DNA of 64,000 nt. Origin: Schaalia vaccimaxillae DSM 15804 (GTDB lineage: Bacteria; Actinomycetota; Actinomycetes; Actinomycetales; Actinomycetaceae). Of this stretch, positions 1-64,000 are shown one piece after another. The notes below the pieces were generated by a model. That model saw nothing but the letters and a program-made list of their open reading frames with translations. It was not told the origin of the DNA and did not search any database. The stretch spans positions 62,001 to 126,000 of the forward strand of contig NZ_ATUX01000009.1 in the NCBI RefSeq assembly GCF_000420425.1, in the 5' to 3' direction. Numbering within the stretch: the stretch's first letter is position 1; every line of letters starts with the position of its first letter. The position numbers were made by a program, and so were the translations under genes.

Positions 1-1
1 T

Positions 2-388
2 GATGGGTTAGCCTCGAGGCCATCCGCTGTGGATTTTCTCATGCGGCAAAATGGCTTTGATTCTGTGCTGAGCACTAAATCAACACTCCTAAAATATGCG
101 TCAAATTTTAATGTCACGACAATACATCGCATGTTTGTAGTGGACTCTGCTGCTTTTCGTTCCACCGAAGGGCAGTGGCAAAATAGTGGTGCAGATCTTA
201 TAAATATCCAGCCAGGTTGGCCTAAAGTGATTGATTGGATTCGTGGACGAAATATCGGTCCGATTATCGCCTCCGGGCTCGTGTGTGACTGGAAGTCAGT
301 TACGGGATGCTTGGACGCGGGGGCAGTAGGATTTTGCACCACAGACAAGGAAATCTGGGCAGGAGCTTCTGCTTTCTGGAAAAGGTAA
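2..388 (+). CDS. GlpP-family glycerol-3-phosphate-responsive antiterminator, 5' end outside window
   Basis: The reading frame is open from the first codon of the window, so the true start lies upstream; about 129 C-terminal residues are visible. The pattern DGL, then STKS, TIHRMFVVDS, a GADLINIQPG segment, PIIASGLV and a final GAVGFCTT stretch follows the TIM-barrel-like GlpP family. Family members bind mRNA leaders in response to glycerol-3-phosphate and relieve termination. A GTG at 29 is an internal codon, not a credible start, because homology continues before it. The coding sequence is clearly AT-richer than rsmA downstream, which could mean transfer or relaxed codon use. The regulated operon is not in view. 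Family assignment is fairly firm; the ligand is inferred. Confidence 0.75.
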   Translation, partial: DGLASRPSAVDFLMRQNGFDSVLSTKSTLLKYASNFNVTTIHRMFVVDSAAFRSTEGQWQNSGADLINIQPGWPKVIDWIRGRNIGPIIASGLVCDWKSVTGCLDAGAVGFCTTDKEIWAGASAFWKR

Positions 389-480
389 TTCCTGACCCCT
401 TAGAACACATCGCTTGGCGTGATGGGTGGAATGTTCGTATTAGTTAGATCATCCGAAAATTAAGAACACTTTCTATCGAC

Positions 481-486
481 TAGACT
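481..486 (+). promoter_or_regulatory. -10 box TAGACT for leaderless rsmA mRNA
   Basis: TAGACT ends 6 nt before the GTG start of rsmA and there is no purine-rich ribosome binding site between them. That spacing would put transcription initiation on or next to the start codon, as in actinobacterial leaderless mRNAs. No good -35 is visible. Confidence 0.45.
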
Positions 487-492
487 CTCCCC

Positions 493-1530
493 GTGACCCA
501 ACGCCGAAATCGCCGTTCTTCCGCGCCTCAGCGCCGTACCGATCCGACATTGCCTTCAGGAGTACAACCATCGGATTCGGGTCTGCTTGGCCCCCTGGAG
601 GTTCGGGCAATCGCCGAAGCTCTGGGGATCCGACCGACGAAGGTGCTGGGCCAAAACTTTGTCCATGACGCGGGTACAGTGCGCCGCATTGTGCGCGCCG
701 GTGGAGTCGAAGCCGGCGACGAGGTTATTGAGGTGGGTCCGGGCCTTGGCTCGTTGACCCTGGCCCTCCTTGAGACTGGAGCTCGGGTGCGAGCTGTCGA
801 GATTGACCCGCCTTTGGCTTCAGCTCTGCCGGAAACGATCCGTGCCCGCATGCCCGAGGCATCTGACCGCTTCCACGTGGTCAATCTGGACGCCACCAAG
901 ATTTCAGGTGTTGAGGACTTCGGTGTTGACTGGCCTGCCCCCACCAAGCTCGTCGCCAACTTGCCGTACAACGTCGCAGTTCCCGTTCTTCTCGCCATGC
1001 TTGAGTCTTTGCCTTCGCTGACTGATGTCCTGGTGATGGTCCAGTCCGAGGTTGCTGATCGGCTTGCCGCAGGTCCCGGTTCGCGCACCTACGGGGTTCC
1101 GTCCGTCAAGGCTGCCTGGTATGGCGAGGTCGAACGTGCTGGCACAATTGGCCGGACGGTGTTTTGGCCTGTTCCCAACGTCGATTCTGCCCTCGTGCGT
1201 TTACGCCGTTCGGGTAGCTCGCGCGGCGATGGTGCGCTGCGCAGGGCCACCTTCGAAGTCTGCGATGTGGCTTTTGGTCAGCGTCGCAAAACGTTGCGCG
1301 CAGCCTTGAAAACGTGGGCTGGCACTGCTGAAGCCGCTGAGGCCCTTTTAGACCATGCTGGCGTCGATCACACCGCCAGGGGAGAAACCTTGAGTATTGA
1401 CGACTTTGTGCGCCTGGGACGCGGGGTCAATGAGCTGCGTGCCTCGGGGATACTCGCGCCACGGGTTGATCCGCGAACCGGCCAGTCCAGCGCTGCGGCT
1501 GGCACACTCCCTGGAGCTCGAGATGCGTGA
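493..1530 (+). CDS. rsmA: 16S rRNA (adenine1518/1519-N6)-dimethyltransferase RsmA (KsgA)
   Basis: It dimethylates two adjacent adenines in the helix 45 loop of 16S rRNA using S-adenosylmethionine, a late step of 30S assembly. Visible signatures are GQNFVHD near residue 54, the SAM-binding [10 protein letters not shown], the AVEID acidic loop, the catalytic NLPYNV motif (NLPY type), and the C-terminal [10 protein letters not shown] segment typical of KsgA/RsmA. At 345 residues it is longer than the usual 270-290 because of an Arg-rich N-terminal extension and a short C-terminal tail. The GTG start lacks a Shine-Dalgarno but follows a TAGACT -10 box. Its stop codon overlaps the next gene by 8 nt, so the two are translationally coupled. 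Confidence 0.95.
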
Positions 1531-1954
1531 TGTCGTCGCCTCCGCACCCATCCTTGGTGTGGACGGGTCGACCAAGAAAGAGGTCGTCAGGGTACGCACC
1601 TCGCGAACCCCTGGCGTTCGGGTTTTTCTTTCGTCGATGAACGAGGGCGAGCCGCTCGCCCTCGTCACACAGGCCGTCAAAATAATGCAGCGCCTGGCAA
1701 TGGCAGGACCGTGGGCGCAAACAGCTGCCGGAGTGCACGTCGAGGTCGAGCAAGCCTACGAAGGGACTGGCCTTGCTGCAGACCTGATTCAGACCGTTGA
1801 GGCTGCGGACGCAGCGGCCGCCCTCGTAGCATGCAATGCACTGTGGAACCTCGCATTGCGTGAAGCCCAGCTTTTGGCGTTGGCTCAAACGCTTAACGAC
1901 CGAGTTGCGTCAGTTCTTTCCACCGTCCAAATCGAATCGAACGAGGCTCTTTAA
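1523..1954 (+). CDS. Decayed IspE-like protein (GHMP kinase remnant)
   Basis: This 143-residue frame starts at an ATG inside the end of rsmA and ends in a TAATG overlap with the ABC-F gene, the exact position of ispE in many actinobacteria. The segment [16 protein letters not shown] and the following [16 protein letters not shown] resemble the stretch right after the ATP-binding motif of IspE (family pattern G-G-S-A-D-A-A-A, then L-G-S-D-V-P-F). The N-terminal VVRVRTS matches the usual V-R-V-P-x-K start only loosely. The glycine-rich phosphate loop and the substrate Lys and Asp residues are gone, and the whole C-terminal domain is absent. It should not be a working 4-diphosphocytidyl-methylerythritol kinase. 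The frame is intact and coupled on both sides, so it may still be translated, for coupling or another role. IspE origin is inference from position plus partial similarity. Confidence 0.6.
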
Positions 1955-3846
1955 TGGCACACCTGCTCGGAACCCAATACGTGGCGGCAATGGCAGGCTC
2001 ACGCAAGCTCCTTGAAGACGTCACTGTTGGCCTCGAAGACGGCTCCCGTGTGGGCATCCTTGGGCCAAACGGCGCGGGCAAGTCCACTTTGCTGCGCCTC
2101 GTTGCTGGCATCCAGAGCCCCGACGGGGGAGGCATCACTCGGCGCGAGGGCGTGCGGGTCGTCGTCCTAGACCAGGCGGATTCCCTTGACCCACACGCAG
2201 GCGTGCTCGACGTCGTTCACCCGGGGCTTGCAGAATACGAATGGGCTTCGGATGCGCGCATTCGTGATATTCATGCGGGTCTGCTGGCTGACATTGATCT
2301 GCGAGCTCAGGTGGGAACACTGTCGGGTGGGCAGCGTCGACGCGTGGCCCTGGCTCGCGTGCTGGCCGCCGAATCGGAAATTGTCTGTCTGGACGAGCCG
2401 ACGAACCATCTGGACGTTGAGGGCGTCGCATGGCTGGCCGAACACCTCAATGCTCGCTTCGCTAAACCCGGAGCTACGGGCTCCCTTCTAGCTGTCACCC
2501 ACGACCGTTGGTTCCTTGATGCTGTGTGCGAACACATCTGGGAGGTTGTCCCTGGCGTTGATCCCGGTGGAGACCGCCCCCAAACAGCCGGACATGTTGA
2601 AATCTATGACGGGTCGTATGCCGCCTATACGCTGGCTCGAGCAGAACGCATGCGCCAAGCCGATGTTGCCGCGCAAAAGCGAGCCAACCTCTTAACCAAA
2701 GAATTGGCGTGGCTGCGCCGAGGTGCCCCTGCGCGCACATCAAAACCAAAATTCCATATCGCGACCGCAGAAGCCTTAATCGCGGACGTACCACCGCCTC
2801 GTGACCAGGTCGAATTGGTGAAGATGGCGACGGCGCGCCTCGGCAAAGACGTCCTCGACATTGAAAACGTCACCGTAGAGTTCACACGCCCTGACGGCAC
2901 AACAAACCGGATTTTTGACGACATCACCTGGCGCTTAGCCCCCGCTGAACGCGTTGGCATTGTCGGCGTCAACGGCGCTGGCAAGACGACACTGCTCAAC
3001 CTTTTGCGCGGCAATCTCGAACCAACAACTGGCCGAGTCAAGCGCGGTAAAACGGTTGAAGTTGCCACCTTGTCCCAAGACACCCGTGAGCTCGATGACC
3101 TGGCAGATATGCGGGTCGTTGACGCGGTGGCAGACGTTGCCCAGGTTGTCGTTGCCGGCGGGCGTGAGATCACGGCAACGCAGATGACTGAACGTATGGG
3201 ATTCACCAGGCAGCGGGCATACACCCGTATCTCAGAGATTTCTGGTGGGGAACGTCGCCGGCTCCAACTCATGCGCTTGCTTATGGCTGAACCGAATGTG
3301 TTGCTATTGGATGAACCAACCAACGACCTTGACACGGATACGTTGGCAGCAATGGAGGATCTTCTCGATTCCTTCCCGGGGACTCTGGTGGTTGTGTCCC
3401 ATGATCGGTATTTGCTTGAGCGTGTGACTGACCACCAGATGGCATTGCTCGGCGACGGTCAGGTGCGGGCGTTGCCAGGTGGCGTGGAGCAATACCTTCA
3501 GTTGCGTAAAGGTGCCAACGAGGCCGAGGCGCGCACCCCCACTGTTTCAGCGTCTGAAGTCTCCTCCAGAACACAGGGGGCAGCTGCGCCTCAGTCCTCT
3601 CAGACCGACTCTGCTACCCGCCGGGCAGCCAAGAAGGAAGCTGATCGTATCGAGCGGCAACTGGGCAAGCTGCGTGGCCAGGCAGAGAAGTTAGAAAAGC
3701 AACTGGCGCTTTTGTCTGAGCAGATTGCAACTGATCCTTCGAAGGTTAATGAGCTCACTGCTGTTTCAACCGAGCATTCGGCGGTTGCGGGCCAGATCGA
3801 TGAGCTGGAAGAGGCGTGGTTGGAAGCGGCGGAGCTATTGGACTGA
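1954..3846 (+). CDS. ABC-F family ATPase (Uup/Etta-like), soluble twin-ABC protein
   Basis: It has two nucleotide-binding domains in one chain: first Walker A GPNGAGKST (about residues 31-39) with LSGGQRRR signature and LDEPTNHLD, second Walker A GVNGAGKTT with SGGERRR and LDEPTNDLD. There are no membrane segments. This is the ABC-F architecture, whose members act on ribosomes (translation factors or antibiotic protection) rather than in transport. A basic, Lys/Glu-rich coiled coil closes the C-terminus (about residues 555-625), as in Uup. Its ATG overlaps the previous stop by one base (TAATG), so it is third in the rsmA operon. Which ABC-F subgroup it belongs to, and whether it gives antibiotic resistance, cannot be told from sequence alone. 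Confidence 0.9.
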   Translation: MAHLLGTQYVAAMAGSRKLLEDVTVGLEDGSRVGILGPNGAGKSTLLRLVAGIQSPDGGGITRREGVRVVVLDQADSLDPHAGVLDVVHPGLAEYEWASDARIRDIHAGLLADIDLRAQVGTLSGGQRRRVALARVLAAESEIVCLDEPTNHLDVEGVAWLAEHLNARFAKPGATGSLLAVTHDRWFLDAVCEHIWEVVPGVDPGGDRPQTAGHVEIYDGSYAAYTLARAERMRQADVAAQKRANLLTKELAWLRRGAPARTSKPKFHIATAEALIADVPPPRDQVELVKMATARLGKDVLDIENVTVEFTRPDGTTNRIFDDITWRLAPAERVGIVGVNGAGKTTLLNLLRGNLEPTTGRVKRGKTVEVATLSQDTRELDDLADMRVVDAVADVAQVVVAGGREITATQMTERMGFTRQRAYTRISEISGGERRRLQLMRLLMAEPNVLLLDEPTNDLDTDTLAAMEDLLDSFPGTLVVVSHDRYLLERVTDHQMALLGDGQVRALPGGVEQYLQLRKGANEAEARTPTVSASEVSSRTQGAAAPQSSQTDSATRRAAKKEADRIERQLGKLRGQAEKLEKQLALLSEQIATDPSKVNELTAVSTEHSAVAGQIDELEEAWLEAAELLD

Positions 3847-4124
3847 CCTGTCGGCCTCGATCGACATGCATTGCGTGGGCTTAGTGGGCAAGATCAGGCA
3901 AACCTACTCGATTTACGCAACTAAAGCGCCTTAAAATGTTGTGTAATTAGTGATGTGAGTCGTGTTTATTAATTCCTAATCGCCCTATTTGCTAATCCGC
4001 TCTGACCTGCGAAAACATTGATGTTCTGGACTCTTGCAAAAATCGGCGTTCCAATGGATTTAACGCACAGGCCTACCGCCAGTGCTCCGTTGATCACGAA
4101 CACCAATTTCAAGGAGAGACCGAC

Positions 4125-4412
4125 ATGGATACCACGCAGATGCCTCGAGTTCTCGACTGCTCCGTCGAGAGCTGCTCCTACAACAAGACCAAGAGCTGCG
4201 GCGCAGCAGCCATCACCGTTGGCTACGCTCAGACCTGCACCACTTTCATCCCGCTATCCATCAAGGGTGGACTGGACACAGTCACCTCAGTGGTTGGCGC
4301 ATGTCAGAAGGCAGACTGCCTGCACAACTCTGCCCTGGAATGCACGGCTGACCACATCCGCGTAGGTGCAACCACCGCCGACTGCCTGTCCTTCCAGACG
4401 GCTGACGTCTGA
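4125..4412 (+). CDS. DUF1540 cysteine-rich small protein (two domains)
   Basis: A 95-residue protein with two similar Cys clusters: DCSVESCSYNKTKSCGA near residue 11 and GACQKADCLHNSALEC near residue 58, each followed by another Cys. This is the DUF1540 pattern, a probable metal-binding module of unknown function. A good ribosome binding site (AAGGAGA) lies 8 nt before the ATG. It stands alone between the ABC-F gene and a strong terminator. The 278 nt upstream (3847-4124) holds no other gene and presumably its promoter; no confident -35/-10 pair was found. No function is assigned. Confidence 0.8.
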   Translation: MDTTQMPRVLDCSVESCSYNKTKSCGAAAITVGYAQTCTTFIPLSIKGGLDTVTSVVGACQKADCLHNSALECTADHIRVGATTADCLSFQTADV

Positions 4413-4463
4413 TCCACTGACTTCTGCCAAGCAGAATTCGTCTGCCAGGATTTCAGCCACAAT

Positions 4464-4496
4464 AACGGCGCCCAGAACCATCTGGGCGCCGTTTTC
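4464..4496 (+). terminator. Rho-independent terminator after the DUF1540 gene
   Basis: A perfect 13-bp stem (4464-4476 with 4481-4493, GC-rich core GGCGCCC) has a 4-nt loop and ends in TTTT. It separates this gene from the convergent TetR gene. Confidence 0.9.
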
Positions 4497-4551
4497 TACG
4501 CCAGGAGAAGACGCGAGAGTGAATAAATCGCTGGATGAGAGCGGGCGCATG

Positions 4552-5178
4552 TCAGAACTGTTGGCGTACCCGAAGAGTGGGCTCCTGGCGCAAATTCCGA
4601 ACGCCATTCCACACCAGGTTGACCACGTGGGCGGCGACCTCGTCCTTCTTCATGCGCCGGTCATCAAGCCACCACTGACCCACCTGAGCGATTAGACCGA
4701 CGAGCATCTGGGCGTACAAGGGTGCCCATCCGGCATCCATTTTGGAACGGTCGAATTGCTCGGCAAGTAGGTGCTCAACTTTCGTTGCCACATCGCCCAG
4801 CACCGAAGAGAAAGACCCCTGAGTTCGATCAGTAGGTGCATCGCGGACCAAAACGCGGAACCCATCAGTGTTTGACTCGATGTAATCCAATAGCGCCAAC
4901 GTGGCATTCTCAAGCACCATACGGGGGCGATCAGAAGACTCCAAAGAACGATGCAAAGAATTAACCAGAGACTGCACTTCGCGATCAACAACCACCGCAT
5001 ACAGCCCCTCTTTGCCGCCGAAATGCTCGTAGACAACGGGCTTCGAAACCTTGGCTTTCGATGCGATCTCTTCCACGCTTGTCGCATCAAAACCCTTTGA
5101 CGCGAAAAGGGAACGCCCCACTGCCACTAATTGTTCGCGGCGGGCAACACCGCTCATCCTCGTTCGCTTCTCAGCCAT
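4552..5178 (-). CDS. TetR/AcrR-family transcriptional regulator
   Basis: A 208-residue protein. The N-terminal helix-turn-helix covers about residues 12-58: the segment GFDATSVEEIASKAKVSKPVVYEHF-type pattern (read in parts: SVEEIASKAKVSK, then VVYEHFGGKEGLY) is classic TetR. The C-terminal ligand domain contains a WAPLYAQMLVGL helix and a tryptophan pair (QWW) also seen in mycobacterial Rv3208-like regulators. Its target is unknown; divergent or adjacent genes are a tRNA and glmU, so there is no obvious regulated transporter. The ATG at 5178 is the first in-frame start. Mycobacterial Rv3208 sits beside Rv3208A (DUF3107), whereas here the DUF3107 gene is 31 kb away. Confidence 0.9.
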   Translation of the reverse strand: MAEKRTRMSGVARREQLVAVGRSLFASKGFDATSVEEIASKAKVSKPVVYEHFGGKEGLYAVVVDREVQSLVNSLHRSLESSDRPRMVLENATLALLDYIESNTDGFRVLVRDAPTDRTQGSFSSVLGDVATKVEHLLAEQFDRSKMDAGWAPLYAQMLVGLIAQVGQWWLDDRRMKKDEVAAHVVNLVWNGVRNLRQEPTLRVRQQF

Positions 5179-5303
5179 GGCGTAAGTATTCCATTACACG
5201 TTTGGTGACCCGTGATTCAGGAAGAAAAATACAGCAGAGAGCGCATGGTCACATTCCTCGAATCGGGATTTGGGCCACTCATGTGGCACAATCGTCTCAG
5301 CGT

Positions 5304-5374
5304 TCCGCCCTGGTGTAACGGCAGCACATGGGTTTTTGGTGCCTTTGGTCCGGGTTCGAGTCCTGGGGGCGGAG
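5304..5374 (+). tRNA. tRNA-Gln (anticodon TTG)
   Basis: A full cloverleaf can be drawn. The 7-bp acceptor is TCCGCCC with GGGCGGA, the D stem is GTGT/GCAC, the anticodon loop is TTTTGGT (anticodon TTG reading CAA), the T stem is CCGGG/CCTGG around TTCGAGT, and the discriminator is G. No CCA is encoded. The anticodon stem TGGGT/GCCTT is weak: one T-T mismatch and two G-T pairs, and the variable loop has 4 nt. A tRNA-Gln directly before glmU is the usual actinobacterial arrangement, which supports the call. Confidence 0.85.
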
Positions 5375-5414
5375 CTGACGCCGGGAGCGGCCCGGCAACT
5401 ATCGGGAGGAACCC

Positions 5415-6446
5415 GTGACTCTTCCTGCTGCTGTCATCGTCCTGGCTGCCGGCCAGGGAACCCGCATGAAGTCCTCTCTCCCCAAAGTTGTTCACCCCGT
5501 TGCAGGCCTATCTATGATCGGCCACGCGCTTCGGGCTGCAGATGGGCTGAGTCCCAAGCATCTCGTTGCGGTCGTACGTCATCAACGCGATGTGGTTGCC
5601 GCAGAAATCACCAAGGTCATGCCACACACTGTTATTGCCGACCAGGACGAAATCCCCGGTACAGGCCGAGCTGTCCAGTGCGGCCTAGAGACCCTTGAAG
5701 AACAAGTCGGACAGGTCCACGGCACCCTCGTCGTGACATATGGCGACGTCCCCATGCTGTCGACTACCACCTTGGCTGAACTTGTGGCCGTCCATGAAGG
5801 CTCCAATCATGCGGTGACAGTCCTAACGAGCCGCATAGACGACCCCACCGGATACGGGCGAATCATTAGGGACGAGGCCGGAATCGTCACCGCCATCGTC
5901 GAGCAGAAAGACGCGACCGAAGAGCAAGCAGCCGTTAATGAAATCAACGCTGGTATCTATGCCTTTGATGCAGACTTCCTACGTGAATCCTTAGCCAACG
6001 TTGGGACAGCTAACGCCCAAGGCGAGGTCTATCTGACCGATGTGCTCGCCGCGGCGGCACCCGCCGGACGCACCGCGGGCGCCCTCGAACTTGCCGATTT
6101 CTGGCAAGCTCAGGGCTGCAATGACCGCGTACAACTGGCTGAACTTGGCGCAGAATTCAACCGTCGCATCTGCGAAGCCCACATGCGCCAGGGTGTTTCC
6201 ATCATTGACCCCGTATCCACGCGGATCGACGTCGATGTTCGTATTGGTTCGGACACGACGATCCTTCCGGGAAGCTATCTCACGGGGCATACCACGATCG
6301 GATCTGAATGTGAGATCGGTCCCGCTGCGATCCTGAAAGCCGCAGAAGTGGGCGATCGGACAGTTCTTCCATCCTCATGGGTGGAAAACGCCAGCATCCC
6401 AGCCGATACGATGGTCGAACCATTCAGCGTCATCGGACGGGCCTGA
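5415..6446 (+). CDS. glmU: GlmU with uridylyltransferase domain but lacking most of the acetyltransferase domain
   Basis: The N-terminal pyrophosphorylase is complete: LAAGQGTRMKSSLPKVVHPVAG near residue 9 (seen as LAAGQGTRMKS plus LPKVVH), the substrate-binding GTGRAVQ, TYGDVPML, and the NEINAGIYAFD segment. It makes UDP-GlcNAc from GlcNAc-1-P and UTP for peptidoglycan. The chain ends at residue 343, whereas GlmU normally has 450-495 residues. The left-handed beta-helix stops after a few hexapeptides, at the point where the Arg, Lys, His and Tyr residues of acetyl transfer would begin. The stop is followed within 47 nt by prs, and no continuation in other frames is visible. Acetylation of GlcN-1-P must therefore come from elsewhere, or the residual helix only trimerises the protein. 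Confidence 0.88.
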   Translation: MTLPAAVIVLAAGQGTRMKSSLPKVVHPVAGLSMIGHALRAADGLSPKHLVAVVRHQRDVVAAEITKVMPHTVIADQDEIPGTGRAVQCGLETLEEQVGQVHGTLVVTYGDVPMLSTTTLAELVAVHEGSNHAVTVLTSRIDDPTGYGRIIRDEAGIVTAIVEQKDATEEQAAVNEINAGIYAFDADFLRESLANVGTANAQGEVYLTDVLAAAAPAGRTAGALELADFWQAQGCNDRVQLAELGAEFNRRICEAHMRQGVSIIDPVSTRIDVDVRIGSDTTILPGSYLTGHTTIGSECEIGPAAILKAAEVGDRTVLPSSWVENASIPADTMVEPFSVIGRA

Positions 6447-6492
6447 GGGCTCTACCGACCACTGGAACTGCGCCTTAGGGGAGGAACGTCGC

Positions 6493-7464
6493 ATGAGCGG
6501 ATTGGTTGCAACTGGCGAGAAGAGCCTTGTCCTCGTGTCAGGACGCGCTCACATGGATCTAGCGAACCGAGTGGGTGAAGAAATCGGCTGCGGTGTTTCG
6601 CCGTTGACGGCCTACGACTTTGCTTCCGGTGAGATCTACGTGCGCTTCAATGAGTCAATGCGTGGAGCCGATGTCTTTGTCCTCCAGTCTCACGCAGGTG
6701 ACATTAACAAGTGGCTCATGGAGCAACTACTGATGATCGATGCCGCCAAGCGTGCATCAGCTAAGCGCATCACTGTTGTTTCGCCCTTCTATCCGTACTC
6801 GCGTCAGGATAAGAAACACCAGGGCCGCGAACCTATCTCGGCCAGGCTCATCGCGGACTTGTATAAAACCGCAGGTGCGGACCGCATTATGAGCATCGAC
6901 CTGCACGCCTCCCAGGAGCAGGGCTTCTTCGATGGCCCGGTGGATCACCTCTTCGCGATGGACGTGCTGGTCGACTACGTGCGAGGACGCCTCGACCTGA
7001 ACAACACGGTGATGGTGTCCCCTGATGCTGGCCGCATTCGCGTTGCCGAGAAGTGGTCGCGCAAACTGGGTGGTTGCCCCCTTGCCTTTGTCCACAAGAC
7101 CCGTGATACCACTAGACCCAACGTGGCGGTCGCTAACCGAGTCGTTGGCGATGTTGATGGCAAAGAATGCATCCTCGTCGATGACATGATTGACACCGCT
7201 GGCACAATCACCGAGGCCGTCAAGGTCCTCACTGATGCAGGTGCCAAGAAAGTCATCATTGCTGCAACCCATGGCATCTTGTCTGATCCGGCTGCTCGCC
7301 GACTCTCCGAATGCGGAGCAGACGAAGTCGTGGTCACAGACTCTTTGCCGATCGCTGCAGAAAAGCGTTTCGACAAGCTGACGATCCTGTCGGTTGCGCC
7401 TCTGCTGGCCCGTGCCATTAAAGAGGTCTTCGAAGACGGATCGGTCACATCCCTCTTCGACTGA
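6493..7464 (+). CDS. prs: Ribose-phosphate pyrophosphokinase (PRPP synthetase)
   Basis: It converts ribose-5-phosphate and ATP to PRPP, the precursor of purines, pyrimidines, NAD, His and Trp. Visible are FASGEIYVRF near the N-terminus, the catalytic flexible-loop and ATP region FYPYSRQDKKHQGREPIS, SIDLHASQEQGFFD, and the PRPP-binding loop ILVDDMIDTAGT. At 323 residues it has full class I length. The ATG follows GGGGAGGAACG, a good ribosome binding site. It is probably co-transcribed with glmU, which is a widely conserved pair. Confidence 0.96.
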   Translation: MSGLVATGEKSLVLVSGRAHMDLANRVGEEIGCGVSPLTAYDFASGEIYVRFNESMRGADVFVLQSHAGDINKWLMEQLLMIDAAKRASAKRITVVSPFYPYSRQDKKHQGREPISARLIADLYKTAGADRIMSIDLHASQEQGFFDGPVDHLFAMDVLVDYVRGRLDLNNTVMVSPDAGRIRVAEKWSRKLGGCPLAFVHKTRDTTRPNVAVANRVVGDVDGKECILVDDMIDTAGTITEAVKVLTDAGAKKVIIAATHGILSDPAARRLSECGADEVVVTDSLPIAAEKRFDKLTILSVAPLLARAIKEVFEDGSVTSLFD

Positions 7465-7514
7465 TTTCAACCTGAGGCCACCATCGGGTAGCCTGAACGC
7501 GTTGCTCCGGCGAG

Positions 7515-7531
7515 GGCGGATCCGATCCGCC
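7515..7531 (+). other. Small hairpin in the rplY leader region
   Basis: GGCGGAT and ATCCGCC form a 7-bp stem with a 3-nt loop, about 90 nt before the rplY start. A TAGCCT sequence upstream (about 7489) could be the -10 of the rplY transcript, which would place this hairpin in its 5' leader. Function is unknown. Confidence 0.35.
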
Positions 7532-7622
7532 GTTATCGACAGAGTTTTCCGGGCCTTGCGGCTCACGGATCTTCTTCGACGCGTCGGTGCGTTGAAAACC
7601 AAGAAGAACCTGGAGGAAACTC

Positions 7623-8228
7623 ATGAGCGATAACCCTGTACTCGTCGCCACGACCCGCACCGAATTCGGTAAGGGTGCTGCCCGTCGTGCTCGCCGCGCC
7701 AAGCTGGTCCCCGCCGTTCTCTACGGCCACGGCGCAGAGTCCGTCCACGTTGACGTTCCCGAACACGACCTGTTCCTCATCGTTCGTGGTACCAAGAACG
7801 CCCTCGTTGAGCTCAAGATCGACGGTGACACCCAGCTCGCCATCGTCAAGGACGTTCAGCGTCACCCCGTCAAGCGCAACCTCCTGCACGCTGACTTCCT
7901 GGCCGTCAAGGCTGGCGAAAAGGTCGACGTTGAGGTTCAGCTGGTCGTCGTGGGCGAGCCCGCCCCCGGTACCGCCTACAACACCGAAGTTTTCGCGATC
8001 GCAGTGAAGGCTCCCGCCACCTCGATCCCGGAGACCATCGAAGTGTCTGTCGAGGGTCTTGAAGCTGGCTCCGTTGTGCGCGCCGGTGACCTCGATCTGC
8101 CCAAGGGCGTTGAGTGCGAGCTTGATCCCGAGGCCGACATTGTCACCGTTTCTGAGATCGTCGACCAGACCGAGGATGAGGGCGAAGCTGAAGCTGGCGA
8201 CGATGCCGAAGCTCCTGCCGCTGAGTGA
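7623..8228 (+). CDS. rplY: 50S ribosomal protein L25/general stress protein Ctc
   Basis: A 201-residue protein of the long (CTC, two-domain) form of bL25, which binds 5S rRNA. The N-terminal half has the RNA-binding pattern GKGAARRARRAKLVPAVLYG and HLDV-like VHVDVPEHDL. The C-terminal TL5-like beta domain runs from about residue 95 to 180 and ends in an acidic Glu/Ala-rich tail. The ribosome binding site GGAGGAAAC is strong, and codon use is strongly biased to preferred GTC/CTC/AAG codons, consistent with high expression. Neighbour prs is the usual partner in Gram-positive bacteria (prs-ctc). A terminator follows directly. Confidence 0.95.
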   Translation: MSDNPVLVATTRTEFGKGAARRARRAKLVPAVLYGHGAESVHVDVPEHDLFLIVRGTKNALVELKIDGDTQLAIVKDVQRHPVKRNLLHADFLAVKAGEKVDVEVQLVVVGEPAPGTAYNTEVFAIAVKAPATSIPETIEVSVEGLEAGSVVRAGDLDLPKGVECELDPEADIVTVSEIVDQTEDEGEAEAGDDAEAPAAE

Positions 8229-8264
8229 GCGAAACATTGAGCTGAACTGTTAACCAGCTGTGAA

Positions 8265-8296
8265 AGAGGGGCCGCGCAGGACGTGGCCCCTCTTCC
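8265..8296 (+). terminator. Terminator after rplY
   Basis: A 12-bp stem AGAGGGGCCGCG with CGTGGCCCCTCT (one G-T pair) and a short loop, followed by TTCC. It ends the prs-rplY transcript just before manC. Confidence 0.85.
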
Positions 8297-8301
8297 TATT
8301 G

Positions 8302-8307
8302 GATAAT
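8302..8307 (+). promoter_or_regulatory. -10 box GATAAT for leaderless manC mRNA
   Basis: GATAAT ends 7 nt before the ATG of manC, immediately after the rplY terminator. No ribosome binding site lies between the box and the start codon, so transcription probably begins at the ATG. Confidence 0.55.
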
Positions 8308-8314
8308 TTCGAGC

Positions 8315-9397
8315 ATGTTTGAACAATTACACGTCATTATTCCGGCTGGGGGAGCTGGAACTCGGCTTTGGCCTCTTTCGCGTCGCAGTCGGCCAAAGTT
8401 TCTGCTGGACCTAGATGGATCTGGACGATCCTTGTTGCAGGCAACCGTTGAACGCCTCGAACCTGTCGCCGCTTCAATCTCCATCGTCACCGGTGGTACT
8501 CACCGAGATGGCGTGCTCGAACAGCTTCCTGACTTTTCGACGCATGCCCAGGGGGAGAGGACCGTGGTGATCGAACCGTCTGGCCGTGACTCTATGGCTG
8601 CCATCGGTTTGGCCGCTTATGTGATCCGTGGGCGCTTTGGGGACGACGCAATCATTGGTTCTTTCGCTGCAGATCATTTGATTGCTCGACCAGAGCTTCT
8701 TCTTCAGGCGGTTGATGCTGCGGCCTCTGCTGCAGCTGAAGGCTTTGTGACAACAATAGGCATTACTCCCACCGGCCCTTCGATGGCCTATGGGTATATT
8801 CAGCCCTCCCTTCCTTTGACGGCGTCGCCCGGTGCTGAAAGGGTCTTAACTTTCGTTGAAAAACCTGATGCGCAAACAGCCGCGCGGTATGTTGATGAAG
8901 GTTTTGTCTGGAATGCCGGAATTTTCATTATGAAAGCCGGGACGTTGGTTTCGCATCTGGCGCGCCTCATGCCTGACATGCACAAGCGTCTGAGCGATAT
9001 CGCTCATGCGTGGGGTAGCGATGACTATGAGGACGTATTAGCTGAGAACTGGCCACATTTGACCAAGATCGCGATCGATCATGCGATAGCGGAGCCGGTG
9101 GCGGCTGATGGTCGAGTGGCAGTTGTGCGAGCTCACCCAGACCTGGGATGGACTGATTTGGGGGACTTTGCGGCTCTTGCTTCATTGTCCTCACAGATGG
9201 GTGATGCCACGCGCATTGATGCACATCGTGCATATGTCTTCAATCGAACGAGCCAAAGCGTTGCGGTGGTGGGAGTGTCTGACGTTGCAATAGCGCTGAC
9301 TCAAGACGCTGTCCTCGTTACTCGTCTTGACCGCGCTCAAGACGTCAAGAAGGTTGTTGACGACCTCAATGATTCGGGGCAACAGCTCCTTCTCTGA
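8315..9397 (+). CDS. manC: Mannose-1-phosphate guanylyltransferase
   Basis: It forms GDP-mannose from mannose-1-phosphate and GTP for mannosylated lipids, lipoglycans or protein glycosylation. Visible motifs are the nucleotide-binding PAGGAGTRLWPLSRRSRPKF, the central EPSGRDSMAAIGLAA and GSFAADH, the FVEKPD zinc/sugar signature, WNAGIFIM, and the late GWTDLGDF. The 360 residues match the single-domain bacterial ManC/ManB2 form without an isomerase domain. It appears monocistronic or starts the operon that continues with the lipoprotein 123 nt downstream. No phosphomannomutase with intact active site lies nearby; the only homologue in the window, at 11372-12460, lacks the catalytic residues. 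Confidence 0.93.
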   Translation: MFEQLHVIIPAGGAGTRLWPLSRRSRPKFLLDLDGSGRSLLQATVERLEPVAASISIVTGGTHRDGVLEQLPDFSTHAQGERTVVIEPSGRDSMAAIGLAAYVIRGRFGDDAIIGSFAADHLIARPELLLQAVDAAASAAAEGFVTTIGITPTGPSMAYGYIQPSLPLTASPGAERVLTFVEKPDAQTAARYVDEGFVWNAGIFIMKAGTLVSHLARLMPDMHKRLSDIAHAWGSDDYEDVLAENWPHLTKIAIDHAIAEPVAADGRVAVVRAHPDLGWTDLGDFAALASLSSQMGDATRIDAHRAYVFNRTSQSVAVVGVSDVAIALTQDAVLVTRLDRAQDVKKVVDDLNDSGQQLLL

Positions 9398-9520
9398 CCC
9401 GAATCTATGTCTAGCTCGTGTGTTCGGTTTGAAACTTTCGTGGGGCCAAGCGCACAACCCACACAAGTGCGACCACTGGTAGCGTGGAAGCTTGAACAAG
9501 CAACCCTTGGAGGGGATTTC

Positions 9521-10801
9521 GTGAAGAAGTCGTACATGGCAGCAGTCTGCGCTTTCGCAGCATCTGCAGCAGTTTCTGGCTGCTCCGGCGAGCCACAGCT
9601 CAGCTCAGCTGAATATGGGACTGCCGAGGCGAAAGTATGCGTGGCCGCGTCAAACTCGGAAACCGAACTTCTGGGCGGCGCTCGCTTCGTGCAAGCAATC
9701 GAGAGCGGCGTCGAAGAACTTGGTGGGCGCGCCACCGACGTTACGGTCGATAACGATGCGCAGACTCTGATCAGTAGCGGCTGCACTGTCATTGTCGGTA
9801 CGGATCCTTCACAGCTCTCCCAAGCTGCACGAGCCAATGAAAATATTTCCTTTGTCTTGGTGGGATCATCTTTCCTCGATGAAGAGGGTGCCAAGACAGA
9901 GCTCGACAATGGTTTAGCCGTCGATTTTCGGATGGATGAGGCCTCATATCTGGCTGGCTATGCGGCCGCAGGGATGACAACCACCGGCAAGATCGGCGTC
10001 GTTGGAGGAGAAAATACTCCGTTGACGTGGGCGACCATGGATGCGTTCACCCAGGGGGTTGACGCCTATAACCTGGCTAACGGTACGTCGATCATCGTGT
10101 CTGGATGGGACAGCGTGTCTCAGAAGGGCTCAATTTCATCAACTCCCGAGGCGGCCAAAGAGCAAGCCCAAGTCATGATCGCTGACGGCGTGGACATTAT
10201 TTTGGCAGCAGCTGGTGATGCCAACACGGGTGTTTCCGAAGCTGCAGCCGAATCTGACCAACCCATGATGCGTGTTATTACGACACAGGCCAGCATTGGA
10301 GACACCACGTCGGCACCGGCTGATTCTGGCCAATCAGCAGACTCAACGCAATCTGGCCAGGAAGCCCAGTCCGGCCAAGAGCCACAATCCGGTAGGGCTT
10401 CGACAGGAGACAAAACCGAGTCAGCTCAGTCCGCATTACAATCAGGGAATACGACTCAGTCGTTGTCCTCGTCGCAGGCAAAGACGATGCTGGCCCACCC
10501 GTATGAGTTCTCCGACGAGTACCTCAAGTCGGTCGGTGCCAATGTCTTAACCGGCGTCGTCACGGATTTCGAAACGGTGATCGCTGACGTGCTGGCCGCC
10601 GCAGTTGACGGCAAGACCGGCCAGACCACGCAGCCTTACGACCTAGCATCCGGCACGGTCGCCCTCGCAGGCTTTGGGGCCTATGACCCGCTTATTTCTG
10701 ACGACCTGCGTAATGCGCTCGCGCAACAGTATACGCAGATCGTCGGCGGGCAAGTCACCGTCACCACGGCCTTCGACGTGACGGACAGGGACGAGGACTA
10801 A
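9521..10801 (+). CDS. BMP/PnrA-family substrate-binding lipoprotein with a Gln/Ser-rich insert
   Basis: The GTG at 9521 follows GGAGGGG and gives a clean lipoprotein signal: KKSYMAAVCAFAASAAVSGC, with lipid-bearing Cys21. The rest resembles basic membrane proteins (PnrA type), extracellular receptors that bind purine nucleosides for ABC transporters: VDNDAQTLISSGCTVIVGT, SFLDEEGAKT, ASYLAGYAAAGM, KIGVVGG, and a C-terminal LTGVVTDFETVIADVL. About residues 260-320 are a low-complexity insert with repeated SGQ/QSG units that replaces a loop after the second lobe, where the family has VDxDQ. No ATPase or permease of a BMP transporter is in the window. It may serve a distant transporter or act as a sensor. 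Ligand is not known. Confidence 0.8.
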   Translation: MKKSYMAAVCAFAASAAVSGCSGEPQLSSAEYGTAEAKVCVAASNSETELLGGARFVQAIESGVEELGGRATDVTVDNDAQTLISSGCTVIVGTDPSQLSQAARANENISFVLVGSSFLDEEGAKTELDNGLAVDFRMDEASYLAGYAAAGMTTTGKIGVVGGENTPLTWATMDAFTQGVDAYNLANGTSIIVSGWDSVSQKGSISSTPEAAKEQAQVMIADGVDIILAAAGDANTGVSEAAAESDQPMMRVITTQASIGDTTSAPADSGQSADSTQSGQEAQSGQEPQSGRASTGDKTESAQSALQSGNTTQSLSSSQAKTMLAHPYEFSDEYLKSVGANVLTGVVTDFETVIADVLAAAVDGKTGQTTQPYDLASGTVALAGFGAYDPLISDDLRNALAQQYTQIVGGQVTVTTAFDVTDRDED

Positions 10802-10813
10802 GCGGCGTTCGTC

Positions 10814-11368
10814 ATGAAACCAGCCTCGTCCTATCCTCGCCAGGTTGACGCGACAACCTGCGGCATCGCTTCCTTGGCGGTAGTGGCTGCTCGGGCAGGG
10901 AAAGACTCGGATTATCTGCGCGGTGATAGGCAACGCATCGCGCGCACTCAGGTGGCGTTGCACGAGGTGGCAGCCCGAGTGGGCTTGCCATGGCCGAAAA
11001 GTTTAGGAACCTCACCGTGGGCACTGGCCCGTTTAGCTAGGCGTGCCACAGGGCTGCGTTACAAGGTGGTGACCGGGGAAAAAATGGGCCCGGCGATTGA
11101 TGAGAGCTTACGCAACGGCCTGGATGTTTTCGGCTACACGGGTGGGTCAGACAAACCTTTCGACGATCTGATTCCCAGGCATGTGATTGCGATTCTGGCC
11201 GGAGATGATGGTGACGCCGCAGGTGTTTATTCGGTTTTTGAGCCGTCGAGCGGGCAGGTCTTTAAGGTGAGGGCGCGGGCAGTGTTGGAAAGCCAGGAAG
11301 AAGCCCGCCCAGCCTTGGGATATTGGCATCGCATACTTTTTGCCCTGACTCCTGTTCAAGAACGCTAA
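10814..11368 (+). CDS. C39-like papain-fold cysteine protein of unknown function
   Basis: 184 residues, starting 12 nt after the lipoprotein stop and so probably co-transcribed. The N-terminal QVDATTCGIASLAVVAA has the Gln (10) and Cys (16) arrangement of C39-type peptidases; PRHVIAIL places a His at 123, and VYSVFEPSSGQVF puts an acidic residue (Glu143) where the family has Asp in a D-P-x-x-G turn. These would be oxyanion Gln, nucleophile, base and third triad member. No signal peptide or membrane segment is present, so it should act in the cytoplasm. It is not linked to an ABC bacteriocin exporter. Peptidase activity is an inference; a non-peptidase amidohydrolase or transglutaminase-like role is possible. 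Confidence 0.55.
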   Translation: MKPASSYPRQVDATTCGIASLAVVAARAGKDSDYLRGDRQRIARTQVALHEVAARVGLPWPKSLGTSPWALARLARRATGLRYKVVTGEKMGPAIDESLRNGLDVFGYTGGSDKPFDDLIPRHVIAILAGDDGDAAGVYSVFEPSSGQVFKVRARAVLESQEEARPALGYWHRILFALTPVQER

Positions 11369-11371
11369 GAT

Positions 11372-12460
11372 TCACGCGAAGCGCTGGGTGCTGCTACAGC
11401 CCTCCAGGCTGCGATTTTCACGTCGGGCATCATCGAAAGTCGCAGCCAACATGACGGCGGCAGAAATCCCGTCGCTATCGCGGACAAACGCAGGGTCTGT
11501 GCAATATCCGTGTTCACCGTCGTAGCCGAAAACCATGCCTCGTGTTCTTGCAATGTTTTTCATCCCCGCTTCGGTGCGAGTTGAAGACACCTGATGAATC
11601 TTCGCAACGTCATCTAAAACGTCAGAACAATCAGTTGTTGAAACTAAGACCGCGTCCTCATCCATCGCGCGGGCTCGCGCAATTCGGTCGCCCAATATCC
11701 GTGCGACCTCGTCACTGGAGAGCCGGTGCCAACGCCCGGGCGTCGAAGAGTTGGGGATGGCCGCCCAGAGTCGTTCCCCGTGCGGATCTGTGACGAGGAC
11801 GAGGCCAGCTTCGTCGGTTCCAACTGCTTGCAATGCTGCATTGATGTCGGCGTGGGCTTCGACTTGAAGAACATTGAAGCCTGCTCGCTCAAGGACACCA
11901 CTGAGGAGCCCATCCACGCTGTCTGTTGTCGGCGCATAAGCGATCTTGAGGCTGCGGTCCTTGGCACCGTGGTTGGAGATGATTCGGTCAATGTAGGCGC
12001 CGATCATGCCTTCACCGACCTGTTCCCAACCAGATTCGGCTAACTGTACTGTCTGCGCGGAAGCTGCGGTCTCAATGGCACTGAGGAGTTCAGTTTCGTT
12101 GACACCCGCCACGCGCACGCCCTCGGAAATAGGGTCGGCGACCCGCCCTCCAAAGAAGACAGTGCATTCGTGGCCAATGGAAGGACTAGGTCCTGCGCAG
12201 ATCATGACCGCCGCATCCGCTAAGAGCATCCGGACGGTGAAAGCAATGATCGGTGTGGGCAAGGGCCTGGGCATGAGGATCGTGTGACCGCCGGCGCCCT
12301 CGATTACTGCAGCCGCGTCGAGGGCCAGGGACTCGGACCCAGAATCGAAACCAACAACGACCCTGAAACGCCCTCCGGCTGTGTTCGTTAGGAAAGTTGA
12401 AACACCAGCGGCCATAGAGATTGCGGCATTGCGGTTGTGCAGAGGCAGCGTTGTTGACAT
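11372..12460 (-). CDS. Phosphohexomutase (phosphomannomutase) homologue without active-site residues
   Basis: Alignment by eye to actinobacterial phosphomannomutases is good over several stretches: VVVGFDSGSESLALDAA, the LMPRPLPTPIIAFTVR segment, KIAYAPTTDSVDG, the LSSDEVARILGD region and a late GMVFGYDGEHGYCTDP with VRDSDGISAA. But the phosphoserine loop (family T-A-S-H-N-P) reads ICAGPSPS at residues 87-94, and the metal loop (family D-x-D-A-D-R) reads TDPHGER at 224-230. The chain also ends at 362 residues, without the C-terminal phosphate-binding domain of the usual 450-560-residue enzymes. It should be unable to transfer phosphate. The frame has no stop or shift. It is convergent with the C39-like gene (3 nt apart) and divergent from the LOG gene. 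Confidence 0.75.
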   Translation of the reverse strand: MSTTLPLHNRNAAISMAAGVSTFLTNTAGGRFRVVVGFDSGSESLALDAAAVIEGAGGHTILMPRPLPTPIIAFTVRMLLADAAVMICAGPSPSIGHECTVFFGGRVADPISEGVRVAGVNETELLSAIETAASAQTVQLAESGWEQVGEGMIGAYIDRIISNHGAKDRSLKIAYAPTTDSVDGLLSGVLERAGFNVLQVEAHADINAALQAVGTDEAGLVLVTDPHGERLWAAIPNSSTPGRWHRLSSDEVARILGDRIARARAMDEDAVLVSTTDCSDVLDDVAKIHQVSSTRTEAGMKNIARTRGMVFGYDGEHGYCTDPAFVRDSDGISAAVMLAATFDDARRENRSLEGCSSTQRFA

Positions 12461-12561
12461 GCCTTAAGGCTAGCGGGTGGAGCGAACTCAACGAAGCTGT
12501 CGCTATTCTGACGGTACGCTTGCATGCGATTGATGAAGCACCGACCTCGTCTGGAGGACCA

Positions 12562-13293
12562 ATGAGCGGCGAAGCCCGGCGTAAGAGTTACCACCGTGGA
12601 CCAGTGATCCTGCGTGGAGAAAAAATCCCGACGCAGACCTCAGACACTAGGCTATTGGACTCCCAGCATTCCTCGGACTGGCTGCATGAGGATCCGTGGC
12701 GAGTCCTGAGAATCCAATCGGAGTTTGTCGAAGGCTTCGGCGCGCTTGCCGAGGTCGGTCCCGCAGTATCGGTGTTTGGTTCGGCTCGCACCGGCGAAGG
12801 CACCGAAGTTTGGGATAAGTCCTACGAGGTAGGTCGGCTCCTGGTGGACGAAGGCTATGCGGTCATTACGGGCGGCGGCCCTGGGGCGATGGAGGCTGCG
12901 AACAAGGGGGCGTGGGACGCCAAGGGCACGTCGATTGGACTGGGGATTGAGCTGCCACATGAACAGTCGATGAACCCCTGGATCAACATCGGAATCAACT
13001 TCCGTTACTTCTTTGCCCGCAAAACCATGTTTATGAAGTATTCGACGGGCTTCATTGTCATGCCCGGTGGGTTTGGAACCATGGATGAGCTTTTTGAAGC
13101 ATTGACTTTGGTCCAGACCGGAAAAATCGAATACTTCCCCATTGTTCTCGTAGGGTCCGACTATTGGACAGGCCTAAAAGAATGGATCGTTCAAACGATG
13201 GTTGAAGAAGGAACGATTAGCGCTGGTGACATTGACTTGATGCCCATTGTTGATGATCCTGCCGAAGCTGTGCGTCTTGCGACGCGCGGCTGA
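12562..13293 (+). CDS. LOG/TIGR00730 family cytokinin-riboside-monophosphate phosphoribohydrolase-like protein
   Basis: A Rossmann-fold protein of the LOG group, which hydrolyses nucleoside 5'-monophosphates (AMP or cytokinin nucleotides) to base and ribose-5-phosphate. The diagnostic PGGFGTMDE (PGGxGTxxE) is present, as are the N-terminal VSVFGSART, ITGGGPGAMEAAN, ELPHEQSMNPW and a basic RKTMFMKYS helix. The ATG at 12562 after GGAGGACC was chosen over upstream in-frame codons; it gives 243 residues, near the size of mycobacterial Rv1205-like proteins. It is divergently transcribed from the phosphohexomutase homologue. The biological role in non-plant-associated actinobacteria is unsettled; purine salvage is a reasonable guess. 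Confidence 0.88.
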   Translation: MSGEARRKSYHRGPVILRGEKIPTQTSDTRLLDSQHSSDWLHEDPWRVLRIQSEFVEGFGALAEVGPAVSVFGSARTGEGTEVWDKSYEVGRLLVDEGYAVITGGGPGAMEAANKGAWDAKGTSIGLGIELPHEQSMNPWINIGINFRYFFARKTMFMKYSTGFIVMPGGFGTMDELFEALTLVQTGKIEYFPIVLVGSDYWTGLKEWIVQTMVEEGTISAGDIDLMPIVDDPAEAVRLATRG

Positions 13294-13457
13294 GAGTCCT
13301 TGTGGAGGGGCCTGAGCGCCCCTTTTGACCAGGATGAACACCCAGAAATGTGAGCCTGGTCGACTTTGCAGCGTCTCTCGCCCACTTTACGGGTAAAATA
13401 GGTGAGTCCGCTGCGGCATGAAGTAAGCCGCCAGCCCAGCACAAGAGGAGTGCATCA

Positions 13458-13622
13458 ATGGCAGCCATGAAGCCTAGGACCGGAGACGGACCACTGGAGG
13501 CTACGAAAGAGGGGCGCGGCATCGTCATGCGCATCCCGAGCGAAGGCGGCGGCCGTCTAGTCATCGAGCTGACCCCGGATGAAGCCACAGAGCTCTCCGC
13601 AGCTTTGAGCGAAGCGGTCTGA
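13458..13622 (+). CDS. DUF3117 small conserved actinobacterial protein
   Basis: A 54-residue protein beginning MAAMKPRTGDGPLEATKEG and containing IVMRIPSEGGGRLVIELTP and a final ALSEAV. This pattern is near-invariant among actinobacteria (mycobacterial Rv1211 type) and has no known function. The ribosome binding site AAGAGGAG sits 8 nt before the ATG. It stands between LOG and a terminator, and opposite the O-methyltransferase gene, as in mycobacteria where Rv1211 neighbours Rv1205 and Rv1220c. Confidence 0.92.
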   Translation: MAAMKPRTGDGPLEATKEGRGIVMRIPSEGGGRLVIELTPDEATELSAALSEAV

Positions 13623-13651
13623 ACCTGTCTTTCCTCGCAGTGGCGAGGACG

Positions 13652-13690
13652 AAGCCCCCGACACCATCGGTGCCGGGGGCTTGCGTTTGG
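13652..13690 (+). terminator. Terminator between DUF3117 and the O-methyltransferase
   Basis: A 9-bp stem AAGCCCCCG with CGGGGGCTT, extended by three pairs across one mismatch. It can serve both convergent genes; the T tract is poor. Confidence 0.7.
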
Positions 13691-13704
13691 AAACTTGTCA
13701 TCGG

Positions 13705-14334
13705 CTACCGTTTAACTGCAACCGTCAGGCCATCGCCTACGGGCAGCATGCATGCCACAAAATCTTCTGAGTCGCGCAGGAAGTGGACAACCTCGCGGGC
13801 CACCACCGTTTGAGCATCCCTGCGTGCAGGATCAGCCACTTGGTCATGCCAGAGCGAATGAACGAAAGCGATCAAACCACCGGGACGCAGAACCCGCACT
13901 GCGTGATCAAGATATTCGGGAGTTTCTGAAATGTCGGCGTCCAGCACCATCATGTCGTAGCCGCGAGCAGCCATTCGTGGCAGCACATCCAAGGCGCGGC
14001 CTGCAATCAGGCGCGTGCGTTGGGCTGACACTCCAACAGCAGTGAACGCCTTACGCGCGTGCTTATGGAACTCGACCTCTTGATCAATGGTGGTCAACAC
14101 GCCGTCGGCGGCCATGCCGTCGAGCAGCCACAGGCCAGACACGCCGGTACCGGTTCCCACTTCGAGGACGGCACGAGCCCCCGACACTGCGGCCAACATG
14201 CGCAGGGCGGCACCCGTTCCGGTAGAGACCGGTTCAGCTCCCAGCTCAACGCCGGTGGCTCGGGCGTCAGCGACGACATCGCTTTCGGGAATGTAATCCT
14301 CTGCGTACACCCAGGTCTGGGCCTTATCAGCCAT
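13705..14334 (-). CDS. SAM-dependent O-methyltransferase (Rv1220c-like)
   Basis: 209 residues of the class I O-methyltransferase family 3 (catechol OMT-like). The SAM site is EVGTGTGVSGLWL (about residues 58-70), followed by TTIDQEVEF and the MMVLDADISETPEYL metal-binding acidic segment; a C-terminal LRPGGLIAFVHSLWHD corresponds to motif III. The substrate is unknown. It starts at 14334 (ATG) with AAGGCGG upstream. It leads a minus-strand series with mrp, DUF1003 and the MgtE-N/CBS protein, in the same order as Rv1220c-Rv1232c. Confidence 0.9.
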   Translation of the reverse strand: MADKAQTWVYAEDYIPESDVVADARATGVELGAEPVSTGTGAALRMLAAVSGARAVLEVGTGTGVSGLWLLDGMAADGVLTTIDQEVEFHKHARKAFTAVGVSAQRTRLIAGRALDVLPRMAARGYDMMVLDADISETPEYLDHAVRVLRPGGLIAFVHSLWHDQVADPARRDAQTVVAREVVHFLRDSEDFVACMLPVGDGLTVAVKR

Positions 14335-14404
14335 CGTGACCGCCTTTCGAATCGGTGATACGTCAACACCCTAGCGCCCGCAGCGCCCAAGTGGTGTCAG
14401 GCTC

Positions 14405-15535
14405 TCAGTGAAGAATTGGAGAAACTCCCAAGGGGCGTCCAGCAAGTCCGCGTTCGCGGGCGCCGAGCTTGCCCGCGAGCGATGCCAGGACCTCGGCGGC
14501 AGGGCCGTCAGAGATGGAGACAGGCTTGCCCTGGTCCCCGCCCTCTCGCAACTTGATGTCGAGCGGCACCTCGGCCAACAGCGGAACCTCGTAACCCAGG
14601 TGAGCGGTCAGACGCGATGCGACAGACTTGCCGCCTCCCGCACCGAAGATCTCCAATCGCGAGCCGTCTTCTTGTGGCAGGAAGGACATATTTTCGATGA
14701 CGCCAACAACCTTTTGTTCAGTCTGGGATGCGATGGATCCAGAGCGCTCAGCAACTTCGGCTGCGGCAATCTGAGGCGTGGTGACCACGAGGATTTCTGA
14801 GTTGGGCAGCAGCTGGGCAATAGAAATCGGAACGTCACCAGTACCCGGAGGCATGTCGATGAGGAGCACATCCAGGTCACCCCAGAACACGTCTGCGAGG
14901 AATTGCTGAAGGGCGCGGTGCAACATGGGCCCACGCCAAATGACGGCCTGGCCGTCGGGCACGAACATGCCAATAGAAATGACCTTGACGTCGGCAGCGC
15001 CAACTGGCGGAATGATCATGCCGTCGATCACCTGAGGTTCGTGGTCAACGCCGAGCATGCGCGGGATAGAGAAACCGTAGATGTCGGCATCCATGACGCC
15101 CACTTTGAGTCCCGACTGAGCCATTGCTGCAGCAAGGTTGGCAGTCATTGAAGACTTGCCCACCCCACCTTTACCTGAGGTCACAGCGATGACACGCGTC
15201 AGTGAGCCTGGCTGAGCAAAGGGAATGTCGCGTTCAGCTTTGCCGCCGTTGAGTTTTTCGCGCAGCGCCTTCTTCTGTTCGTCGTTCATCACGCCCATGG
15301 TGACGTTGACAGTTTCAACTCCATCGAGGGCTTGAACAGCTTGGGTGACGTCGGCGGTAATAGTGCCTCGCAGCGGGCAACCGGCCGTAGTTAATAAGAC
15401 CTCGACGTTGACGGTTGCACCGTCAACGGACAGGAGCTCGGGCGAGACCATATCGAGGTCGGTGATGGGGCGGCGGATCTCTGGATCAATGACGCTTTCA
15501 AGTGCGGTCATGACCTGTTCAACGGTGACAGACAT
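14405..15535 (-). CDS. mrp: Mrp/ApbC family P-loop ATPase, iron-sulfur carrier
   Basis: 376 residues. The N-terminal MIP18 (DUF59) domain covers about residues 1-90 (VEQVMTALESVIDPEIRRPI). It is followed by the NTPase with the deviant Walker A GKGGVGKSSMTANL, an ADIYGFSIPRMLG switch, and LLIDMPPGTGDV. Family members bind an Fe-S cluster between dimer CxxC motifs and pass it to apo-proteins, using ATP. No CxxC is visible in the expected C-terminal position here, so carrier function is less certain than the fold. Downstream on the same strand by 70 nt is the O-methyltransferase. Confidence 0.92.
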   Translation of the reverse strand: MSVTVEQVMTALESVIDPEIRRPITDLDMVSPELLSVDGATVNVEVLLTTAGCPLRGTITADVTQAVQALDGVETVNVTMGVMNDEQKKALREKLNGGKAERDIPFAQPGSLTRVIAVTSGKGGVGKSSMTANLAAAMAQSGLKVGVMDADIYGFSIPRMLGVDHEPQVIDGMIIPPVGAADVKVISIGMFVPDGQAVIWRGPMLHRALQQFLADVFWGDLDVLLIDMPPGTGDVPISIAQLLPNSEILVVTTPQIAAAEVAERSGSIASQTEQKVVGVIENMSFLPQEDGSRLEIFGAGGGKSVASRLTAHLGYEVPLLAEVPLDIKLREGGDQGKPVSISDGPAAEVLASLAGKLGARERGLAGRPLGVSPILH

Positions 15536-15570
15536 GGTCTTATCCTACGTGCCTGGCGCAGGCGTTGCTT

Positions 15571-16182
15571 TCAGGAGTTGGGGTGCTGATCTTCGCCACT
15601 TGTGTTTGTATCAGCCTCCGCAGCGGCCTGTTCTGCGGCCAACTCCGCTAAGGTTTTGCCTTCTGCTGTCGCAGAAGTCACCTGCTCTGCGGTGTCTTCA
15701 ACTTTGGCAGAGAGCTCTTCGCGCAGATCGTCAAGCATGTCGCGCAACTCTGAGCGCACGAAGTCACGGGTGGCCACGTCTTGGAGGGCGAGGCGCAGGC
15801 CAGCAATTTCGCGCGTCAGATATTCGGTGTCCGTCAGGTTGCGTTCGGCTCGTTGACGGTCCTGTTGAGCTTGGACTCGGTCGCGATCATCCTGGCGATT
15901 TTGAGCCAAAAGAATCAGAGGAGCGGCATACGAGGCCTGCAAGGACAGCATCAGGGTCAAAGCTGTGAAGCCCAGGTCGGCGCGGTCAAATTGCCATGCT
16001 TTTGGAGCCAGGGTGTTCCAGGCAAGCCAGATGGCAACGAAGATCGTCAGGTAGATGAGGAATTGTGGGGTGCCTGAAAAACGGGCGATGCCTTCTGCTC
16101 CGCGTCCCACACCCTCGGATTCCAAGTTGATCCGAGGAAGGCGGAAAGAGCGCTCTTTGGGGGTGTCAAGACGATCAGCCAT
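15571..16182 (-). CDS. DUF1003 membrane protein
   Basis: 203 residues with two hydrophobic helices: FLIYLTIFVAIWLAWN (about 41-56) and FTALTLMLSLQASYAAPLIL (about 73-92), the two-helix core of DUF1003. The NRQDDRDR motif follows the second helix, a hallmark of the family, then a long charged coiled coil of the AERNLTDTEYLTREIAGLR type. The C-terminus is Ala/Glu-rich. The gene start overlaps the end of the upstream MgtE-N/CBS gene by 8 nt, so the two are coupled. The role is not known; association with an MgtE-N/CBS protein suggests metal-linked membrane physiology, an inference only. Confidence 0.88.
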   Translation of the reverse strand: MADRLDTPKERSFRLPRINLESEGVGRGAEGIARFSGTPQFLIYLTIFVAIWLAWNTLAPKAWQFDRADLGFTALTLMLSLQASYAAPLILLAQNRQDDRDRVQAQQDRQRAERNLTDTEYLTREIAGLRLALQDVATRDFVRSELRDMLDDLREELSAKVEDTAEQVTSATAEGKTLAELAAEQAAAEADTNTSGEDQHPNS

Positions 16183-17476
16183 CGATGCTCCTTGCCATAA
16201 GTCGGTCGGTTACCTCGTCGTCGAAGTCTCGCCAGTCCTCAGGTAGGAGGGCGTCGAGGACGTCGTCGACAGACACTGCGCCGAGCAGGTGCTCGTCCTC
16301 GTCGACAACAGGTAGGACGGTGAGGTTGTAGGTTGCCAGAAGTCGAGTGACTGTGGCGATGTGAGCTTCCGGAGACACCGCCTCAATGTCACGATCAAGA
16401 ATCGTACCGAGCAATGTCTGGGGGGGCTCGCGTAAGGCACGCTGGATGTGAACCATGCCGAGGTACATGCCGGTAGGGGTTTCCTGCGGCGGCCTCGTAA
16501 TGAACGCAACCATAGCCAAGGACGCAGGCAGGTCCTCTCTGCGCACGTCAGCCAGCATCTGGGCCACAGTCGCATCAGGCCCGAGGATTACTGGTTCGGT
16601 GGTCATGAGGGAGCCTGCCGTGGATTCCTCGTAGCTGAGCAGCCTGCGCACGTCCTTAGCTTCCTCAGGTTCCATGAGGGACAGCAGTGTTTGCGCTTGG
16701 GCTTCGGGAAGTTCAGACACGAGGTCGGCCGCATCGTCAGGCTGCATGACGTCGAGGACGTCGGCGGCGCGGTTGGCTTCCAAACCGGACACGATGGCCA
16801 CGCGGTCATCGTCACCCAGTTCCTCAAGAACGTCAGCTAGGCGAGAGTCCGGCAGCTGTTGCGCAATGGCCATCTGCCGTTCGATGGGTAGGTCGTGCAA
16901 GAAGTCAGCTAAGTCCGCGGGCCGCATGTCTTCTGTGTGCTGGAGCAATGCGGTTGCCGCCTGGTTCGAGTCGGCTTTGAGCAGGCCCGAAACTTCGGAA
17001 GCGCTGACTGTGAGGGTTTCGCCTCCGCGAGAGAAAATGGACGCCGACTTTTGGCGCTGAACGTGCAGTTTAGAGATCACCCAGTCACGAGGGCGGCGCC
17101 GTTCCATTGCGACGTCGAGGATCTTGACCTGTCCGGAGCCGTCATTCATTGTCACGACTCGGTCGAAGAGTTCAGACAGCACCATGGTTTCCAGAGGGCG
17201 TTGTTTGAAGGTGCGGATGTTGAGCAGGCCCGTGGTGATGACTGAGCCCGCCTCAATAGAGGTGACGCGGGTCAGCGGCATAAAGACGCGTTTGCGCGGG
17301 CCGACCTCGACAACAAAGCCGATAACGTTGGCGGGGGAGTTCAGTCGGAAGGTGACGACGACATCGTGGATTTTTCCCACTCGATCCCCCAGAGGATCGA
17401 ATACGGAGGTGCCAGCGAGCTTGCCAATGTAGACGCGACGCCCTGCGGTTCCAAGTTCCAATGCTGCGCTGCTCAT
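16175..17476 (-). CDS. PRC-barrel / MgtE-N / CBS domain protein (Rv1232c-like), no membrane domain
   Basis: 433 residues: an N-terminal PRC-barrel (about 10-95, with SVFDPLGDRVGKIHDVVV), an MgtE-N superhelix of alternating ALLQH, LADFLHDL, LADVLEELGDDDR, AADVLDVMQPDDAADL repeats (about 155-275), and a tandem CBS pair (about 285-415, with GSLMTTEP and VLPVVDEDEHLLGAV). These are the cytosolic Mg-sensing parts of MgtE channels, but the transmembrane region is missing, as in its mycobacterial counterpart. It may sense divalent ions or adenylates and act on a partner. The DUF1003 gene overlaps its end by 8 nt. The start ATG at 17476 is divergent from the GSP17M-like gene. Confidence 0.88.
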   Translation of the reverse strand: MSSAALELGTAGRRVYIGKLAGTSVFDPLGDRVGKIHDVVVTFRLNSPANVIGFVVEVGPRKRVFMPLTRVTSIEAGSVITTGLLNIRTFKQRPLETMVLSELFDRVVTMNDGSGQVKILDVAMERRRPRDWVISKLHVQRQKSASIFSRGGETLTVSASEVSGLLKADSNQAATALLQHTEDMRPADLADFLHDLPIERQMAIAQQLPDSRLADVLEELGDDDRVAIVSGLEANRAADVLDVMQPDDAADLVSELPEAQAQTLLSLMEPEEAKDVRRLLSYEESTAGSLMTTEPVILGPDATVAQMLADVRREDLPASLAMVAFITRPPQETPTGMYLGMVHIQRALREPPQTLLGTILDRDIEAVSPEAHIATVTRLLATYNLTVLPVVDEDEHLLGAVSVDDVLDALLPEDWRDFDDEVTDRLMARSIDG

Positions 17477-17557
17477 AGGAACAGCTTAGGCTTTTAAGTG
17501 GAACATCCTCATGAACGGATGGAAAACGGGTCCGGTCTCACGTTGAAGGAAGAACAC

Positions 17558-18283
17558 ATGGCTCCTAACGCTTCCGCTTTACGCGCAGGTATGCCGACGA
17601 TGCCCTCGGGAACAGAGGTGGCCTCATATAAGACCTACGCAGAAGCCCAAGCTGGTGTGGACTTCCTATCTGACAACGAGTTTGACGTCAAAGTCATCAC
17701 GATTGTCGGAACCGACCTTCACCTGGTTGAACGCATTACGGGGCGTTTGACGATGGCGCGTTCTGCGCTGTCGGGGGCCACCTCTGGCGCAATGTGGGGA
17801 GGTTTCATGGGACTGATGATGTCCTTTGCCTCGCAAAACCAGACCGCACTCATGTGGGTGTTCTTCGGCATCCTGGGCGGTGCCCTCATCGGCACTGTGA
17901 TGGCAGCCCTGTCCTACGCAATGTCTGGCGGTCAGCGCGACTTCACTTCGCAGTCCCAAGTGGTCGCGTCACGTTATGCGGTACTAGCTTCTGGAGACGT
18001 CGATCAAGCCTTCACTTTGCTGCAGCGCACTCCCGGCAACCAGATGCGCCCCCGGCCTGCGCGCGTGCGCCCTCAGTCCGATGGACCCACCGAATACGGT
18101 TCACGCCCAGACGAGCAACCCCGCTTTGGTGTGCGGACCGGAGGCACAACCTCTCCTGCTGCACAAGCCGTAACAGCAGACGACACACCCCAAACAGATG
18201 CGGAAGTGGCTAGCTCCCAAACCGTTGAAGCGCCGAATACGTCAGAACCATCCGACGCATCGTCAGATCAGACTGGTTCGTAA
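17558..18283 (+). CDS. General stress protein 17M-like membrane protein
   Basis: 241 residues. The N-terminal part (about residues 10-75, VASYKTYAEAQAGVDFL and VKVITIVG) matches the GSP17M/YflT ferredoxin-like domain. Two membrane helices follow (GAMWGGFMGLMMSF and MWVFFGILGGALIGTVMAAL). The C-terminal 80 residues are Pro/Arg- then Thr/Ser/Asp-rich and look disordered. ATG 17558 was chosen for its GAAGGAAG ribosome binding site. It is divergent from the PRC/MgtE-N gene, the same neighbourhood as mycobacterial Rv1234. Function is unknown. Confidence 0.8.
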   Translation: MAPNASALRAGMPTMPSGTEVASYKTYAEAQAGVDFLSDNEFDVKVITIVGTDLHLVERITGRLTMARSALSGATSGAMWGGFMGLMMSFASQNQTALMWVFFGILGGALIGTVMAALSYAMSGGQRDFTSQSQVVASRYAVLASGDVDQAFTLLQRTPGNQMRPRPARVRPQSDGPTEYGSRPDEQPRFGVRTGGTTSPAAQAVTADDTPQTDAEVASSQTVEAPNTSEPSDASSDQTGS

Positions 18284-18291
18284 GCTCAAAT

Positions 18292-19827
18292 TCAGCGGCC
18301 CTGAACCTGAGCGATCCACCTCTCCACATCCGCAATGGTGCGAGGAATGTCCTCCGAGATGCGTGTAACTGAACCATCCTCATTTACCATGACGTCGTCC
18401 TCGATACGCACGCCAATACCTCGGTATTCCTCAGGGACAGCAAGATCATCGGAGCGGAAGTACAAGCCCGGCTCAATGGTGAAGGTCATTCCCGGTTCCA
18501 GTAAGGCGTCCTGGTACATTTCGCGACGCGCTTGAGCGCAGTCATGAACGTCCAGACCCAAGTGGTGGCAGGTGCCGTGGGGCATCCACCGGCGATGCTG
18601 CTGGCCCGAAGCCGACAGGGACTCTGCCGCTGAAACGGGCAACAATCCCCACTTTTCCAGCCGATCTGCGATCACCTGCATGGCTGCGTCGTGGACGTCG
18701 CGGAAACGGCAACCCGGTTCGTTGGCGCGTGCCAAAGCTGCCTCGCAGGCATCCAATACAGCCTGGTAGACGCGCCCCTGAACCTGGCTGAAAGTCCCGT
18801 TAACGGGCAGGGTTCGAGTGATGTCAGCGGTGTAGAGCGAATCGACTTCGACACCCGCATCAACGAGCACCAGGTCGCCCTCGTGAACCGGACCATCATT
18901 GTCAATCCAGTGCAACGTGTTCGCATGGTTGCCTGACGCCGCGATGGTGTCATAACCCAAGCCATTACCTTCTTCGCGAGCCACCGCACCAAAGGCGCCC
19001 TCGATCACGCGCTCTCCGCGCCGGTGCCCCACAGCCCGCGGCAACACCCTAATAATGTCGTCGAATCCGGCCTTCGTGACCTCAACGGCCCGACGCAATT
19101 CTGCTAATTCGTATGCGTCCTTGCACAGTCGGATTTCAGAGAGACGTTCTTCGAACTTCTCGTCGTCTTCGCGCGCGTCCTCGCCAAAGGGCAGATCAGA
19201 CTGGATGCGGATATCCGTGACCATCTCTTCGATGGCCTGGTCGACCCCGCGCACAATACGCAGATTAATCTGGCCGGCGTCCTTTGACAGAGCGTCGCGC
19301 AGGTTGTCAATGTGTTCGCAGCGCAGGCCCGTAGCCGCAGACATTTCCTCTAACGAGGGACGGGCTCCCACCCAGAACTCCCCGTACCGGGCGTCAGAGT
19401 AGAACTCCTGGCTTGAACGCGAGGACCGCGGTTTGAAGTAGAGCACAGGCTCATGGGCTTGGCCCTCGTGCGGTTCAAGGACGAGGACGGCGTCGGGTTC
19501 TTTCTCTCCACCCAAGCCGGTCAGGTGCGCGAAAGCCGAGTGTGCGCGGAAACGGTAATCGCAGTCGTTGTTACGCACCTTGTATGTGCCAGCGGGAACA
19601 ACTAGACGATCGGTTCCAAATGGGGATCCGGCGGCTGCGGCTCGGTCAGCCAGATAGTCGGCTACCTCGGCGCGTTCAGGCAGGTCGGCCGGACGAGGGC
19701 CCCAACTTGAAGCCATGAACTCACGGAATGCCTCAGTATCAGGGCGCCGCGAGCGGCCCTCAACGCGTTCAGCCATGGACGCGGGGGCCTCGTCTGGGGA
19801 AGAAGTGATGTTCTGCGAATCAGTCAT
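18292..19827 (-). CDS. pepP: Xaa-Pro aminopeptidase (aminopeptidase P, M24B)
   Basis: It removes N-terminal residues preceding proline. The creatinase-like N-terminal domain covers about residues 20-230. The metallopeptidase domain carries the five metal ligands: Asp in VLVDAGVEVDS, Asp in TADITRTLP, His in HGTCHHLGLDVHD, Glu in FTIEPGLYF and Glu in GVRIEDDVMV. The ATG at 19827 gives 511 residues, the normal actinobacterial length; in-frame codons further upstream would run into the divergent PHP promoter. No signal peptide, so cytoplasmic. Convergent with the GSP17M-like gene, only 8 nt apart. Confidence 0.93.
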   Translation of the reverse strand: MTDSQNITSSPDEAPASMAERVEGRSRRPDTEAFREFMASSWGPRPADLPERAEVADYLADRAAAAGSPFGTDRLVVPAGTYKVRNNDCDYRFRAHSAFAHLTGLGGEKEPDAVLVLEPHEGQAHEPVLYFKPRSSRSSQEFYSDARYGEFWVGARPSLEEMSAATGLRCEHIDNLRDALSKDAGQINLRIVRGVDQAIEEMVTDIRIQSDLPFGEDAREDDEKFEERLSEIRLCKDAYELAELRRAVEVTKAGFDDIIRVLPRAVGHRRGERVIEGAFGAVAREEGNGLGYDTIAASGNHANTLHWIDNDGPVHEGDLVLVDAGVEVDSLYTADITRTLPVNGTFSQVQGRVYQAVLDACEAALARANEPGCRFRDVHDAAMQVIADRLEKWGLLPVSAAESLSASGQQHRRWMPHGTCHHLGLDVHDCAQARREMYQDALLEPGMTFTIEPGLYFRSDDLAVPEEYRGIGVRIEDDVMVNEDGSVTRISEDIPRTIADVERWIAQVQGR

Positions 19828-19957
19828 GCCTCCATCATGCATCATGAGACGGCCCGCGACTTGACGGCTGCTCGACCCAAACCCACGTGTCGACCAGAAT
19901 CCAGCGTGATGGCGCACAGGATTGGTGCGGCGGGGAGCGGATGGATACCCTCGAAGC

Positions 19958-20803
19958 ATGGAGCGCATCGATCCCCACACTCACTCTGCGTGCTCTGACG
20001 GAACAGACACCCCCACTGAACTCATGCAAGCCGCCGCCAACGCTGGCCTGAGCATGATCGGACTGACCGACCACGACACATTTGCAGGGTGGGAGGAGGG
20101 CGCTGACGCCGTCGAAACCACGGGGGTTGGCCTACTACGAGGCGTTGAAATGAGTTGCTCAGCCGACGGGATCACCGTTCACCTGCTCGGCTACCTACCA
20201 GATCCGACAAACTCCCAACTGCTTGAAACCTACGCCCAAGCCAAGGAATCACGCGAAACGCGTGCCCAGCGAATGGTTGAAAACCTCTCCGCGGACTATC
20301 CGATCACCTGGGAACAGGTGCTCGCCCTCGCCCCAGATGGAGGCCCGATCGGACGCCCCCACATTGCTGACGCCCTCGTAGCCGTCGGAGCATTCCCCGA
20401 CCGCAGCGGCGCATTCGAATACGTCCTGCATCCGCGTGGCCCGTACTTTGCGCACCATTGGGCGCCGCACCCGGTAGAAGCCGTCCGTCAAGTCATTGAA
20501 GCCGGGGGAGTGGCTGTTCTGGCTCACCCGCGAGCGCGCAAACGCCAAAAGCTTCTAGCAGAAGACGTCATTGACGCTATGGCTGAGGCCGGGCTTTTCG
20601 GGATTGAACGTGACCACCGAGACCATGCGCAGACTGACCGAGAAGACGTAGACCGGATTGCTGGGCGGCTAGGATTGCGGATCTTCGGGTCCTCGGACTA
20701 CCACGGGACTGGAAAACAGAATCGGCTGGGAGAAAATCTCACAGACCCTGTAGTCATCCACGAGATTATTGAGAGGGGCAGCCAGGAGGTGTTGCGTCCA
20801 TGA
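19958..20803 (+). CDS. PHP-domain metal-dependent phosphoesterase (YciV/TrpH-like)
   Basis: 281 residues with the complete PHP metal set: DPHTHSACSDGTDTP, LTDHDTFAGW, GVEMSC, LAHPRARKRQK, and the terminal SSDYHGTG. Relatives of this size (RNase AM/YciV type) are 3',5'-nucleotide phosphatases or 5'-3' RNA exonucleases that trim short RNA. The ATG at 19958 has TACCCT ending 6 nt upstream and no ribosome binding site, suggesting a leaderless message. The stop overlaps the marC start by 4 nt (ATGA). Exact substrate is inferred. Confidence 0.87.
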   Translation: MERIDPHTHSACSDGTDTPTELMQAAANAGLSMIGLTDHDTFAGWEEGADAVETTGVGLLRGVEMSCSADGITVHLLGYLPDPTNSQLLETYAQAKESRETRAQRMVENLSADYPITWEQVLALAPDGGPIGRPHIADALVAVGAFPDRSGAFEYVLHPRGPYFAHHWAPHPVEAVRQVIEAGGVAVLAHPRARKRQKLLAEDVIDAMAEAGLFGIERDHRDHAQTDREDVDRIAGRLGLRIFGSSDYHGTGKQNRLGENLTDPVVIHEIIERGSQEVLRP

Positions 20804-21438
20804 ATATCGAAGATTTCTTCAATGTCACCCTATTTACAACAACATTTGCAACGCTTTTCGTCATTCTTGACCCGCTAGGTAGCGTTCCGGTATTTCTTGG
20901 GCTCACGTCGCGCCTATCTTCGGCTGCTCAGCGTAAAGCCGCTGCGCAAGCAACTTTTGTGTCCATCAGTGTGATCTTGGCATTTGCAGTTTTAGGCCAG
21001 CAGATCCTGTCCCTGCTGCAGATTTCCATGGAAGCATTGCAGTTGTCCGGCGGTGTTTTGCTCTTCCTGGTTGCAATGGAATTGCTCACGGATAAAGGTT
21101 CGGAAGAACCTGACACCGGAGATGACCGAGTCAACGTCGCCCTCGTCCCTTTGGGGACACCTTTGCTGGCAGGACCTGGATCAATCGTGGCAGTCATGGT
21201 GTCGGTGGCGCACGCGAATTCATCAGCCCCCGGGTGGGTTGCCGTCATCACCGCAGTTGTCTTAGCTCACCTGATCCTGTGGGCAACCATGCGTTTTTCC
21301 CTTGAGCTTTCAAAGCTCTTAGGGCCGGGCGGCATCATGTTGCTGACGAAGATATCCGGTCTGCTTCTGGCAGCAATTGCCACGCAGCTTGTGATGGAGG
21401 CAATTTTTGCGTTCATCACATCGTCGAACATCGTGTGA
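20800..21438 (+). CDS. MarC-family integral membrane protein
   Basis: 212 residues with six predicted hydrophobic segments (for example LFTTTFATLFVILDPLGSVP, ISVILAFAVLGQQILSLL, LFLVAMELL, VAVITAVVLAHLILW). The DPLG after the first helix and PLGTPLLAGPGSI in the middle are family hallmarks. Despite the MarC name, these proteins have not been shown to pump antibiotics, and their substrate is unknown. Translational coupling to the PHP gene (ATGA) suggests joint expression. Confidence 0.9.
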   Translation: MNIEDFFNVTLFTTTFATLFVILDPLGSVPVFLGLTSRLSSAAQRKAAAQATFVSISVILAFAVLGQQILSLLQISMEALQLSGGVLLFLVAMELLTDKGSEEPDTGDDRVNVALVPLGTPLLAGPGSIVAVMVSVAHANSSAPGWVAVITAVVLAHLILWATMRFSLELSKLLGPGGIMLLTKISGLLLAAIATQLVMEAIFAFITSSNIV

Positions 21439-21661
21439 CGAGGGCGAGATCTGCACGAAAGTTGGCGAAAAGGCGAATATTCATCCAATGTGTGTGAAAA
21501 CGTTTGGCATACGGCCTCTATGGCGCCAACCAAAGTCGTGAGATTACTCAAATAGCCGAATCGCCTTATAAACAGGATCTTCGGTAGTCTGCAAAGGGAC
21601 AGTTCAGCCAAGTGTGCCGCGACCGCGGTACCGACCGAATATGCCATAACAGGGGATGACT

Positions 21662-24025
21662 ATGACTCTGAAAGACACTTTCGCCTCCCAGGTCCGCTCG
21701 ACCTCGGGCCGACCGGTCGTCGAATCAACATCGATGGAGGTCTGGCAAGGACTGTCAGCCGCCATCGTCGACCGCATCGCCGACAACTGGGATGCCACAT
21801 CCAAGAAATACTCGGCTGGACGCCAAGAACACTACTTCTCCGCCGAGTTCCTCATGGGACGAGCCCTGCTCAACAACCTGTCCAACCTCGGCCTCGTTGA
21901 AGAAGCACGCGAAACCCTGGCCGCATACGGCCAAGACCTCAGCATCGTCCTCGAAGAAGAACCCGACGCAGCACTGGGCAACGGCGGTCTGGGCCGTCTG
22001 GCAGCATGCTTCCTTGACTCTTGTGCCACCCTGAACCTTCCGGTCACCGGGTACGGCATTCTCTACCGCTACGGACTGTTCAAGCAGCTCTTCGACAACG
22101 GATTCCAAACCGAACACCCCGACCCCTGGATGGAAGAGGGGTACCCCTTCATTATCCGCCGCGAAGAACAAGCACGCATCGTCACCTATGCCGACCTCGT
22201 GGTGCGTGCCGTCCCCTACGACATGCCGATCACTGGCTACGGCACTAAGAACGTTGGAACGCTTCGTCTGTGGCGAGCCGAACCCATCGAAGAATTCGAC
22301 TACGACGCCTTCAACTCGCAGCGCTTCACCGACGCCATCGTTGACCGCGAACGCACCAACGACATCTCCCGCGTCCTCTACCCCAACGACACCACCTTCG
22401 AAGGCAAGGTCCTGCGCGTACGCCAGCAGTACTTCTTCTGCTCTGCATCCCTGCAGTCCATCATCGACACCTACCGCGCAGAACACGGCGACGACCTCGC
22501 AGGCTTCGCAGACTTCAACGCCATCCAGCTCAACGACACCCACCCGGTGCTCGCCATCCCTGAACTTATGCGCCTGCTCATGGACGAACACGGCATGGGC
22601 TGGGAAGACGCGTGGGAGGTTGTCACCAAGACCTTCGCCTACACCAACCATACGGTGCTGGCTGAAGCCCTCGAAACCTGGGAAATGACGATCTTCGACC
22701 GCCTATTCCCCCGCATCGCTGAAATCGTGCGCGAAATCGACCGTCGATTCCGCCTCGATATGGCTGAGCATGGCCTGGAGCAGGGAACCATCGACTACAT
22801 GGCTCCGGTTGCCGGCAACACCGTGCGAATGGCGTGGATTGCCTGCTACGCCTCCTACTCGATCAATGGTGTCGCGGCCTTGCACACCGAGATTATCAAA
22901 CGCGAAACCCTGGGCGAATGGCATGCCCTGTGGCCCCAGAAATTCAACAACAAGACCAATGGTGTCACGCCGCGTCGCTGGCTCAAGCAATGCAACCCGC
23001 GTTTGGCCCAGCTTCTTGACGACGTCACCGGTTCGGACGCATGGGTGACCGACCTGTCCTCACTAGCCCAATATGCGGCAGCTGCGGAAGACGACACGGT
23101 TTTGGATCGTCTCACCGCCATTAAGCATGAGAACAAGGTCGACTTCGCGGCGTGGATCAAGGAACACGAAGGCATCGATATTGACCCAGACGCGATCTTT
23201 GACGTTCAGATTAAGCGCCTGCACGAGTACAAGCGTCAGCTCCTGAACGCCTTCTACGTCCTCGACCTGTACTTCCGTATTAAGGACGATCCGAGCCTGG
23301 ATCTGCCCAAGCGGGTCTTCGTGTTCGGTGCCAAGGCTGCTCCCGGATACATCCGAGCCAAGGCCATTATCAAGCTTATTAATGCCATTGCAGAGCTGGT
23401 CAACAATGACGAGGATATCGACGGCCGCATCAAGGTTGTGTTCGTCCACAACTACAACGTGTCGCCCGCCGAGCACATCATTCCCGCTGCCGACGTCTCC
23501 GAACAGATTTCAACAGCGGGCAAGGAAGCGTCGGGCACATCCAACATGAAGTTCATGATGAACGGCGCGCTGACTCTGGGTACGCTCGATGGCGCAAACG
23601 TTGAGATCCTTGACGCTGTGGGTGACGACAACGCCTATATCTTTGGCGCCACCGAGGACGAGCTTCCTGAACTACGTCAAAGCTACGATCCGCGCTGGCA
23701 TTACGAGAATGTCCCCGGCTTGCGTCGCGTCCTCGATGCCATGGTTGACGGAACCCTGGACGACAACGGTTCGGGTTGGTTCCATGATCTGCGCAACTCG
23801 CTGCTTGAATACGGCTACGAACCTGCAGATGTCTACTACGTCCTGGGAGACTTCGAGGCTTACCGCGAGACCAAGGACCGCATGGCTGCTGACTATGCGG
23901 ATGCGCGCGGCTGGGCGCGCAAGGTCTGGGCGAATATCACCGCTTCGGGGCGTTTCTCTTCTGACCGCACAATCCGCGACTACGCCGACGAGGTGTGGAA
24001 GCTGGAATCCAGCCCCATCGACTGA
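21662..24025 (+). CDS. glgP: Glycogen/alpha-glucan phosphorylase (GT35)
   Basis: It releases glucose-1-phosphate from alpha-1,4-glucan ends using phosphate and pyridoxal phosphate. Visible are YFSAEFLMGRAL, ALGNGGLGRLAACFLDS, GYGIRY-like GYGILYRYG, the NDTHP and TNHT segments, GVTPRRW, RLHEYKRQLLN, and the PLP lysine in EASGTSNMKFMMNG. Two ATGs lie in the start region; 21662 is favoured because AGGGG is 8 nt upstream, giving 787 residues. The gene has strong GC bias in third positions, which creates long spurious frames on both strands. It is preceded by a 223-nt gap without a gene and looks monocistronic. It fits storage and use of glycogen in oral or gut actinomycetes. Confidence 0.96.
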   Translation: MTLKDTFASQVRSTSGRPVVESTSMEVWQGLSAAIVDRIADNWDATSKKYSAGRQEHYFSAEFLMGRALLNNLSNLGLVEEARETLAAYGQDLSIVLEEEPDAALGNGGLGRLAACFLDSCATLNLPVTGYGILYRYGLFKQLFDNGFQTEHPDPWMEEGYPFIIRREEQARIVTYADLVVRAVPYDMPITGYGTKNVGTLRLWRAEPIEEFDYDAFNSQRFTDAIVDRERTNDISRVLYPNDTTFEGKVLRVRQQYFFCSASLQSIIDTYRAEHGDDLAGFADFNAIQLNDTHPVLAIPELMRLLMDEHGMGWEDAWEVVTKTFAYTNHTVLAEALETWEMTIFDRLFPRIAEIVREIDRRFRLDMAEHGLEQGTIDYMAPVAGNTVRMAWIACYASYSINGVAALHTEIIKRETLGEWHALWPQKFNNKTNGVTPRRWLKQCNPRLAQLLDDVTGSDAWVTDLSSLAQYAAAAEDDTVLDRLTAIKHENKVDFAAWIKEHEGIDIDPDAIFDVQIKRLHEYKRQLLNAFYVLDLYFRIKDDPSLDLPKRVFVFGAKAAPGYIRAKAIIKLINAIAELVNNDEDIDGRIKVVFVHNYNVSPAEHIIPAADVSEQISTAGKEASGTSNMKFMMNGALTLGTLDGANVEILDAVGDDNAYIFGATEDELPELRQSYDPRWHYENVPGLRRVLDAMVDGTLDDNGSGWFHDLRNSLLEYGYEPADVYYVLGDFEAYRETKDRMAADYADARGWARKVWANITASGRFSSDRTIRDYADEVWKLESSPID

Positions 24026-24063
24026 TTCGCTGGAGCTTATGGGCTGACTGGTCCTAGGTTAAA

Positions 24064-24110
24064 CGACGAGCCCGCTGCGCAAGTGATGCGTGGTGGGCTT
24101 CGTTGTGCCT
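24064..24110 (+). terminator. Possible terminator after glgP
   Basis: GAGCCC and GGGCTT, with flanking partly complementary ACGAC/CGTTGT, can form an imperfect stem. The T tract is weak. The rest of 24111-24270 shows no gene. Confidence 0.4.
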
Positions 24111-24270
24111 TAGTCTGTGCTTGCCCGGCAACGCTTGGGGCTGTGTGTGTAGCATGCAAACCCCATGCCAGTGTGCGCCCACGTTCGGGGGCGAATCAGT
24201 GTCCGTTCACGTGTTTTCATCTCGGCACGCCTTTTGCGTGTGGCGGACCCACGTCAAGGGTACGTCCTGC

Positions 24271-24702
24271 TCAGGCGGGCTGGACTGCAGCCTCCCAAGA
24301 GTCGTAGCTGCCGCCCTCGTCCTCGGCGAGCTTCGTCAACAGTTCACGTGTGCTACGAACCGAATCCCAATCGACGCACAAGTCTGACCGGCTCAGGATC
24401 ACCACTTGTCGTCCGGAGAGTTCATCTGTGTGGATTTGGCGCATGAGCGGCCAGCCGAGTTGCCGAGCTTCTCGTACGGCCTCGCGCGCGGCCTCGGTGG
24501 TTGAGAAGGACAGGTAGTGGATCCATCTGCGCGGCAAGGTGAGATCAGAGCGTTCGGCGATGAAACGGATTTGTGCATCATCGTCCTCGTTACCGGAGCT
24601 GGGAGGAGGTTCTGGCGTAATCGGCTCTTCGATTGGCGAGGCAGATGGCTTGTCTTTAGCGTTGCCGTGACGTCGGGTCGAGATGAAGTCGAAGATACCC
24701 AT
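24271..24702 (-). CDS. RraB-like (ribonuclease E inhibitor fold) protein
   Basis: 143 residues. A variable Pro/Glu/Ser linker (about residues 10-42) precedes a domain with the RraB pattern: WIHYLSFSTTEAAREAVREA, a central HTDELSGRQVVILSRSDLCVDW strand region, and the C-terminal LAEDEGGSYDSWEAAV that is highly typical of RraB-related proteins in actinobacteria. RraB inhibits RNase E in enterobacteria; that partner relation is not established in actinobacteria. It ends close to the terminator of glgP and is transcribed toward it. The ATG at 24702 is the only good start. Confidence 0.7.
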   Translation of the reverse strand: MGIFDFISTRRHGNAKDKPSASPIEEPITPEPPPSSGNEDDDAQIRFIAERSDLTLPRRWIHYLSFSTTEAAREAVREARQLGWPLMRQIHTDELSGRQVVILSRSDLCVDWDSVRSTRELLTKLAEDEGGSYDSWEAAVQPA

Positions 24703-24747
24703 GGGGTGACGCTAGCACCTGCAAGTCTTCGGGGCGGGCCGGGGTTT

Positions 24748-24824
24748 AGTGCACGAAGTGGTGCGTGAGAGGAGGGGTGGGCGCGTGGTGGTCGTCTTGC
24801 GTAGTACTTGGTGCGCGAGGGCGG
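24748..24824 (+). repeat. Direct repeat copy 1 flanking the DUF559 gene
   Basis: About 77 nt that align with 26177-26254 with around eight differences and one gap, including an identical 30-nt core (24783-24812 against 26213-26242). Weaker similarity extends about 12 nt upstream in both copies. After this copy, two extra short units (24838-24854 and 24855-24873) intervene before GTCGGGCCCAGG (24892-24903), which follows copy 2 directly. Copy 1 is therefore an expanded version of copy 2. Confidence 0.85.
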
Positions 24825-24934
24825 GGAGGTTTGTGGCCTGTTGCGCGAGGATGGAGTTGTGCGAGAGAGGTGTGTGCGCGTAGCTAGCGCAAGTCGGGCC
24901 CAGGACCGTCCTCGTGAAAAGAGAAGACCGGAAC

Positions 24935-25945
24935 TCAACGCCGACTATGCAACTTAACCTGGCGAATCAACTGTCGAACCTTGCTCAACAACACCTCCGG
25001 CTCCGCAAGATCTGCCCAATGCACACGCATCACCGTCCAACCGCGGTCCTCCAGGAACTCCTGACGTTCAAATTGATCACCCCACGCGATGGCCCGGTCC
25101 TCTTGAGTCCAGCCATACTTGCCGTCACCATCAAACTCGAGAGCAATCTTGAGCTGAGGAATCGCAAAGTCCAGGTAGAAGCGATAATCCCTGTTCGCTA
25201 CCAAATGCTGAACCTCAACACCTTTGATGCCGCCCGAACGCAGCAACCACAGCAGCCGCGCCTCCGGCACAGACTCACAGCGAGCTTCCGCATTACTGAC
25301 AGCCCACAAAGCCTGCGCCCTCCGTGGGGTATGCGCGGGCAATTCCGCCAGGATCTGCGAGAGTTTACGTTTCGTCGCTTGTTCCAGTTGGAAATGGTAC
25401 CGACGTCTAGCGCCACCGGGAACTGCTAAGCGGCGCAAAGCTGAGCAAATCGCGACAAATCCCTCCTGGTTGGGGTGCAAGCAGCTACAGGACAAAATTA
25501 CTGCTTCTAAGGCTTGAATATTGTCCTGAATGGGGTTTGCAGGAAAATCCACGGGCCAGGTGAGCGGACTGTGAAACAGCGTTGTTGTCTCGGGTGCAAT
25601 GACTTGACCGTCGAGGAGGACGGGCGGCAGTCTGGTCGGCTTGGATGTGCGGCGGGCCGAGGATGTCAGGTGAATGCGAGCCGGGGGAGTGGCGAGCGGA
25701 AGATCCAAAATGAGTGCGGCGCTCAAGCCTGTAGCGCGGCACGTCTTGCGTGTTGAAAGCACCGCCCACGTTCTGGCTATTGCCACGACTTGGCGACGCT
25801 GCCAGTCAGTGCGTAGGGAACGGAGCAGATCGGTGGGCAGCCAAATTCCAACATGGATGAGGATGGCATCGCGAGGGCGTTTACGCGCAGAACGCGTCGA
25901 GTGGATGAGGGAATTGCGTATCAAGGTAGAGGAGGGAGTGTCCAT
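24935..25945 (-). CDS. DUF559 endonuclease-fold protein
   Basis: 336 residues. The C-terminal third is a DUF559/VSR-like nuclease fold: a strand YRFYLDFAIPQLKIALEFDG with Asp and Glu spaced as in PD-(D/E)xK enzymes (D...ALEFDGDGKYG), then RQEFLEDRGWTVMRVHWAD and a final LLSKVRQLIRQ helix. The middle has ARLLWLLRSGGI, the helix that usually precedes this domain. The N-terminal 200 residues are basic and resemble, loosely, the AbiEi-type DNA-binding region found in front of many actinobacterial DUF559 domains. ATG 25945 was chosen for its AGGAAGG ribosome binding site. It is bracketed by direct repeats in the same orientation. Biological role and target are unknown; defence or mobile-element functions are only suggestions. 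Confidence 0.75.
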   Translation of the reverse strand: MDTPSSTLIRNSLIHSTRSARKRPRDAILIHVGIWLPTDLLRSLRTDWQRRQVVAIARTWAVLSTRKTCRATGLSAALILDLPLATPPARIHLTSSARRTSKPTRLPPVLLDGQVIAPETTTLFHSPLTWPVDFPANPIQDNIQALEAVILSCSCLHPNQEGFVAICSALRRLAVPGGARRRYHFQLEQATKRKLSQILAELPAHTPRRAQALWAVSNAEARCESVPEARLLWLLRSGGIKGVEVQHLVANRDYRFYLDFAIPQLKIALEFDGDGKYGWTQEDRAIAWGDQFERQEFLEDRGWTVMRVHWADLAEPEVLLSKVRQLIRQVKLHSRR

Positions 25946-26176
25946 ACGTCCTTCCTGGTGAATGTGTTTGCGTTTCGGTTTCGAGGAGGAGCTTGCAGGG
26001 AAGTGTGCGGAGCGTGGTTGCGGGGATGGCGCGGGAGGATGTGCTTCGTCCTGGCTTGGCAAGGATGCGTTCGCGAGAGCACTACTCATCACCGTACGGT
26101 GCGCAGACTGCTCCACGGAAGTTATCCACAGGCTGCAGTGCGGCTAGGAGTGACGGGCAAGATGGCCCGGGGTCCG

Positions 26177-26254
26177 GTGCACGAAGTGGTGCGTCAGAGG
26201 ATGGTTTGGGCACGTGGTGGTCGTCTTGCGTAGTACTTGGTGTACGAGGTCGGG
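26177..26254 (+). repeat. Direct repeat copy 2 flanking the DUF559 gene
   Basis: Partner of 24748-24824 in the same orientation, on the upstream side of the DUF559 gene. It is followed directly by the conserved GGGCCCAGG, without the extra units seen in copy 1. A further related short unit (TTTTGCGAGAG) lies at 26284-26294. Confidence 0.85.
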
Positions 26255-26353
26255 CCCAGGCCCAGCGCTTGACGTAGGACCTTATTTTGCGAGAGTGGAT
26301 TGACTGTGCGGAACCTGAGTGAGACGAGGGTGCGCCTCATCTGTATTAAGAGA

Positions 26354-26400
26354 TTGACACAGTTGGCAAACTGTGTCACTGTATTACTGTATTAATACAG
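26354..26400 (+). promoter_or_regulatory. Promoter and probable autoregulatory operators of the YtrA-type GntR operon
   Basis: TTGGCA (26363-26368) and TACTGT (26385-26390) are spaced by 16 nt. Two palindromes cover them: TGACACAGTT/AACTGTGTCA (26355-26364 with 26369-26378) and a perfect 14-mer CTGTATTAATACAG (26387-26400). The second resembles the TATTA-type operators of YtrA regulators. CTGTATTA also occurs alone at 26341-26348. Confidence 0.7.
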
Positions 26401-26418
26401 CAAGTGAGGGGACTGCCG

Positions 26419-26796
26419 ATGCGCATCGACGATACCCGCCCAATCTGGGTCCAACTCGCACAAGAATTCGCAGGCAAAATCGCCTCCGGACTTTGGGCCA
26501 GCGGAACCCGGATCTCCAGCGTGAGAGAACTCGCCGGCGAAATGGGTGTTAATCCCAATACCGTGCAGCGAGCACTCGGACAACTGGATGCCGATGGCCT
26601 CACCGTCACTGAACGGACCGCCGGACGCTACGTAACAACAGATCAAAACACCATCGCTCAGGCGCGCCACCAACTCGCCTCGAACACCACAGACGCCTAC
26701 ATCGCAACTATCGCCAGCCTCGGCCTCGAACTTGACGAAGCCACAAAACTGCTGGCAGCGCGATGGGTTGAATACCCACAAGGAGACGCATCATGA
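26419..26796 (+). CDS. GntR-family regulator, YtrA subfamily
   Basis: 125 residues with the short YtrA form: a winged helix-turn-helix starting PIWVQLAQEFAGKIASGLWA, then SVRELAGEMGVNPNTVQRALGQLD, and a small C-terminal all-helical part instead of a full ligand domain. YtrA repressors sit in front of ABC transporter operons and bind their own promoter, often responding to cell-wall antibiotics or peptides. ATG 26419 follows GAGGGG. The stop overlaps the ATPase start by 4 nt (ATGA). The ligand is unknown. Confidence 0.92.
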   Translation: MRIDDTRPIWVQLAQEFAGKIASGLWASGTRISSVRELAGEMGVNPNTVQRALGQLDADGLTVTERTAGRYVTTDQNTIAQARHQLASNTTDAYIATIASLGLELDEATKLLAARWVEYPQGDAS

Positions 26797-27542
26797 CCAG
26801 CGAATCCCTCTCCCGTCATCGAGACACCAGCTCAGGAGAACCGTACAGTTCTCCACTGATCGACATCGCCGCGCTGTCAAAAAACTACAAAGGACAGCCA
26901 GCGCTCCAAGACTTCAATCTCACCCTCTCAGCAGGTCACATCGTCGGGCTGCTTGGAGCCAATGGCTCGGGCAAAACCACGCTGCTGAAAATCCTGGCGG
27001 GCGTCCTCGCTGACTGGACAGGCAACGTACGCATCGCAGGGCACAAACCCGCACCCGCAACCAAAGCCATCGTCTCCTACTTGCCCGATGCTGACTTCCT
27101 CAATCCGGACCTGACCCCTTCTGCTGCCATCGCCTACTACCAGCGATTCTTCGCAGACTTTGATGCGCAAAAGGCCGCAAAGCTTGTCGAATACTTCGCG
27201 TTGCCGGCTAATCGGACTCTCAAAGAAATGTCGAGGGGAATGGGGCAAAAACTCCAGATCGCCCTCGTTATGTCCCGTAACGCCAAGGTCTATCTTCTGG
27301 ACGAACCTCTGTCCGGCGTCGATCCTGCTGCCCGAGATGTCATCCTCCAAGGCATCCTCACCGACTTCAATCCTGAATCGCTCATGCTCATGTCCACGCA
27401 CCTGATCGCCGACGTCGAAGCCATCATCGACACCGCGGTATTCGTCAAAGAAGGCAAGGTCTTGCTGCATGCAGACGCCGATGATCTACGCAGCGAATCG
27501 GGACTATCTTTGGACGCTTTCTTCCGACAGGAGTACCGCTGA
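26793..27542 (+). CDS. ABC transporter ATP-binding protein
   Basis: 249 residues. Walker A GANGSGKTT (about residues 52-60), signature EMSRGMGQKLQ in place of LSGGQ, Walker B VYLLDEP and the H-loop STHL. The degenerate signature (S-R-G-M) is seen in the YtrB/BcrA-like group partnered with YtrA regulators. It pairs with the permease that starts on its last base. The likely function is export or immunity to a peptide, antibiotic or lipid-like substrate. The final 20 residues carry LDAFFRQEYR, shared with the GntR-linked ABC-2 subgroup. Confidence 0.9.
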   Translation: MTSESLSRHRDTSSGEPYSSPLIDIAALSKNYKGQPALQDFNLTLSAGHIVGLLGANGSGKTTLLKILAGVLADWTGNVRIAGHKPAPATKAIVSYLPDADFLNPDLTPSAAIAYYQRFFADFDAQKAAKLVEYFALPANRTLKEMSRGMGQKLQIALVMSRNAKVYLLDEPLSGVDPAARDVILQGILTDFNPESLMLMSTHLIADVEAIIDTAVFVKEGKVLLHADADDLRSESGLSLDAFFRQEYR

Positions 27543-28357
27543 TGCTTGCTGCACTAATTAAGCAGGAATACCGAGACAACACTAAGCACGTCTTCAAAAT
27601 CATCGCAGCCATCACGGTGATGCTTGTGCTTGCCTGGGTGGTGTCTATGACAGAGCTACCCGTGATCTCAGGTTTGGCTGGTTCCTTCGTGCCGCTGGTC
27701 TCAATAGCGTTGCCAGCTGCTGTTATTGTGCAGCTTGCAGGATCTTATTGGCAATCAATGTATGGGCCGCGAGGCTATGCCACCCACTCCTTGCCAGTAC
27801 CGGGACGTCAGTTGTACTGGTCCAAGACCATTGTCGCTATTAGCTTCGGGCTTGTTGCGACGATCCTGGCTGGAGTGGGGATGGGACTGTCTCTGCTGGC
27901 CGGGGCCATTCGCGGCGGCGCGTCCCTAAATGATGCCGTTTCGGCGGCCTTCGACCAGATCGGGGCAATACCCACAACGTTCCTTTGGTTTGCGGTTTTG
28001 AGTATGGTTGGATCTTTGAGTTTCGCAATCTTGTCGATCTGGGCGATCATGAGCATCGGTGCCCAAGCAAAGTGGAACCACATGGGGTTTGGAGCTCCGC
28101 TGGTCGGTCTGATTCTTTACTATGTGGTGTCCCAGGTCATCAACATGTTTGGGATACTGGTGATCCCTGGCGGTATCAATATGACGACGGGGGAGTTCTC
28201 CGGTGAAACGATGTTGACGGGCCTGCTGGAGAGTTTCCCTGACAGCGGCGCGGTAACAACGCTTGGGTTAGGTTTTGTGCCACTACAGATTGCGTTGACG
28301 ACATTCCTGGTGTGGTGGGGAATCCGGTCGATCGAGAGGCACACGTCCTTGCGTTGA
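27542..28357 (+). CDS. ABC-2-type permease
   Basis: 271 residues, with about six hydrophobic segments: IIAAITVMLVLAWVV, the SGLAGSFVPLVSIALPAAVIV segment, IVAISFGLVATILAGVGMGL, FLWFAVLSMVGSLSFAIL, APLVGLILYYVVSQVINMFGI and a final LTTFLVWWGI. The YGPRGYATHSLPVPGR stretch resembles ABC-2 permeases of bacitracin/lantibiotic-type exporters. Its ATG overlaps the ATPase stop (TGATG). It closes the three-gene operon. Substrate not identifiable. Confidence 0.8.
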   Translation: MLAALIKQEYRDNTKHVFKIIAAITVMLVLAWVVSMTELPVISGLAGSFVPLVSIALPAAVIVQLAGSYWQSMYGPRGYATHSLPVPGRQLYWSKTIVAISFGLVATILAGVGMGLSLLAGAIRGGASLNDAVSAAFDQIGAIPTTFLWFAVLSMVGSLSFAILSIWAIMSIGAQAKWNHMGFGAPLVGLILYYVVSQVINMFGILVIPGGINMTTGEFSGETMLTGLLESFPDSGAVTTLGLGFVPLQIALTTFLVWWGIRSIERHTSLR

Positions 28358-28388
28358 CACGAGTCACTTCCCCTCCCGATCATCAACT

Positions 28389-28426
28389 TGGGCGTCCCTC
28401 GCGAGACTTATGGGCGTCCCTCGCGA
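28389..28426. repeat. Two copies of a 16-nt unit in tandem, 22-nt period
   Basis: TGGGCGTCCCTCGCGA occurs exactly at 28389-28404 and 28411-28426. On the reverse strand the unit contains TCGCGAGGGACG, resembling the TGCGCGAGGG units around the DUF559 gene. It lies just after the permease stop and may belong to the same dispersed family. Confidence 0.7.
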
Positions 28427-28504
28427 AAAGTGTTCGGGGGAGGTGGAACAGGATGACGAGGGCGAGACTGAGCCAGCGTGAGCAATAGCCCCACAAAAAT
28501 ACAG

Positions 28505-28542
28505 ACGAGGGCGGAACCGGTTCATGGTCCCGCCCTCGTTTG
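28505..28542. terminator. Bidirectional terminator
   Basis: ACGAGGGCGG and CCGCCCTCGT form a 10-bp GC-rich stem, extended past a mismatch, with TTT on the plus side and a run of A before it. It serves the ABC operon and the convergent DEAD-box gene. Confidence 0.85.
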
Positions 28543-28578
28543 CTTACATTTAGCCGCGGCGCTGTGGCCGCAAGCAAC

Positions 28579-30351
28579 TCATCCTTCTGAAGAAGCTCCC
28601 GAGCCAGCCGCCCCCTTACGACGGCGAATCCGCTTACGAGCAGGCTTGGCCGCATCTGCACTGCTGCGCGGTTCAGCCGAATGCTCGCCGCGCCCTCGGC
28701 CTCGCGTGCCGCGATCAGAACGGCCCTGCTTACCGGGATTAATCACCTTGTCGCCGTCGCGTGACTTGCGGTTACGATCCCCCGAGTGGACGCGGCCCAT
28801 GCCACCCTTGGGCGCTCCGCGGCCACCTCGGCCACGGCCTCGACCGCCGTCACGAGGGCGTGACGACGGACCGCCCAAATCTTCTAACTTCTCTGCGCTC
28901 AAACCCGCAAGAGTGCGCTTAGCGCGCGGCAGGCGGCCAGTCGTACCTTCAGGAATATCAAGGTCAGTAAAGAGATGCTCAGAGGTGTGGTAGGTCTCCA
29001 AAGGATCGGGCACACCCAAGCCCAGGGCCTTCGAAATGAGCGACCAACGAGGTGTGTCATCCCAGTCCACGAAGGTTACGGCAGTGCCGGAGTTACCTGC
29101 GCGGCCCGTGCGGCCAATGCGGTGGATGTAGATCTTCTCGTCCTCGGGGCACTGGTAGTTGATGACGTGGGTGACGTCGTCAACGTCAATACCGCGGGCA
29201 GCCACGTCGGTGGCAACCAGGACATCAACCTTGCCATTGCGGAAAGCACGCAAAGCCTGTTCGCGCGCGCCTTGGCCAAGATCGCCATGCAGCGAACCCA
29301 CGGCAAATCCGCGATCCGTCAAATCCTCTCCCAGACGAGCAGCTGTGCGCTTCGTGCGGCAGAAGATTATGGAGCGACCTCGCCCTTTCGACTGTAGGAT
29401 GCGGGCCACGACCTCAACCTTGTTCATCGCGTGAACTCGGTAGATCACCTGCTTAACGGAGTTCACCGTCTGATTTTGATCCTCGGGGTCCTGAGCGCGG
29501 ATGTGCGTGGGGTGTTCCATGAACTTACGAGCCAAAGCTACAACAGGCCCAGGCATGGTGGCTGAGAACAGCATGGTGTGGCGGTTCGACGGTACACGCG
29601 ACAGGAGAGTCTCAACGTCTGGCAAGAAGCCGAGGTCGAGCATTTCGTCGGCCTCGTCCAATACGACAGTTTCACAGCCAGACAGGTGTAGATGCCCCTT
29701 GCGCAGTAGGTCGATGAGGCGCCCGGGCGTTCCCACAACAATGTCGGCGCCCTTTTCCAGCGCTTCGATCTGAGACTCGAAAGCGACGCCGCCGTAAATT
29801 TCAACAATACGAGTATCGAGGTAGGCGCCAGCGGTGCGCAGGTCCGAAGCCACCTGCTTGGTCAGCTCTCGCGTCGGCAAAATGATGAGCGCCTGCGGTG
29901 CCCCGGGGTTAAGGAGTTCGTCGTAGCCAGGCTCGCCGGGGGCAATGACATCTTCGAGGACGGGAATACCAAAGCCCAGGGTCTTGCCCGTGCCGGTCTT
30001 GGCTTGGCCGATGATGTCGTGACGTTCAAGCGCAGGAGGAAGAGTCAGAGCTTGAATGGGGAAGGGGTGAGTGATCCCCTTATCTTCGAGGGCGTCAACA
30101 ATGGGGTCAGTGACGCCGAAGTCAGCGAAAGACTTATGTTCAAGGTCCTCCTCGCCAGAATCAATGACATCGGGGGTGGCTTCTTCAATTTCAGGAAGAG
30201 CAACCTTAATGTCGCCCAGGCGCACGACTCCAGCGGAGTATTCGGCGGCCGTAGTCTTGGCGGTAGTGGGGGCAGTGTTCTCAGCTTGAGGTGTGTTTTC
30301 GGGCGCGGACGTTTCGGGTACATCGGTCCCGTCATGCTTCGTGGCAGTCAC
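28579..30351 (-). CDS. DEAD-box RNA helicase (RhlE/CsdA-like)
   Basis: It has all helicase motifs in order: Q motif FADFGVTDPIVDAL..FPIQ, AKTGTGKT (motif I), PTRELTKQ, TPGRLIDLL, VLDEADEML (DEAD), FSATMPGPV (SAT), IIFCRTKRTAA, ATDVAARGIDV and HRIGRTGRAG. It unwinds RNA duplexes in cold adaptation, ribosome assembly or RNA decay. The C-terminal 130 residues are Arg/Gly-rich and disordered, and the N-terminus has an acidic 90-residue extension. GTG 30351 (preceded by AAGG) gives 590 residues. The corresponding mycobacterial gene (Rv3211) borders the ferritin-like/DUF3107/AdnAB block, as here apart from the inserted tetronate cassette. Confidence 0.94.
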   Translation of the reverse strand: MTATKHDGTDVPETSAPENTPQAENTAPTTAKTTAAEYSAGVVRLGDIKVALPEIEEATPDVIDSGEEDLEHKSFADFGVTDPIVDALEDKGITHPFPIQALTLPPALERHDIIGQAKTGTGKTLGFGIPVLEDVIAPGEPGYDELLNPGAPQALIILPTRELTKQVASDLRTAGAYLDTRIVEIYGGVAFESQIEALEKGADIVVGTPGRLIDLLRKGHLHLSGCETVVLDEADEMLDLGFLPDVETLLSRVPSNRHTMLFSATMPGPVVALARKFMEHPTHIRAQDPEDQNQTVNSVKQVIYRVHAMNKVEVVARILQSKGRGRSIIFCRTKRTAARLGEDLTDRGFAVGSLHGDLGQGAREQALRAFRNGKVDVLVATDVAARGIDVDDVTHVINYQCPEDEKIYIHRIGRTGRAGNSGTAVTFVDWDDTPRWSLISKALGLGVPDPLETYHTSEHLFTDLDIPEGTTGRLPRAKRTLAGLSAEKLEDLGGPSSRPRDGGRGRGRGGRGAPKGGMGRVHSGDRNRKSRDGDKVINPGKQGRSDRGTRGRGRGEHSAEPRSSADAAKPARKRIRRRKGAAGSGASSEG

Positions 30352-30453
30352 GATCAGCCTTGTCTCCCGGGTCAATCTCCGGGGATCGGGGTGGCAGCCG
30401 ATCGCGCATTTTCTCAGCACCTGCAGGCGCGCATTCTCATTCGCATAACAAGC

Positions 30454-30508
30454 GACCGGTCAGCCGTGGTCCCTGCCATTGTAGGAGGAAAACCGAGGCT
30501 GACCGGTC
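30454..30508. repeat. 12-bp inverted repeat between gntP and the helicase
   Basis: GACCGGTCAGCC (30454-30465) and GGCTGACCGGTC (30497-30508) are perfect arms with a 31-nt spacer. It lies downstream of the gntP stop and upstream of the helicase start (both on the minus strand). It may be a terminator or a leader structure; both arms contain GACCGGTC. Confidence 0.55.
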
Positions 30509-30536
30509 GAATAGACGATCTATGACCAAACGCTCG

Positions 30537-31910
30537 TCATGAAATCAGGGCGAAGATGGCCCAGGTCAGAAGGAACCCAACGAGGGAACAAACAGTAGAC
30601 AGTACTGTCCATGTCCTTAAACCGTCTTTGACTGACAGACCCATATATTTCGTCACAATCCAGAAGCCTGAATCATTGATATGGGACAGGCCCAGCCCCC
30701 CAAAACCAATGGCCAAGGTCATGAGGACGATTTGCACAGGCGAATAACCAGCATCAGCGATGGGTTGAGCCATTAGGCCGGCGCTGGTCAAGATAGCCAC
30801 TGTTGCGGAACCTTGTGAGGCGCGCAATGCCAGACAGATGAGGAAGCCCGCCAGAACGAGCGGCATCTGGAGAGCGACGAGCGCTTTAGACAGAGCATCG
30901 CCGATTCCTGAAGCAACGAGTACAGAGGCGAAAACCCCTCCAGCTCCAGTCACGAACACAATGACAGCCACATCCGGTAAAGCTGAATCCATCACAGATC
31001 CGCGTTTTTGGAGATCCCATCGTTGTTGATGTCCGACAACAATCGAGGCGACGATGACAGCAACTAACAGGGCGACTAGGGAGGATCCAATGAGACTCAA
31101 CCACCTTTGGGCAGTGCTTCCCTTTTCGAGCACCATATTCGATACAGTTCCGCCCATGATTTGAAGGATTGGCAAGAGGATCAGGATGACAACTGTTCCT
31201 GCTCCGAGAGACCTGTGCTTTGGTGTTAGAACTGCGTCGGCACCAACTGATCCAACTGATCCCACGTGTTTGAGTGCTGGCGAACCCTCGAGAGTGTATT
31301 GATCGACGCGGAATAGTTTGGCGACGAAATGGCCGACAAGGACTGTTACTGCACACAGGGGAAGGCCGATGAGGATCATCATCCCTGTGTCTGCACCTGT
31401 GATACCAGCTGCTGCCACGGGACCTGGGTGTGGAGGTAATGCGACGTGAACCGTGAGCATTGCAGCGGCAACAGGAAGGCCAATCTTTAACGGATTAATA
31501 CCTGCGATGCGCGCAAATCCAAACACGATCGGGGCAAGAATGATGAAACCGACATCGAAGAACACTGGGATACCGAGAATGAACGAGGCCGCGACTACAC
31601 CGCCGATAACTCGTTTTTCACCGAGTTTCTGAGTGAATGTTAGGGCTAGTCTGTCCGCTCCGCCAGATATTTCGATAATGCGCCCGAGCATTGCGCCAAG
31701 TCCGACGACAATCATGACTGAGCCGAGGGTTTTACCCATCCCCTCCTGCAGAGTAGACACGATCTCTTCCGGCGCAATTCCTGTCACTAGGGCAGTCCCG
31801 AGGGACACGAGGAGCATTGCTACGAAGGCCGACATTTTGACATTGATGACCAGTAGTAGCAGAACGATGATCGCACCAATGGCGATTCCTAAGAGCAAAC
31901 CGGTTGACAT
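30537..31910 (-). CDS. GntP-family gluconate/tetronate:H+ symporter
   Basis: 457 residues (from ATG 31910), with 12 or more membrane helices. GntP features: the N-terminal TGLLLGIAIGAIIVLLLLV, the GMGKTLGSVMIVVGLGAMLG region, IPVFFDVGFIILAPI, HVALPPHPGPVAAAG, ASQGSATVAI and the C-terminal GLGLSHINDSGFWIV. The family takes up sugar acids by proton symport. It follows the dehydrogenase gene by only 5 nt and shares its ribosome binding site region. With OtnK- and LtnD-like neighbours, a four-carbon acid (threonate or erythronate) is the likely substrate; this is inferred from context. Confidence 0.93.
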   Translation of the reverse strand: MSTGLLLGIAIGAIIVLLLLVINVKMSAFVAMLLVSLGTALVTGIAPEEIVSTLQEGMGKTLGSVMIVVGLGAMLGRIIEISGGADRLALTFTQKLGEKRVIGGVVAASFILGIPVFFDVGFIILAPIVFGFARIAGINPLKIGLPVAAAMLTVHVALPPHPGPVAAAGITGADTGMMILIGLPLCAVTVLVGHFVAKLFRVDQYTLEGSPALKHVGSVGSVGADAVLTPKHRSLGAGTVVILILLPILQIMGGTVSNMVLEKGSTAQRWLSLIGSSLVALLVAVIVASIVVGHQQRWDLQKRGSVMDSALPDVAVIVFVTGAGGVFASVLVASGIGDALSKALVALQMPLVLAGFLICLALRASQGSATVAILTSAGLMAQPIADAGYSPVQIVLMTLAIGFGGLGLSHINDSGFWIVTKYMGLSVKDGLRTWTVLSTVCSLVGFLLTWAIFALIS

Positions 31911-31915
31911 GGGAA

Positions 31916-32800
31916 TCACCTCGATGGCGCGACAACTCGAATGATCGTCGAATCATCGTCCCCGTCGCGTCCCTGCGCTGCTCCCAAGAGGTAGAGCTGT
32001 TCGGCCGCTGCGGCAAGAGGGACGGAAATACCGGCTTTCTTTGCTGCTGCGGTGACAATCCCCATGTCCTTGGTGAAGATATCGAGTCGTGACAAGACCT
32101 CAGGATCGTGTCCTTCGTAGGCTTCAATGGCTCGTGGACCGCGGTTGCCGAGCATGAACGAGGCGGCTGCTCCAGCCATGAGAGCTTCAAGAGCCTTCCG
32201 TTGATCCAGTCCCAGCCGACCGGCGAGGGCGAGGGCTTCTCCTGCTGCGGCAATGTGGACACCACACAGTAACTGGTTGACGGTTTTCATAGCTTGCCCT
32301 TTGCCTGGTGTATCGCCAACGAGCACCAGAGTTCCGGCCATTGTATTAAGCACAGGTTGTGCTTTTTCCCAGACGTCGGCAGAGGCTCCGCATGTGACGA
32401 GGAGGTCGCCTTCCCCGGCCCGAACTGGACCGCCTGATACGGGTGCGTCGACTAGACCGATGCCCGCGTCGGCCAACTTTCTTGCGACCTCTTCGACGGC
32501 ATCAACGCCGACAGTCGATGTCAAGATGATGACTGATCCTTTGGCGAGTACGGTGACAATGCCGGATTCTCCATACAGGACGTCTTCGAGCTGTTCACTG
32601 TTGCGTACTGCGATCAGAACGACATCTGCATCGCGGCAGGCATCCTGCGGGTCCAATGCGATGGTGATCCCTGCAGTGGCAGCGGCATCACGTCTGGCCT
32701 CGAAGACATCAAAGCCAGTCACAGGGAACGATTGGGCGAGATTAGTTGCCATTGGTAGCCCCATAGCTCCTAGTCCGAGGACTGTTACTGAGGTGGACAT
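31916..32800 (-). CDS. NAD-dependent beta-hydroxyacid dehydrogenase (LtnD/threonate dehydrogenase-like)
   Basis: 294 residues. Rossmann signature VLGLGAMGLPMATNL at the N-terminus (6-phosphogluconate dehydrogenase superfamily), conserved substrate loop DAPVSGGPVRAGEGDL, and catalytic lysine region GKGQAMKTVNQLL. These dehydrogenases oxidise the 2- or 3-hydroxyl of small acids. Position between an OtnK-type kinase and a GntP permease makes L-threonate or D-erythronate 2-dehydrogenase the best call. The aldolase/decarboxylase (OtnC) and isomerase (OtnI) of the known pathway are not in the window. Confidence 0.85.
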   Translation of the reverse strand: MSTSVTVLGLGAMGLPMATNLAQSFPVTGFDVFEARRDAAATAGITIALDPQDACRDADVVLIAVRNSEQLEDVLYGESGIVTVLAKGSVIILTSTVGVDAVEEVARKLADAGIGLVDAPVSGGPVRAGEGDLLVTCGASADVWEKAQPVLNTMAGTLVLVGDTPGKGQAMKTVNQLLCGVHIAAAGEALALAGRLGLDQRKALEALMAGAAASFMLGNRGPRAIEAYEGHDPEVLSRLDIFTKDMGIVTAAAKKAGISVPLAAAAEQLYLLGAAQGRDGDDDSTIIRVVAPSR

Positions 32801-32864
32801 AGTGGGCTCCTAGAAGTATTAGAGAAGTATCGGAGTAACGTAATTGGGGTAAAGGGTGCGGCTT

Positions 32865-34259
32865 TTATTGCAGGAGTTTCTCGACGACATCGGCGAGGGA
32901 CTGATCGGTGCCGACGTTGCCAGCGAACACGATGTAGGGAATACCTTGCGCAAGGCCGTCCTGGGACGACCACATGGACACGATGCCGGGAAGCATTGGT
33001 CCGATGACACGGGCTCGGCGGATCTCAAGTGCTTTTGATGCTACGTCTGAGGAGGTGATGCCACCCTTAGCGACGACGAAACGAGGCGAAGTGCGTCGGG
33101 CAATGCCGTTGACAACCTCGACGATGGCGCTTGAGATTTTACGAGCATGAGCCAGTGCTGTTTGCGCATCGAATCCCGAAAGCAGCGCGCGTGAGGTGCG
33201 CAAGATGACGCTGGAGGTGTCTAGAGCGTTTGCGCCTTCGTTGATGAGTTCATTGATGTGGGTCTGGGCATCTTCATCGTTGATGATCCGAGCGGAATCG
33301 ATCACCAATGTGCGGGCGTCGAGTCTCTGCGTCAGATGGTCAAGTTGGCGGGCTGTGACGCCGACATGAGAACCGACGACGACGAGTCCTCCGACTGTAG
33401 CTTCTCGGCCACAGCGAGATGCGTGGATTTCTTCCGGGGTCAATGGTGGGTGGATTTCCTGACCGATGCGTTCGCGGCCGAAAGGCGGGCCAACGCGGTA
33501 GATAAAACGTGAGCCCAGGTCTTCGGCTCGTATGAGTGCCAGTGCGAGGGCGCGCATGTCTTCCAGCTCGACGATATCGACTGCGATGGGCTGGGCCCCG
33601 TGGGCGGAACGTAGGAGGTCGACGGTTGCATCCGGGTCTGTGCGTAGCGTTTCGATGTCAATGAGGATGACATCGGTGGCGTCAAATTGTCCTTGGCTTT
33701 TTTCTTCGACCCAGCTTCTGAAATCCGAGTGCGCATATCCGAATGTGTTGTCCTGGGCGAATTCCGACTCAGCTGCAGGCAGATATCCAGATTGAGCATT
33801 TCCGGCGTAGTGAATGCCGTGCACGCTGATTCTTCCCGCCTCGGGGAATGCGGGGACGAGGATGACGCCGTCGATCGTCGTACCTGTGGCGTGCCGCAGG
33901 ACGTCGGCAATGGTGTTGGTTTCTAGTGGGAAGTGGCCCCGCAGAGTCGAATCTGATCGGGAAATAAACGTGATGTCGATGCTGAGGATTTGGCTTGCTT
34001 CAAGTGCAGCCTTAACGACTTCACGGTTGACGCGTTCGGCGTCAGTTGGACTCAAGGAACGTGAGTTCGTCATCACGTAAACGCTGGGTTTGCCGGTCTC
34101 AAGGGCCCAGACGAAGTCGTGAACCTCCCACGAGGTTAAGACGGGTAGGTCGCAGACGGATTGAGTGCCGGTCGGGTCGTCATCGAGAACGATATTGACT
34201 GGGTTACGCCTGGCGTTGCTTTGGGCTTCGCGAACTTGCTGAGCAGTGATCGGACGCAC
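32865..34259 (-). CDS. Four-carbon acid sugar kinase (OtnK/DUF1537 family)
   Basis: 464 residues. N-terminal ligand motif VLDDDPTGTQS (hallmark DDDPTGTQ), TNSRSLSPTDA, RSDSTLRGHFPLE, and the C-terminal ATP-binding domain with VGSHVGVTARQL (G-S-H-V-x-x-T) and VAKGGITSSDV. OtnK/DtnK phosphorylate 3-oxo-tetronates at O4 before decarboxylation to dihydroxyacetone phosphate. The product would thus feed glycolysis. It is first in the minus-strand catabolic operon and follows the FadR-type regulator gene; a perfect 32-nt palindrome lies 67 nt before its start. Confidence 0.92.
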   Translation of the reverse strand: MRPITAQQVREAQSNARRNPVNIVLDDDPTGTQSVCDLPVLTSWEVHDFVWALETGKPSVYVMTNSRSLSPTDAERVNREVVKAALEASQILSIDITFISRSDSTLRGHFPLETNTIADVLRHATGTTIDGVILVPAFPEAGRISVHGIHYAGNAQSGYLPAAESEFAQDNTFGYAHSDFRSWVEEKSQGQFDATDVILIDIETLRTDPDATVDLLRSAHGAQPIAVDIVELEDMRALALALIRAEDLGSRFIYRVGPPFGRERIGQEIHPPLTPEEIHASRCGREATVGGLVVVGSHVGVTARQLDHLTQRLDARTLVIDSARIINDEDAQTHINELINEGANALDTSSVILRTSRALLSGFDAQTALAHARKISSAIVEVVNGIARRTSPRFVVAKGGITSSDVASKALEIRRARVIGPMLPGIVSMWSSQDGLAQGIPYIVFAGNVGTDQSLADVVEKLLQ

Positions 34260-34326
34260 CGGGGCAGACTTTCAAGAAGGGCTTGACGTGAAATCAATGG
34301 CATATTCACTCCTTTGTGACGCCTTA

Positions 34327-34358
34327 CTTCAAGTCCTCAGACCTCTGAGGACTTGAAG
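34327..34358. promoter_or_regulatory. Perfect inverted repeat upstream of the OtnK gene
   Basis: Fifteen base pairs, CTTCAAGTCCTCAGA and TCTGAGGACTTGAAG, around a 2-nt centre (34342-34343). It lies 67-100 nt upstream of the kinase start and 102 nt after the regulator stop. No T run follows on either strand, so an operator or a processing hairpin is more likely than a terminator. Confidence 0.6.
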
Positions 34359-34459
34359 GTAATTTACGCGCAATCGTAAATATCGGCAACTACTTGGAGA
34401 AAAGCTCTTTGAAATGCGCCAAATTTGGGCACAGCAGTGCCTAACAGATCCACCTGGTT

Positions 34460-35179
34460 CTACAAAAGAGGATGTTCTGTGTGCTCTTCGGAAGTGCTTG
34501 CCAGTAGATCAAGACGAGTTTGAGTCATGTGCGCCCTCATTGCATCCTTTGCGCCTTCTTCGTCCTGAGAGCGAATCGCTTTGAGAATCAACCGATGGTG
34601 CTCCTGCGCGCGTGACCGGACCTTCGGATGAGAAGCAGTGACGACTCTAGAACCTCTCAGAGCGCCCTCTAGGGGTGCGAAAGCCGCGGGGATGAATGGA
34701 TTTGCCGACGCAAGGAGAATTTGACGATGAAACTCAAGGTCGAATTTAACCACAGCATCGACGTCGTTGATATCGCCAGCCTCCTGCATCGCATTGAAAG
34801 CCTCGTCTAACGCTGATAGATGAGCATCCGTCCTATTTCGAGCGGCCAATCCGGCTGCCCCGACTTCAATCATTCGACGTAGTTCAACGAGGCGAAGTCC
34901 CACTGTGCGGTCCGATGACTCGGCGGCGGTCAAGTAGACGAGGGACTCTAAATCAGTCCACCTATGACGCGGTGCTACAAAGGTTCCACGCCCTTGAATG
35001 ACGTTGAGAACGCCCCTGTCGCGCAGAATCTTGACGGCCTCACGCACCGTGAGCCTGGATACTTCGAGATCCTGGGACAGATCCACTTCGCCTGGCAACG
35101 CGTCACCCTCAAGATACGTTCCTGTGGCTATTCGGTCGATAATCACATCAACGACCTGTCCAACTAGATCTGTACGCAT
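34460..35179 (-). CDS. GntR-family regulator, FadR subfamily (FCD domain)
   Basis: 239 residues. N-terminal winged helix, with LVGQVVDVIIDRIATGTYLEG and SQDLEVSRLTVREAVKILRDRGVL, then VIQGRGTF. C-terminal FCD domain about residues 95-225: LRLVELRRMIEVGAAGLAA, then DLEFHRQILLASANPF, which bears the metal ligand pattern (D-x-x-F-H, with further His in QEHHRLILKAI and RAHMT). It most likely represses the downstream tetronate operon and is released by a sugar acid. The candidate operator is the 32-nt palindrome at 34327-34358. Confidence 0.92.
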   Translation of the reverse strand: MRTDLVGQVVDVIIDRIATGTYLEGDALPGEVDLSQDLEVSRLTVREAVKILRDRGVLNVIQGRGTFVAPRHRWTDLESLVYLTAAESSDRTVGLRLVELRRMIEVGAAGLAARNRTDAHLSALDEAFNAMQEAGDINDVDAVVKFDLEFHRQILLASANPFIPAAFAPLEGALRGSRVVTASHPKVRSRAQEHHRLILKAIRSQDEEGAKDAMRAHMTQTRLDLLASTSEEHTEHPLL

Positions 35180-35284
35180 TCTTCCTCCTGAGCGGATTTT
35201 GCCACAGTCGAGTAGTTAATGGTTCGTGACATGGCGCCGCTGAGGGTCTAAGGAGTTTTAGCTTCGTAGGAACTCCAAAGGGAT

Positions 35285-35290
35285 TACCCT
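35285..35290 (+). promoter_or_regulatory. -10 box TACCCT before leaderless ferritin-like gene
   Basis: TACCCT ends 6 nt before the ATG at 35297; between them is only GGGGGC. The same box and spacing precede the PHP gene. Confidence 0.45.
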
Positions 35291-35296
35291 GGGGGC

Positions 35297-35926
35297 ATGG
35301 CTGATGAATACGAACCCGTATCGGGCGCCGACGCAGACGTCGTTGGCCTTTTGGCGTTCTCCGCGCTCGCGGTAATGACAAGGCTCGCCAAGGATGGTGA
35401 CCAGTCGCCCACGATTGCAGCGCATATCGAACACGCTCGTATGTCTAAGCGCGCCTTTGAAATCTTTGAGGAGCTTGAAGTGTGGTCGGCGCACCGCGGC
35501 GTCGATCTGCCAGCAGTGGCAAGCGAATATTCGGGCCTCTATGACGATTTGGATGCCCGTACTCGCCCCACGACGTGGGCAGAGCGTTCAACCAAGACCT
35601 ATGTGACGGTTGGAATTATCGGCGACATGCTGGCAGAGATCTCTCGCAGACATGAGCTTTTTGGTGTCGCAGATGGCCTGTGGGATTTGGGTCAGGGAGA
35701 GTGGGTGCGCACGCACCTCGGGCCGCGCATTCTGGCTGACCAGCAGCTGGCAGCGCGTTTGTCCCTGTGGGCTCGTCGCGTTGCAGGCGAAGTGATCGGC
35801 CTCGTGCGTGCGACTCTCTTCACTCACCCGGATTTGGCAATGACTCCCGAGGCGATGGACGAGATTGCCGAGTTTGTGACGACTCGCCATGGCGAGCGTA
35901 TGAAGGAATTACACCTCAAGCCGTGA
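35297..35926 (+). CDS. Ferritin-like fold protein (Rv3210c-like)
   Basis: 209 residues, mostly helical. The pattern FSALAVMTRLAKDGDQSP, HIEHARMSKRAFEIFEEL (Glu and His pair of the diiron type), then TTWAERSTKTYVTVGIIGDML and a late WARRVAGEVIGLVRATL corresponds to actinobacterial ferritin-fold proteins related to the tRNA hydroxylase MiaE. A Glu-His set could bind two metals, but activity is unknown. It lies beside DUF3107 and AdnA-AdnB, the same order as in mycobacteria. Confidence 0.75.
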   Translation: MADEYEPVSGADADVVGLLAFSALAVMTRLAKDGDQSPTIAAHIEHARMSKRAFEIFEELEVWSAHRGVDLPAVASEYSGLYDDLDARTRPTTWAERSTKTYVTVGIIGDMLAEISRRHELFGVADGLWDLGQGEWVRTHLGPRILADQQLAARLSLWARRVAGEVIGLVRATLFTHPDLAMTPEAMDEIAEFVTTRHGERMKELHLKP

Positions 35927-35943
35927 TGGCAGGCAGGCACAAT

Positions 35944-35992
35944 GACGCGGGTGTGCGCAGCCAAATTGGTGGCGCACACCCGCGTCTTTGTG
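35944..35992. terminator. Strong bidirectional terminator
   Basis: A perfect 15-bp stem GACGCGGGTGTGCGC with GCGCACACCCGCGTC (35944-35958 and 35972-35986), loop of 13 nt, followed by TTTGTGTTGTT. It separates the convergent ferritin-like and DUF3107 genes. Confidence 0.9.
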
Positions 35993-36036
35993 TTGTTAGG
36001 CGGAAGGTTGACTAGGAATCAGATCGTGATCAGGAA

Positions 36037-36258
36037 TCAGATCGCAAAGCCTACTCGGCGTTCTTGCTGGTCAGTGACTTGAATGTAGGCGACAGCTCGG
36101 CCGGGGATGAGGGTGCGCTGTCCCTTAGTGTCCGTCAGTTCCAGGACAGTGTTTTGGTTGACAGCCTCAGTCAGTCGTGAAGCGAGGGCGTCCTCGTCGA
36201 TGGGCAGTTCGAGGGTGATTTCGCGGGCGCTACCGACCAATCCCACAGTGACGTTCAT
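36037..36258 (-). CDS. DUF3107 small protein (TB9.4-like)
   Basis: 73 residues from ATG 36258, which follows AAGGAGA at the right distance; an in-frame ATG 20 codons earlier is rejected as untranslated leader. Sequence VTVGLVGSAREITLELPI, then EAVNQNTVLELTDTKGQR, LIPGRAVAYIQV and a final RVGFAI match the conserved actinobacterial family (mycobacterial Rv3208A). Its function is not known. It is divergent from adnA, with which it is syntenic. Confidence 0.88.
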   Translation of the reverse strand: MNVTVGLVGSAREITLELPIDEDALASRLTEAVNQNTVLELTDTKGQRTLIPGRAVAYIQVTDQQERRVGFAI

Positions 36259-36335
36259 TCGAATCTCCTTGAAATAGAAGTGACTCCTTAATGCTAAGTG
36301 CCGCAGATGCCCATGCACTCTGCAAGTATTCAGTC

Positions 36336-39300
36336 ATGAGCGAAATTGATGTGCAGCTACGTGCCCGACCCGCGCGCTGGGCGACGCTACCGACTCCAGA
36401 TGCCAGCCAACAAGCTGTGCTCGACGCGGCAGCCACATCCTCTGTTGTTGTGCGGGGGGCTGCGTCCTCGGGCAGGACGACGACGGCCCTCATGGTGCTG
36501 CGCGCCGCAGCCCAAGCTGGACAACAGGCCATGCTTTTGGTTCCTGATCGTGTACGCGCGGACTATTTGACGCCCAAGGTGCAGGCAATTTTGCCTCATA
36601 GTGTCAGGCCGGTTAGAACCCCTGCATCACTGGCGTATCTGATTGTGTCGACGTGGCGCACGCACAGACGTGAACCGTTGGGAGGAGTCGAACTCATTAC
36701 CGGGGCTCAACACGATCAGCTTTTAGCCGATTTAATAGCACGCACGCCGGCTCCGTGGCCAGAGTCGATAAATGAACAGATGCGTGCCATGCCGGGCTTT
36801 CGCGCTGAACTTCGTGACCTCTTCGCCCGCGCGGGTGAGGCGGGTCTTGATGGTCAGGATTTGATCCGTGCAGGCCACGAGTTTGGCCAAGAGCAATGGG
36901 TGGGCAGTGGTCATCTGCTCGTCGAGTATCTTCAGGGTGAAGCAGCAGATATTGAGTATGAGAATGTCTTGTCTGTAGACCTATCGAGGATTCAAGGGCT
37001 GGCCGCGTCGACCATCGATTCGTGGGCTGACCTGGCACCCCAGCGCGGGGTGAGTGCAAGCGTTCCAATTCCTGATGTGCTAGTCGTTGATGATCTTCAG
37101 GACTGCACTGCTTCTACCGTGTCCTTGCTGGAAGCTGCTGCACGTCAAGGTACTCGAATCGTGGCGTTGGGCGACTCCGATGTGGCAATCGCTGGCTACC
37201 GCGGGGGCGAACCCCACCTGGACTTGCGGTTAGCCCGCGCCCTCGGCGTCCCGATCATGACGTTGGCGCAAATCCATGACCAACCCGTTCTGGTTCGCGA
37301 CCTGGTCACGGGCATTGCGGGAAGAATTACCCAATCCGGACCGATAGACCGGCGCTTAGCAAAGGCATCCGCAGAAGAAGGTCTACCCGAGGCCGTAATT
37401 GATGCGCACCTGACGGCCTCAAACCCACAACTTGGTGCTCTTTTAGCTCGTATTTTGCGGGCTCATCATCTTCACGATGGTGTTGCCTGGGCAGACCAGG
37501 CCGTCATTGTCAGATCGGCGTCCATGGCTGAGGAATTCACGCGGTATCTGCGCCGTGGGGGAGTGCCGATTGCTGGGGGTAGCCAAGCCTTCGACTTTGC
37601 ATCCCAGCCTGTGACTCGTACGCTGCTCGAACTTGTTCGGATGCCTGACAGCCAAGACAAACGCGATGACGAGAAGTCTGCGAATGCGTTGGTGACCTCG
37701 GCCTTTGTTGGCCTTGATCAGCTTCAAATCCAGCGGCTTTTGCGTTCAGCCAGGGCGCGCACTGAGGGAAACACTGCGATCGGACTGACCGACCTCTTAA
37801 ACAACGACGAACTATGGAACAGGTGGGCAGGGACGGAGCGCGCATCGAAACTGTCCCGAGCATCGGCAATGTGGGAACTGCGTTCTCAGGTATGGTCAAT
37901 GCGGCCACGCGCAGCCCTGTGGCAGATGTGGAATGCAGCATCAGTCGCGGATGAATGGAAAGACAAAGCCATCGTGGGGGATGCGGAATCAGCCTGGTAT
38001 GACGACCAGCTTGATGCCGTTGTCGCGCTCATGCGGGTGGCTGATATTTGGGAGCAACGCAACGTGGTCGGCAGTGCGCACGATTTTGCTCTCCAATTAC
38101 TGTCGGGCGCCGTCCCCGTGGACACGATTTCGCAGGTCGGAGTCAGGCCCGAGGGCGTCCATGTGCTCACTCCCGCTCAGGCTGTCGGCAGACGCTGGCC
38201 CGTCGTCTGCATTGCTGGCCTTCAAGACGGAGTTTGGCCAAATCTTCGTTTACGTAGCAGAATGCTTCGCGCCGATCTTCTGGCCGATTTAGATGCCGGG
38301 CGGTTCTCGGTTGCCGTCGATGGAAAACGCGAACTCATCGACGATCCTAGGAGCGCCCGCCGCGCCGTCCTCGACGATGAATTACGAATGCTTGCATTGT
38401 CACTGTCCAGAGCGACCCAGCACATCCACCTCGGTGCGGTCCGTACGCAAGATGCTGCGCCTTCTGCTTTCTTCGACATCCTGGCTCGCTACTGCGACGT
38501 CGAACGCAACGAAGATGATGTCATCGTCTTGGAAGAGGTGCCCGCTCCTCTTGACTTGTCGGGCCAGGTCGCTCAGCTGCGCCGCGACGCCGCTCAACCA
38601 GAAAGGGGAGCGGACAAGGAATCAGCAGTGCGACTACTCGCCTTACTGGCTCACGAGGGCGTCCCCGCAGCGCAGCCGCAGCGTTGGCTGGGATCTGGCG
38701 GGGCGTTGTCAACCGAAGAACCTGTTGCCGGAGACGTTGTTTTATCCCCATCAGCTTTCGAGACTGCGATCCAATGCCCGCTCAAATGGTTCTTCTCGCG
38801 AAAAGTCAATGCTGAACCCAAGGCGGATGCGTCCCAGCAGTTGGGAACGTTGATCCATGACATCGCTGAAGCAATGCCGCATGGTACAGCTGAAGAGATT
38901 CTTACCGAACTTGAGAACCGCATCGGCGAACTAGAAATCGATGGAGAAACGTGGTTGGGTGGCCAATCCCTCAACCGTGCGCAGTCCATCGCCCTGGCAC
39001 TGGCAGACTATATGGCGGGTGTTCCTGGTGAGGTTGATGTCGAGACTGCGATAAGTGCCCAGGTTGAAGGAATTACCATTCGAGGGCGCATTGACCGCAT
39101 CGAACACGTTGATGATGGTGTCAGAGTCACTGACATTAAAACTGGAAAGAAAAAGCCAACGAAGAATGAAGTCATTGCCAATCCTCAGTTGGCTGCCTAT
39201 CAACTGGCTTTGCAAGCTCAAGGTTACGACGTTCGCGGCGCAAGAATCGCCCATGTAGGAGAAGGGAAGAATTCGACTCTGGTTCAACCTGAACTCCAAG

Positions 39301-39458
39301 GAGAAGAACGCGAAGAATGGTTGAAGAAGATTCGCCACATCAAAGACTTCGCAGCCGGCCCAAGCTACTTGGCGACGCCATCGGCTCAAGCCTGTCAATT
39401 CTGTTCCTTCACGGCTTTGTGTCCAGCGAAGCAAACGAGTACTCGAGCAGTTGAGTGA
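36336..39458 (+). CDS. adnA: AdnA, helicase-nuclease subunit of the AdnAB recombination complex
   Basis: 1040 residues. An UvrD-like motor (about 20-750) is followed by an AddB-type nuclease: VRVTDIKTGKKK (D...K) and four cysteines of an Fe-S cluster (Cys in IQCPLKWFF, then CQFCSFTALCP). AdnAB resects double-strand breaks in actinobacteria. The P-loop reads GAASSGRTTTA, with Arg instead of the catalytic Lys, and motif II reads VVDDLQD rather than DEFQD. This agrees with AdnA being the weaker motor of the pair in mycobacteria. ATG 36336 was chosen to avoid overlap with the divergent DUF3107 promoter. The stop overlaps the adnB start region by 4 nt. Confidence 0.9.
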   Translation: MSEIDVQLRARPARWATLPTPDASQQAVLDAAATSSVVVRGAASSGRTTTALMVLRAAAQAGQQAMLLVPDRVRADYLTPKVQAILPHSVRPVRTPASLAYLIVSTWRTHRREPLGGVELITGAQHDQLLADLIARTPAPWPESINEQMRAMPGFRAELRDLFARAGEAGLDGQDLIRAGHEFGQEQWVGSGHLLVEYLQGEAADIEYENVLSVDLSRIQGLAASTIDSWADLAPQRGVSASVPIPDVLVVDDLQDCTASTVSLLEAAARQGTRIVALGDSDVAIAGYRGGEPHLDLRLARALGVPIMTLAQIHDQPVLVRDLVTGIAGRITQSGPIDRRLAKASAEEGLPEAVIDAHLTASNPQLGALLARILRAHHLHDGVAWADQAVIVRSASMAEEFTRYLRRGGVPIAGGSQAFDFASQPVTRTLLELVRMPDSQDKRDDEKSANALVTSAFVGLDQLQIQRLLRSARARTEGNTAIGLTDLLNNDELWNRWAGTERASKLSRASAMWELRSQVWSMRPRAALWQMWNAASVADEWKDKAIVGDAESAWYDDQLDAVVALMRVADIWEQRNVVGSAHDFALQLLSGAVPVDTISQVGVRPEGVHVLTPAQAVGRRWPVVCIAGLQDGVWPNLRLRSRMLRADLLADLDAGRFSVAVDGKRELIDDPRSARRAVLDDELRMLALSLSRATQHIHLGAVRTQDAAPSAFFDILARYCDVERNEDDVIVLEEVPAPLDLSGQVAQLRRDAAQPERGADKESAVRLLALLAHEGVPAAQPQRWLGSGGALSTEEPVAGDVVLSPSAFETAIQCPLKWFFSRKVNAEPKADASQQLGTLIHDIAEAMPHGTAEEILTELENRIGELEIDGETWLGGQSLNRAQSIALALADYMAGVPGEVDVETAISAQVEGITIRGRIDRIEHVDDGVRVTDIKTGKKKPTKNEVIANPQLAAYQLALQAQGYDVRGARIAHVGEGKNSTLVQPELQGEEREEWLKKIRHIKDFAAGPSYLATPSAQACQFCSFTALCPAKQTSTRAVE

Positions 39459-39460
39459 GG

Positions 39461-42400
39461 ATGTCGAAAACTATGGAACTTTCAGCTCTTCAGATTCAAG
39501 AACTCGTTGATCCAAGCAAAACCCCGACGCCCGAGCAGATTCAGATCATTGAATCGCCCACGCGTCCTCTGCTGGTGGTCGCCGGCGCTGGATCGGGTAA
39601 GACCGAGACCATGTCTATGCGTGTCCTGTGGCTCGTTGCGAACCATCCAGAAATTGAGCCCGACGCTGTTCTTGGACTGACGTTTACCCGCAAAGCCGCC
39701 GGCGAACTAGGGGATCGGCTACGCGAACGATTGCGTTTGCTTGGCCCCAGGTTGGGGTGGGAACAAGAGGACGAGGCCGAACCTACATCCTCCACTTACA
39801 ACTCTTTTGCGGAACGCATTGTTTCTGAGCATGGGCTCAGGATCGGGGTCGATCCCGACTTCACAGTCTTGGGGCAAGCAGCCGCCGTACAGATGATGAC
39901 CGACATCATCTCCACGTGGAAGGGCGATTTACATTCGGATAAAAGCCTGGCCACACTGGTTCAAGCTGCGATTAAACTCGCCGGACAAATCGGCGAGCAC
40001 AGGTATTCAATCGAAGAAGCGCGTCTGGCGTTGGAACACTTCGGGCACGAATTAAGCATTGTTGGCCATGGCAACGGCGACGCGCGTTGTGCGCGTGGCG
40101 CTAATGACACGCGCATCAGTCTTCTGGGACCAATCGAAGAATTTGCTCGCCGTAAACGCGACGCGGGATACGTGGATTTTTCGGACCAACTAGTCCTCGC
40201 ACACAGAATCGTTCAAGAAGCACCGGCTGTGCGCGAGTTGATCCGCAAAGAATACAAGGCCGTCCTGCTCGACGAATTTCAGGACACTTCGGTCATTCAG
40301 ATGGAACTGTTGGCAGCACTGTTCCATGATCATCCAGTCACGGCCGTCGGAGACCCGAATCAAGCTATTTACGGGTGGCGTGGAGCATCTGCTTCGTCAT
40401 TGGAAACCTTCCTGGAACGCTTCCAAACCGAAGCTGAGCCGGAGCCCGAACAGACCCTGACGCTTTCGACGGCGTGGCGCAATGATCAGCAGATCCTTGT
40501 GGCTGCTAACGAGATTGCTACGCCGCTGAGGGAGCACTCGCGGCGGGCAAAATCTCCTATTCTCAACGCCAGGCCGGGGGCGGACAGGGGACAAGTTGAG
40601 GTTGCCTACGTTGAGAACTACCAAGCCCAACTCAAAAGGGTGGTCGATTTCGTAGAAACACACAGGGTAGGTATCGGCAAGAAGCGCCCGAGCGTTGCAG
40701 TATTGAGCCGCAGGAGAGCCCCTTTCAAAGATATTGAACGTGCACTTAAAGAGCGAGGCATACCGACCCAAGTGGTTGGGCTTGGTGGCCTATTGGATCA
40801 GCCTGTCATTGTCGATCTGCGAGCAGTCCTCCAATTGTCTAATGATCCACGCCAGTCCCCCTCTCTCATGAGACTGCTGGCCAATCTCGACCTGGGTGCT
40901 TCAGATTTGGTTGCTCTGGCAGATTGGGCGGCGTATCGGGCTCGGCAAGAGGGAAACGATCCGTATACGGCGATCCTGCTTGATGCGGTGGACAGTCCAC
41001 CCCAGCCTGGTTGGTCGGCTGGGCAGGGGCGCCCAGCCTTGTCTCAGATCGGATGGGAACGTATTTCCCTGCTGGGAAGACGGCTGGCAGCTATCCGCGA
41101 AGGAGCAGGGCGTGGGCTGACAGAACAAGTTGAACGAGCCATGACCATCATGGGGATTGTCGATGACGCGATTGCTGATCCTCTGACTGCAGGTGGGCGC
41201 GAGTCCCTCGATGCATTCGTTGACGTGGTGGTCAACTACGAGGCTGAGACGCCGGGAGCAAGTCTTTCGTCGTTCCTCACGTGGTTGGCTGCTGTTGAGG
41301 AAGAAGAGTCCGGGTTAGACATGGCAACCGCCGAACCGGATCCTGATGCCGTTCAGATCATGACAATCCACGCGGCTAAAGGCCTGGAATGGGACTCTGT
41401 TGTTGTCTTTGGCATGTCTGATGGCTCTTTCCCCAAGCACTCCGGCAAGTCCGTTGACTGGCTTGAAGAACCGCCAGGCGATGTGGGATGGGTGAATGCG
41501 ATTTCAGAGCTGCCGCATCCTCTACGAGGAGACTCGAAGGATCTGCCCCCATTTGCCATTGAGCTAACGGAGGGCAGAACGCCGTCTGCACAATTCAGCA
41601 ACTGGTTGAAGGACCACTACAAGCCATCGATGGGCGCTCACCTGGAAAGGGAAGAACGCCGCCTGGCATATGTTGCTATGACCAGGGCGCGTCACAACCA
41701 GCTCCTCATTGGCTCGTGGGTGAATACCGCAAAGACTCCGCGAGATCCTTCCCGCTACCTGATGGAAGGCCGCCGCGCTCTCATGCGCGTCCTGCAGGCG
41801 GATATTGATGCCGAGAACCAGGCAGCTGCGTCGATGGATACTTCGTTGGCAATTGGGGACGCTGCGATGTCACCCGCGGCTACTTGCGGCTCGCCCATAG
41901 ACCAGCCGGTGGGGGCCACCAGTGCTCAAGACGAGTTGGCACAACTTCAATCAGCCATTGTCGAGTGTCCGCCAAGGGATGAAGCAGAGATGCTTTTACC
42001 CGCTGAAGAACCGGCGCTCTTCCCGCAGACTCCGGGGCCATCAAGGCTTCGGATGGCCGAAGCTGCCTCGTCTGTATGCGCAGAACTCGCTCAAATGACA
42101 AGCGACCAGGACATCTTCGAGATGCTGGCGCAGATCGAAGATGAGCCGTCAGTGCGTGACGTGACAGCGCTGCTCGAGGAACGAAGAACTGCTCACGAAA
42201 AGTGCGTTCTCACGATTTGGCAAGACGCGATCCCCGCAACATCGGTGGCGGCTCTACTTGAAGACCCCCAGCAATTCGCATCTGACCTTCGTCGGCCTAT
42301 GCCGGTTGAACCCTCCGCCTACTCGGAGTTGGGGACAATTTTCCACGCTTGGGTAGAACGTCAATTACGCAGGGGAGCCGAGGAACCGCCAATAGACCCT

Positions 42401-42844
42401 CTGATTGATGAGTCAGCGTTAGACGAGGAGACGCGCCTGCGCTTAGACAAGCTCAAAGACAACTTTATGTCTTTGGATTTGTCGAGTCTGACTCCGATTG
42501 CTTTGGAAGAACCTTTCGCTGTCACCGTTGGTGGAATCAGTGTCCAAGGACGAATCGATGCCGTATTCCAAGAAAAGAGCGGTCGATACGTCGTGGTCGA
42601 CTGGAAATCGGGACGAACACCGGGAGCTCACACGTCAGCCAAGCAGATGCGCTACTACCTCACACAGTTGCGGCTATACAAGAAAGCTTGGGCGGAGAGG
42701 ATGAATATTGACCCGGACGAGGTCGACGCCAAGGTCGTATTTATGAACGAGCCGAACATTCTCAACCTGAAACAGGTTGAGTCTATGTGTGGTGACTACG
42801 CCTCCCAAGACCTGGCAGATCTAGTGACGGTAGCGATGAATTAA
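39461..42844 (+). CDS. adnB: AdnB, lead motor and nuclease subunit of AdnAB
   Basis: 1127 residues, UvrD/Rep-type superfamily 1A. It carries intact motifs: VAGAGSGKTETM (Walker A), LTFTRKAA, DEFQDTSVIQ (II), GDPNQAIYGWRG (III), and TIHAAKGLEWDSV (V), VAMTRARHN (VI). The C-terminal nuclease has VVDWKSGRTPG, with the GRID-like GRIDAVFQ before it. It should provide 3'-5' translocation and DNA cutting with AdnA. Either GTG 39455 or ATG 39461 could be the start; the ATG is used because GAGTGAGG lies at suitable distance. adnA-adnB are adjacent and coupled, as in mycobacteria. Confidence 0.93.
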   Translation: MSKTMELSALQIQELVDPSKTPTPEQIQIIESPTRPLLVVAGAGSGKTETMSMRVLWLVANHPEIEPDAVLGLTFTRKAAGELGDRLRERLRLLGPRLGWEQEDEAEPTSSTYNSFAERIVSEHGLRIGVDPDFTVLGQAAAVQMMTDIISTWKGDLHSDKSLATLVQAAIKLAGQIGEHRYSIEEARLALEHFGHELSIVGHGNGDARCARGANDTRISLLGPIEEFARRKRDAGYVDFSDQLVLAHRIVQEAPAVRELIRKEYKAVLLDEFQDTSVIQMELLAALFHDHPVTAVGDPNQAIYGWRGASASSLETFLERFQTEAEPEPEQTLTLSTAWRNDQQILVAANEIATPLREHSRRAKSPILNARPGADRGQVEVAYVENYQAQLKRVVDFVETHRVGIGKKRPSVAVLSRRRAPFKDIERALKERGIPTQVVGLGGLLDQPVIVDLRAVLQLSNDPRQSPSLMRLLANLDLGASDLVALADWAAYRARQEGNDPYTAILLDAVDSPPQPGWSAGQGRPALSQIGWERISLLGRRLAAIREGAGRGLTEQVERAMTIMGIVDDAIADPLTAGGRESLDAFVDVVVNYEAETPGASLSSFLTWLAAVEEEESGLDMATAEPDPDAVQIMTIHAAKGLEWDSVVVFGMSDGSFPKHSGKSVDWLEEPPGDVGWVNAISELPHPLRGDSKDLPPFAIELTEGRTPSAQFSNWLKDHYKPSMGAHLEREERRLAYVAMTRARHNQLLIGSWVNTAKTPRDPSRYLMEGRRALMRVLQADIDAENQAAASMDTSLAIGDAAMSPAATCGSPIDQPVGATSAQDELAQLQSAIVECPPRDEAEMLLPAEEPALFPQTPGPSRLRMAEAASSVCAELAQMTSDQDIFEMLAQIEDEPSVRDVTALLEERRTAHEKCVLTIWQDAIPATSVAALLEDPQQFASDLRRPMPVEPSAYSELGTIFHAWVERQLRRGAEEPPIDPLIDESALDEETRLRLDKLKDNFMSLDLSSLTPIALEEPFAVTVGGISVQGRIDAVFQEKSGRYVVVDWKSGRTPGAHTSAKQMRYYLTQLRLYKKAWAERMNIDPDEVDAKVVFMNEPNILNLKQVESMCGDYASQDLADLVTVAMN

Positions 42845-42874
42845 AAAGGACGACAACACAAGGCATCCGCGGGG

Positions 42875-44023
42875 TCAGACCAGAGGATAGCCATTCGAAT
42901 CAAGTCGAAGCTTTTCCGTTGCAGGCTCTCCTGCGTCTAATCCCCTCGCCGACTCGTCAAGAGACGGTTGCCTTTCTTGCGTTGTCTCGTCGGCGCTTGG
43001 TTCTTCGACCGTGTGTCCTGATTCCTCGTGCCGAGGCTCTGCCGTGTCAGGCTTTAATGGGGCGATCGGTGCTTGAGGTGTCACGAGCTGATCCTCGCCT
43101 AGGTCTTGCGACAGCTCACTGAGCATCTGGCGTGCTTCTTCAACGATCGATCGATCTTCGGCATGTAGGCCGTGGACCAGCCAACGTACGATAGCGAGTT
43201 CGGATAGGAGCTGAGCGCGGACGAAAAGCTGGAGGTCGACGCCGTTGCGGTCTCGCGTGTAGGCGTTGCTGAAACCCTCGAGGAACTCTTCGGTAGAACG
43301 AGCCAAGATCCATGCGATGTCTTGGGCTGGATCACCCACATGTGCTGACGAGAACCCTGTCATTGCTGTCACGGCACCGTTGTCAACGATGATCGCTTTG
43401 TCTTGAAGGTCTGCGTGGACGGGTACGGATTGAAAACGCCACAGGGATAAATCCTCAAGAGCAGCTTCCCAACGGTCCCATAGGTTTGCTGGGATCAAGA
43501 CCTGGGCTGCGGCCTCGTCAAGGAGTGCCAATTGACGTTCGCGACATTCACTGGCCGAATAGGAGGGCAGGTCCAGCAGGGTGTAGACGGATTTGGGCAG
43601 ATTGTGCAGTGCAGCCAAAGCTCGCCCCAAGGATGCTGGCAATACGTGGTGATCCTCGAAGTCGAAGTCTTGCATGTTACGTCCACCCAGATCTTGGTGG
43701 ACGATGACACGGTCGCCCTCGGGCGTGCGCGTACTGCCGTGGATACGCGGAACATCGAAAGGAATGCGTTTGGCGTCCCGTGCTTTGGCCAGATGGTCAA
43801 GGACTCCCGACTGAGCATCGATATCGAGGCCGCCCACAGTGTCGTGAGGACAAGAAACCGTCCAACGATTGCCTTGACGGTCGATGAGGCCTGTTACCGA
43901 CATGACTTCGTCGCAGTACTGGGGTGGCTTCAATCCAGCGACTTGCAGACCGGGGACGGCTGCAGTGGCAAGGGCTGCCAATTCGAGGGGAGTCTTCGCG
44001 CGATTCACCCCATCACGGTACAT
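42875..44023 (-). CDS. Aminoglycoside phosphotransferase-fold protein lacking catalytic residues (pseudokinase)
   Basis: 382 residues. The APH fold is recognisable from VHADLQDKAIIVDNG (203-217), MTGFSSAHVGDPAQDIAWIL (residues 221-240), and LGRALAALHNLP. In active enzymes the catalytic loop is H-x-D-x-x-x-x-N and the metal loop is I-D-x-G. Here the N is replaced by Ala210 and the metal-loop Asp by Gly223, and no N-lobe Lys strand is obvious. It should not transfer phosphate. The last 80 residues are acidic and Pro/Glu/Thr-rich. Genes of this fold are common beside adnAB in actinobacteria; this one is divergent from the tad operon. Binding or regulatory roles are possible. Confidence 0.7.
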   Translation of the reverse strand: MYRDGVNRAKTPLELAALATAAVPGLQVAGLKPPQYCDEVMSVTGLIDRQGNRWTVSCPHDTVGGLDIDAQSGVLDHLAKARDAKRIPFDVPRIHGSTRTPEGDRVIVHQDLGGRNMQDFDFEDHHVLPASLGRALAALHNLPKSVYTLLDLPSYSASECRERQLALLDEAAAQVLIPANLWDRWEAALEDLSLWRFQSVPVHADLQDKAIIVDNGAVTAMTGFSSAHVGDPAQDIAWILARSTEEFLEGFSNAYTRDRNGVDLQLFVRAQLLSELAIVRWLVHGLHAEDRSIVEEARQMLSELSQDLGEDQLVTPQAPIAPLKPDTAEPRHEESGHTVEEPSADETTQERQPSLDESARGLDAGEPATEKLRLDSNGYPLV

Positions 44024-44163
44024 GCGCTTGGCGCGCCTGATTGGGAATCTCGTCGGGGTTTTCCACAGCTTGAGGCAAAGTCTTGTTCTTTATAGGGAGA
44101 CACTGCTAACTTTCAACCGATCGGTCAGCAAGTTGGTGTTCGTGCAAGAGAAGGGATCTGAGC

Positions 44164-45381
44164 ATGCAGGCACACGCCTTAAAAAACCACGTGCAGTGGA
44201 TCCGCGAACGGCTTGCGCGCCGCGGAATTGATCCAAATACGCACACTGATGCGACGCTCGCCCTCGTCGAAGAAGCCATTGACCAGCTGTCTGAACCATT
44301 GACACCAGTCGAACGTGATGAGCGCATACGCGAAATCATGTCCGAAGTTGCCGGACTTGGCCCCATCCAAGGTCTGCTCGATGACCCCGAGGTTGAAGAA
44401 ATCTGGATCAACTCTGCTTCTAGAGTCTTTGCCGCTCGAGCTGGTGTTGCTGAATTGACCACCGTGATCTTGTCCGATCAAGACGTTCGTGAACTCGTTG
44501 AACGAATGCTAGTGCACTCAGGGCGACGACTGGACCTGTCTCAGCCTTTTGTTGACGCCACGCTCAGGGGCGGCGAACGACTCCACGTGGTGATTCCACC
44601 CGTAACCGGACGGCACTGGTCAGTCAATATTCGCAAGCATGTGCAATGGGCGCGCAGCCTCAATGACTTGGTCAGTGTCGGCATGGTGCCCCAGCCGATG
44701 GCCCAATTCCTTAAAGCAGCTGTGGCCTCTGGCCTATCAATCTTGGTTTCCGGTGCAACCCAGGCTGGTAAGACCACCCTACTGCGGGCGCTAGCAGGCG
44801 AACTTCCTCGGTCGAGGAGAGTCATCTCCTGCGAGGAAGTATTTGAACTTGGGCTGGCCAACTGGGACTGCGTTGCCATGCAGACTCGCCCAGGCAATAT
44901 CGAAAATCGCGGAGAAATCACGCTGCGCGACCTGGTCCGAGAGTCACTCAGAATGAGACCAGAGTGCATTATCGTCGGTGAAGTTCGAGGTCCTGAAGCA
45001 CTCGATCTGCTCCTCGCTCTTAACGCCGGAGTACCGGGCATGGCAACCGTTCACGCCAACTCGGCGCGCGAAGCCCTCGACAAATTGACGGTTCTGCCCC
45101 TGCTAGCTGGGGAAAACGTGACCACCGGATTCGTTGTTCCCACATTGGCGTCCAGCGTCGACCTCGTGTGTCAGGTAGAACGCGATGCCACCGGCAAACG
45201 CAGACTGAGCGAAATCGTGGCAATACCAGGCAGAACTGAGGGCACGCGCATTGAGGCATCGGAATTGTGGCGCTTCAACGGAACGACACTTGAACGCGGC
45301 GCGGGAGGCCTAGACATGCACGACCGCTTCGCAGCGGCAGGCTTCGACCTCGCCGCCCTCCTGGCAGGACGAGCCTCATGA
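44164..45381 (+). CDS. tadA: TadA/CpaF-type secretion ATPase
   Basis: 405 residues of the type II/IV secretion ATPase family. The Walker A is GATQAGKTTLLRALAG; the Asp box and Walker B fall in CIIVGEVRGPEALDLLLALN, with ATVHANSA as the His box. The N-terminal domain contains EVAGLGPIQGLLDDPEVEEIW, characteristic of CpaF/TadA. It powers assembly of Flp pili or tad-type secretion. AAGGGATC precedes the ATG at 44164. The first gene of a seven-gene operon; no tadZ or prepilin peptidase is visible next to it. Confidence 0.94.
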   Translation: MQAHALKNHVQWIRERLARRGIDPNTHTDATLALVEEAIDQLSEPLTPVERDERIREIMSEVAGLGPIQGLLDDPEVEEIWINSASRVFAARAGVAELTTVILSDQDVRELVERMLVHSGRRLDLSQPFVDATLRGGERLHVVIPPVTGRHWSVNIRKHVQWARSLNDLVSVGMVPQPMAQFLKAAVASGLSILVSGATQAGKTTLLRALAGELPRSRRVISCEEVFELGLANWDCVAMQTRPGNIENRGEITLRDLVRESLRMRPECIIVGEVRGPEALDLLLALNAGVPGMATVHANSAREALDKLTVLPLLAGENVTTGFVVPTLASSVDLVCQVERDATGKRRLSEIVAIPGRTEGTRIEASELWRFNGTTLERGAGGLDMHDRFAAAGFDLAALLAGRAS

Positions 45382-46238
45382 TTGCCGTCATCCTCGGACT
45401 CACTTTAGGGATCGGACTCGTCCTCGTCGCTTCAGTGTGGGTGGGAGCACCGCACCTGCACATCGCCCGTCCTCAATGGCTCATCCGTTGGGATGATCAG
45501 TTGGTGCGCGCGAGCGTCCAGGGATTGACGGTTCGTCGGCTGGTGGGATTATCCCTGGGTGCTGGACTCGCAGTCTTCTTCCTGGTATTCGCATGGACCG
45601 GAGTAATTGCAGTATCTGCAGTTATCGGGATTATCGTTGTCCCTCTGCCGCAAATGTATCTCTCGTCTGTTGCCAGGCGGCGGCTGCGCCAGATGCGCGA
45701 AGGATGGCCCGATGTCATTGATACCCTCGTCGCGGGAGTGCGCTCAGGGGCTGGACTTGCCGAATTGCTCTCGGACTTAGGGACGTCCGGTCCGGTAGCT
45801 CTTCAACCTGCTTTCCGGGCTTTTGCAAGTGACTATCGGGCGGAGGGTCGTTTTGATATAGCTCTTGACCGACTCAAAGCCAGACTTGCTGATCCGGTAG
45901 CAGACCGGATTGTTGAAGCTCTTCGCCTGGCGCGCGAGGTCGGAGGTTCAGACCTGTCAATCCTCCTGCGAGATCTGGGAACTTTATTGCGAGAGGACGC
46001 CCGAGTCAGGGGAGAATTGGAAGCCCGTCAGTCCTGGACTGTCAATGCTGCGCGATTGGCGGTGGTGGCGCCGTGGCTCGTCCTCGTCATGATCTCCGCT
46101 CAGCCTCAGGCCGCGGCCGCTTGGAACTCCGCGCAGGGTGTCGGGGTGCTGGCGGCTGGAGCCGCATTATGCGTGGTTGCGTATCTGCTCATGCAATACG
46201 TTGGTCGCCTGTCCTCTGATCCGAGGACGATGCGATGA
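45378..46238 (+). CDS. tadB: TadB-like type II secretion F domain protein
   Basis: 286 residues. Membrane helices at the N-terminus (AVILGLTLGIGLVLVASVWV), middle (LSLGAGLAVFFLVFAWTG and VSAVIGIIVVPLPQ) and C-terminus (GVGVLAAGAALCVVAYLLM). Between them is a T2SSF helical domain: DVIDTLVAGVRSGAGLAELL and DPVADRIVEALRLAREVGGSDL, with a DLGTLLREDARVRGELEARQSW stretch. It forms the inner-membrane platform with TadC. The start overlaps the tadA stop by 4 nt. Confidence 0.92.
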   Translation: MIAVILGLTLGIGLVLVASVWVGAPHLHIARPQWLIRWDDQLVRASVQGLTVRRLVGLSLGAGLAVFFLVFAWTGVIAVSAVIGIIVVPLPQMYLSSVARRRLRQMREGWPDVIDTLVAGVRSGAGLAELLSDLGTSGPVALQPAFRAFASDYRAEGRFDIALDRLKARLADPVADRIVEALRLAREVGGSDLSILLRDLGTLLREDARVRGELEARQSWTVNAARLAVVAPWLVLVMISAQPQAAAAWNSAQGVGVLAAGAALCVVAYLLMQYVGRLSSDPRTMR

Positions 46239-47137
46239 ATGCTCTGATGTCATCACTCGTAGTCCCAGCGATCGTTGGAATCGTCGGCGCTTCTGGGATT
46301 TTCTGGCTCATTGGTGCCGTCGATGCGCGCCGACCGAATTTAGCTCGGCGTGTTGCCCAAGGAGCCGTTCAACCTGGCAGGACGGTAGCTAGAGATTCCA
46401 CCGACACGGTGGCATGGATCAACGGCGTCTTAGAGGCGCTCGGTTCGACAACATCTTCTGTTCAACGCAGGCTGCAGCTTCTTGGACAGAATGAAGACGT
46501 CGGGCCGTTCCGCCTTCAGCAACTCATTTGCAGTGTGACATGCATGGCTGTCACCGTCGCCGCCTTGATCCCTGTCCTTGCATCGCGAGGACTGTCGGGC
46601 ATGCCCGTCGTTATTGTGTCTGGGGCAATTGGAGCTCTTGCAGGATGTGCTCTATGGGATCGTGTTTTGACCTGGAGGGCCACGTCCCGCCAGAAGCGGA
46701 TCGAGTTGCAAGTACCCGACGCTTCCGAATTGTTGTCACTAGCTGTGGGAGCCGGCGAATCGATTCCCAACGCTTTGGAGCGCGTCGCAAGCATCTCTAC
46801 TTTCGATCTGGCCACTGAACTCAGTCAGGCAGTCGCAGACATGAAGACGGGGTCGCCCTCGACACGCGTTTTGGCGGAATTGTCCGCCCGCAATAATTCT
46901 GCGGCCCTGGACCGGCTCTGCCAGACACTCATTACGTCGATTGAGCGGGGAGCTCCCTTAGCCCAGGTACTGCATGACCAGGCTCGCGACATCCGAGAAT
47001 CGTCACGCCAAGCACTCATGGAAGAGGGCGGTAAACGCGAGATCGCCATGCTTTTCCCCGTGATTTTCCTGATCCTGCCAGTCACGATCCTCTTCGCTCT
47101 CTATCCGGGCTTGATGGCTCTGGATATTTCCCCCTGA
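46235..47137 (+). CDS. tadC: TadC-like type II secretion F domain protein
   Basis: 300 residues. Membrane segments at both ends (ALMSSLVVPAIVGIVGASGIFWLI and IAMLFPVIFLILPVTILFALYPG); T2SSF core with ELQVPDASELLSLAVGAGES, then MKTGSPSTRVLAELSARN and RLCQTLITSIERGAPLAQVL. Second platform protein of the tad machine. Overlaps tadB by 4 nt (ATGA). Its C-terminus LYPGLMALDISP is typical of actinobacterial TadC. Confidence 0.92.
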   Translation: MNALMSSLVVPAIVGIVGASGIFWLIGAVDARRPNLARRVAQGAVQPGRTVARDSTDTVAWINGVLEALGSTTSSVQRRLQLLGQNEDVGPFRLQQLICSVTCMAVTVAALIPVLASRGLSGMPVVIVSGAIGALAGCALWDRVLTWRATSRQKRIELQVPDASELLSLAVGAGESIPNALERVASISTFDLATELSQAVADMKTGSPSTRVLAELSARNNSAALDRLCQTLITSIERGAPLAQVLHDQARDIRESSRQALMEEGGKREIAMLFPVIFLILPVTILFALYPGLMALDISP

Positions 47138-47194
47138 AGCCGCACGACCCATTTCAACCAGTCCCCAAGGAAAACCAAGAACCAGGAGTGAATA

Positions 47195-47401
47195 ATGGAC
47201 CTGTTCCATTCAAAAATCTTTTTGCTCAAAGCATTCATCGCGTCGTTCTTCGTCAGTGACGACGATGAGCGCGGTGATGTGCCCGGCTGGGTGCTCATTA
47301 CATTGATGACGGCGGCTCTTGTCGTTCTCATCTGGGGCGTTGCTTCGGATCGTCTGATCGAGATCTTTAATCGTGCATTGGACTCCGTCTCAGGAATCTG
47401 A
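47195..47401 (+). CDS. Flp-like small pilin subunit
   Basis: 68 residues, 57 nt after tadC. The DERGDVPGWVLITLMTAALVVLIWGVA segment (read in parts: DERGDVPGW, then VLITLMTAALVVLIWGVA) is the short hydrophobic pilin helix preceded by a charged leader; cleavage after a Gly, as by class III prepilin peptidases, is likely. It ends in FNRALDSVSGI. A ribosome binding site CAGGAG precedes the ATG. The major fibre subunit is the natural role; no prepilin peptidase is nearby, so processing must be supplied elsewhere. Confidence 0.8.
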   Translation: MDLFHSKIFLLKAFIASFFVSDDDERGDVPGWVLITLMTAALVVLIWGVASDRLIEIFNRALDSVSGI

Positions 47402-47428
47402 CCGGGGAAACATCTGGCGAGGCGAATC

Positions 47429-47866
47429 TTGGTGCGAATACGGCAGTGGATTGCACTGATGCGGTCAGGGGACTTTAAGCGATCCTTGGGTGACGATCGA
47501 GGCTCTGAGGTTGTTTCAACGGTGCTGCTCCAAGGCCTAGTTATGCTGATCGTGTTGGCATTGCTTCAAATGGGGTTTGCTTTACATACCCGCAATATGG
47601 CGATCAGCGCGGCAGGTGAGGGAGCCCGACGTGGAGGTCTGTTGGGCGGCAACTCCCAAGAAGCTATTGCTCGCACAGATGAAATCTATTCATCTGTAGT
47701 GGGAGCGTCGTCGCAGCGTCAGATTTCGGCCTCGTATTCGACCCAAGCAGGGCGCGAAGTGATCGTTGTCGAGCTGACAGCCGCTCTGCCTATCCTGCTC
47801 AATCTGGGCCCTCAATGGCTGACGGTGCGCGGAACCTCAATTGTTGAGGGTAACGATGAACGTTGA
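47429..47866 (+). CDS. TadE-like pseudopilin
   Basis: 145 residues. A hydrophobic helix follows the charged segment DDRGSEVVSTVLLQGLVM, with an E at position +5 of the putative mature protein, as TadE-like proteins have. The AISAAGEGARRGGLLGGN segment is shared by actinobacterial TadE proteins. The GTG start at 47429 overlaps no other gene; the next gene begins inside its end. It likely belongs to the assembly or tip of the fibre. Confidence 0.75.
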   Translation: MVRIRQWIALMRSGDFKRSLGDDRGSEVVSTVLLQGLVMLIVLALLQMGFALHTRNMAISAAGEGARRGGLLGGNSQEAIARTDEIYSSVVGASSQRQISASYSTQAGREVIVVELTAALPILLNLGPQWLTVRGTSIVEGNDER

Positions 47867-48356
47867 TCGGGCTCGCCGCCAGAAGAAAGGTTCGATTGTG
47901 AGCGCTGTTCACAAGTCGATTCTTCACCGCCGTCTGAGTGACCTCTACAAACGATCTGTGCGAGACGAGGGCGAGGCCACTGTCGAGTTCGTCGCATTGA
48001 TGGTGATTGTCGTCGTCCCGGTGCTGTACCTCATCCTGGCTCTCGCACAGGTGCAGGCCAGTGTTTTGGCGTGCGAGGCCGCCTCCCGAGAGGCCGTGCG
48101 GATCTTGGCGCAGGATCCGGCCGAAGAAGCGGTTGCGAGAGCTCAGGTTTCTCTGGCTTTCCAGGACTTCGGCGTCGACGAGGGGGTTGATACAACCATT
48201 GGATGCCAAGTGTGTTCGGGTGCGAATCGGAATGTGACCGTCAGCGTGCGCACCAGTGTTCGTTTGCCGTTGATGCCAGATTGGGTCAATGACCGCGCGT
48301 GGATCCCGGTGACTTCAACAGCGAGTGCCCCAGTTGAAGGAGTAGTAATCCAATGA
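47856..48356 (+). CDS. TadE/TadF-like pseudopilin, second
   Basis: 166 residues from ATG 47856, overlapping the previous gene by 11 nt. N-terminal Arg/Lys-rich leader, then DEGEATVEFVALMVIVVVPVLYL, a membrane helix and EAASREAVRILAQDP, the TadE pattern. A C-x2-C pair (GCQVCSG) lies near the middle of the extracellular part. Its coding frame is distinct from the preceding gene. Role as a minor pseudopilin is inferred from location. Confidence 0.75.
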   Translation: MNVDRARRQKKGSIVSAVHKSILHRRLSDLYKRSVRDEGEATVEFVALMVIVVVPVLYLILALAQVQASVLACEAASREAVRILAQDPAEEAVARAQVSLAFQDFGVDEGVDTTIGCQVCSGANRNVTVSVRTSVRLPLMPDWVNDRAWIPVTSTASAPVEGVVIQ

Positions 48357-48820
48357 GGGGAATGCGCAGCCGATTGATGACAAGAAAAGGGCTGGCCGAT
48401 GATGACGGGCGCATTGGGATGCTGCTCGTGGCTTGCGTTGGCGTTGTTGTAGTTTTCGTTCTGATTTCGATGGCCGTCACCTCCGTTGCCATTCAAGACC
48501 GCAGGTTGATTGCCTGTGCAGACAGGGCTTCAAGCGCGGCTGCTGGTGCGATCGATGGGGACAGTTTCTACATTATGGGCGCGGACGAGCTGGTGCTTTC
48601 TGAAAGCGGGGCGGTGGCCAGCGCTACGAGTGCCGTAGAAATAATGTCTGATTCGTCATGTTCAGTAGGGGCCGGCGTTGAAATTATCGACACGGTGATC
48701 GTAGGTAACGAGGTCTTTGTGACTCTTCGTGCACAGTCTGTACTGCCGGGACTTCCGAGGGGATTTTCCGGTGTTGCGGCGCCGATTCTAGAGCGCACAT
48801 CATCGTCGATTATTCGGTGA
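48353..48820 (+). CDS. TadG-like/helicase-associated (Rv3654c-like) membrane protein
   Basis: 155 residues. A short basic leader with DDDGRIGMLLVACVGVVVVFVLISMAV as a single helix, followed by CADRASSAAAGAIDGDSFY. This resembles the small proteins at the end of actinobacterial tad operons (Rv3654c type, TadG-related von Willebrand-less form). The start overlaps the previous stop by 4 nt. No terminator was found directly after. It closes the tad operon. Confidence 0.65.
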   Translation: MRGMRSRLMTRKGLADDDGRIGMLLVACVGVVVVFVLISMAVTSVAIQDRRLIACADRASSAAAGAIDGDSFYIMGADELVLSESGAVASATSAVEIMSDSSCSVGAGVEIIDTVIVGNEVFVTLRAQSVLPGLPRGFSGVAAPILERTSSSIIR

Positions 48821-48842
48821 ATTATGTGGGAGAGAGCCTTAA

Positions 48843-50315
<1,473 letters not shown>

Positions 50316-50351
50316 TTTAGCGTGGTCGAGGGCTGATAGTTCAGCTGTTCG

Positions 50352-50392
50352 AGTGGGGGCCGACATCCTTGCGGATGCCGGCCCCCACTGAG
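50352..50392 (+). terminator. Terminator after gdhA
   Basis: AGTGGGGGCCG (50352-50362) pairs with CGGCCCCCACT (50379-50389), enclosing a second small stem CATCC/GGATG. A short T stretch follows. Confidence 0.85.
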
Positions 50393-50456
50393 TTTGCGAT
50401 GCGCTGAGCCGCGGTCGTCCTCGTTACCCCTGTCTTCACTCTTGCAGCGAATCGAT

Positions 50457-50462
50457 TAGGCT
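50457..50462 (+). promoter_or_regulatory. -10 box TAGGCT for leaderless prfB mRNA
   Basis: TAGGCT ends 6 nt before the GTG start of prfB, with no ribosome binding site in between. Confidence 0.45.
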
Positions 50463-50468
50463 AGACGG

Positions 50469-51590
50469 GTGGCCACTGAATTTGCTGAAGAAATCCAAAA
50501 CCTGCGCACCACGATGGACAACGTCATCGCGGTCGTCCAGCCCGACAAGCTGCGCGCCCAGATCGAAGAGTTTTCATCCCAGGCAACCGCTCCCGATCTG
50601 TGGGACGATCCGGCCCATGCTCAGGAAGTGACTTCAGCGCTGAGCCACCGCCAATCGGAGCTTGACCGGGTCACCAAGATGGTGGACAGAATCGACGATC
50701 TTGAAGCCATGGTTGAGATGGCAGGGGAGGATCCTGACGAGGCCGAACTCATCCTTGAAGAAGCGCAAAACGACCTCGATTCGCTCAAGAAAGACATCTC
50801 CGAACTTGAGATTCGCACGCTCTTGGACGGTGAGTACGACGAACGCAACGCCGTTATTACGATTCGTTCGGGCGCCGGCGGTGTCGACGCCGCTGACTTC
50901 GCTGAGATTCTGCTTCGCATGTACCTGCGTTGGGCCGAACGCCACGGCTACCCGACGAAGGTCATGGACACCTCCTACGCTGAGGAAGCCGGCCTGAAAT
51001 CAGCGACCTTTGAGGTCCAAGCCCCTTACGCCTACGGTACTTTGTCGGTTGAAGCTGGAACTCACCGCCTCGTGCGCATCAGTCCCTTCGATAACCAGGG
51101 GCGCCGTCAGACGTCCTTTGCTGCGGTTGAGGTCATTCCGCTCATTGAATCCACTGACCATATTGAGATTCCTGAAAACGAACTCAAGGTCGATGTGTTC
51201 CGCTCATCAGGTCCTGGCGGTCAGTCTGTGAATACGACGGACTCGGCTGTACGCATGACTCACATCCCTACAGGCATCGTCGTGTCAATGCAGGACGAAA
51301 AGTCCCAGATTCAAAACCGCGCTGCGGCCCTGAGGGTTCTGCAATCCAGGCTCCTAGTCTTGCGCCACGAGGAAGAACAAGCCAAGAAGAAAGAGCTCGC
51401 TGGCGACGTGAAAGCATCGTGGGGCGACCAGATGCGTTCCTACGTCCTCCAGCCCTATCAGATGGTTAAAGACCTGCGCACCGAGTTCGAGTCAGGCAAC
51501 CCACAAAACGTTTTTGACGGCGATATCGACGGTTTCATCAATGCCGGTATTCGCTGGCGTAAGAACCAACAAAACGAGACCGAAGGCTGA
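50469..51590 (+). CDS. prfB: Peptide chain release factor 2
   Basis: 373 residues. RF2 signatures: the SPF tripeptide (in [12 protein letters not shown]) that reads UGA and UAA, and the catalytic GGQ in [17 protein letters not shown]. Unlike enterobacteria, the frame is continuous and no UGA frameshift site is present. The GTG at 50469 gives the expected N-terminus ([18 protein letters not shown]). It heads the conserved prfB-ftsE-ftsX-smpB-ssrA block. Confidence 0.96.
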
Positions 51591-51601
51591 GTAGCGCAAC
51601 A

Positions 51602-51632
51602 CCGACATCGGGTGATCCACTCGAGATGTCGG
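51602..51632 (+). other. Weak hairpin after prfB
   Basis: CCGACATC and GATGTCGG form an 8-bp stem with a 15-nt loop, 12 nt past the prfB stop. No T tract follows, so it is at best a weak terminator. The rest of 51633-51805 shows no gene. Confidence 0.35.
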
Positions 51633-51805
51633 CCGATGTCGCTCGTGGCTTCGACCATCTTGCTGTGGTTCGCGCAAGGCGCCAATCATCCTCGTGTGCC
51701 GCAGGTGATGAACCTGGGATCGCACAGGATGCGTGTCGTTAGGCCCGCCTAGGCAAGGCGGTGCCTACTCTGATCGGGACCGTAACCCCGATCTGGAACG
51801 GAATC

Positions 51806-52495
51806 ATGATTCGATTCGACGACGTCACCATGGTGTACACGCCCGGTGCACGCCCCGCCCTGGACCACGTGTCCCTTGAGGTCGAACGAGAAGAGTTCGT
51901 CTTTCTCGTCGGAAAATCCGGCTCCGGAAAGTCCACTTTCCTTCAGCTTGTCATGCGAGAAATGAAAGCAACGTCAGGCAAAGTCTGGGTTCTGGGCCAG
52001 GATGTGTCCAAGCTATCGAACTGGTCTGTGCCGAAACTACGCCGTCAAATCGGGACGGTTTTTCAAGATTTCCGGCTGCTCCCGTCAAAGACCGTGTACG
52101 AAAATGTTGCTTTAGCGATGCAGGTCATTGGCAAAACCAAGCACGCTATCCAAACTCAGGTTCCCGAAGCCCTCGACCTCGTAGGGCTTTCCGGTAAGGA
52201 AAAGCGACTGCCGCACGAACTGTCTGGCGGCGAAGAACAGCGTGTTGCGATCGCGCGCGCAATGGTCAACCGTCCCGAATTGCTGCTAGCTGACGAACCG
52301 ACGGGCAATCTCGATCCCGACACGTCGCTGGGCATCATGCGTCTACTTGACCGCATTAACCGTGCAGGAACCACTGTTGTTATGGCCACCCACGACGCTG
52401 ACATCGTTAACCAGATGCGCAAGCGCGTCATTGAATTGCACGATGGCAACGTGGTCCGTGACCAGTCCCGCGGCGTCTACGGATCGGCCAGGTGA
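51806..52495 (+). CDS. ftsE: Cell division ATP-binding protein FtsE
   Basis: 229 residues. ABC ATPase: Walker [10 protein letters not shown], signature [14 protein letters not shown], Walker [32 protein letters not shown] at the N-terminus is standard for FtsE. It pairs with FtsX to couple ATP hydrolysis to cell-wall hydrolase activation at the divisome. ATG 51806 is chosen; upstream codons in frame lack support. FtsX begins 4 nt after the stop. Confidence 0.95.
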
Positions 52496-52499
52496 CACG

Positions 52500-53414
52500 A
52501 TGAAGCTACGTTTTATTTTCTCCGAGGTCGGCAAGGGCCTGGCTCGTAACCGCGCAATGTCTGTTGCGGTCATCCTCGTCACCTTCGTGTCCTTGCTCTT
52601 TGTGGGCGTCGCTGGCCTGGCTCAAATGCAGGTCTCCCGAATGAAGTCACAGTGGTACGACAAGATCGAAGTGTCGGTGTACATGTGTGCCATCGACGAC
52701 TCGGCGGCGTCGTGCAACGGTCAAGAAGCAACCGAAGAACAGATCGCTTCCGTGCGTAAGAAACTCCAGTCGGCCGAGATGTCCACCTATGTGGAAAAGG
52801 TCTACGAGGAATCCAAGGAAGAGGCGTACGCGAACTTCCGTGAACTTTACGGGGACCTAAAGATTGGTCAGTGGACCAGCGTTGACATGATGCAGGTGGC
52901 GTTCCGGATCAAACTCATTGACCCGGAGCAATATTCGATCATTAAAGAAGAGTTCTCCGGTGTCGATGGGGTCGCCGAGGTTCGAGATCAACGTGAGATT
53001 GTTGAGCCTCTATTCAAGGTCATTGATTCTGCGCGCAGTTTGGCGCTTGGTCTGGGTGCGGTCATGATTGTTGCTGCAATCTTGCTGATTTCGACAACAA
53101 TCCGCCTATCTGCAATGAGCCGCGAAACTGAAACTCAAATCATGCGCTATGTCGGCGCATCGAACCTGTTCATTCAGGCTCCATTCATGATCGAGGGTGC
53201 CCTTGCTGCCGTCGTTGGCGCGGTAGCTGCCATTGGCGCACTTTTTGCGGGCGTCCATTTCCTTATCCAGGGCTGGCTGGCACCGGCCTTCCAATGGACG
53301 AGCTTCATCTCATCCACCGAGGTGTGGATCATGACGCCGATTTTGATTCTGGCTGCGGTGCTGTTGGCGCTCTTTGCTTCAGCTTTGTCGTTGGCGAAGT
53401 ACACGAAGGCATGA
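52500..53414 (+). CDS. ftsX: Cell division membrane protein FtsX
   Basis: 304 residues, four membrane helices: near 20-45 (SVAVILVTFVSLLFVGVAGL), about 178-200 (LALGLGAVMIVAAILLISTT), about 230-250 (MIEGALAAVVGAVAAIGALF) and the C-terminus (ILILAAVLLALFASAL). A large extracellular loop, about residues 45-175, holds two cysteines in VYMCAIDDSAASCNG. It transmits FtsE ATPase changes to a periplasmic-side hydrolase. The next gene is a likely partner hydrolase. Confidence 0.94.
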   Translation: MKLRFIFSEVGKGLARNRAMSVAVILVTFVSLLFVGVAGLAQMQVSRMKSQWYDKIEVSVYMCAIDDSAASCNGQEATEEQIASVRKKLQSAEMSTYVEKVYEESKEEAYANFRELYGDLKIGQWTSVDMMQVAFRIKLIDPEQYSIIKEEFSGVDGVAEVRDQREIVEPLFKVIDSARSLALGLGAVMIVAAILLISTTIRLSAMSRETETQIMRYVGASNLFIQAPFMIEGALAAVVGAVAAIGALFAGVHFLIQGWLAPAFQWTSFISSTEVWIMTPILILAAVLLALFASALSLAKYTKA

Positions 53415-53428
53415 GTAGGAGGAGCATC

Positions 53429-54706
53429 GTGTCGATCAAGAAATCTTCGCGTAGACGAGGACGGGCCTGGCTCGTTGCTTTGACTGCCATGTGTCTGGGC
53501 GCCAGTCTGGCACCTGGATCGTCCCAAGAAGCATGGGCTGATGAGGATCGCGATCGCGCTGCACAAGCAGTGGAGGACGCGTCGCGAGATGTTGATAACT
53601 TGCGCTCTCAGATCGAGGGCATCGATGCCCATCTAGCAGATATCTTTATCGAATTGCAGGGGCTGAATGAGCAGATTCCTGTTGCGCAGAAGGCACTATC
53701 TGATGCTGAATCTCGGTACGAGGCCGCGAGGCGTCAGCATGAGGTCGCCCTCGCACAATTGGAGTCTGCTCAGGCAGAGCACGATGATTTGGCGGCGAGC
53801 GTGCAGGAGGCAGAGCAGCACCAGTCTGAGGCCACTGCGGCCATCGCTGACTTGGCACGTCAGATGTACAAGAATGGTTCTGCCTCTGCTGTCACTGTTG
53901 CTTTGACTGCTAAGGGAACGGCGTCGATTGATCAACGTACTGCCGCGGCCGAGGCGATGAGTCGTTCTCAATCTCAAGCACTTAATGCTGCCCTCGACGC
54001 TCAGGCGACTCAGCGCAGTCAGGTGGCTCGTCAAAAGGCGATCACTGAGAGGATTGCCAAGCTTGAGGCGACGGCCCAGAAAGCCTCCGAAGAGGCTGGT
54101 ATTGCGCAAGAGGAGGCTCGCAGCAAGGTCAATGAGTTGGACTCGTTGAAGTCGGCGACACAGGCGAAACAGGCTGAGTGGGATTCGATGAAGGGCGAAG
54201 CTCAGGCCCAACTTAAACAGGCTGAGGTCGACTACGCGGCGAAACAGGCTGAGCTCGCCAAGATCGACGAACAGAACCGATTAGCGAATACCACCTACTC
54301 CACTAGCGCTGGCGGCTGGGTAAATCCGGTCAACAATATGACTGTGACCTCGCCTTTTGGTTGGCGTATGCATCCTGTGCTCGGCTATCAAAAGTTCCAC
54401 CAGGGAGTCGACTTCGGGGCCATGTGTGGTGACAAGATTTATGCGGTCGCAGATGGAACGGTGTCGACTGTGTCATCGAATGTGTCAGCTGGCAACTACA
54501 TCGATGTCAACCATGGAATGATTGGCGGGGTCTCGACGCTCACTGAGTATCTGCATCTTCAAGCAACCTATGTGTCGCCTGGCCAGTCTGTGCGTGCGGG
54601 CGATGTTCTTGGTGAAGTAGGAATGACTGGTTATTCCACCGGATGTCACTTGCATTTCGGCGTGATGAATAACGGTAGCTATGTTGATCCGATGAACTAC
54701 TTCTGA
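53429..54706 (+). CDS. M23 peptidoglycan endopeptidase with coiled coil (EnvC/PcsB-like FtsEX partner)
   Basis: 425 residues. The GTG at 53429 has an ideal AGGAGG six nt upstream, favoured over an ATG inside the ftsX stop. Signal peptide to about residue 38 (LVALTAMCLGASLAPG, ending SSQEAWA). A long coiled coil covers about residues 50-285 (LRSQIEGIDAHLADIF, later AKLEATAQKASEEAG). The C-terminal M23 (LytM) domain has FHQGVDFGA and HLHFGVM, the four zinc ligands (H-x-x-x-D and H-x-H). The architecture is that of EnvC-type activators, but with intact zinc ligands, so it could cut peptide bridges itself under FtsEX control. Location directly after ftsX supports this. Confidence 0.85.
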   Translation: MSIKKSSRRRGRAWLVALTAMCLGASLAPGSSQEAWADEDRDRAAQAVEDASRDVDNLRSQIEGIDAHLADIFIELQGLNEQIPVAQKALSDAESRYEAARRQHEVALAQLESAQAEHDDLAASVQEAEQHQSEATAAIADLARQMYKNGSASAVTVALTAKGTASIDQRTAAAEAMSRSQSQALNAALDAQATQRSQVARQKAITERIAKLEATAQKASEEAGIAQEEARSKVNELDSLKSATQAKQAEWDSMKGEAQAQLKQAEVDYAAKQAELAKIDEQNRLANTTYSTSAGGWVNPVNNMTVTSPFGWRMHPVLGYQKFHQGVDFGAMCGDKIYAVADGTVSTVSSNVSAGNYIDVNHGMIGGVSTLTEYLHLQATYVSPGQSVRAGDVLGEVGMTGYSTGCHLHFGVMNNGSYVDPMNYF

Positions 54707-54802
54707 TCGCGCTAATATGGGTGCCCGCTGCTCATTCGGGTGGCTGAGGAGTCAGGCTAACCAGGTCGTCCTCGTTCGACTTAATGCAGAAGGGGGTGCG
54801 TC

Positions 54803-55330
54803 GTGCCCAAGGACTGGAAGAAACCGAAGATGACCGAAGGGGAACGTCGCAAGGCTGCCTCCGACGCGAAGAAAACGGTCGCTCGCAATAAGAAAGCTCG
54901 CCACGACTATCTCATTGAGGACACGTGGGAGGCTGGGCTGGTCTTGTCTGGTACGGAGGTTAAGGCCCTGCGAATGGGGCGAGCTTCCTTGGTGGATTCG
55001 TGGGTTGAAGCTAAAGATGGCGAAGCCTGGTTGTATGGCGCAAATATTCCTATGTATGCGCAGGGGTCGTGGAACAATCACGCTCCAACCCGCAAGCGCA
55101 AATTGTTGTTGCACAAGTCGGAGATTGAGCGCCTTCAACAAAAAGTGATGGTCAAGGGGTACACGATCGTTCCTTTGGAGCTGTATTTTTTGGGTGGGCG
55201 CGCCAAGGTCGAAATTGCGCTCGCTAAAGGTAAACAGGAGTGGGATAAGCGCCAGGCTTTGCGCGAGGCGCAGGATAAGCGCGAGGCGCTGCGTGAGATG
55301 CGCCGGTACACAAAGCAGGCTCGTCGGTAG
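54803..55330 (+). CDS. smpB: SsrA-binding protein SmpB
   Basis: 175 residues, slightly longer than usual (about 155-160) because of a Lys-rich N-terminal extension. Core: NKKARHDYLIEDTWEAGLVL, GTEVKALRMGRASL, YAQGSWNNHAPTRKRKLL, and LGGRAKVEIALAKGKQEWDKR. It binds tmRNA and is needed for rescue of stalled ribosomes. The GTG at 54803 follows AAGGGGG. ssrA lies 109 nt downstream, the standard pairing. Confidence 0.95.
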   Translation: MPKDWKKPKMTEGERRKAASDAKKTVARNKKARHDYLIEDTWEAGLVLSGTEVKALRMGRASLVDSWVEAKDGEAWLYGANIPMYAQGSWNNHAPTRKRKLLLHKSEIERLQQKVMVKGYTIVPLELYFLGGRAKVEIALAKGKQEWDKRQALREAQDKREALREMRRYTKQARR

Positions 55331-55366
55331 TTTTCCGCGAAATGGTTCTATATCTTTCGCCAGCCC

Positions 55367-55395
55367 TTGAATATATTTGAGTGGCGCGATACTGT
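55367..55395 (+). promoter_or_regulatory. ssrA promoter
   Basis: TTGAAT (55367-55372) and TACTGT (55390-55395) with exactly 17 nt between them. Transcription would start near 55402, giving a precursor about 38 nt longer than the mature tmRNA 5' end. Confidence 0.75.
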
Positions 55396-55439
55396 GATGT
55401 GTCCGGTCATGTGCGGCCGGGGAGTTGAAGAACTCAATA

Positions 55440-55812
55440 GGGGATGATCGGTTTCGACGGTGGTCGTCGATCGAGGGGAAGCGGGCCGAGAATGTGCGCT
55501 CAACTCGTTAACGCTGCGTGCAAACCAATAGGTGCCGAACAGAACCGCACCGACTACGTTCTCGCCGCCTGATATCGCCGCGTGAACCTTTAGTCCGTCA
55601 GCCCAGGTGGTGCTCCCAGCCTGGTGTCTGGCGTCATTCAGGGAGCCACTGGGTGCGGGTCATGTCGGTGGGCCCGTTCCGACATTTAATCGACTGAGCT
55701 CATCGGCAGCAGGCCTGCATGACGTCGAGAGCTGAGAAATAAATAGCAGGATGCGCCCGGAGAAGACCTCGGGGCCGGCCATCGGACGGGGGTTCGATTC
55801 CCCCCATCTCCA
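55440..55812 (+). ncRNA. ssrA: Transfer-messenger RNA (tmRNA)
   Basis: The 5' acceptor strand GGGGATG (55440-55446) pairs with CATCTCC (55805-55811). The typical GGTTTCGACGG follows the 5' end, and the TTCGATTC T-loop lies just before the 3' end. The tag frame starts at GCC 55534 and encodes AEQNRTDYVLAA, then TGA (55570-55572). The final LAA is the protease signal; V replaces the usual A before it. No CCA is encoded; ACACA follows the acceptor. Together with SmpB it rescues stalled ribosomes. Confidence 0.93.
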
Positions 55813-55819
55813 CACAGGG

Positions 55820-55850
55820 AATCCCAGAACCGCATGGTTCTGGGATTTTC
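55820..55850 (+). terminator. ssrA terminator
   Basis: A perfect 12-bp stem AATCCCAGAACC with GGTTCTGGGATT around GCAT, then TTTCTG. Confidence 0.9.
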
Positions 55851-55927
55851 TGTTGCTATCAAGCCGTTTTTGGAGCATTGTGTCTAGCATCCAATAGCGC
55901 ACAATAGGGCATGAAAGGGCATCCTTA

Positions 55928-55958
55928 GTGGCACGACGGTGGCACGGGATGTGGCACG
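55928..55958 (+). repeat. Three spaced copies of GTGGCACG downstream of ssrA
   Basis: GTGGCACG starts at 55928, 55939 and 55951 (spacing 11 and 12 nt), about 80 nt after the ssrA terminator. Regular spacing next to a tmRNA 3' end resembles integrase arm-type sites of tmRNA-targeting elements. No integrase or element body is visible. The gap 55851-56057 holds nothing else I can support. Confidence 0.45.
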
Positions 55959-56057
55959 AGATTGCGTGCCAGATCATCGAGGAGCAATATGCGGCTCGTC
56001 TTAAAAAGCGTGCGCGGCATTGGGATGGTCGCAGCTTGAGTATTAGACAGGTTGAAT

Positions 56058-56567
56058 TCAACTCTTATCCCACGGGACGGGTTTTCTGACTGGGTATCGC
56101 CGATCTATTTTAAATGAGTAGCAGACGACCGGGGTGTCGTCAGTCAGATCTACCAAACCCATGTCACTGACGTATTCAGGGGAACGCCAAAAACGTTCGT
56201 GTTCTCTGCGCCAATGCTGGGCATCCGTATAGCCCTCGCCTTCAGCGATCGCGTGCTGATCAGTAATGTCACCGAGGCGTGTGATCCTGACGTCAATTAT
56301 GCATGTCACGCACACAATATTGTCGTGTGAATCAACTACTGCTTCGAGAGCTTCGAGGTCTGTTAATGGATTTCGTTCCGGCTCGAATTCGGCGAGCAGA
56401 CAGCTTGTGCTGGTTTTGGTTCCTTCGATAATCGCTTCCACGAGAGAGTCACGAAGAGGGCCAGGGTAGGCGTACTCGCCGCGTGGGATTTGAGCCAAGG
56501 GTGGGTGGTTCTCAGATCTTTCAGCGCTACTTCGAGGTTGCGGATCAATTGGCTTGGAGTGCGTCAT
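56058..56567 (-). CDS. ASCH-domain protein
   Basis: 169 residues. Pattern YAYPGPLRDSLVEAIIEGTKTSTSCLL, then VVDSHDNIVCVTCIIDVRITRLGDI and a helix HAIAEGEGYTDAQHWRREHERFW, ending SPEYV... This is the ASCH fold (RNA-binding-like beta barrel; EVE/PUA relatives), with the G-x-K-T-S/A-T motif. Members of this size in actinobacteria bind nucleic acid or nucleosides; some hydrolyse N4-acetylcytidine. The start at 56567 (ATG) follows GAAAGGTC. It is convergent with the ssrA region. Confidence 0.8.
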   Translation of the reverse strand: MTHSKPIDPQPRSSAERSENHPPLAQIPRGEYAYPGPLRDSLVEAIIEGTKTSTSCLLAEFEPERNPLTDLEALEAVVDSHDNIVCVTCIIDVRITRLGDITDQHAIAEGEGYTDAQHWRREHERFWRSPEYVSDMGLVDLTDDTPVVCYSFKIDRRYPVRKPVPWDKS

Positions 56568-56722
56568 GGACAGGACCTTTCAACAGGTGAGTTGGGGCGT
56601 AGAGCAGAGGACAGGCACACGGGCTCGATCAACAGTCATCGTCTTTCAATACTGAACCTCAGCATCTCCTCATTTCAGCGGATATTCTCATGTCAATACT
56701 GCAGCGACCAAAGGAGACCGCT

Positions 56723-56899
56723 ATGCCAGAGCTCGACGACGTCAATGTTGGTGAAAAGGTTGAGGTGCTCGGCGAAGAGTATGAGCGAATTGAACCCATC
56801 GAGGGCGATAACTGGACTGACGAGTGGCGCAACACGCAAACTGATGAGCACCTGTCGAACTCGGCGATTGAAACGATGGCTAAGTCCGAGGACGACTGA
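56723..56899 (+). CDS. Small acidic hypothetical protein
   Basis: 58 residues: begins MPELDDVNVGEKVEVLGEEYE, then RIEPIEGDNWTDEWRNTQTDE, with a Glu/Asp-rich end. The AAGGAGA ribosome binding site six nt upstream of ATG 56723 supports translation; an in-frame ATG at 56690 lacks one. I do not recognise a family. It is divergent from the ASCH gene, with which it could share a promoter region. Confidence 0.55.
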   Translation: MPELDDVNVGEKVEVLGEEYERIEPIEGDNWTDEWRNTQTDEHLSNSAIETMAKSEDD

Positions 56900-57046
56900 T
56901 CGCCCTCGTCGGAACTGCCGGACGGCGGCGAGGCACCCGCTAGACCTGCCGGATCCTGCGCGCGAAACCCACACAGGAAACTCATAGGTGGACCCAACGA
57001 CTTCTCAAGGTTGCCCGCTTAACTTTGTAGTCATCACAAAGGAATA

Positions 57047-57082
57047 CGGCTCCGGATCACGGTGATCCACTCGAAGGAGCCG
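57047..57082. other. Nested hairpin in the gap before the permease gene
   Basis: CGGCTCC (57047-57053) pairs with GGAGCCG (57076-57082), enclosing GGATCAC/GTGATCC. This and a terminator at 57138-57172 lie in a 317-nt gap (56900-57216) without a gene. Together they could be a small RNA, but no promoter is clear. Confidence 0.4.
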
Positions 57083-57137
57083 ATGACACCTCTGAGGAGA
57101 TCGCATAGGGAAGACTCGCACTGTGTTGATGGGATGC

Positions 57138-57172
57138 AAGAAGGGCTCGGCCGTAAGGCCGGGCCCTTCTTG
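57138..57172. terminator. Bidirectional terminator
   Basis: AAGAAGGGC and GCCCTTCTT (with inner CGGCC/GGCCG) form a long stem around GTAA. It is placed to end the minus-strand permease gene and any plus-strand transcript from the small acidic gene. Confidence 0.88.
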
Positions 57173-57216
57173 TGTGTATCCAGTCCAAAGCCTCAGCTAG
57201 GACTTGGAATAGAAAC

Positions 57217-59187
57217 TCAGTCCACCTGATCCAATCGGCGAGACCATGCGGTGCGGATCGGGTTTGCATCTGCGACGAGAGCATTGAAACGCTCGTCAGC
57301 AATATCGATGACCTCGCCCAGAGCGAAACGAGCTTCGCGGGTAGGGGAGGACTCGACGCGCTTCCAACCAGACTCAATCAGCTGGGAACGATCAGCCAAG
57401 GTCGTCACGCACATGACTAGAGGACGGTTGAACTTCTCGCGATATGCGCTAGCGATGGCACGCAGTTCCTTCTCCTCGTGATCGTCGAAGGAACCCAAGG
57501 ACAGTGCCGCGGTATCAGCGTGGGCCTGCTCATCGCCTGCTTCGGCCAGTACGAGGTCGACGATGTCGGTGTAGCCCGACAACAATTCTTCCTTCTCCTG
57601 GTCGGAAGCGGCGATGACCTCGTCCTCGAAAGCCTGACGCAAATCGTTGGCGGTAGCGAAGGGACGGTGTTCCCAGGCGCGCTCAACCGGCCATGCCTGG
57701 CCGGAGAACATCGAAGAGAAGGCAGAAACGAACTGGTCGCGCTCCATGCCGTTGACTTCGTCCAATGACACGGGCTTTCCGTCAACCAGGGCAACGGCAG
57801 GAGTATCTGCCTTGCCAATGTGGAAGAATATGAGGTTGAGGAGGACCGCGCTCAGCGCACCAATGGTCACGCCCGAACCGAAAATAATCTGCAGCCACGA
57901 GGGCATACCCGCAGCGATACCAGGCTTGAAAGTCACCAGCATGGCCAGGCCAACCGATATGGACACGATTGTCGCATTGCGGTTGTCGCGCATATCAACC
58001 TTGGACAGGGTCTGGATGCCAACCACCGCAACGGAAGCAAACATCGTCAGCGAGGCTCCGCCAATGACGGGTGTGGGGATGGCCGCGACGACAGCAGCCG
58101 CCTTGGGCAACAGTCCGAGGATAATCATGATGACGCCAGCGAGAGTCACCACCCAACGTGACATGACGCGGGTCAGGCGAACGAGGCCGACGTTTTGCGC
58201 GAAGCAGGTGTACGGGAAAGAGTTGAGGATTCCGCCGAGCAGAGTGGACAGGCCGTCTGCGCGCAGCGCTGCAGCAATGTGCTTGGGCGTGATGCGTTTG
58301 CCCACGACCTCGCCAGTGGCAAAGACGTCGCCGGTGGTTTCCACGGCGGTGACGGCCATGACGATCACCATGGACAAGATGCCGGTGGCGGAGAACTGCG
58401 GGATCCCGAAGAAGAATGGGGTGGTGATGCCAATGGCCGCGGCTTCACCAACGCCAGAGAAGTCGGTATCACCCAGCGCAGCGGCGACGCAGGTTGCAAC
58501 AACCAGGCCAATGAGCACCGAAATCGTTCCGATGAATCCCTTGAAGACTCGTTGGACGATGACGATCAACGCAATCGTCAACGCCGCGTAACCAAAGCCC
58601 TTGAGTGTCAGCTCATTGATTACGGCTTCGCTGGAGCCTTCTGGAGCATAAGTCCCGTAGGAGACGATGTCGCCGGCGGACACGCTCATGAGCGTCGTTC
58701 CCATGATGGTCAGCAAAGTGCCGGTCACGACCGGCGGGAAGAATCGCAGTAGCTTGGCGAACCAGGGAGCTGCAATGAAAGTGATGATGCCGGCGGCAAT
58801 GATCGAGCCATACATGACGGGCAGCCCTGCGTTGCCCCCTTGGCCGCCCGAGGCTGCCAGGCCGATAGCGATCAGCGGCGACACCGCGGTGAAAGTGACA
58901 CCCTGGATCAGCGGCAAACGCACGCCGATCTTTGGGCCGAGGCCGGCCGACTGGATGATGGTGGCGATACCGCAGGTGAAGAGGTCAGCGTTGATGAGGT
59001 GAATCGTTGTTTCGGCATCCAGGTTCAGCCCCTGCGCGATGACGAGGGGGACAATCACAGCTCCCGCGTAGAACGCGAGGACGTGCTGGATGGACAAGAC
59101 TGTGAGCTTGCCGACTTGGGGTACTTGGTCGACGGGATGCTTCGAGGAGGCGGATGCCCCCTCGAGAGTCTTCGAAGAGCGAGCCAT
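57217..59187 (-). CDS. NCS2 purine/uracil permease fused to an OHCU-decarboxylase-like domain
   Basis: 656 residues. Residues 1-455 are an NCS2 nucleobase:cation symporter with about 14 helices: GKLTVLSIQHVLAFYAGAV, the LPLIQGVTFTAV and FATGEVVGKRIT segments, the substrate-site region TAVETTGDVFA, and NVGLVRLTRVMSR. That motif set is closest to xanthine/urate permeases. Residues about 475-650 resemble 2-oxo-4-hydroxy-4-carboxy-5-ureidoimidazoline decarboxylase (UraD): EVNGMERDQFVSAFSSMF, RPFATANDLRQAFEDE, and AIASAYREKFNRPLVMCV. In active enzymes the catalytic pattern is H-P-D-L; here it is GYTDIV, with Tyr539 in place of His. Catalysis is doubtful. Urate import with a ligand-binding tail is possible. 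The gene stands alone. Confidence 0.82.
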   Translation of the reverse strand: MARSSKTLEGASASSKHPVDQVPQVGKLTVLSIQHVLAFYAGAVIVPLVIAQGLNLDAETTIHLINADLFTCGIATIIQSAGLGPKIGVRLPLIQGVTFTAVSPLIAIGLAASGGQGGNAGLPVMYGSIIAAGIITFIAAPWFAKLLRFFPPVVTGTLLTIMGTTLMSVSAGDIVSYGTYAPEGSSEAVINELTLKGFGYAALTIALIVIVQRVFKGFIGTISVLIGLVVATCVAAALGDTDFSGVGEAAAIGITTPFFFGIPQFSATGILSMVIVMAVTAVETTGDVFATGEVVGKRITPKHIAAALRADGLSTLLGGILNSFPYTCFAQNVGLVRLTRVMSRWVVTLAGVIMIILGLLPKAAAVVAAIPTPVIGGASLTMFASVAVVGIQTLSKVDMRDNRNATIVSISVGLAMLVTFKPGIAAGMPSWLQIIFGSGVTIGALSAVLLNLIFFHIGKADTPAVALVDGKPVSLDEVNGMERDQFVSAFSSMFSGQAWPVERAWEHRPFATANDLRQAFEDEVIAASDQEKEELLSGYTDIVDLVLAEAGDEQAHADTAALSLGSFDDHEEKELRAIASAYREKFNRPLVMCVTTLADRSQLIESGWKRVESSPTREARFALGEVIDIADERFNALVADANPIRTAWSRRLDQVD

Positions 59188-59441
59188 GCTGTTCTCCTGG
59201 TAATGGAGTGAAGGGACGTATCTATTATTCGATGGATACTGGTGTTGCAGAGAATCTCGTGTCTAAACTCGCAGGGACCTAGGTCCTTTGTGGGGCTGGA
59301 AGTAATTTCAAAGCGATGTGAATTAGTTGAACTTCTCCCGTCGTGCGGAGTCTCTTCCGAGATGCAGCAGTGTGCGACCAAGAATTTGTCTGGGCAAAAG
59401 TTCTGCATAGTGATTTGCTCAATGGCGAAGTTTTCGCTGAG

Positions 59442-59453
59442 GCTAACGCTTGC
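59442..59453 (+). promoter_or_regulatory. LacI-type operator candidate upstream of the LacI gene
   Basis: GCTAACGCTTGC matches the reverse complement of the site at 60700-60711 in 9 of 12 positions, including a central ACGCT. It is 85 nt before the LacI start and could allow autoregulation. The remaining 59188-59537 shows no gene. Confidence 0.4.
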
Positions 59454-59537
59454 CCAATGTGTTGACAGTTATGATCAGGCTAAACGCACCTATTGCCGCA
59501 GTAAGTGTCGGGGACGACTTTGGACAAGGAGGCCAAT

Positions 59538-60560
59538 ATGAGCAAGCGATCGCAGAATCGTCCGCCCGCCATGATGGACGTGGCTGCGCTCGCTGGAGTC
59601 TCCCATCAGACGGTCTCCCGAGTTCTCAATGGCACGGGAAAGGTTGCTCCGGACACTCGTGAGCGGGTGCTGGCAGCGATTGATCAGCTTGGGTATCGGC
59701 GTAACTCTATGGCGCGTGCATTAGTGACACGCAAGTCGGGCATCATAGGTATCGTCACTACGACCTCTCCTCACTACGGTCCATCTTCTATGCGTGTGTC
59801 CATCGAAGTTGAATCTCGGCGCGCCGGTTACAGCACCAGTGTGATGACGTTGGAAGATTTCTCGACTGTGTCTCTTTCGAACGCGATTGATCATTTTCTT
59901 GGGTTGGCTGTTGAAGCAATCATTGTTATAGCGCCTGTTGTGGAACTAGCCGCCACTATCCAGATGGTCCGTTCTCCTGTTCCGATTGTTGCTGTTACTG
60001 CGGCTGAAGATGTTGTTACCGAGAGGATTCGTCTGATTCGGGCTGATCAACGTGGGGGAGCACGTCAAGCTGTTCGTCATCTTTTAGACCTTGGACACCG
60101 CGATATTGCGCATATTGCTGGCCCGCAGGATTGGTTCGAAGCGAGGATGCGTTTGGAAGGGTGGCAGGCTGAACTGTCTGAGCATGGCCTCCCGGAGAGG
60201 CTTTCACATTATCGCGGTTGGGAGGGGACCGTTGGTTATGAGGCGGGGTTTAGGTTTATTCGTGAGGGCCTTCCAACTGCGATCTTTTGTGCCAATGATG
60301 AGGTTGCTCTTGGTTTGATTAAGGCTTTGGACGAGGCCGGATTATCAGTACCCGACGATGTGTCGATTGTCGGTTTTGATGATGAGCCGAAAGCAAAGTT
60401 TTTTCGTCCTGCATTGACAACTGTTAGACAGGATTTCTTGGATTTGGGGCGACAAGCCTTGGCAGCTGTTATGTCTGCGATTGGTGGGATTGATGAGGCC
60501 GAGCCGATTATTCGCCCAACTCATCTTATAGTCAGGGATTCGACTGCTCCTTTGCCGTGA
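59538..60560 (+). CDS. LacI-family transcriptional regulator
   Basis: 340 residues. N-terminal helix-turn-helix MMDVAALAGVSHQTVSRVLNG, with hinge helix region YRRNSMARALVTRKSG; then a periplasmic-binding-protein-like core (VAVTAAEDVVTERIRLIRADQ, GHRDIAHIAGPQDWFEARMR, FCANDEVALGLIKALDEAGL, DVSIVGFDDEP). ATG 59538 is supported by AGGAGG. It lies directly upstream of a sugar-binding lipoprotein and its ABC transporter, and likely represses them in the absence of the sugar. The sugar is not certain. Confidence 0.93.
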   Translation: MSKRSQNRPPAMMDVAALAGVSHQTVSRVLNGTGKVAPDTRERVLAAIDQLGYRRNSMARALVTRKSGIIGIVTTTSPHYGPSSMRVSIEVESRRAGYSTSVMTLEDFSTVSLSNAIDHFLGLAVEAIIVIAPVVELAATIQMVRSPVPIVAVTAAEDVVTERIRLIRADQRGGARQAVRHLLDLGHRDIAHIAGPQDWFEARMRLEGWQAELSEHGLPERLSHYRGWEGTVGYEAGFRFIREGLPTAIFCANDEVALGLIKALDEAGLSVPDDVSIVGFDDEPKAKFFRPALTTVRQDFLDLGRQALAAVMSAIGGIDEAEPIIRPTHLIVRDSTAPLP

Positions 60561-60699
60561 CGCTCTATTTCCTTTCGCTAGGAATGCTCAGTGAACGGTA
60601 TAGGTCAGATCGGTGCTCTGCTGACTTGGCTGTACCGAGGCCAATTGGAATGCTTGATTGTTATCTAATGGTAATCCTAGTGGTTTGCGCCACTAATAA

Positions 60700-60711
60700 G
60701 TGAGCGTTAAC
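60700..60711 (+). promoter_or_regulatory. LacI-type operator candidate upstream of the sugar-binding gene
   Basis: GTGAGCGTTAAC is an imperfect palindrome with a central CG, the usual layout of actinobacterial LacI sites. It is about 70 nt before the sugar-binding gene start. Confidence 0.45.
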
Positions 60712-60779
60712 CTCAAGGAAGTGGCAATCTGTTGTTGAGCTGTTGCCATGATCGCTTGGTACTCAATGAGGAGCAAACC

Positions 60780-61961
60780 ATGAAAGAAAAACACTTTGCA
60801 TATCGCGGTGGATTCGGTTCAATCGCAATGCTTGCAGCGGGATCATTCCTGCTAACGGCATGCTCTGGCGGAGGAGCAGGGTCCACATCGGACGGTGTTT
60901 CTTCGGGGGCTGTGTCAAATGAGGAGATCACGGTAGGTGTCGCAATGCCTACCCAGACTTCCGAACGTTGGATTGCTGACGGCAATGCAGTCAAAGAAGG
61001 TCTTGAGAAGGCTGGATATAAAGTAGACCTGCAGTTCGCCAACGATGATATTCCGACTCAGACTCAGCAGATCGATCAAATGATCACTAATGGAGCGGAT
61101 ATCTTGGTCATCGCCTCCATTGATGGAACGGCGCTATCGAGTCAGCTTGATGCCGCAGGTGCGGCCAATATTCCTGTCGTGTCGTACGACCGCCTTATTC
61201 GTGACAACGAGAATGTTGATTTTTATGTCTCATTCGACAACTACAAAGTCGGTGTTGCGCAAGGCACGGCATTGCTCTACGGCCTTGGCCTGACAGACAA
61301 GGAAGGCAAGAAAGCCAATGACGCACCAAAAGGGCCGCTCAATATCGAACTTTTTGCAGGGTCTCCCGACGATAACAATGCCGGTTTCTTCTTTGACGGC
61401 GCAATGGATACCCTCAAGCCGTTTATTGACGACGGAACGTTAGTTGTCAAGTCGGGCCAGACTTCTTTCGACCAAGCGGCTACTCTTCGCTGGTCTCAGG
61501 AGGCTGCTCAGAAGCGAATGGAAGACCTTTTGACATCGACCTACGGCGGGGGATCTGAACCGCTCGCGGGAATCCTGTCGCCCTTCGATGGTATTTCCCG
61601 CGGCATTCTCACAGCCCTACAGGGCGCGGGCTATGGCCCTGCCCTATCCGATGGGCTTCCTGTTGTCACAGGACAGGATGCTGAGATTGCCTCTGTCAAA
61701 CTTATCAATGATGGAGTCCAGCAATCGACAATCTTCAAGGATACCCGCCTGCTTGCTGCGCAAGCAGTGAAGGCGGTTGAGGCAATCGGTTCGGGTGCAG
61801 AACCAGAAGCTAACGACACTGAAACCTACGATAACGGCGTCAAGGTTGTTCCTTCGTTCCTGCTTGAGGTTCAGACCATCTACCGTGACAATATTGAATC
61901 CGACATTATCGGATCGGGTTACTACACGGCTGAAGAAGTCTCAGCAGGCGTCTCTCAGTAA
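60780..61961 (+). CDS. ChvE-like sugar-binding lipoprotein
   Basis: 393 residues. Lipoprotein signal with SFLLTAC (Cys28) after a hydrophobic stretch. The mature protein is a periplasmic-binding type I fold: VGVAMPTQTSERWIADGNAV, the DILVIASIDGTALSSQLDAA segment, PVVSYDRLIRDNENVDFYVSFD and ILSPFDGISRGILTALQ. This set matches ChvE and multiple monosaccharide binding proteins (glucose, galactose, arabinose, xylose). It is the first gene of the transporter operon; a strong hairpin separates it from the ATPase. Confidence 0.92.
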   Translation: MKEKHFAYRGGFGSIAMLAAGSFLLTACSGGGAGSTSDGVSSGAVSNEEITVGVAMPTQTSERWIADGNAVKEGLEKAGYKVDLQFANDDIPTQTQQIDQMITNGADILVIASIDGTALSSQLDAAGAANIPVVSYDRLIRDNENVDFYVSFDNYKVGVAQGTALLYGLGLTDKEGKKANDAPKGPLNIELFAGSPDDNNAGFFFDGAMDTLKPFIDDGTLVVKSGQTSFDQAATLRWSQEAAQKRMEDLLTSTYGGGSEPLAGILSPFDGISRGILTALQGAGYGPALSDGLPVVTGQDAEIASVKLINDGVQQSTIFKDTRLLAAQAVKAVEAIGSGAEPEANDTETYDNGVKVVPSFLLEVQTIYRDNIESDIIGSGYYTAEEVSAGVSQ

Positions 61962-61968
61962 AGAAGCC

Positions 61969-62001
61969 GGTGGGTGGATGATCGCAAATCATCCACCCAC
62001 C
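61969..62001 (+). other. Intercistronic hairpin after the binding-protein gene
   Basis: A perfect 14-bp stem GGTGGGTGGATGAT with ATCATCCACCCACC around CGCAA, starting 7 nt after the stop. There is no T run, so it probably stabilises the 3' end of the binding-protein mRNA, allowing higher binding-protein levels than ATPase. Confidence 0.75.
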
Positions 62002-62029
62002 GCCCATCCCTGGCGAATATGGAAGAAAA

Positions 62030-63577
62030 ATGTCGTCGAATATCTTAGAGATGCGCCGTATTGATAAGGGCTTCAACGGGGTTCCTGTGCTCAAGCAAGT
62101 CAACCTTGAAGTTCGGCGCGGCGAAGTTCATGCCTTGTGTGGAGAAAACGGTGCTGGTAAATCAACACTGATGAAAGTGCTATCCGGTGTCTACCCGCGA
62201 GGGCAATATGAAGGGCAAATCCTCTGGGAGGGGAAAGAGGTTTCTTTCTCGTCGATCAAAGATTCTGAGCATCTTGGGATCGGGATTATTCACCAGGAAC
62301 TTGCTCTCGTTCCCTACCTATCGATTGCTGAAAACCTGTTCCTCGGAATGGAGAAGCCTCGAAAGGCTGGGCTGATCGATTGGCATGAAGTCAACCATCG
62401 TGCCGAAAAAATCCTGGCACGAGTCGGACTCAAGGAAGAAGTTACTGTCAAGATTGGGCAGCTTGGAGTTGGAAAGCAGCAGCTTATTGAAATTGGTAAG
62501 GCTCTCTCCAAGGATGTCAAGCTTCTAATCCTTGATGAACCCACGGCAGCGCTTAATGACAACGACTCAGCTGTTTTCCTTGACCTCGTCCGTCAGCTTC
62601 GCGACTCCGGTGTATCAATCGTGATCATTTCCCACAAACTCAACGAAATCGCTGAGATTGCTGACCGAACAACTATTTTGCGTGACGGGCAGACGATTGA
62701 GACTCTTGACATGCGCGACCCGACTTCTACGCAGAATAAGATCATCTCGCTGATGGTTGGGCGCGAACTATCGCAGCGTTATCCAAACCGAGACTCGCAT
62801 ATCGGCGAAGAACTTTTTCGAGTGGAAGACTGGACCGTTTACCATCCCACGCAACAGGATCGCATAATCATTAAAGACGCTTCTTTCAATGTGCGCCACG
62901 GTGAAGTTGTTGGTATCGCGGGACTCATGGGTGCGGGACGTACTGAACTCGCAATGAGCATATTTGGCCGATCCTATGGGCGAAACATAACGGGCAGGAT
63001 TTACAAAGACGGAAAACAGATCGAAATTAATACGGTTTCCGATGCTATCAAGCACGGTATTGCCTATGCGACCGAAGACCGTAAGCAGTACGGGCTGAAC
63101 CTTATTGACGATATTCGACACAATATTGCCGCAGCCGGTCTGTTCAAACTATCCAAACGAGGAATGGTCAACGGTAACGAGGAACTCGCTGTTGCAAACG
63201 AATATAAAGAACGGATAAATATTCGTTCGCAGTCAGTCCTGCAGATCACTGGTTCATTATCAGGCGGAAACCAGCAAAAGGTAGTCCTGTCGAAGTGGCT
63301 GTACACGGACGCAGATGTCTTGATTCTTGACGAGCCGACGCGCGGCATAGATGTTGGTGCGAAGTTTGAGATCTATACGCTGATTAATCAGATGGTGGCT
63401 GAAGGCAAAGCTGTGATCGTGATTTCTTCCGAATTAGAAGAGGTTTTGGGTATATCGGACCGCGTCTATACGCTCGCATACGGGCGTATAACAGGCGAGC
63501 TCTCAGTAGCAGAAGCCAACCAGGAAAATCTCATGGAACTTATGACAATTGAACCTTCGAGGGAGAAAGACCAGTGA
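62030..63577 (+). CDS. Sugar ABC transporter ATPase (GguA/MmsA-type, twin ABC domain)
   Basis: 515 residues. First ABC domain: Walker [16 protein letters not shown]-like [13 protein letters not shown], and [13 protein letters not shown] as the signature region. Second ABC domain: [13 protein letters not shown] (modified Walker A), [15 protein letters not shown], and [13 protein letters not shown]. That is the fused two-domain ATPase of monosaccharide uptake systems. The ATG at 62030 has a weak ribosome binding site (GAAGAAAA), consistent with lower expression than the binding protein. The permease start overlaps its stop (GTGA). Confidence 0.94.
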
Positions 63578-64000
63578 GCAATACTCAAAATTTCGGCGCG
63601 ATGATCAAAGGCAATCTTCGCCAAAGTGGTATTTTCTTCGCTTTCTTTGCCATTGTCGTTCTATTTGCGATACTCAATCCTTCATTCTTAAGCCCAGGCA
63701 ATCTCACGAACATTGTCCTGCAGTATTCCTACATCCTCGTCTTAGCCATTGGCATGCTTTTCGTCATTGTTTTGGCACAGATCGATCTTTCGGTGGGGTC
63801 AGTAGTCGCGGTGACAGGTGCGCTATCCGCCGTGCTCGTGATCAAACACGGGATGCCGTGGTGGGTGGGGGTTCTTGCGGCGATTGCACTGGGGCTCATC
63901 ATTGGGGCGTGGCAAGGATTCTGGGTTGCATACGTTGGGATTCCCGGCTTCATCGTGACCCTGGCGGGAATGCTTCTGTTTCGAGGACTGACCTTCCAGA
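63574..64000 (+). CDS. Sugar ABC transporter permease (GguB-like), 3' end outside window
   Basis: The GTG at 63574 overlaps the ATPase stop by 4 nt. The first 142 residues are visible: a membrane segment [40 protein letters not shown] (the DLSVG motif of RbsC/GguB-type permeases), then [21 protein letters not shown]. Last visible stretch is ...[13 protein letters not shown]. It belongs to the operon of the binding protein and ATPase. Confidence 0.92.

Follow-up and report, generated by a model that had tools for sequence, protein, structure and literature searches.

A purine permease fused to an OHCU-decarboxylase-like domain without the catalytic histidine: a probable ancient pseudoenzyme with a putative regulatory role

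The gene located at positions 57217–59187 of the window (the whole stretch of 64,000 nucleotides that was analysed) encodes a purine permease whose chain continues into a domain resembling UraD, the 2-oxo-4-hydroxy-4-carboxy-5-ureidoimidazoline (OHCU) decarboxylase, with a tyrosine at the place of the catalytic histidine. The initial annotation had read the combination as a sensing or regulatory module for urate uptake.

Composition and predicted fold of the fusion protein

The features of the locus, all on the minus strand, are as follows.

57217..59187, minus strand: NCS2 purine permease–pseudo-UraD fusion, whole gene, 656 residues plus stop (open reading frame and domain matches)
57922..59109, minus strand: NCS2/SLC23 permease domain, residues 27–422 (PF00860; TIGR03173 spans residues 31–454; fold match to UapA 5i6c)
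57754..57825, minus strand: stretch separating the permease from the UraD domain, residues 455–478, leading into a conserved Asn-x-Met at residues 479–481
57283..57753, minus strand: pseudo-UraD domain, residues 479–635 (PF09349)
57571–57573, minus strand: codon TAC of Tyr539, replacing the catalytic His (column 67, zebrafish numbering; from alignments)
57514..57516, minus strand: codon of Asp558, replacing Glu (column 87; column comparison)
57418..57420, minus strand: codon of Leu590, replacing Phe, Tyr or Met (column 119; column comparison)
57289..57291, minus strand: codon of Arg633 (column 161), identical in the 100 fused and 58 non-fused domains counted (column comparison)
57138..57171, minus strand: GC-rich inverted repeat 3' of the stop, a possible terminator (by eye; a consensus scan found no terminator here)

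The open reading frame proposed for this locus was borne out as a minus-strand gene of 656 residues, which starts with ATG a few bases downstream of an AGGAG (located by eye). The proposed joining of an NCS2 permease to a UraD-like domain was recovered by Pfam well above the cut-offs, with PF00860 (Xan_ur_permease) at residues 27–422 (E-value 2e-91, 307 bits against a cut-off of 27) and PF09349 (OHCU_decarbox) at residues 479–635 (E-value 1.3e-28, 101 bits against 24); the earlier estimate of residues 470–656 for the second domain was a fair one. The two-domain fusion itself is already visible to Pfam, and an hmmscan of the fusion protein at E-values up to 1 returned nothing beyond these two families, with no STAS domain. 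Among the NCBIfam models, the permease exceeds the cut-offs of the xanthine permease model TIGR03173 (459.3 against 414.15) and of TIGR00801 (337.2 against 291.8), and the curated decarboxylase models are missed, both TIGR03164 (62.1 against 96.25) and TIGR03180 (31.6 against 139.4). Judged from the sequence, the substrate of the permease is most likely xanthine or a related oxopurine.

The UraD domain comes after the last permease helix and opens with the conserved Asn-x-Met. It is predicted with a pLDDT of 91.7, and the model superimposes on OHCU decarboxylase 2o70 with Z 21.6 and rmsd 2.0 over 166 aligned residues (model 8–174 on chain 1–167), as well as on other UraD structures (Klebsiella 3o7h, Z 18.2; 2q37, Z 15.3). 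The first row with an unrelated fold reaches only Z 3.6, and no STAS protein is found among the fold matches listed for this part. The copy in the window is thereby predicted to keep the UraD fold. The predicted permease core (model residues 15–456) matches UapA 5i6c with Z 47.7 and rmsd 2.8 over 432 aligned residues, and SLC26Dg with Z 34.4; the model output lists no contacts between the two domains. Chance similarity or mis-alignment is ruled out by the Pfam, phmmer and fold matches taken together.

The histidine position and the surrounding pocket

Tyr539 corresponds to position 67 of the zebrafish OHCU decarboxylase, the H of its HPDL motif, in a phmmer alignment that is gapless up to that point, and the superposition on 2o70 also pairs Tyr539 with chain position 67. 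We take His67 of the HPDL/HPRI motif to be the catalytic residue of UraD; the zebrafish and Klebsiella UraD papers, and likewise that on Arabidopsis, reportedly assign catalysis to the histidine at position 67. Both the UraD similarity claimed by the initial annotation (101 bits in the HMM search made here) and the tyrosine that it had placed at the catalytic position therefore stood up to alignment and structure matching, and the listing of the His status of actinobacterial fusions that it had called for yielded no histidine among 100 distinct fused domains, as detailed below.

Domains were gathered from genus and phylum samples, with regions taken by place, and from 80 named-genome loci (the best 80 of 92 confirmed), the scan pattern for the latter being a stretch that leaves out column 67, though biased to fused copies. 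The 171 loci and the window gave 160 distinct domains, 100 of them permease-fused and 60 non-fused. The fused sequences, which trace to one clade and thus show conservation and not 100 independent changes, have Tyr in 92 cases and Phe in 8 at the His column, and never His. Of the non-fused domains, 57 of 60 have His, a count that includes the ambiguous L071 (scored as His only via an insertion, and as Glu in another count); the exceptions are the divergent L070 (Glu) and two contig-edge fragments with the upstream part cut off (one Tyr, one Phe). A loss of His peculiar to one species is ruled out by its absence from all 100 distinct fused domains. A histidine merely shifted by one or two columns was rejected as well, as His occurs within columns 64–71 in only four of the 100, and the next P stays aligned in all four. 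Three of those are Pseudonocardia rows with His directly before Tyr, and the fourth, L140, has it two before Phe. The Pseudonocardia fusions (L166, L169, and L171) read HYPDL at this place, with the His immediately preceding the Tyr, and then carry long insertions.

The replacements extend to other positions of the pocket. Column 87 is Asp in 93 fused domains, Glu in 6 and Ser in one, and Glu in 56 of the 58 non-fused domains that remain when the edge fragments are left out; column 119 is Leu in 98 and Met in 2 fused domains, and Phe in 39, Tyr in 10 and Met in 9 of the same 58. Arg161 and Glu146 are invariant across all 158 domains. The same replacements occur in at least two classes, Actinomycetes and Rubrobacteria. 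Together with the retained Arg161, the regular Asp and Leu replacements suggest that the pocket was remodelled in a defined manner and not left to decay, and the Phe found in 8 of 100 fused domains indicates that the Tyr hydroxyl is dispensable. The fused domain might still be an enzyme, its Tyr or Phe supporting a changed chemistry or residual OHCU decarboxylation, and the invariant Arg161 would agree with this, as would column 87, where 99 of 100 fused domains have Glu or Asp; we consider it very unlikely, in view of the Phe variants, of the catalytic part that His plays at column 67, and of a second OHCU-domain match in 24 of 26 fusion genomes (see below).

The Actinomyces-type copies, 21 distinct domains of which 18 come from the window's genus and 3 from named Actinomyces loci, have a pocket that is altered further: Ser84 has become Ala in 16, Gln88 has become Thr in 18, and column 117 has become Arg in all 21. 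This additional drift suggests that the Actinomyces-type ligand is probably not an intermediate of the urate pathway, and with such a loss of pocket residues the pocket could equally bind nothing. At the other end of the range, the fusion L058 has Tyr for His, yet Ser84, Glu87 and Gln88 are kept, which leaves a site close to that of active enzymes. The genome that carries it, G109, has two pseudo-UraD fusions (L057 and L058), on two different permease lineages.

A second, separate pseudoenzyme candidate is encoded in L071 (7121–7723) and in L070, a small UraD-like protein that stands alone and shows no clear catalytic His. The L071 gene lies just upstream of succinate dehydrogenase-like genes (by eye). 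Split OHCU matches are also found in further genomes of the genus to which L070 and L071 belong, probably Streptomyces, and in the named Streptomyces genome L147; this likeness is one reason for taking the genomes of the domain-less permeases described below for Streptomyces.

Phylogeny, selection and genomic setting

The domain tree leaves out L132 and L163, which lie at contig edges, and the divergent L070 and L071; thinning at 75% identity then took the set from 162 domains to 98. Its 48 fused rows fall into a single clade (support 100/100) inside the HPDL-type UraD proteins. When the motif and pocket columns were masked and the zebrafish sequence was dropped too, the clade was retained with support of 100/99, from a bootstrap short of full convergence. 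L143, which is labelled Acidobacteria, lies on a short contig of a metagenome-assembled genome, and its domain pairs with L164 in the tree; it may be a binning error.

The permease halves give a different picture. In the permease trees (Priestia dropped from both; thinned to 42 and to 43 rows) those of the fusions split into two lineages, and a single clade is disfavoured with an AU p of 0.017 (35 fused rows versus 7). L033 (in G301), L057 (in G109), and L059 (in G120) belong to the different lineage, near unfused permeases of related genomes and of Deinococcus. A single fusion event with a single permease was rejected, since the domain tree has one clade but the permease tree two fused lineages. 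The conflict would seem to reflect either a transfer of the domain or an exchange of the permease half. In Deinococcus aetherius and Priestia filamentosa the same two gene types adjoin one another (with a 4-base overlap in Deinococcus), but they are separate genes, and their uraD carries His, unlike the fused domain of the window; such neighbouring pairs are a plausible precursor state of the fusion. Among the six plasmid records that match 80% or more of the query, two are fused, both from Actinomycetota, two are the separate pairs of Deinococcus aetherius and Priestia, and the remaining ones are from Deinococcus sp. QL22 and Roseateles.

Five, perhaps six, Streptomyces-like permeases of the main lineage have no UraD domain. 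Two of them (L193 and L196) nest within the fused permease lineage (lineage support 100/100, with 91/87 at the fork that places them inside), and L194, L195, and L197 share 80–93% identity with whichever of the two is closer; L205 is placed in the lineage as well, on a long branch. These permeases stop 27–40 residues past the permease match, as if the domain had been lost. Transport is thus apparently not strictly dependent on the domain, and these relatives contradict the notion, suggested by the 21 of 21 carriers in the window's genus that keep both parts, of a permease unable to work without it.

The selection acting on the Actinomyces-type copies was estimated by a simple Nei–Gojobori count on 23 sequences (253 pairs, of which 119 are unsaturated). 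Over the unsaturated pairs the permease has a median dN/dS of 0.23 and the UraD domain one of 0.34; the domain values range from 0.01 to 0.71 among the 40 pairs listed. Mean identity is 0.64 for the domain versus 0.80 for the permease, the domain thus changing faster. These copies are under purifying selection. A stop inside the UraD domain was found in none of the 21 genus carriers. We regard as extremely improbable that the tail is a decaying remnant, a read-through fusion drifting to loss: its faster evolution and its absence from some Streptomyces-like relatives would be expected of a remnant, and the median of 0.34, the 21 uninterrupted reading frames, the confidently predicted fold and the replacements common to Actinomycetes and Rubrobacteria would not.

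In the window's genus, the fusion is present in 21 of 35 genomes (that of the window and 34 congeners) and is each time the sole OHCU domain. No close permease without the domain was found in the genus among the matches listed. One member without the fusion (G005) has a scrap of 28 residues (L218, 1966–2049) that is 68% identical to residues 73–100 of the window permease, and it is possibly a remnant of a deleted fusion gene. Searches of the 35 genomes found no uricase, no xanthine dehydrogenase family protein and no second UraD, and the matches to xanthine phosphoribosyltransferase TIGR01744, present in all 35, are none of them above the cut-off. In the control genome of Corynebacterium glutamicum an OHCU match is present. 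The domain therefore persists in this genus without its pathway of origin.

Outside the genus the pathway accompanies the fusion: uricase was found in 9 of 10 fusion genomes and xanthine dehydrogenase family proteins in 10 of 10. In a second set of 26 fusion genomes, drawn from the 58 loci whose flanks are free of uraD, uricase and uraH, uricase is present in 22 and a second OHCU-domain match elsewhere in 24, and the two that lack the latter are Actinomyces. Uricase is thus found in 31 of the 34 fusion genomes checked outside Actinomyces. Of 78 fusion loci, 20 have at least one of the genes for stand-alone uraD, uricase and uraH in a flank that measures 6 kb at most and is shorter where the contig ends, and in Rhodococcus the operon order is fusion–uraD–uraH–uricase. 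In Kribbella L104, a PucR-type regulator precedes the fusion, and xanthine dehydrogenase subunits and XdhC follow it. An arrangement as in Rhodococcus would suit a docking platform, on which the dead domain recruits active UraD, HIU hydrolase or uricase and unstable urate intermediates are passed on, HIU and OHCU being described as short-lived in PMC4562309. A platform of this kind is nevertheless improbable, as the fusion occurs in 21 of 35 genomes of a genus that has neither uricase nor another UraD for it to recruit, and 58 of the 78 loci have none of the three genes in the flank.

The same gene searches bear on the role first proposed for the domain, that of a sensing or regulatory module for urate uptake. 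Its architectural basis and the missing His held, and a regulatory function fits the pocket remodelling, the purifying selection and the domain-less permeases; the urate part is weak, given that uricase, xanthine dehydrogenase and a second UraD are absent from the genus, and urate sensing in the window's organism is doubtful.

The surroundings of the gene in the window are of a different kind. An ASCH-domain gene on the same strand lies on one flank; on the other, sugar ABC transporter genes come after a divergently oriented LacI regulator. No purine gene occurs among the four neighbours scanned. No purine riboswitch was found near the fusion gene, the sole Rfam match in window positions 48000–64000 being a tmRNA, and scans for promoters and terminators around the gene each returned none. 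The tmRNA gene (window 55440–55815, plus strand) is located downstream of an open reading frame at 54803–55330 that is smpB-like by eye.

Comparison with known systems and possible function

The core family and the predicted fold of the permease half are those of the NCS2/NAT (SLC23) xanthine permeases PbuX, UapA, and UraA, to which the fusion of the window adds a folded C-terminal domain. This domain has the predicted fold, the sequence family and the invariant Arg161 in common with UraD (zebrafish 2o70, Klebsiella 3o7h, 2q37), and differs from it in Tyr for the catalytic His, Asp for Glu87, Leu at 119 and scores under the NCBIfam cut-offs for the enzyme. The SLC26/SulP transporters have the same 7+7 core and likewise a C-terminal domain after the last helix, although the latter is a STAS domain and not one of UraD fold. 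According to PMC6497670, deletion of STAS in SLC26 impairs transport, with dimerisation still possible, and SLC23 proteins are said there to have no C-terminal domain of the STAS type.

On balance, and with modest confidence, we favour the reading of the protein as an NCS2 permease with an ancient pseudoenzyme OHCU-decarboxylase tail that would serve as an accessory regulatory, probably ligand-sensing, cytosolic domain. An OHCU-decarboxylase domain on the cytosolic C-terminus of the permease would have turned into a pseudoenzyme long ago and lost its decarboxylase activity; the rebuilt pocket would bind a cytosolic purine or ureide, and the ligand-bound domain would adjust uptake by feedback or trans-inhibition, much as STAS does in the related SLC26. 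The regulatory role is one that we infer from sequence comparison, and the unfused relatives in the same permease lineage fit an accessory, separable domain. We can tentatively speculate further, on a scenario possible but not probable as a whole, that the UraD domain was made dead once and became a purine-responsive allosteric part of NCS2 permeases, as the analogue of STAS in SLC23, was carried on two permease lineages, and was rewired to a new ligand in host-associated Actinomyces after the loss of the urate pathway.

The main rival assigns the pseudo-UraD domain a part in assembly or stability, in which it binds no ligand and helps the permease to fold, dimerise or stay in the membrane. 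Dimerisation does matter in this family, as UraA must dimerise to transport and UapA needs to do so in cells, according to PMC5539350. The conserved Asn-x-Met at the opening of the domain is in keeping with such a part, as is the Actinomyces-type pocket, which has changed more although the predicted fold persists. Neither Arg161 in 100 of 100 fused domains nor the nearly fixed Asp and Leu would, however, be needed in a simple scaffold, and some relatives manage without the domain, hence we rate an assembly role as rather unlikely.

If the favoured regulatory reading holds, SLC23 transporters, described as being without a C-terminal domain, would gain a candidate built-in regulator. Inactive enzymes that took on regulatory work are known from elsewhere; an enzyme joined to the transporter that supplies its own pathway, and afterwards inactivated, would make a clear-cut and testable case. 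Among the literature matches listed, neither titles nor abstract openings mention the fusion, the absence of His throughout its lineage, the pocket changes that go with it, or the persistence of the domain where the pathway is missing. Database labels for such fusions vary between solute carrier family 23 protein and uraD, with the attendant risk of a fused pseudo-UraD being mistaken for an OHCU decarboxylase. The fusion of Rubrobacter radiotolerans is labelled uraD, 2-oxo-4-hydroxy-4-carboxy-5-ureidoimidazoline decarboxylase, so that pathway reconstructions may credit the enzymatic step to a copy without the catalytic His.
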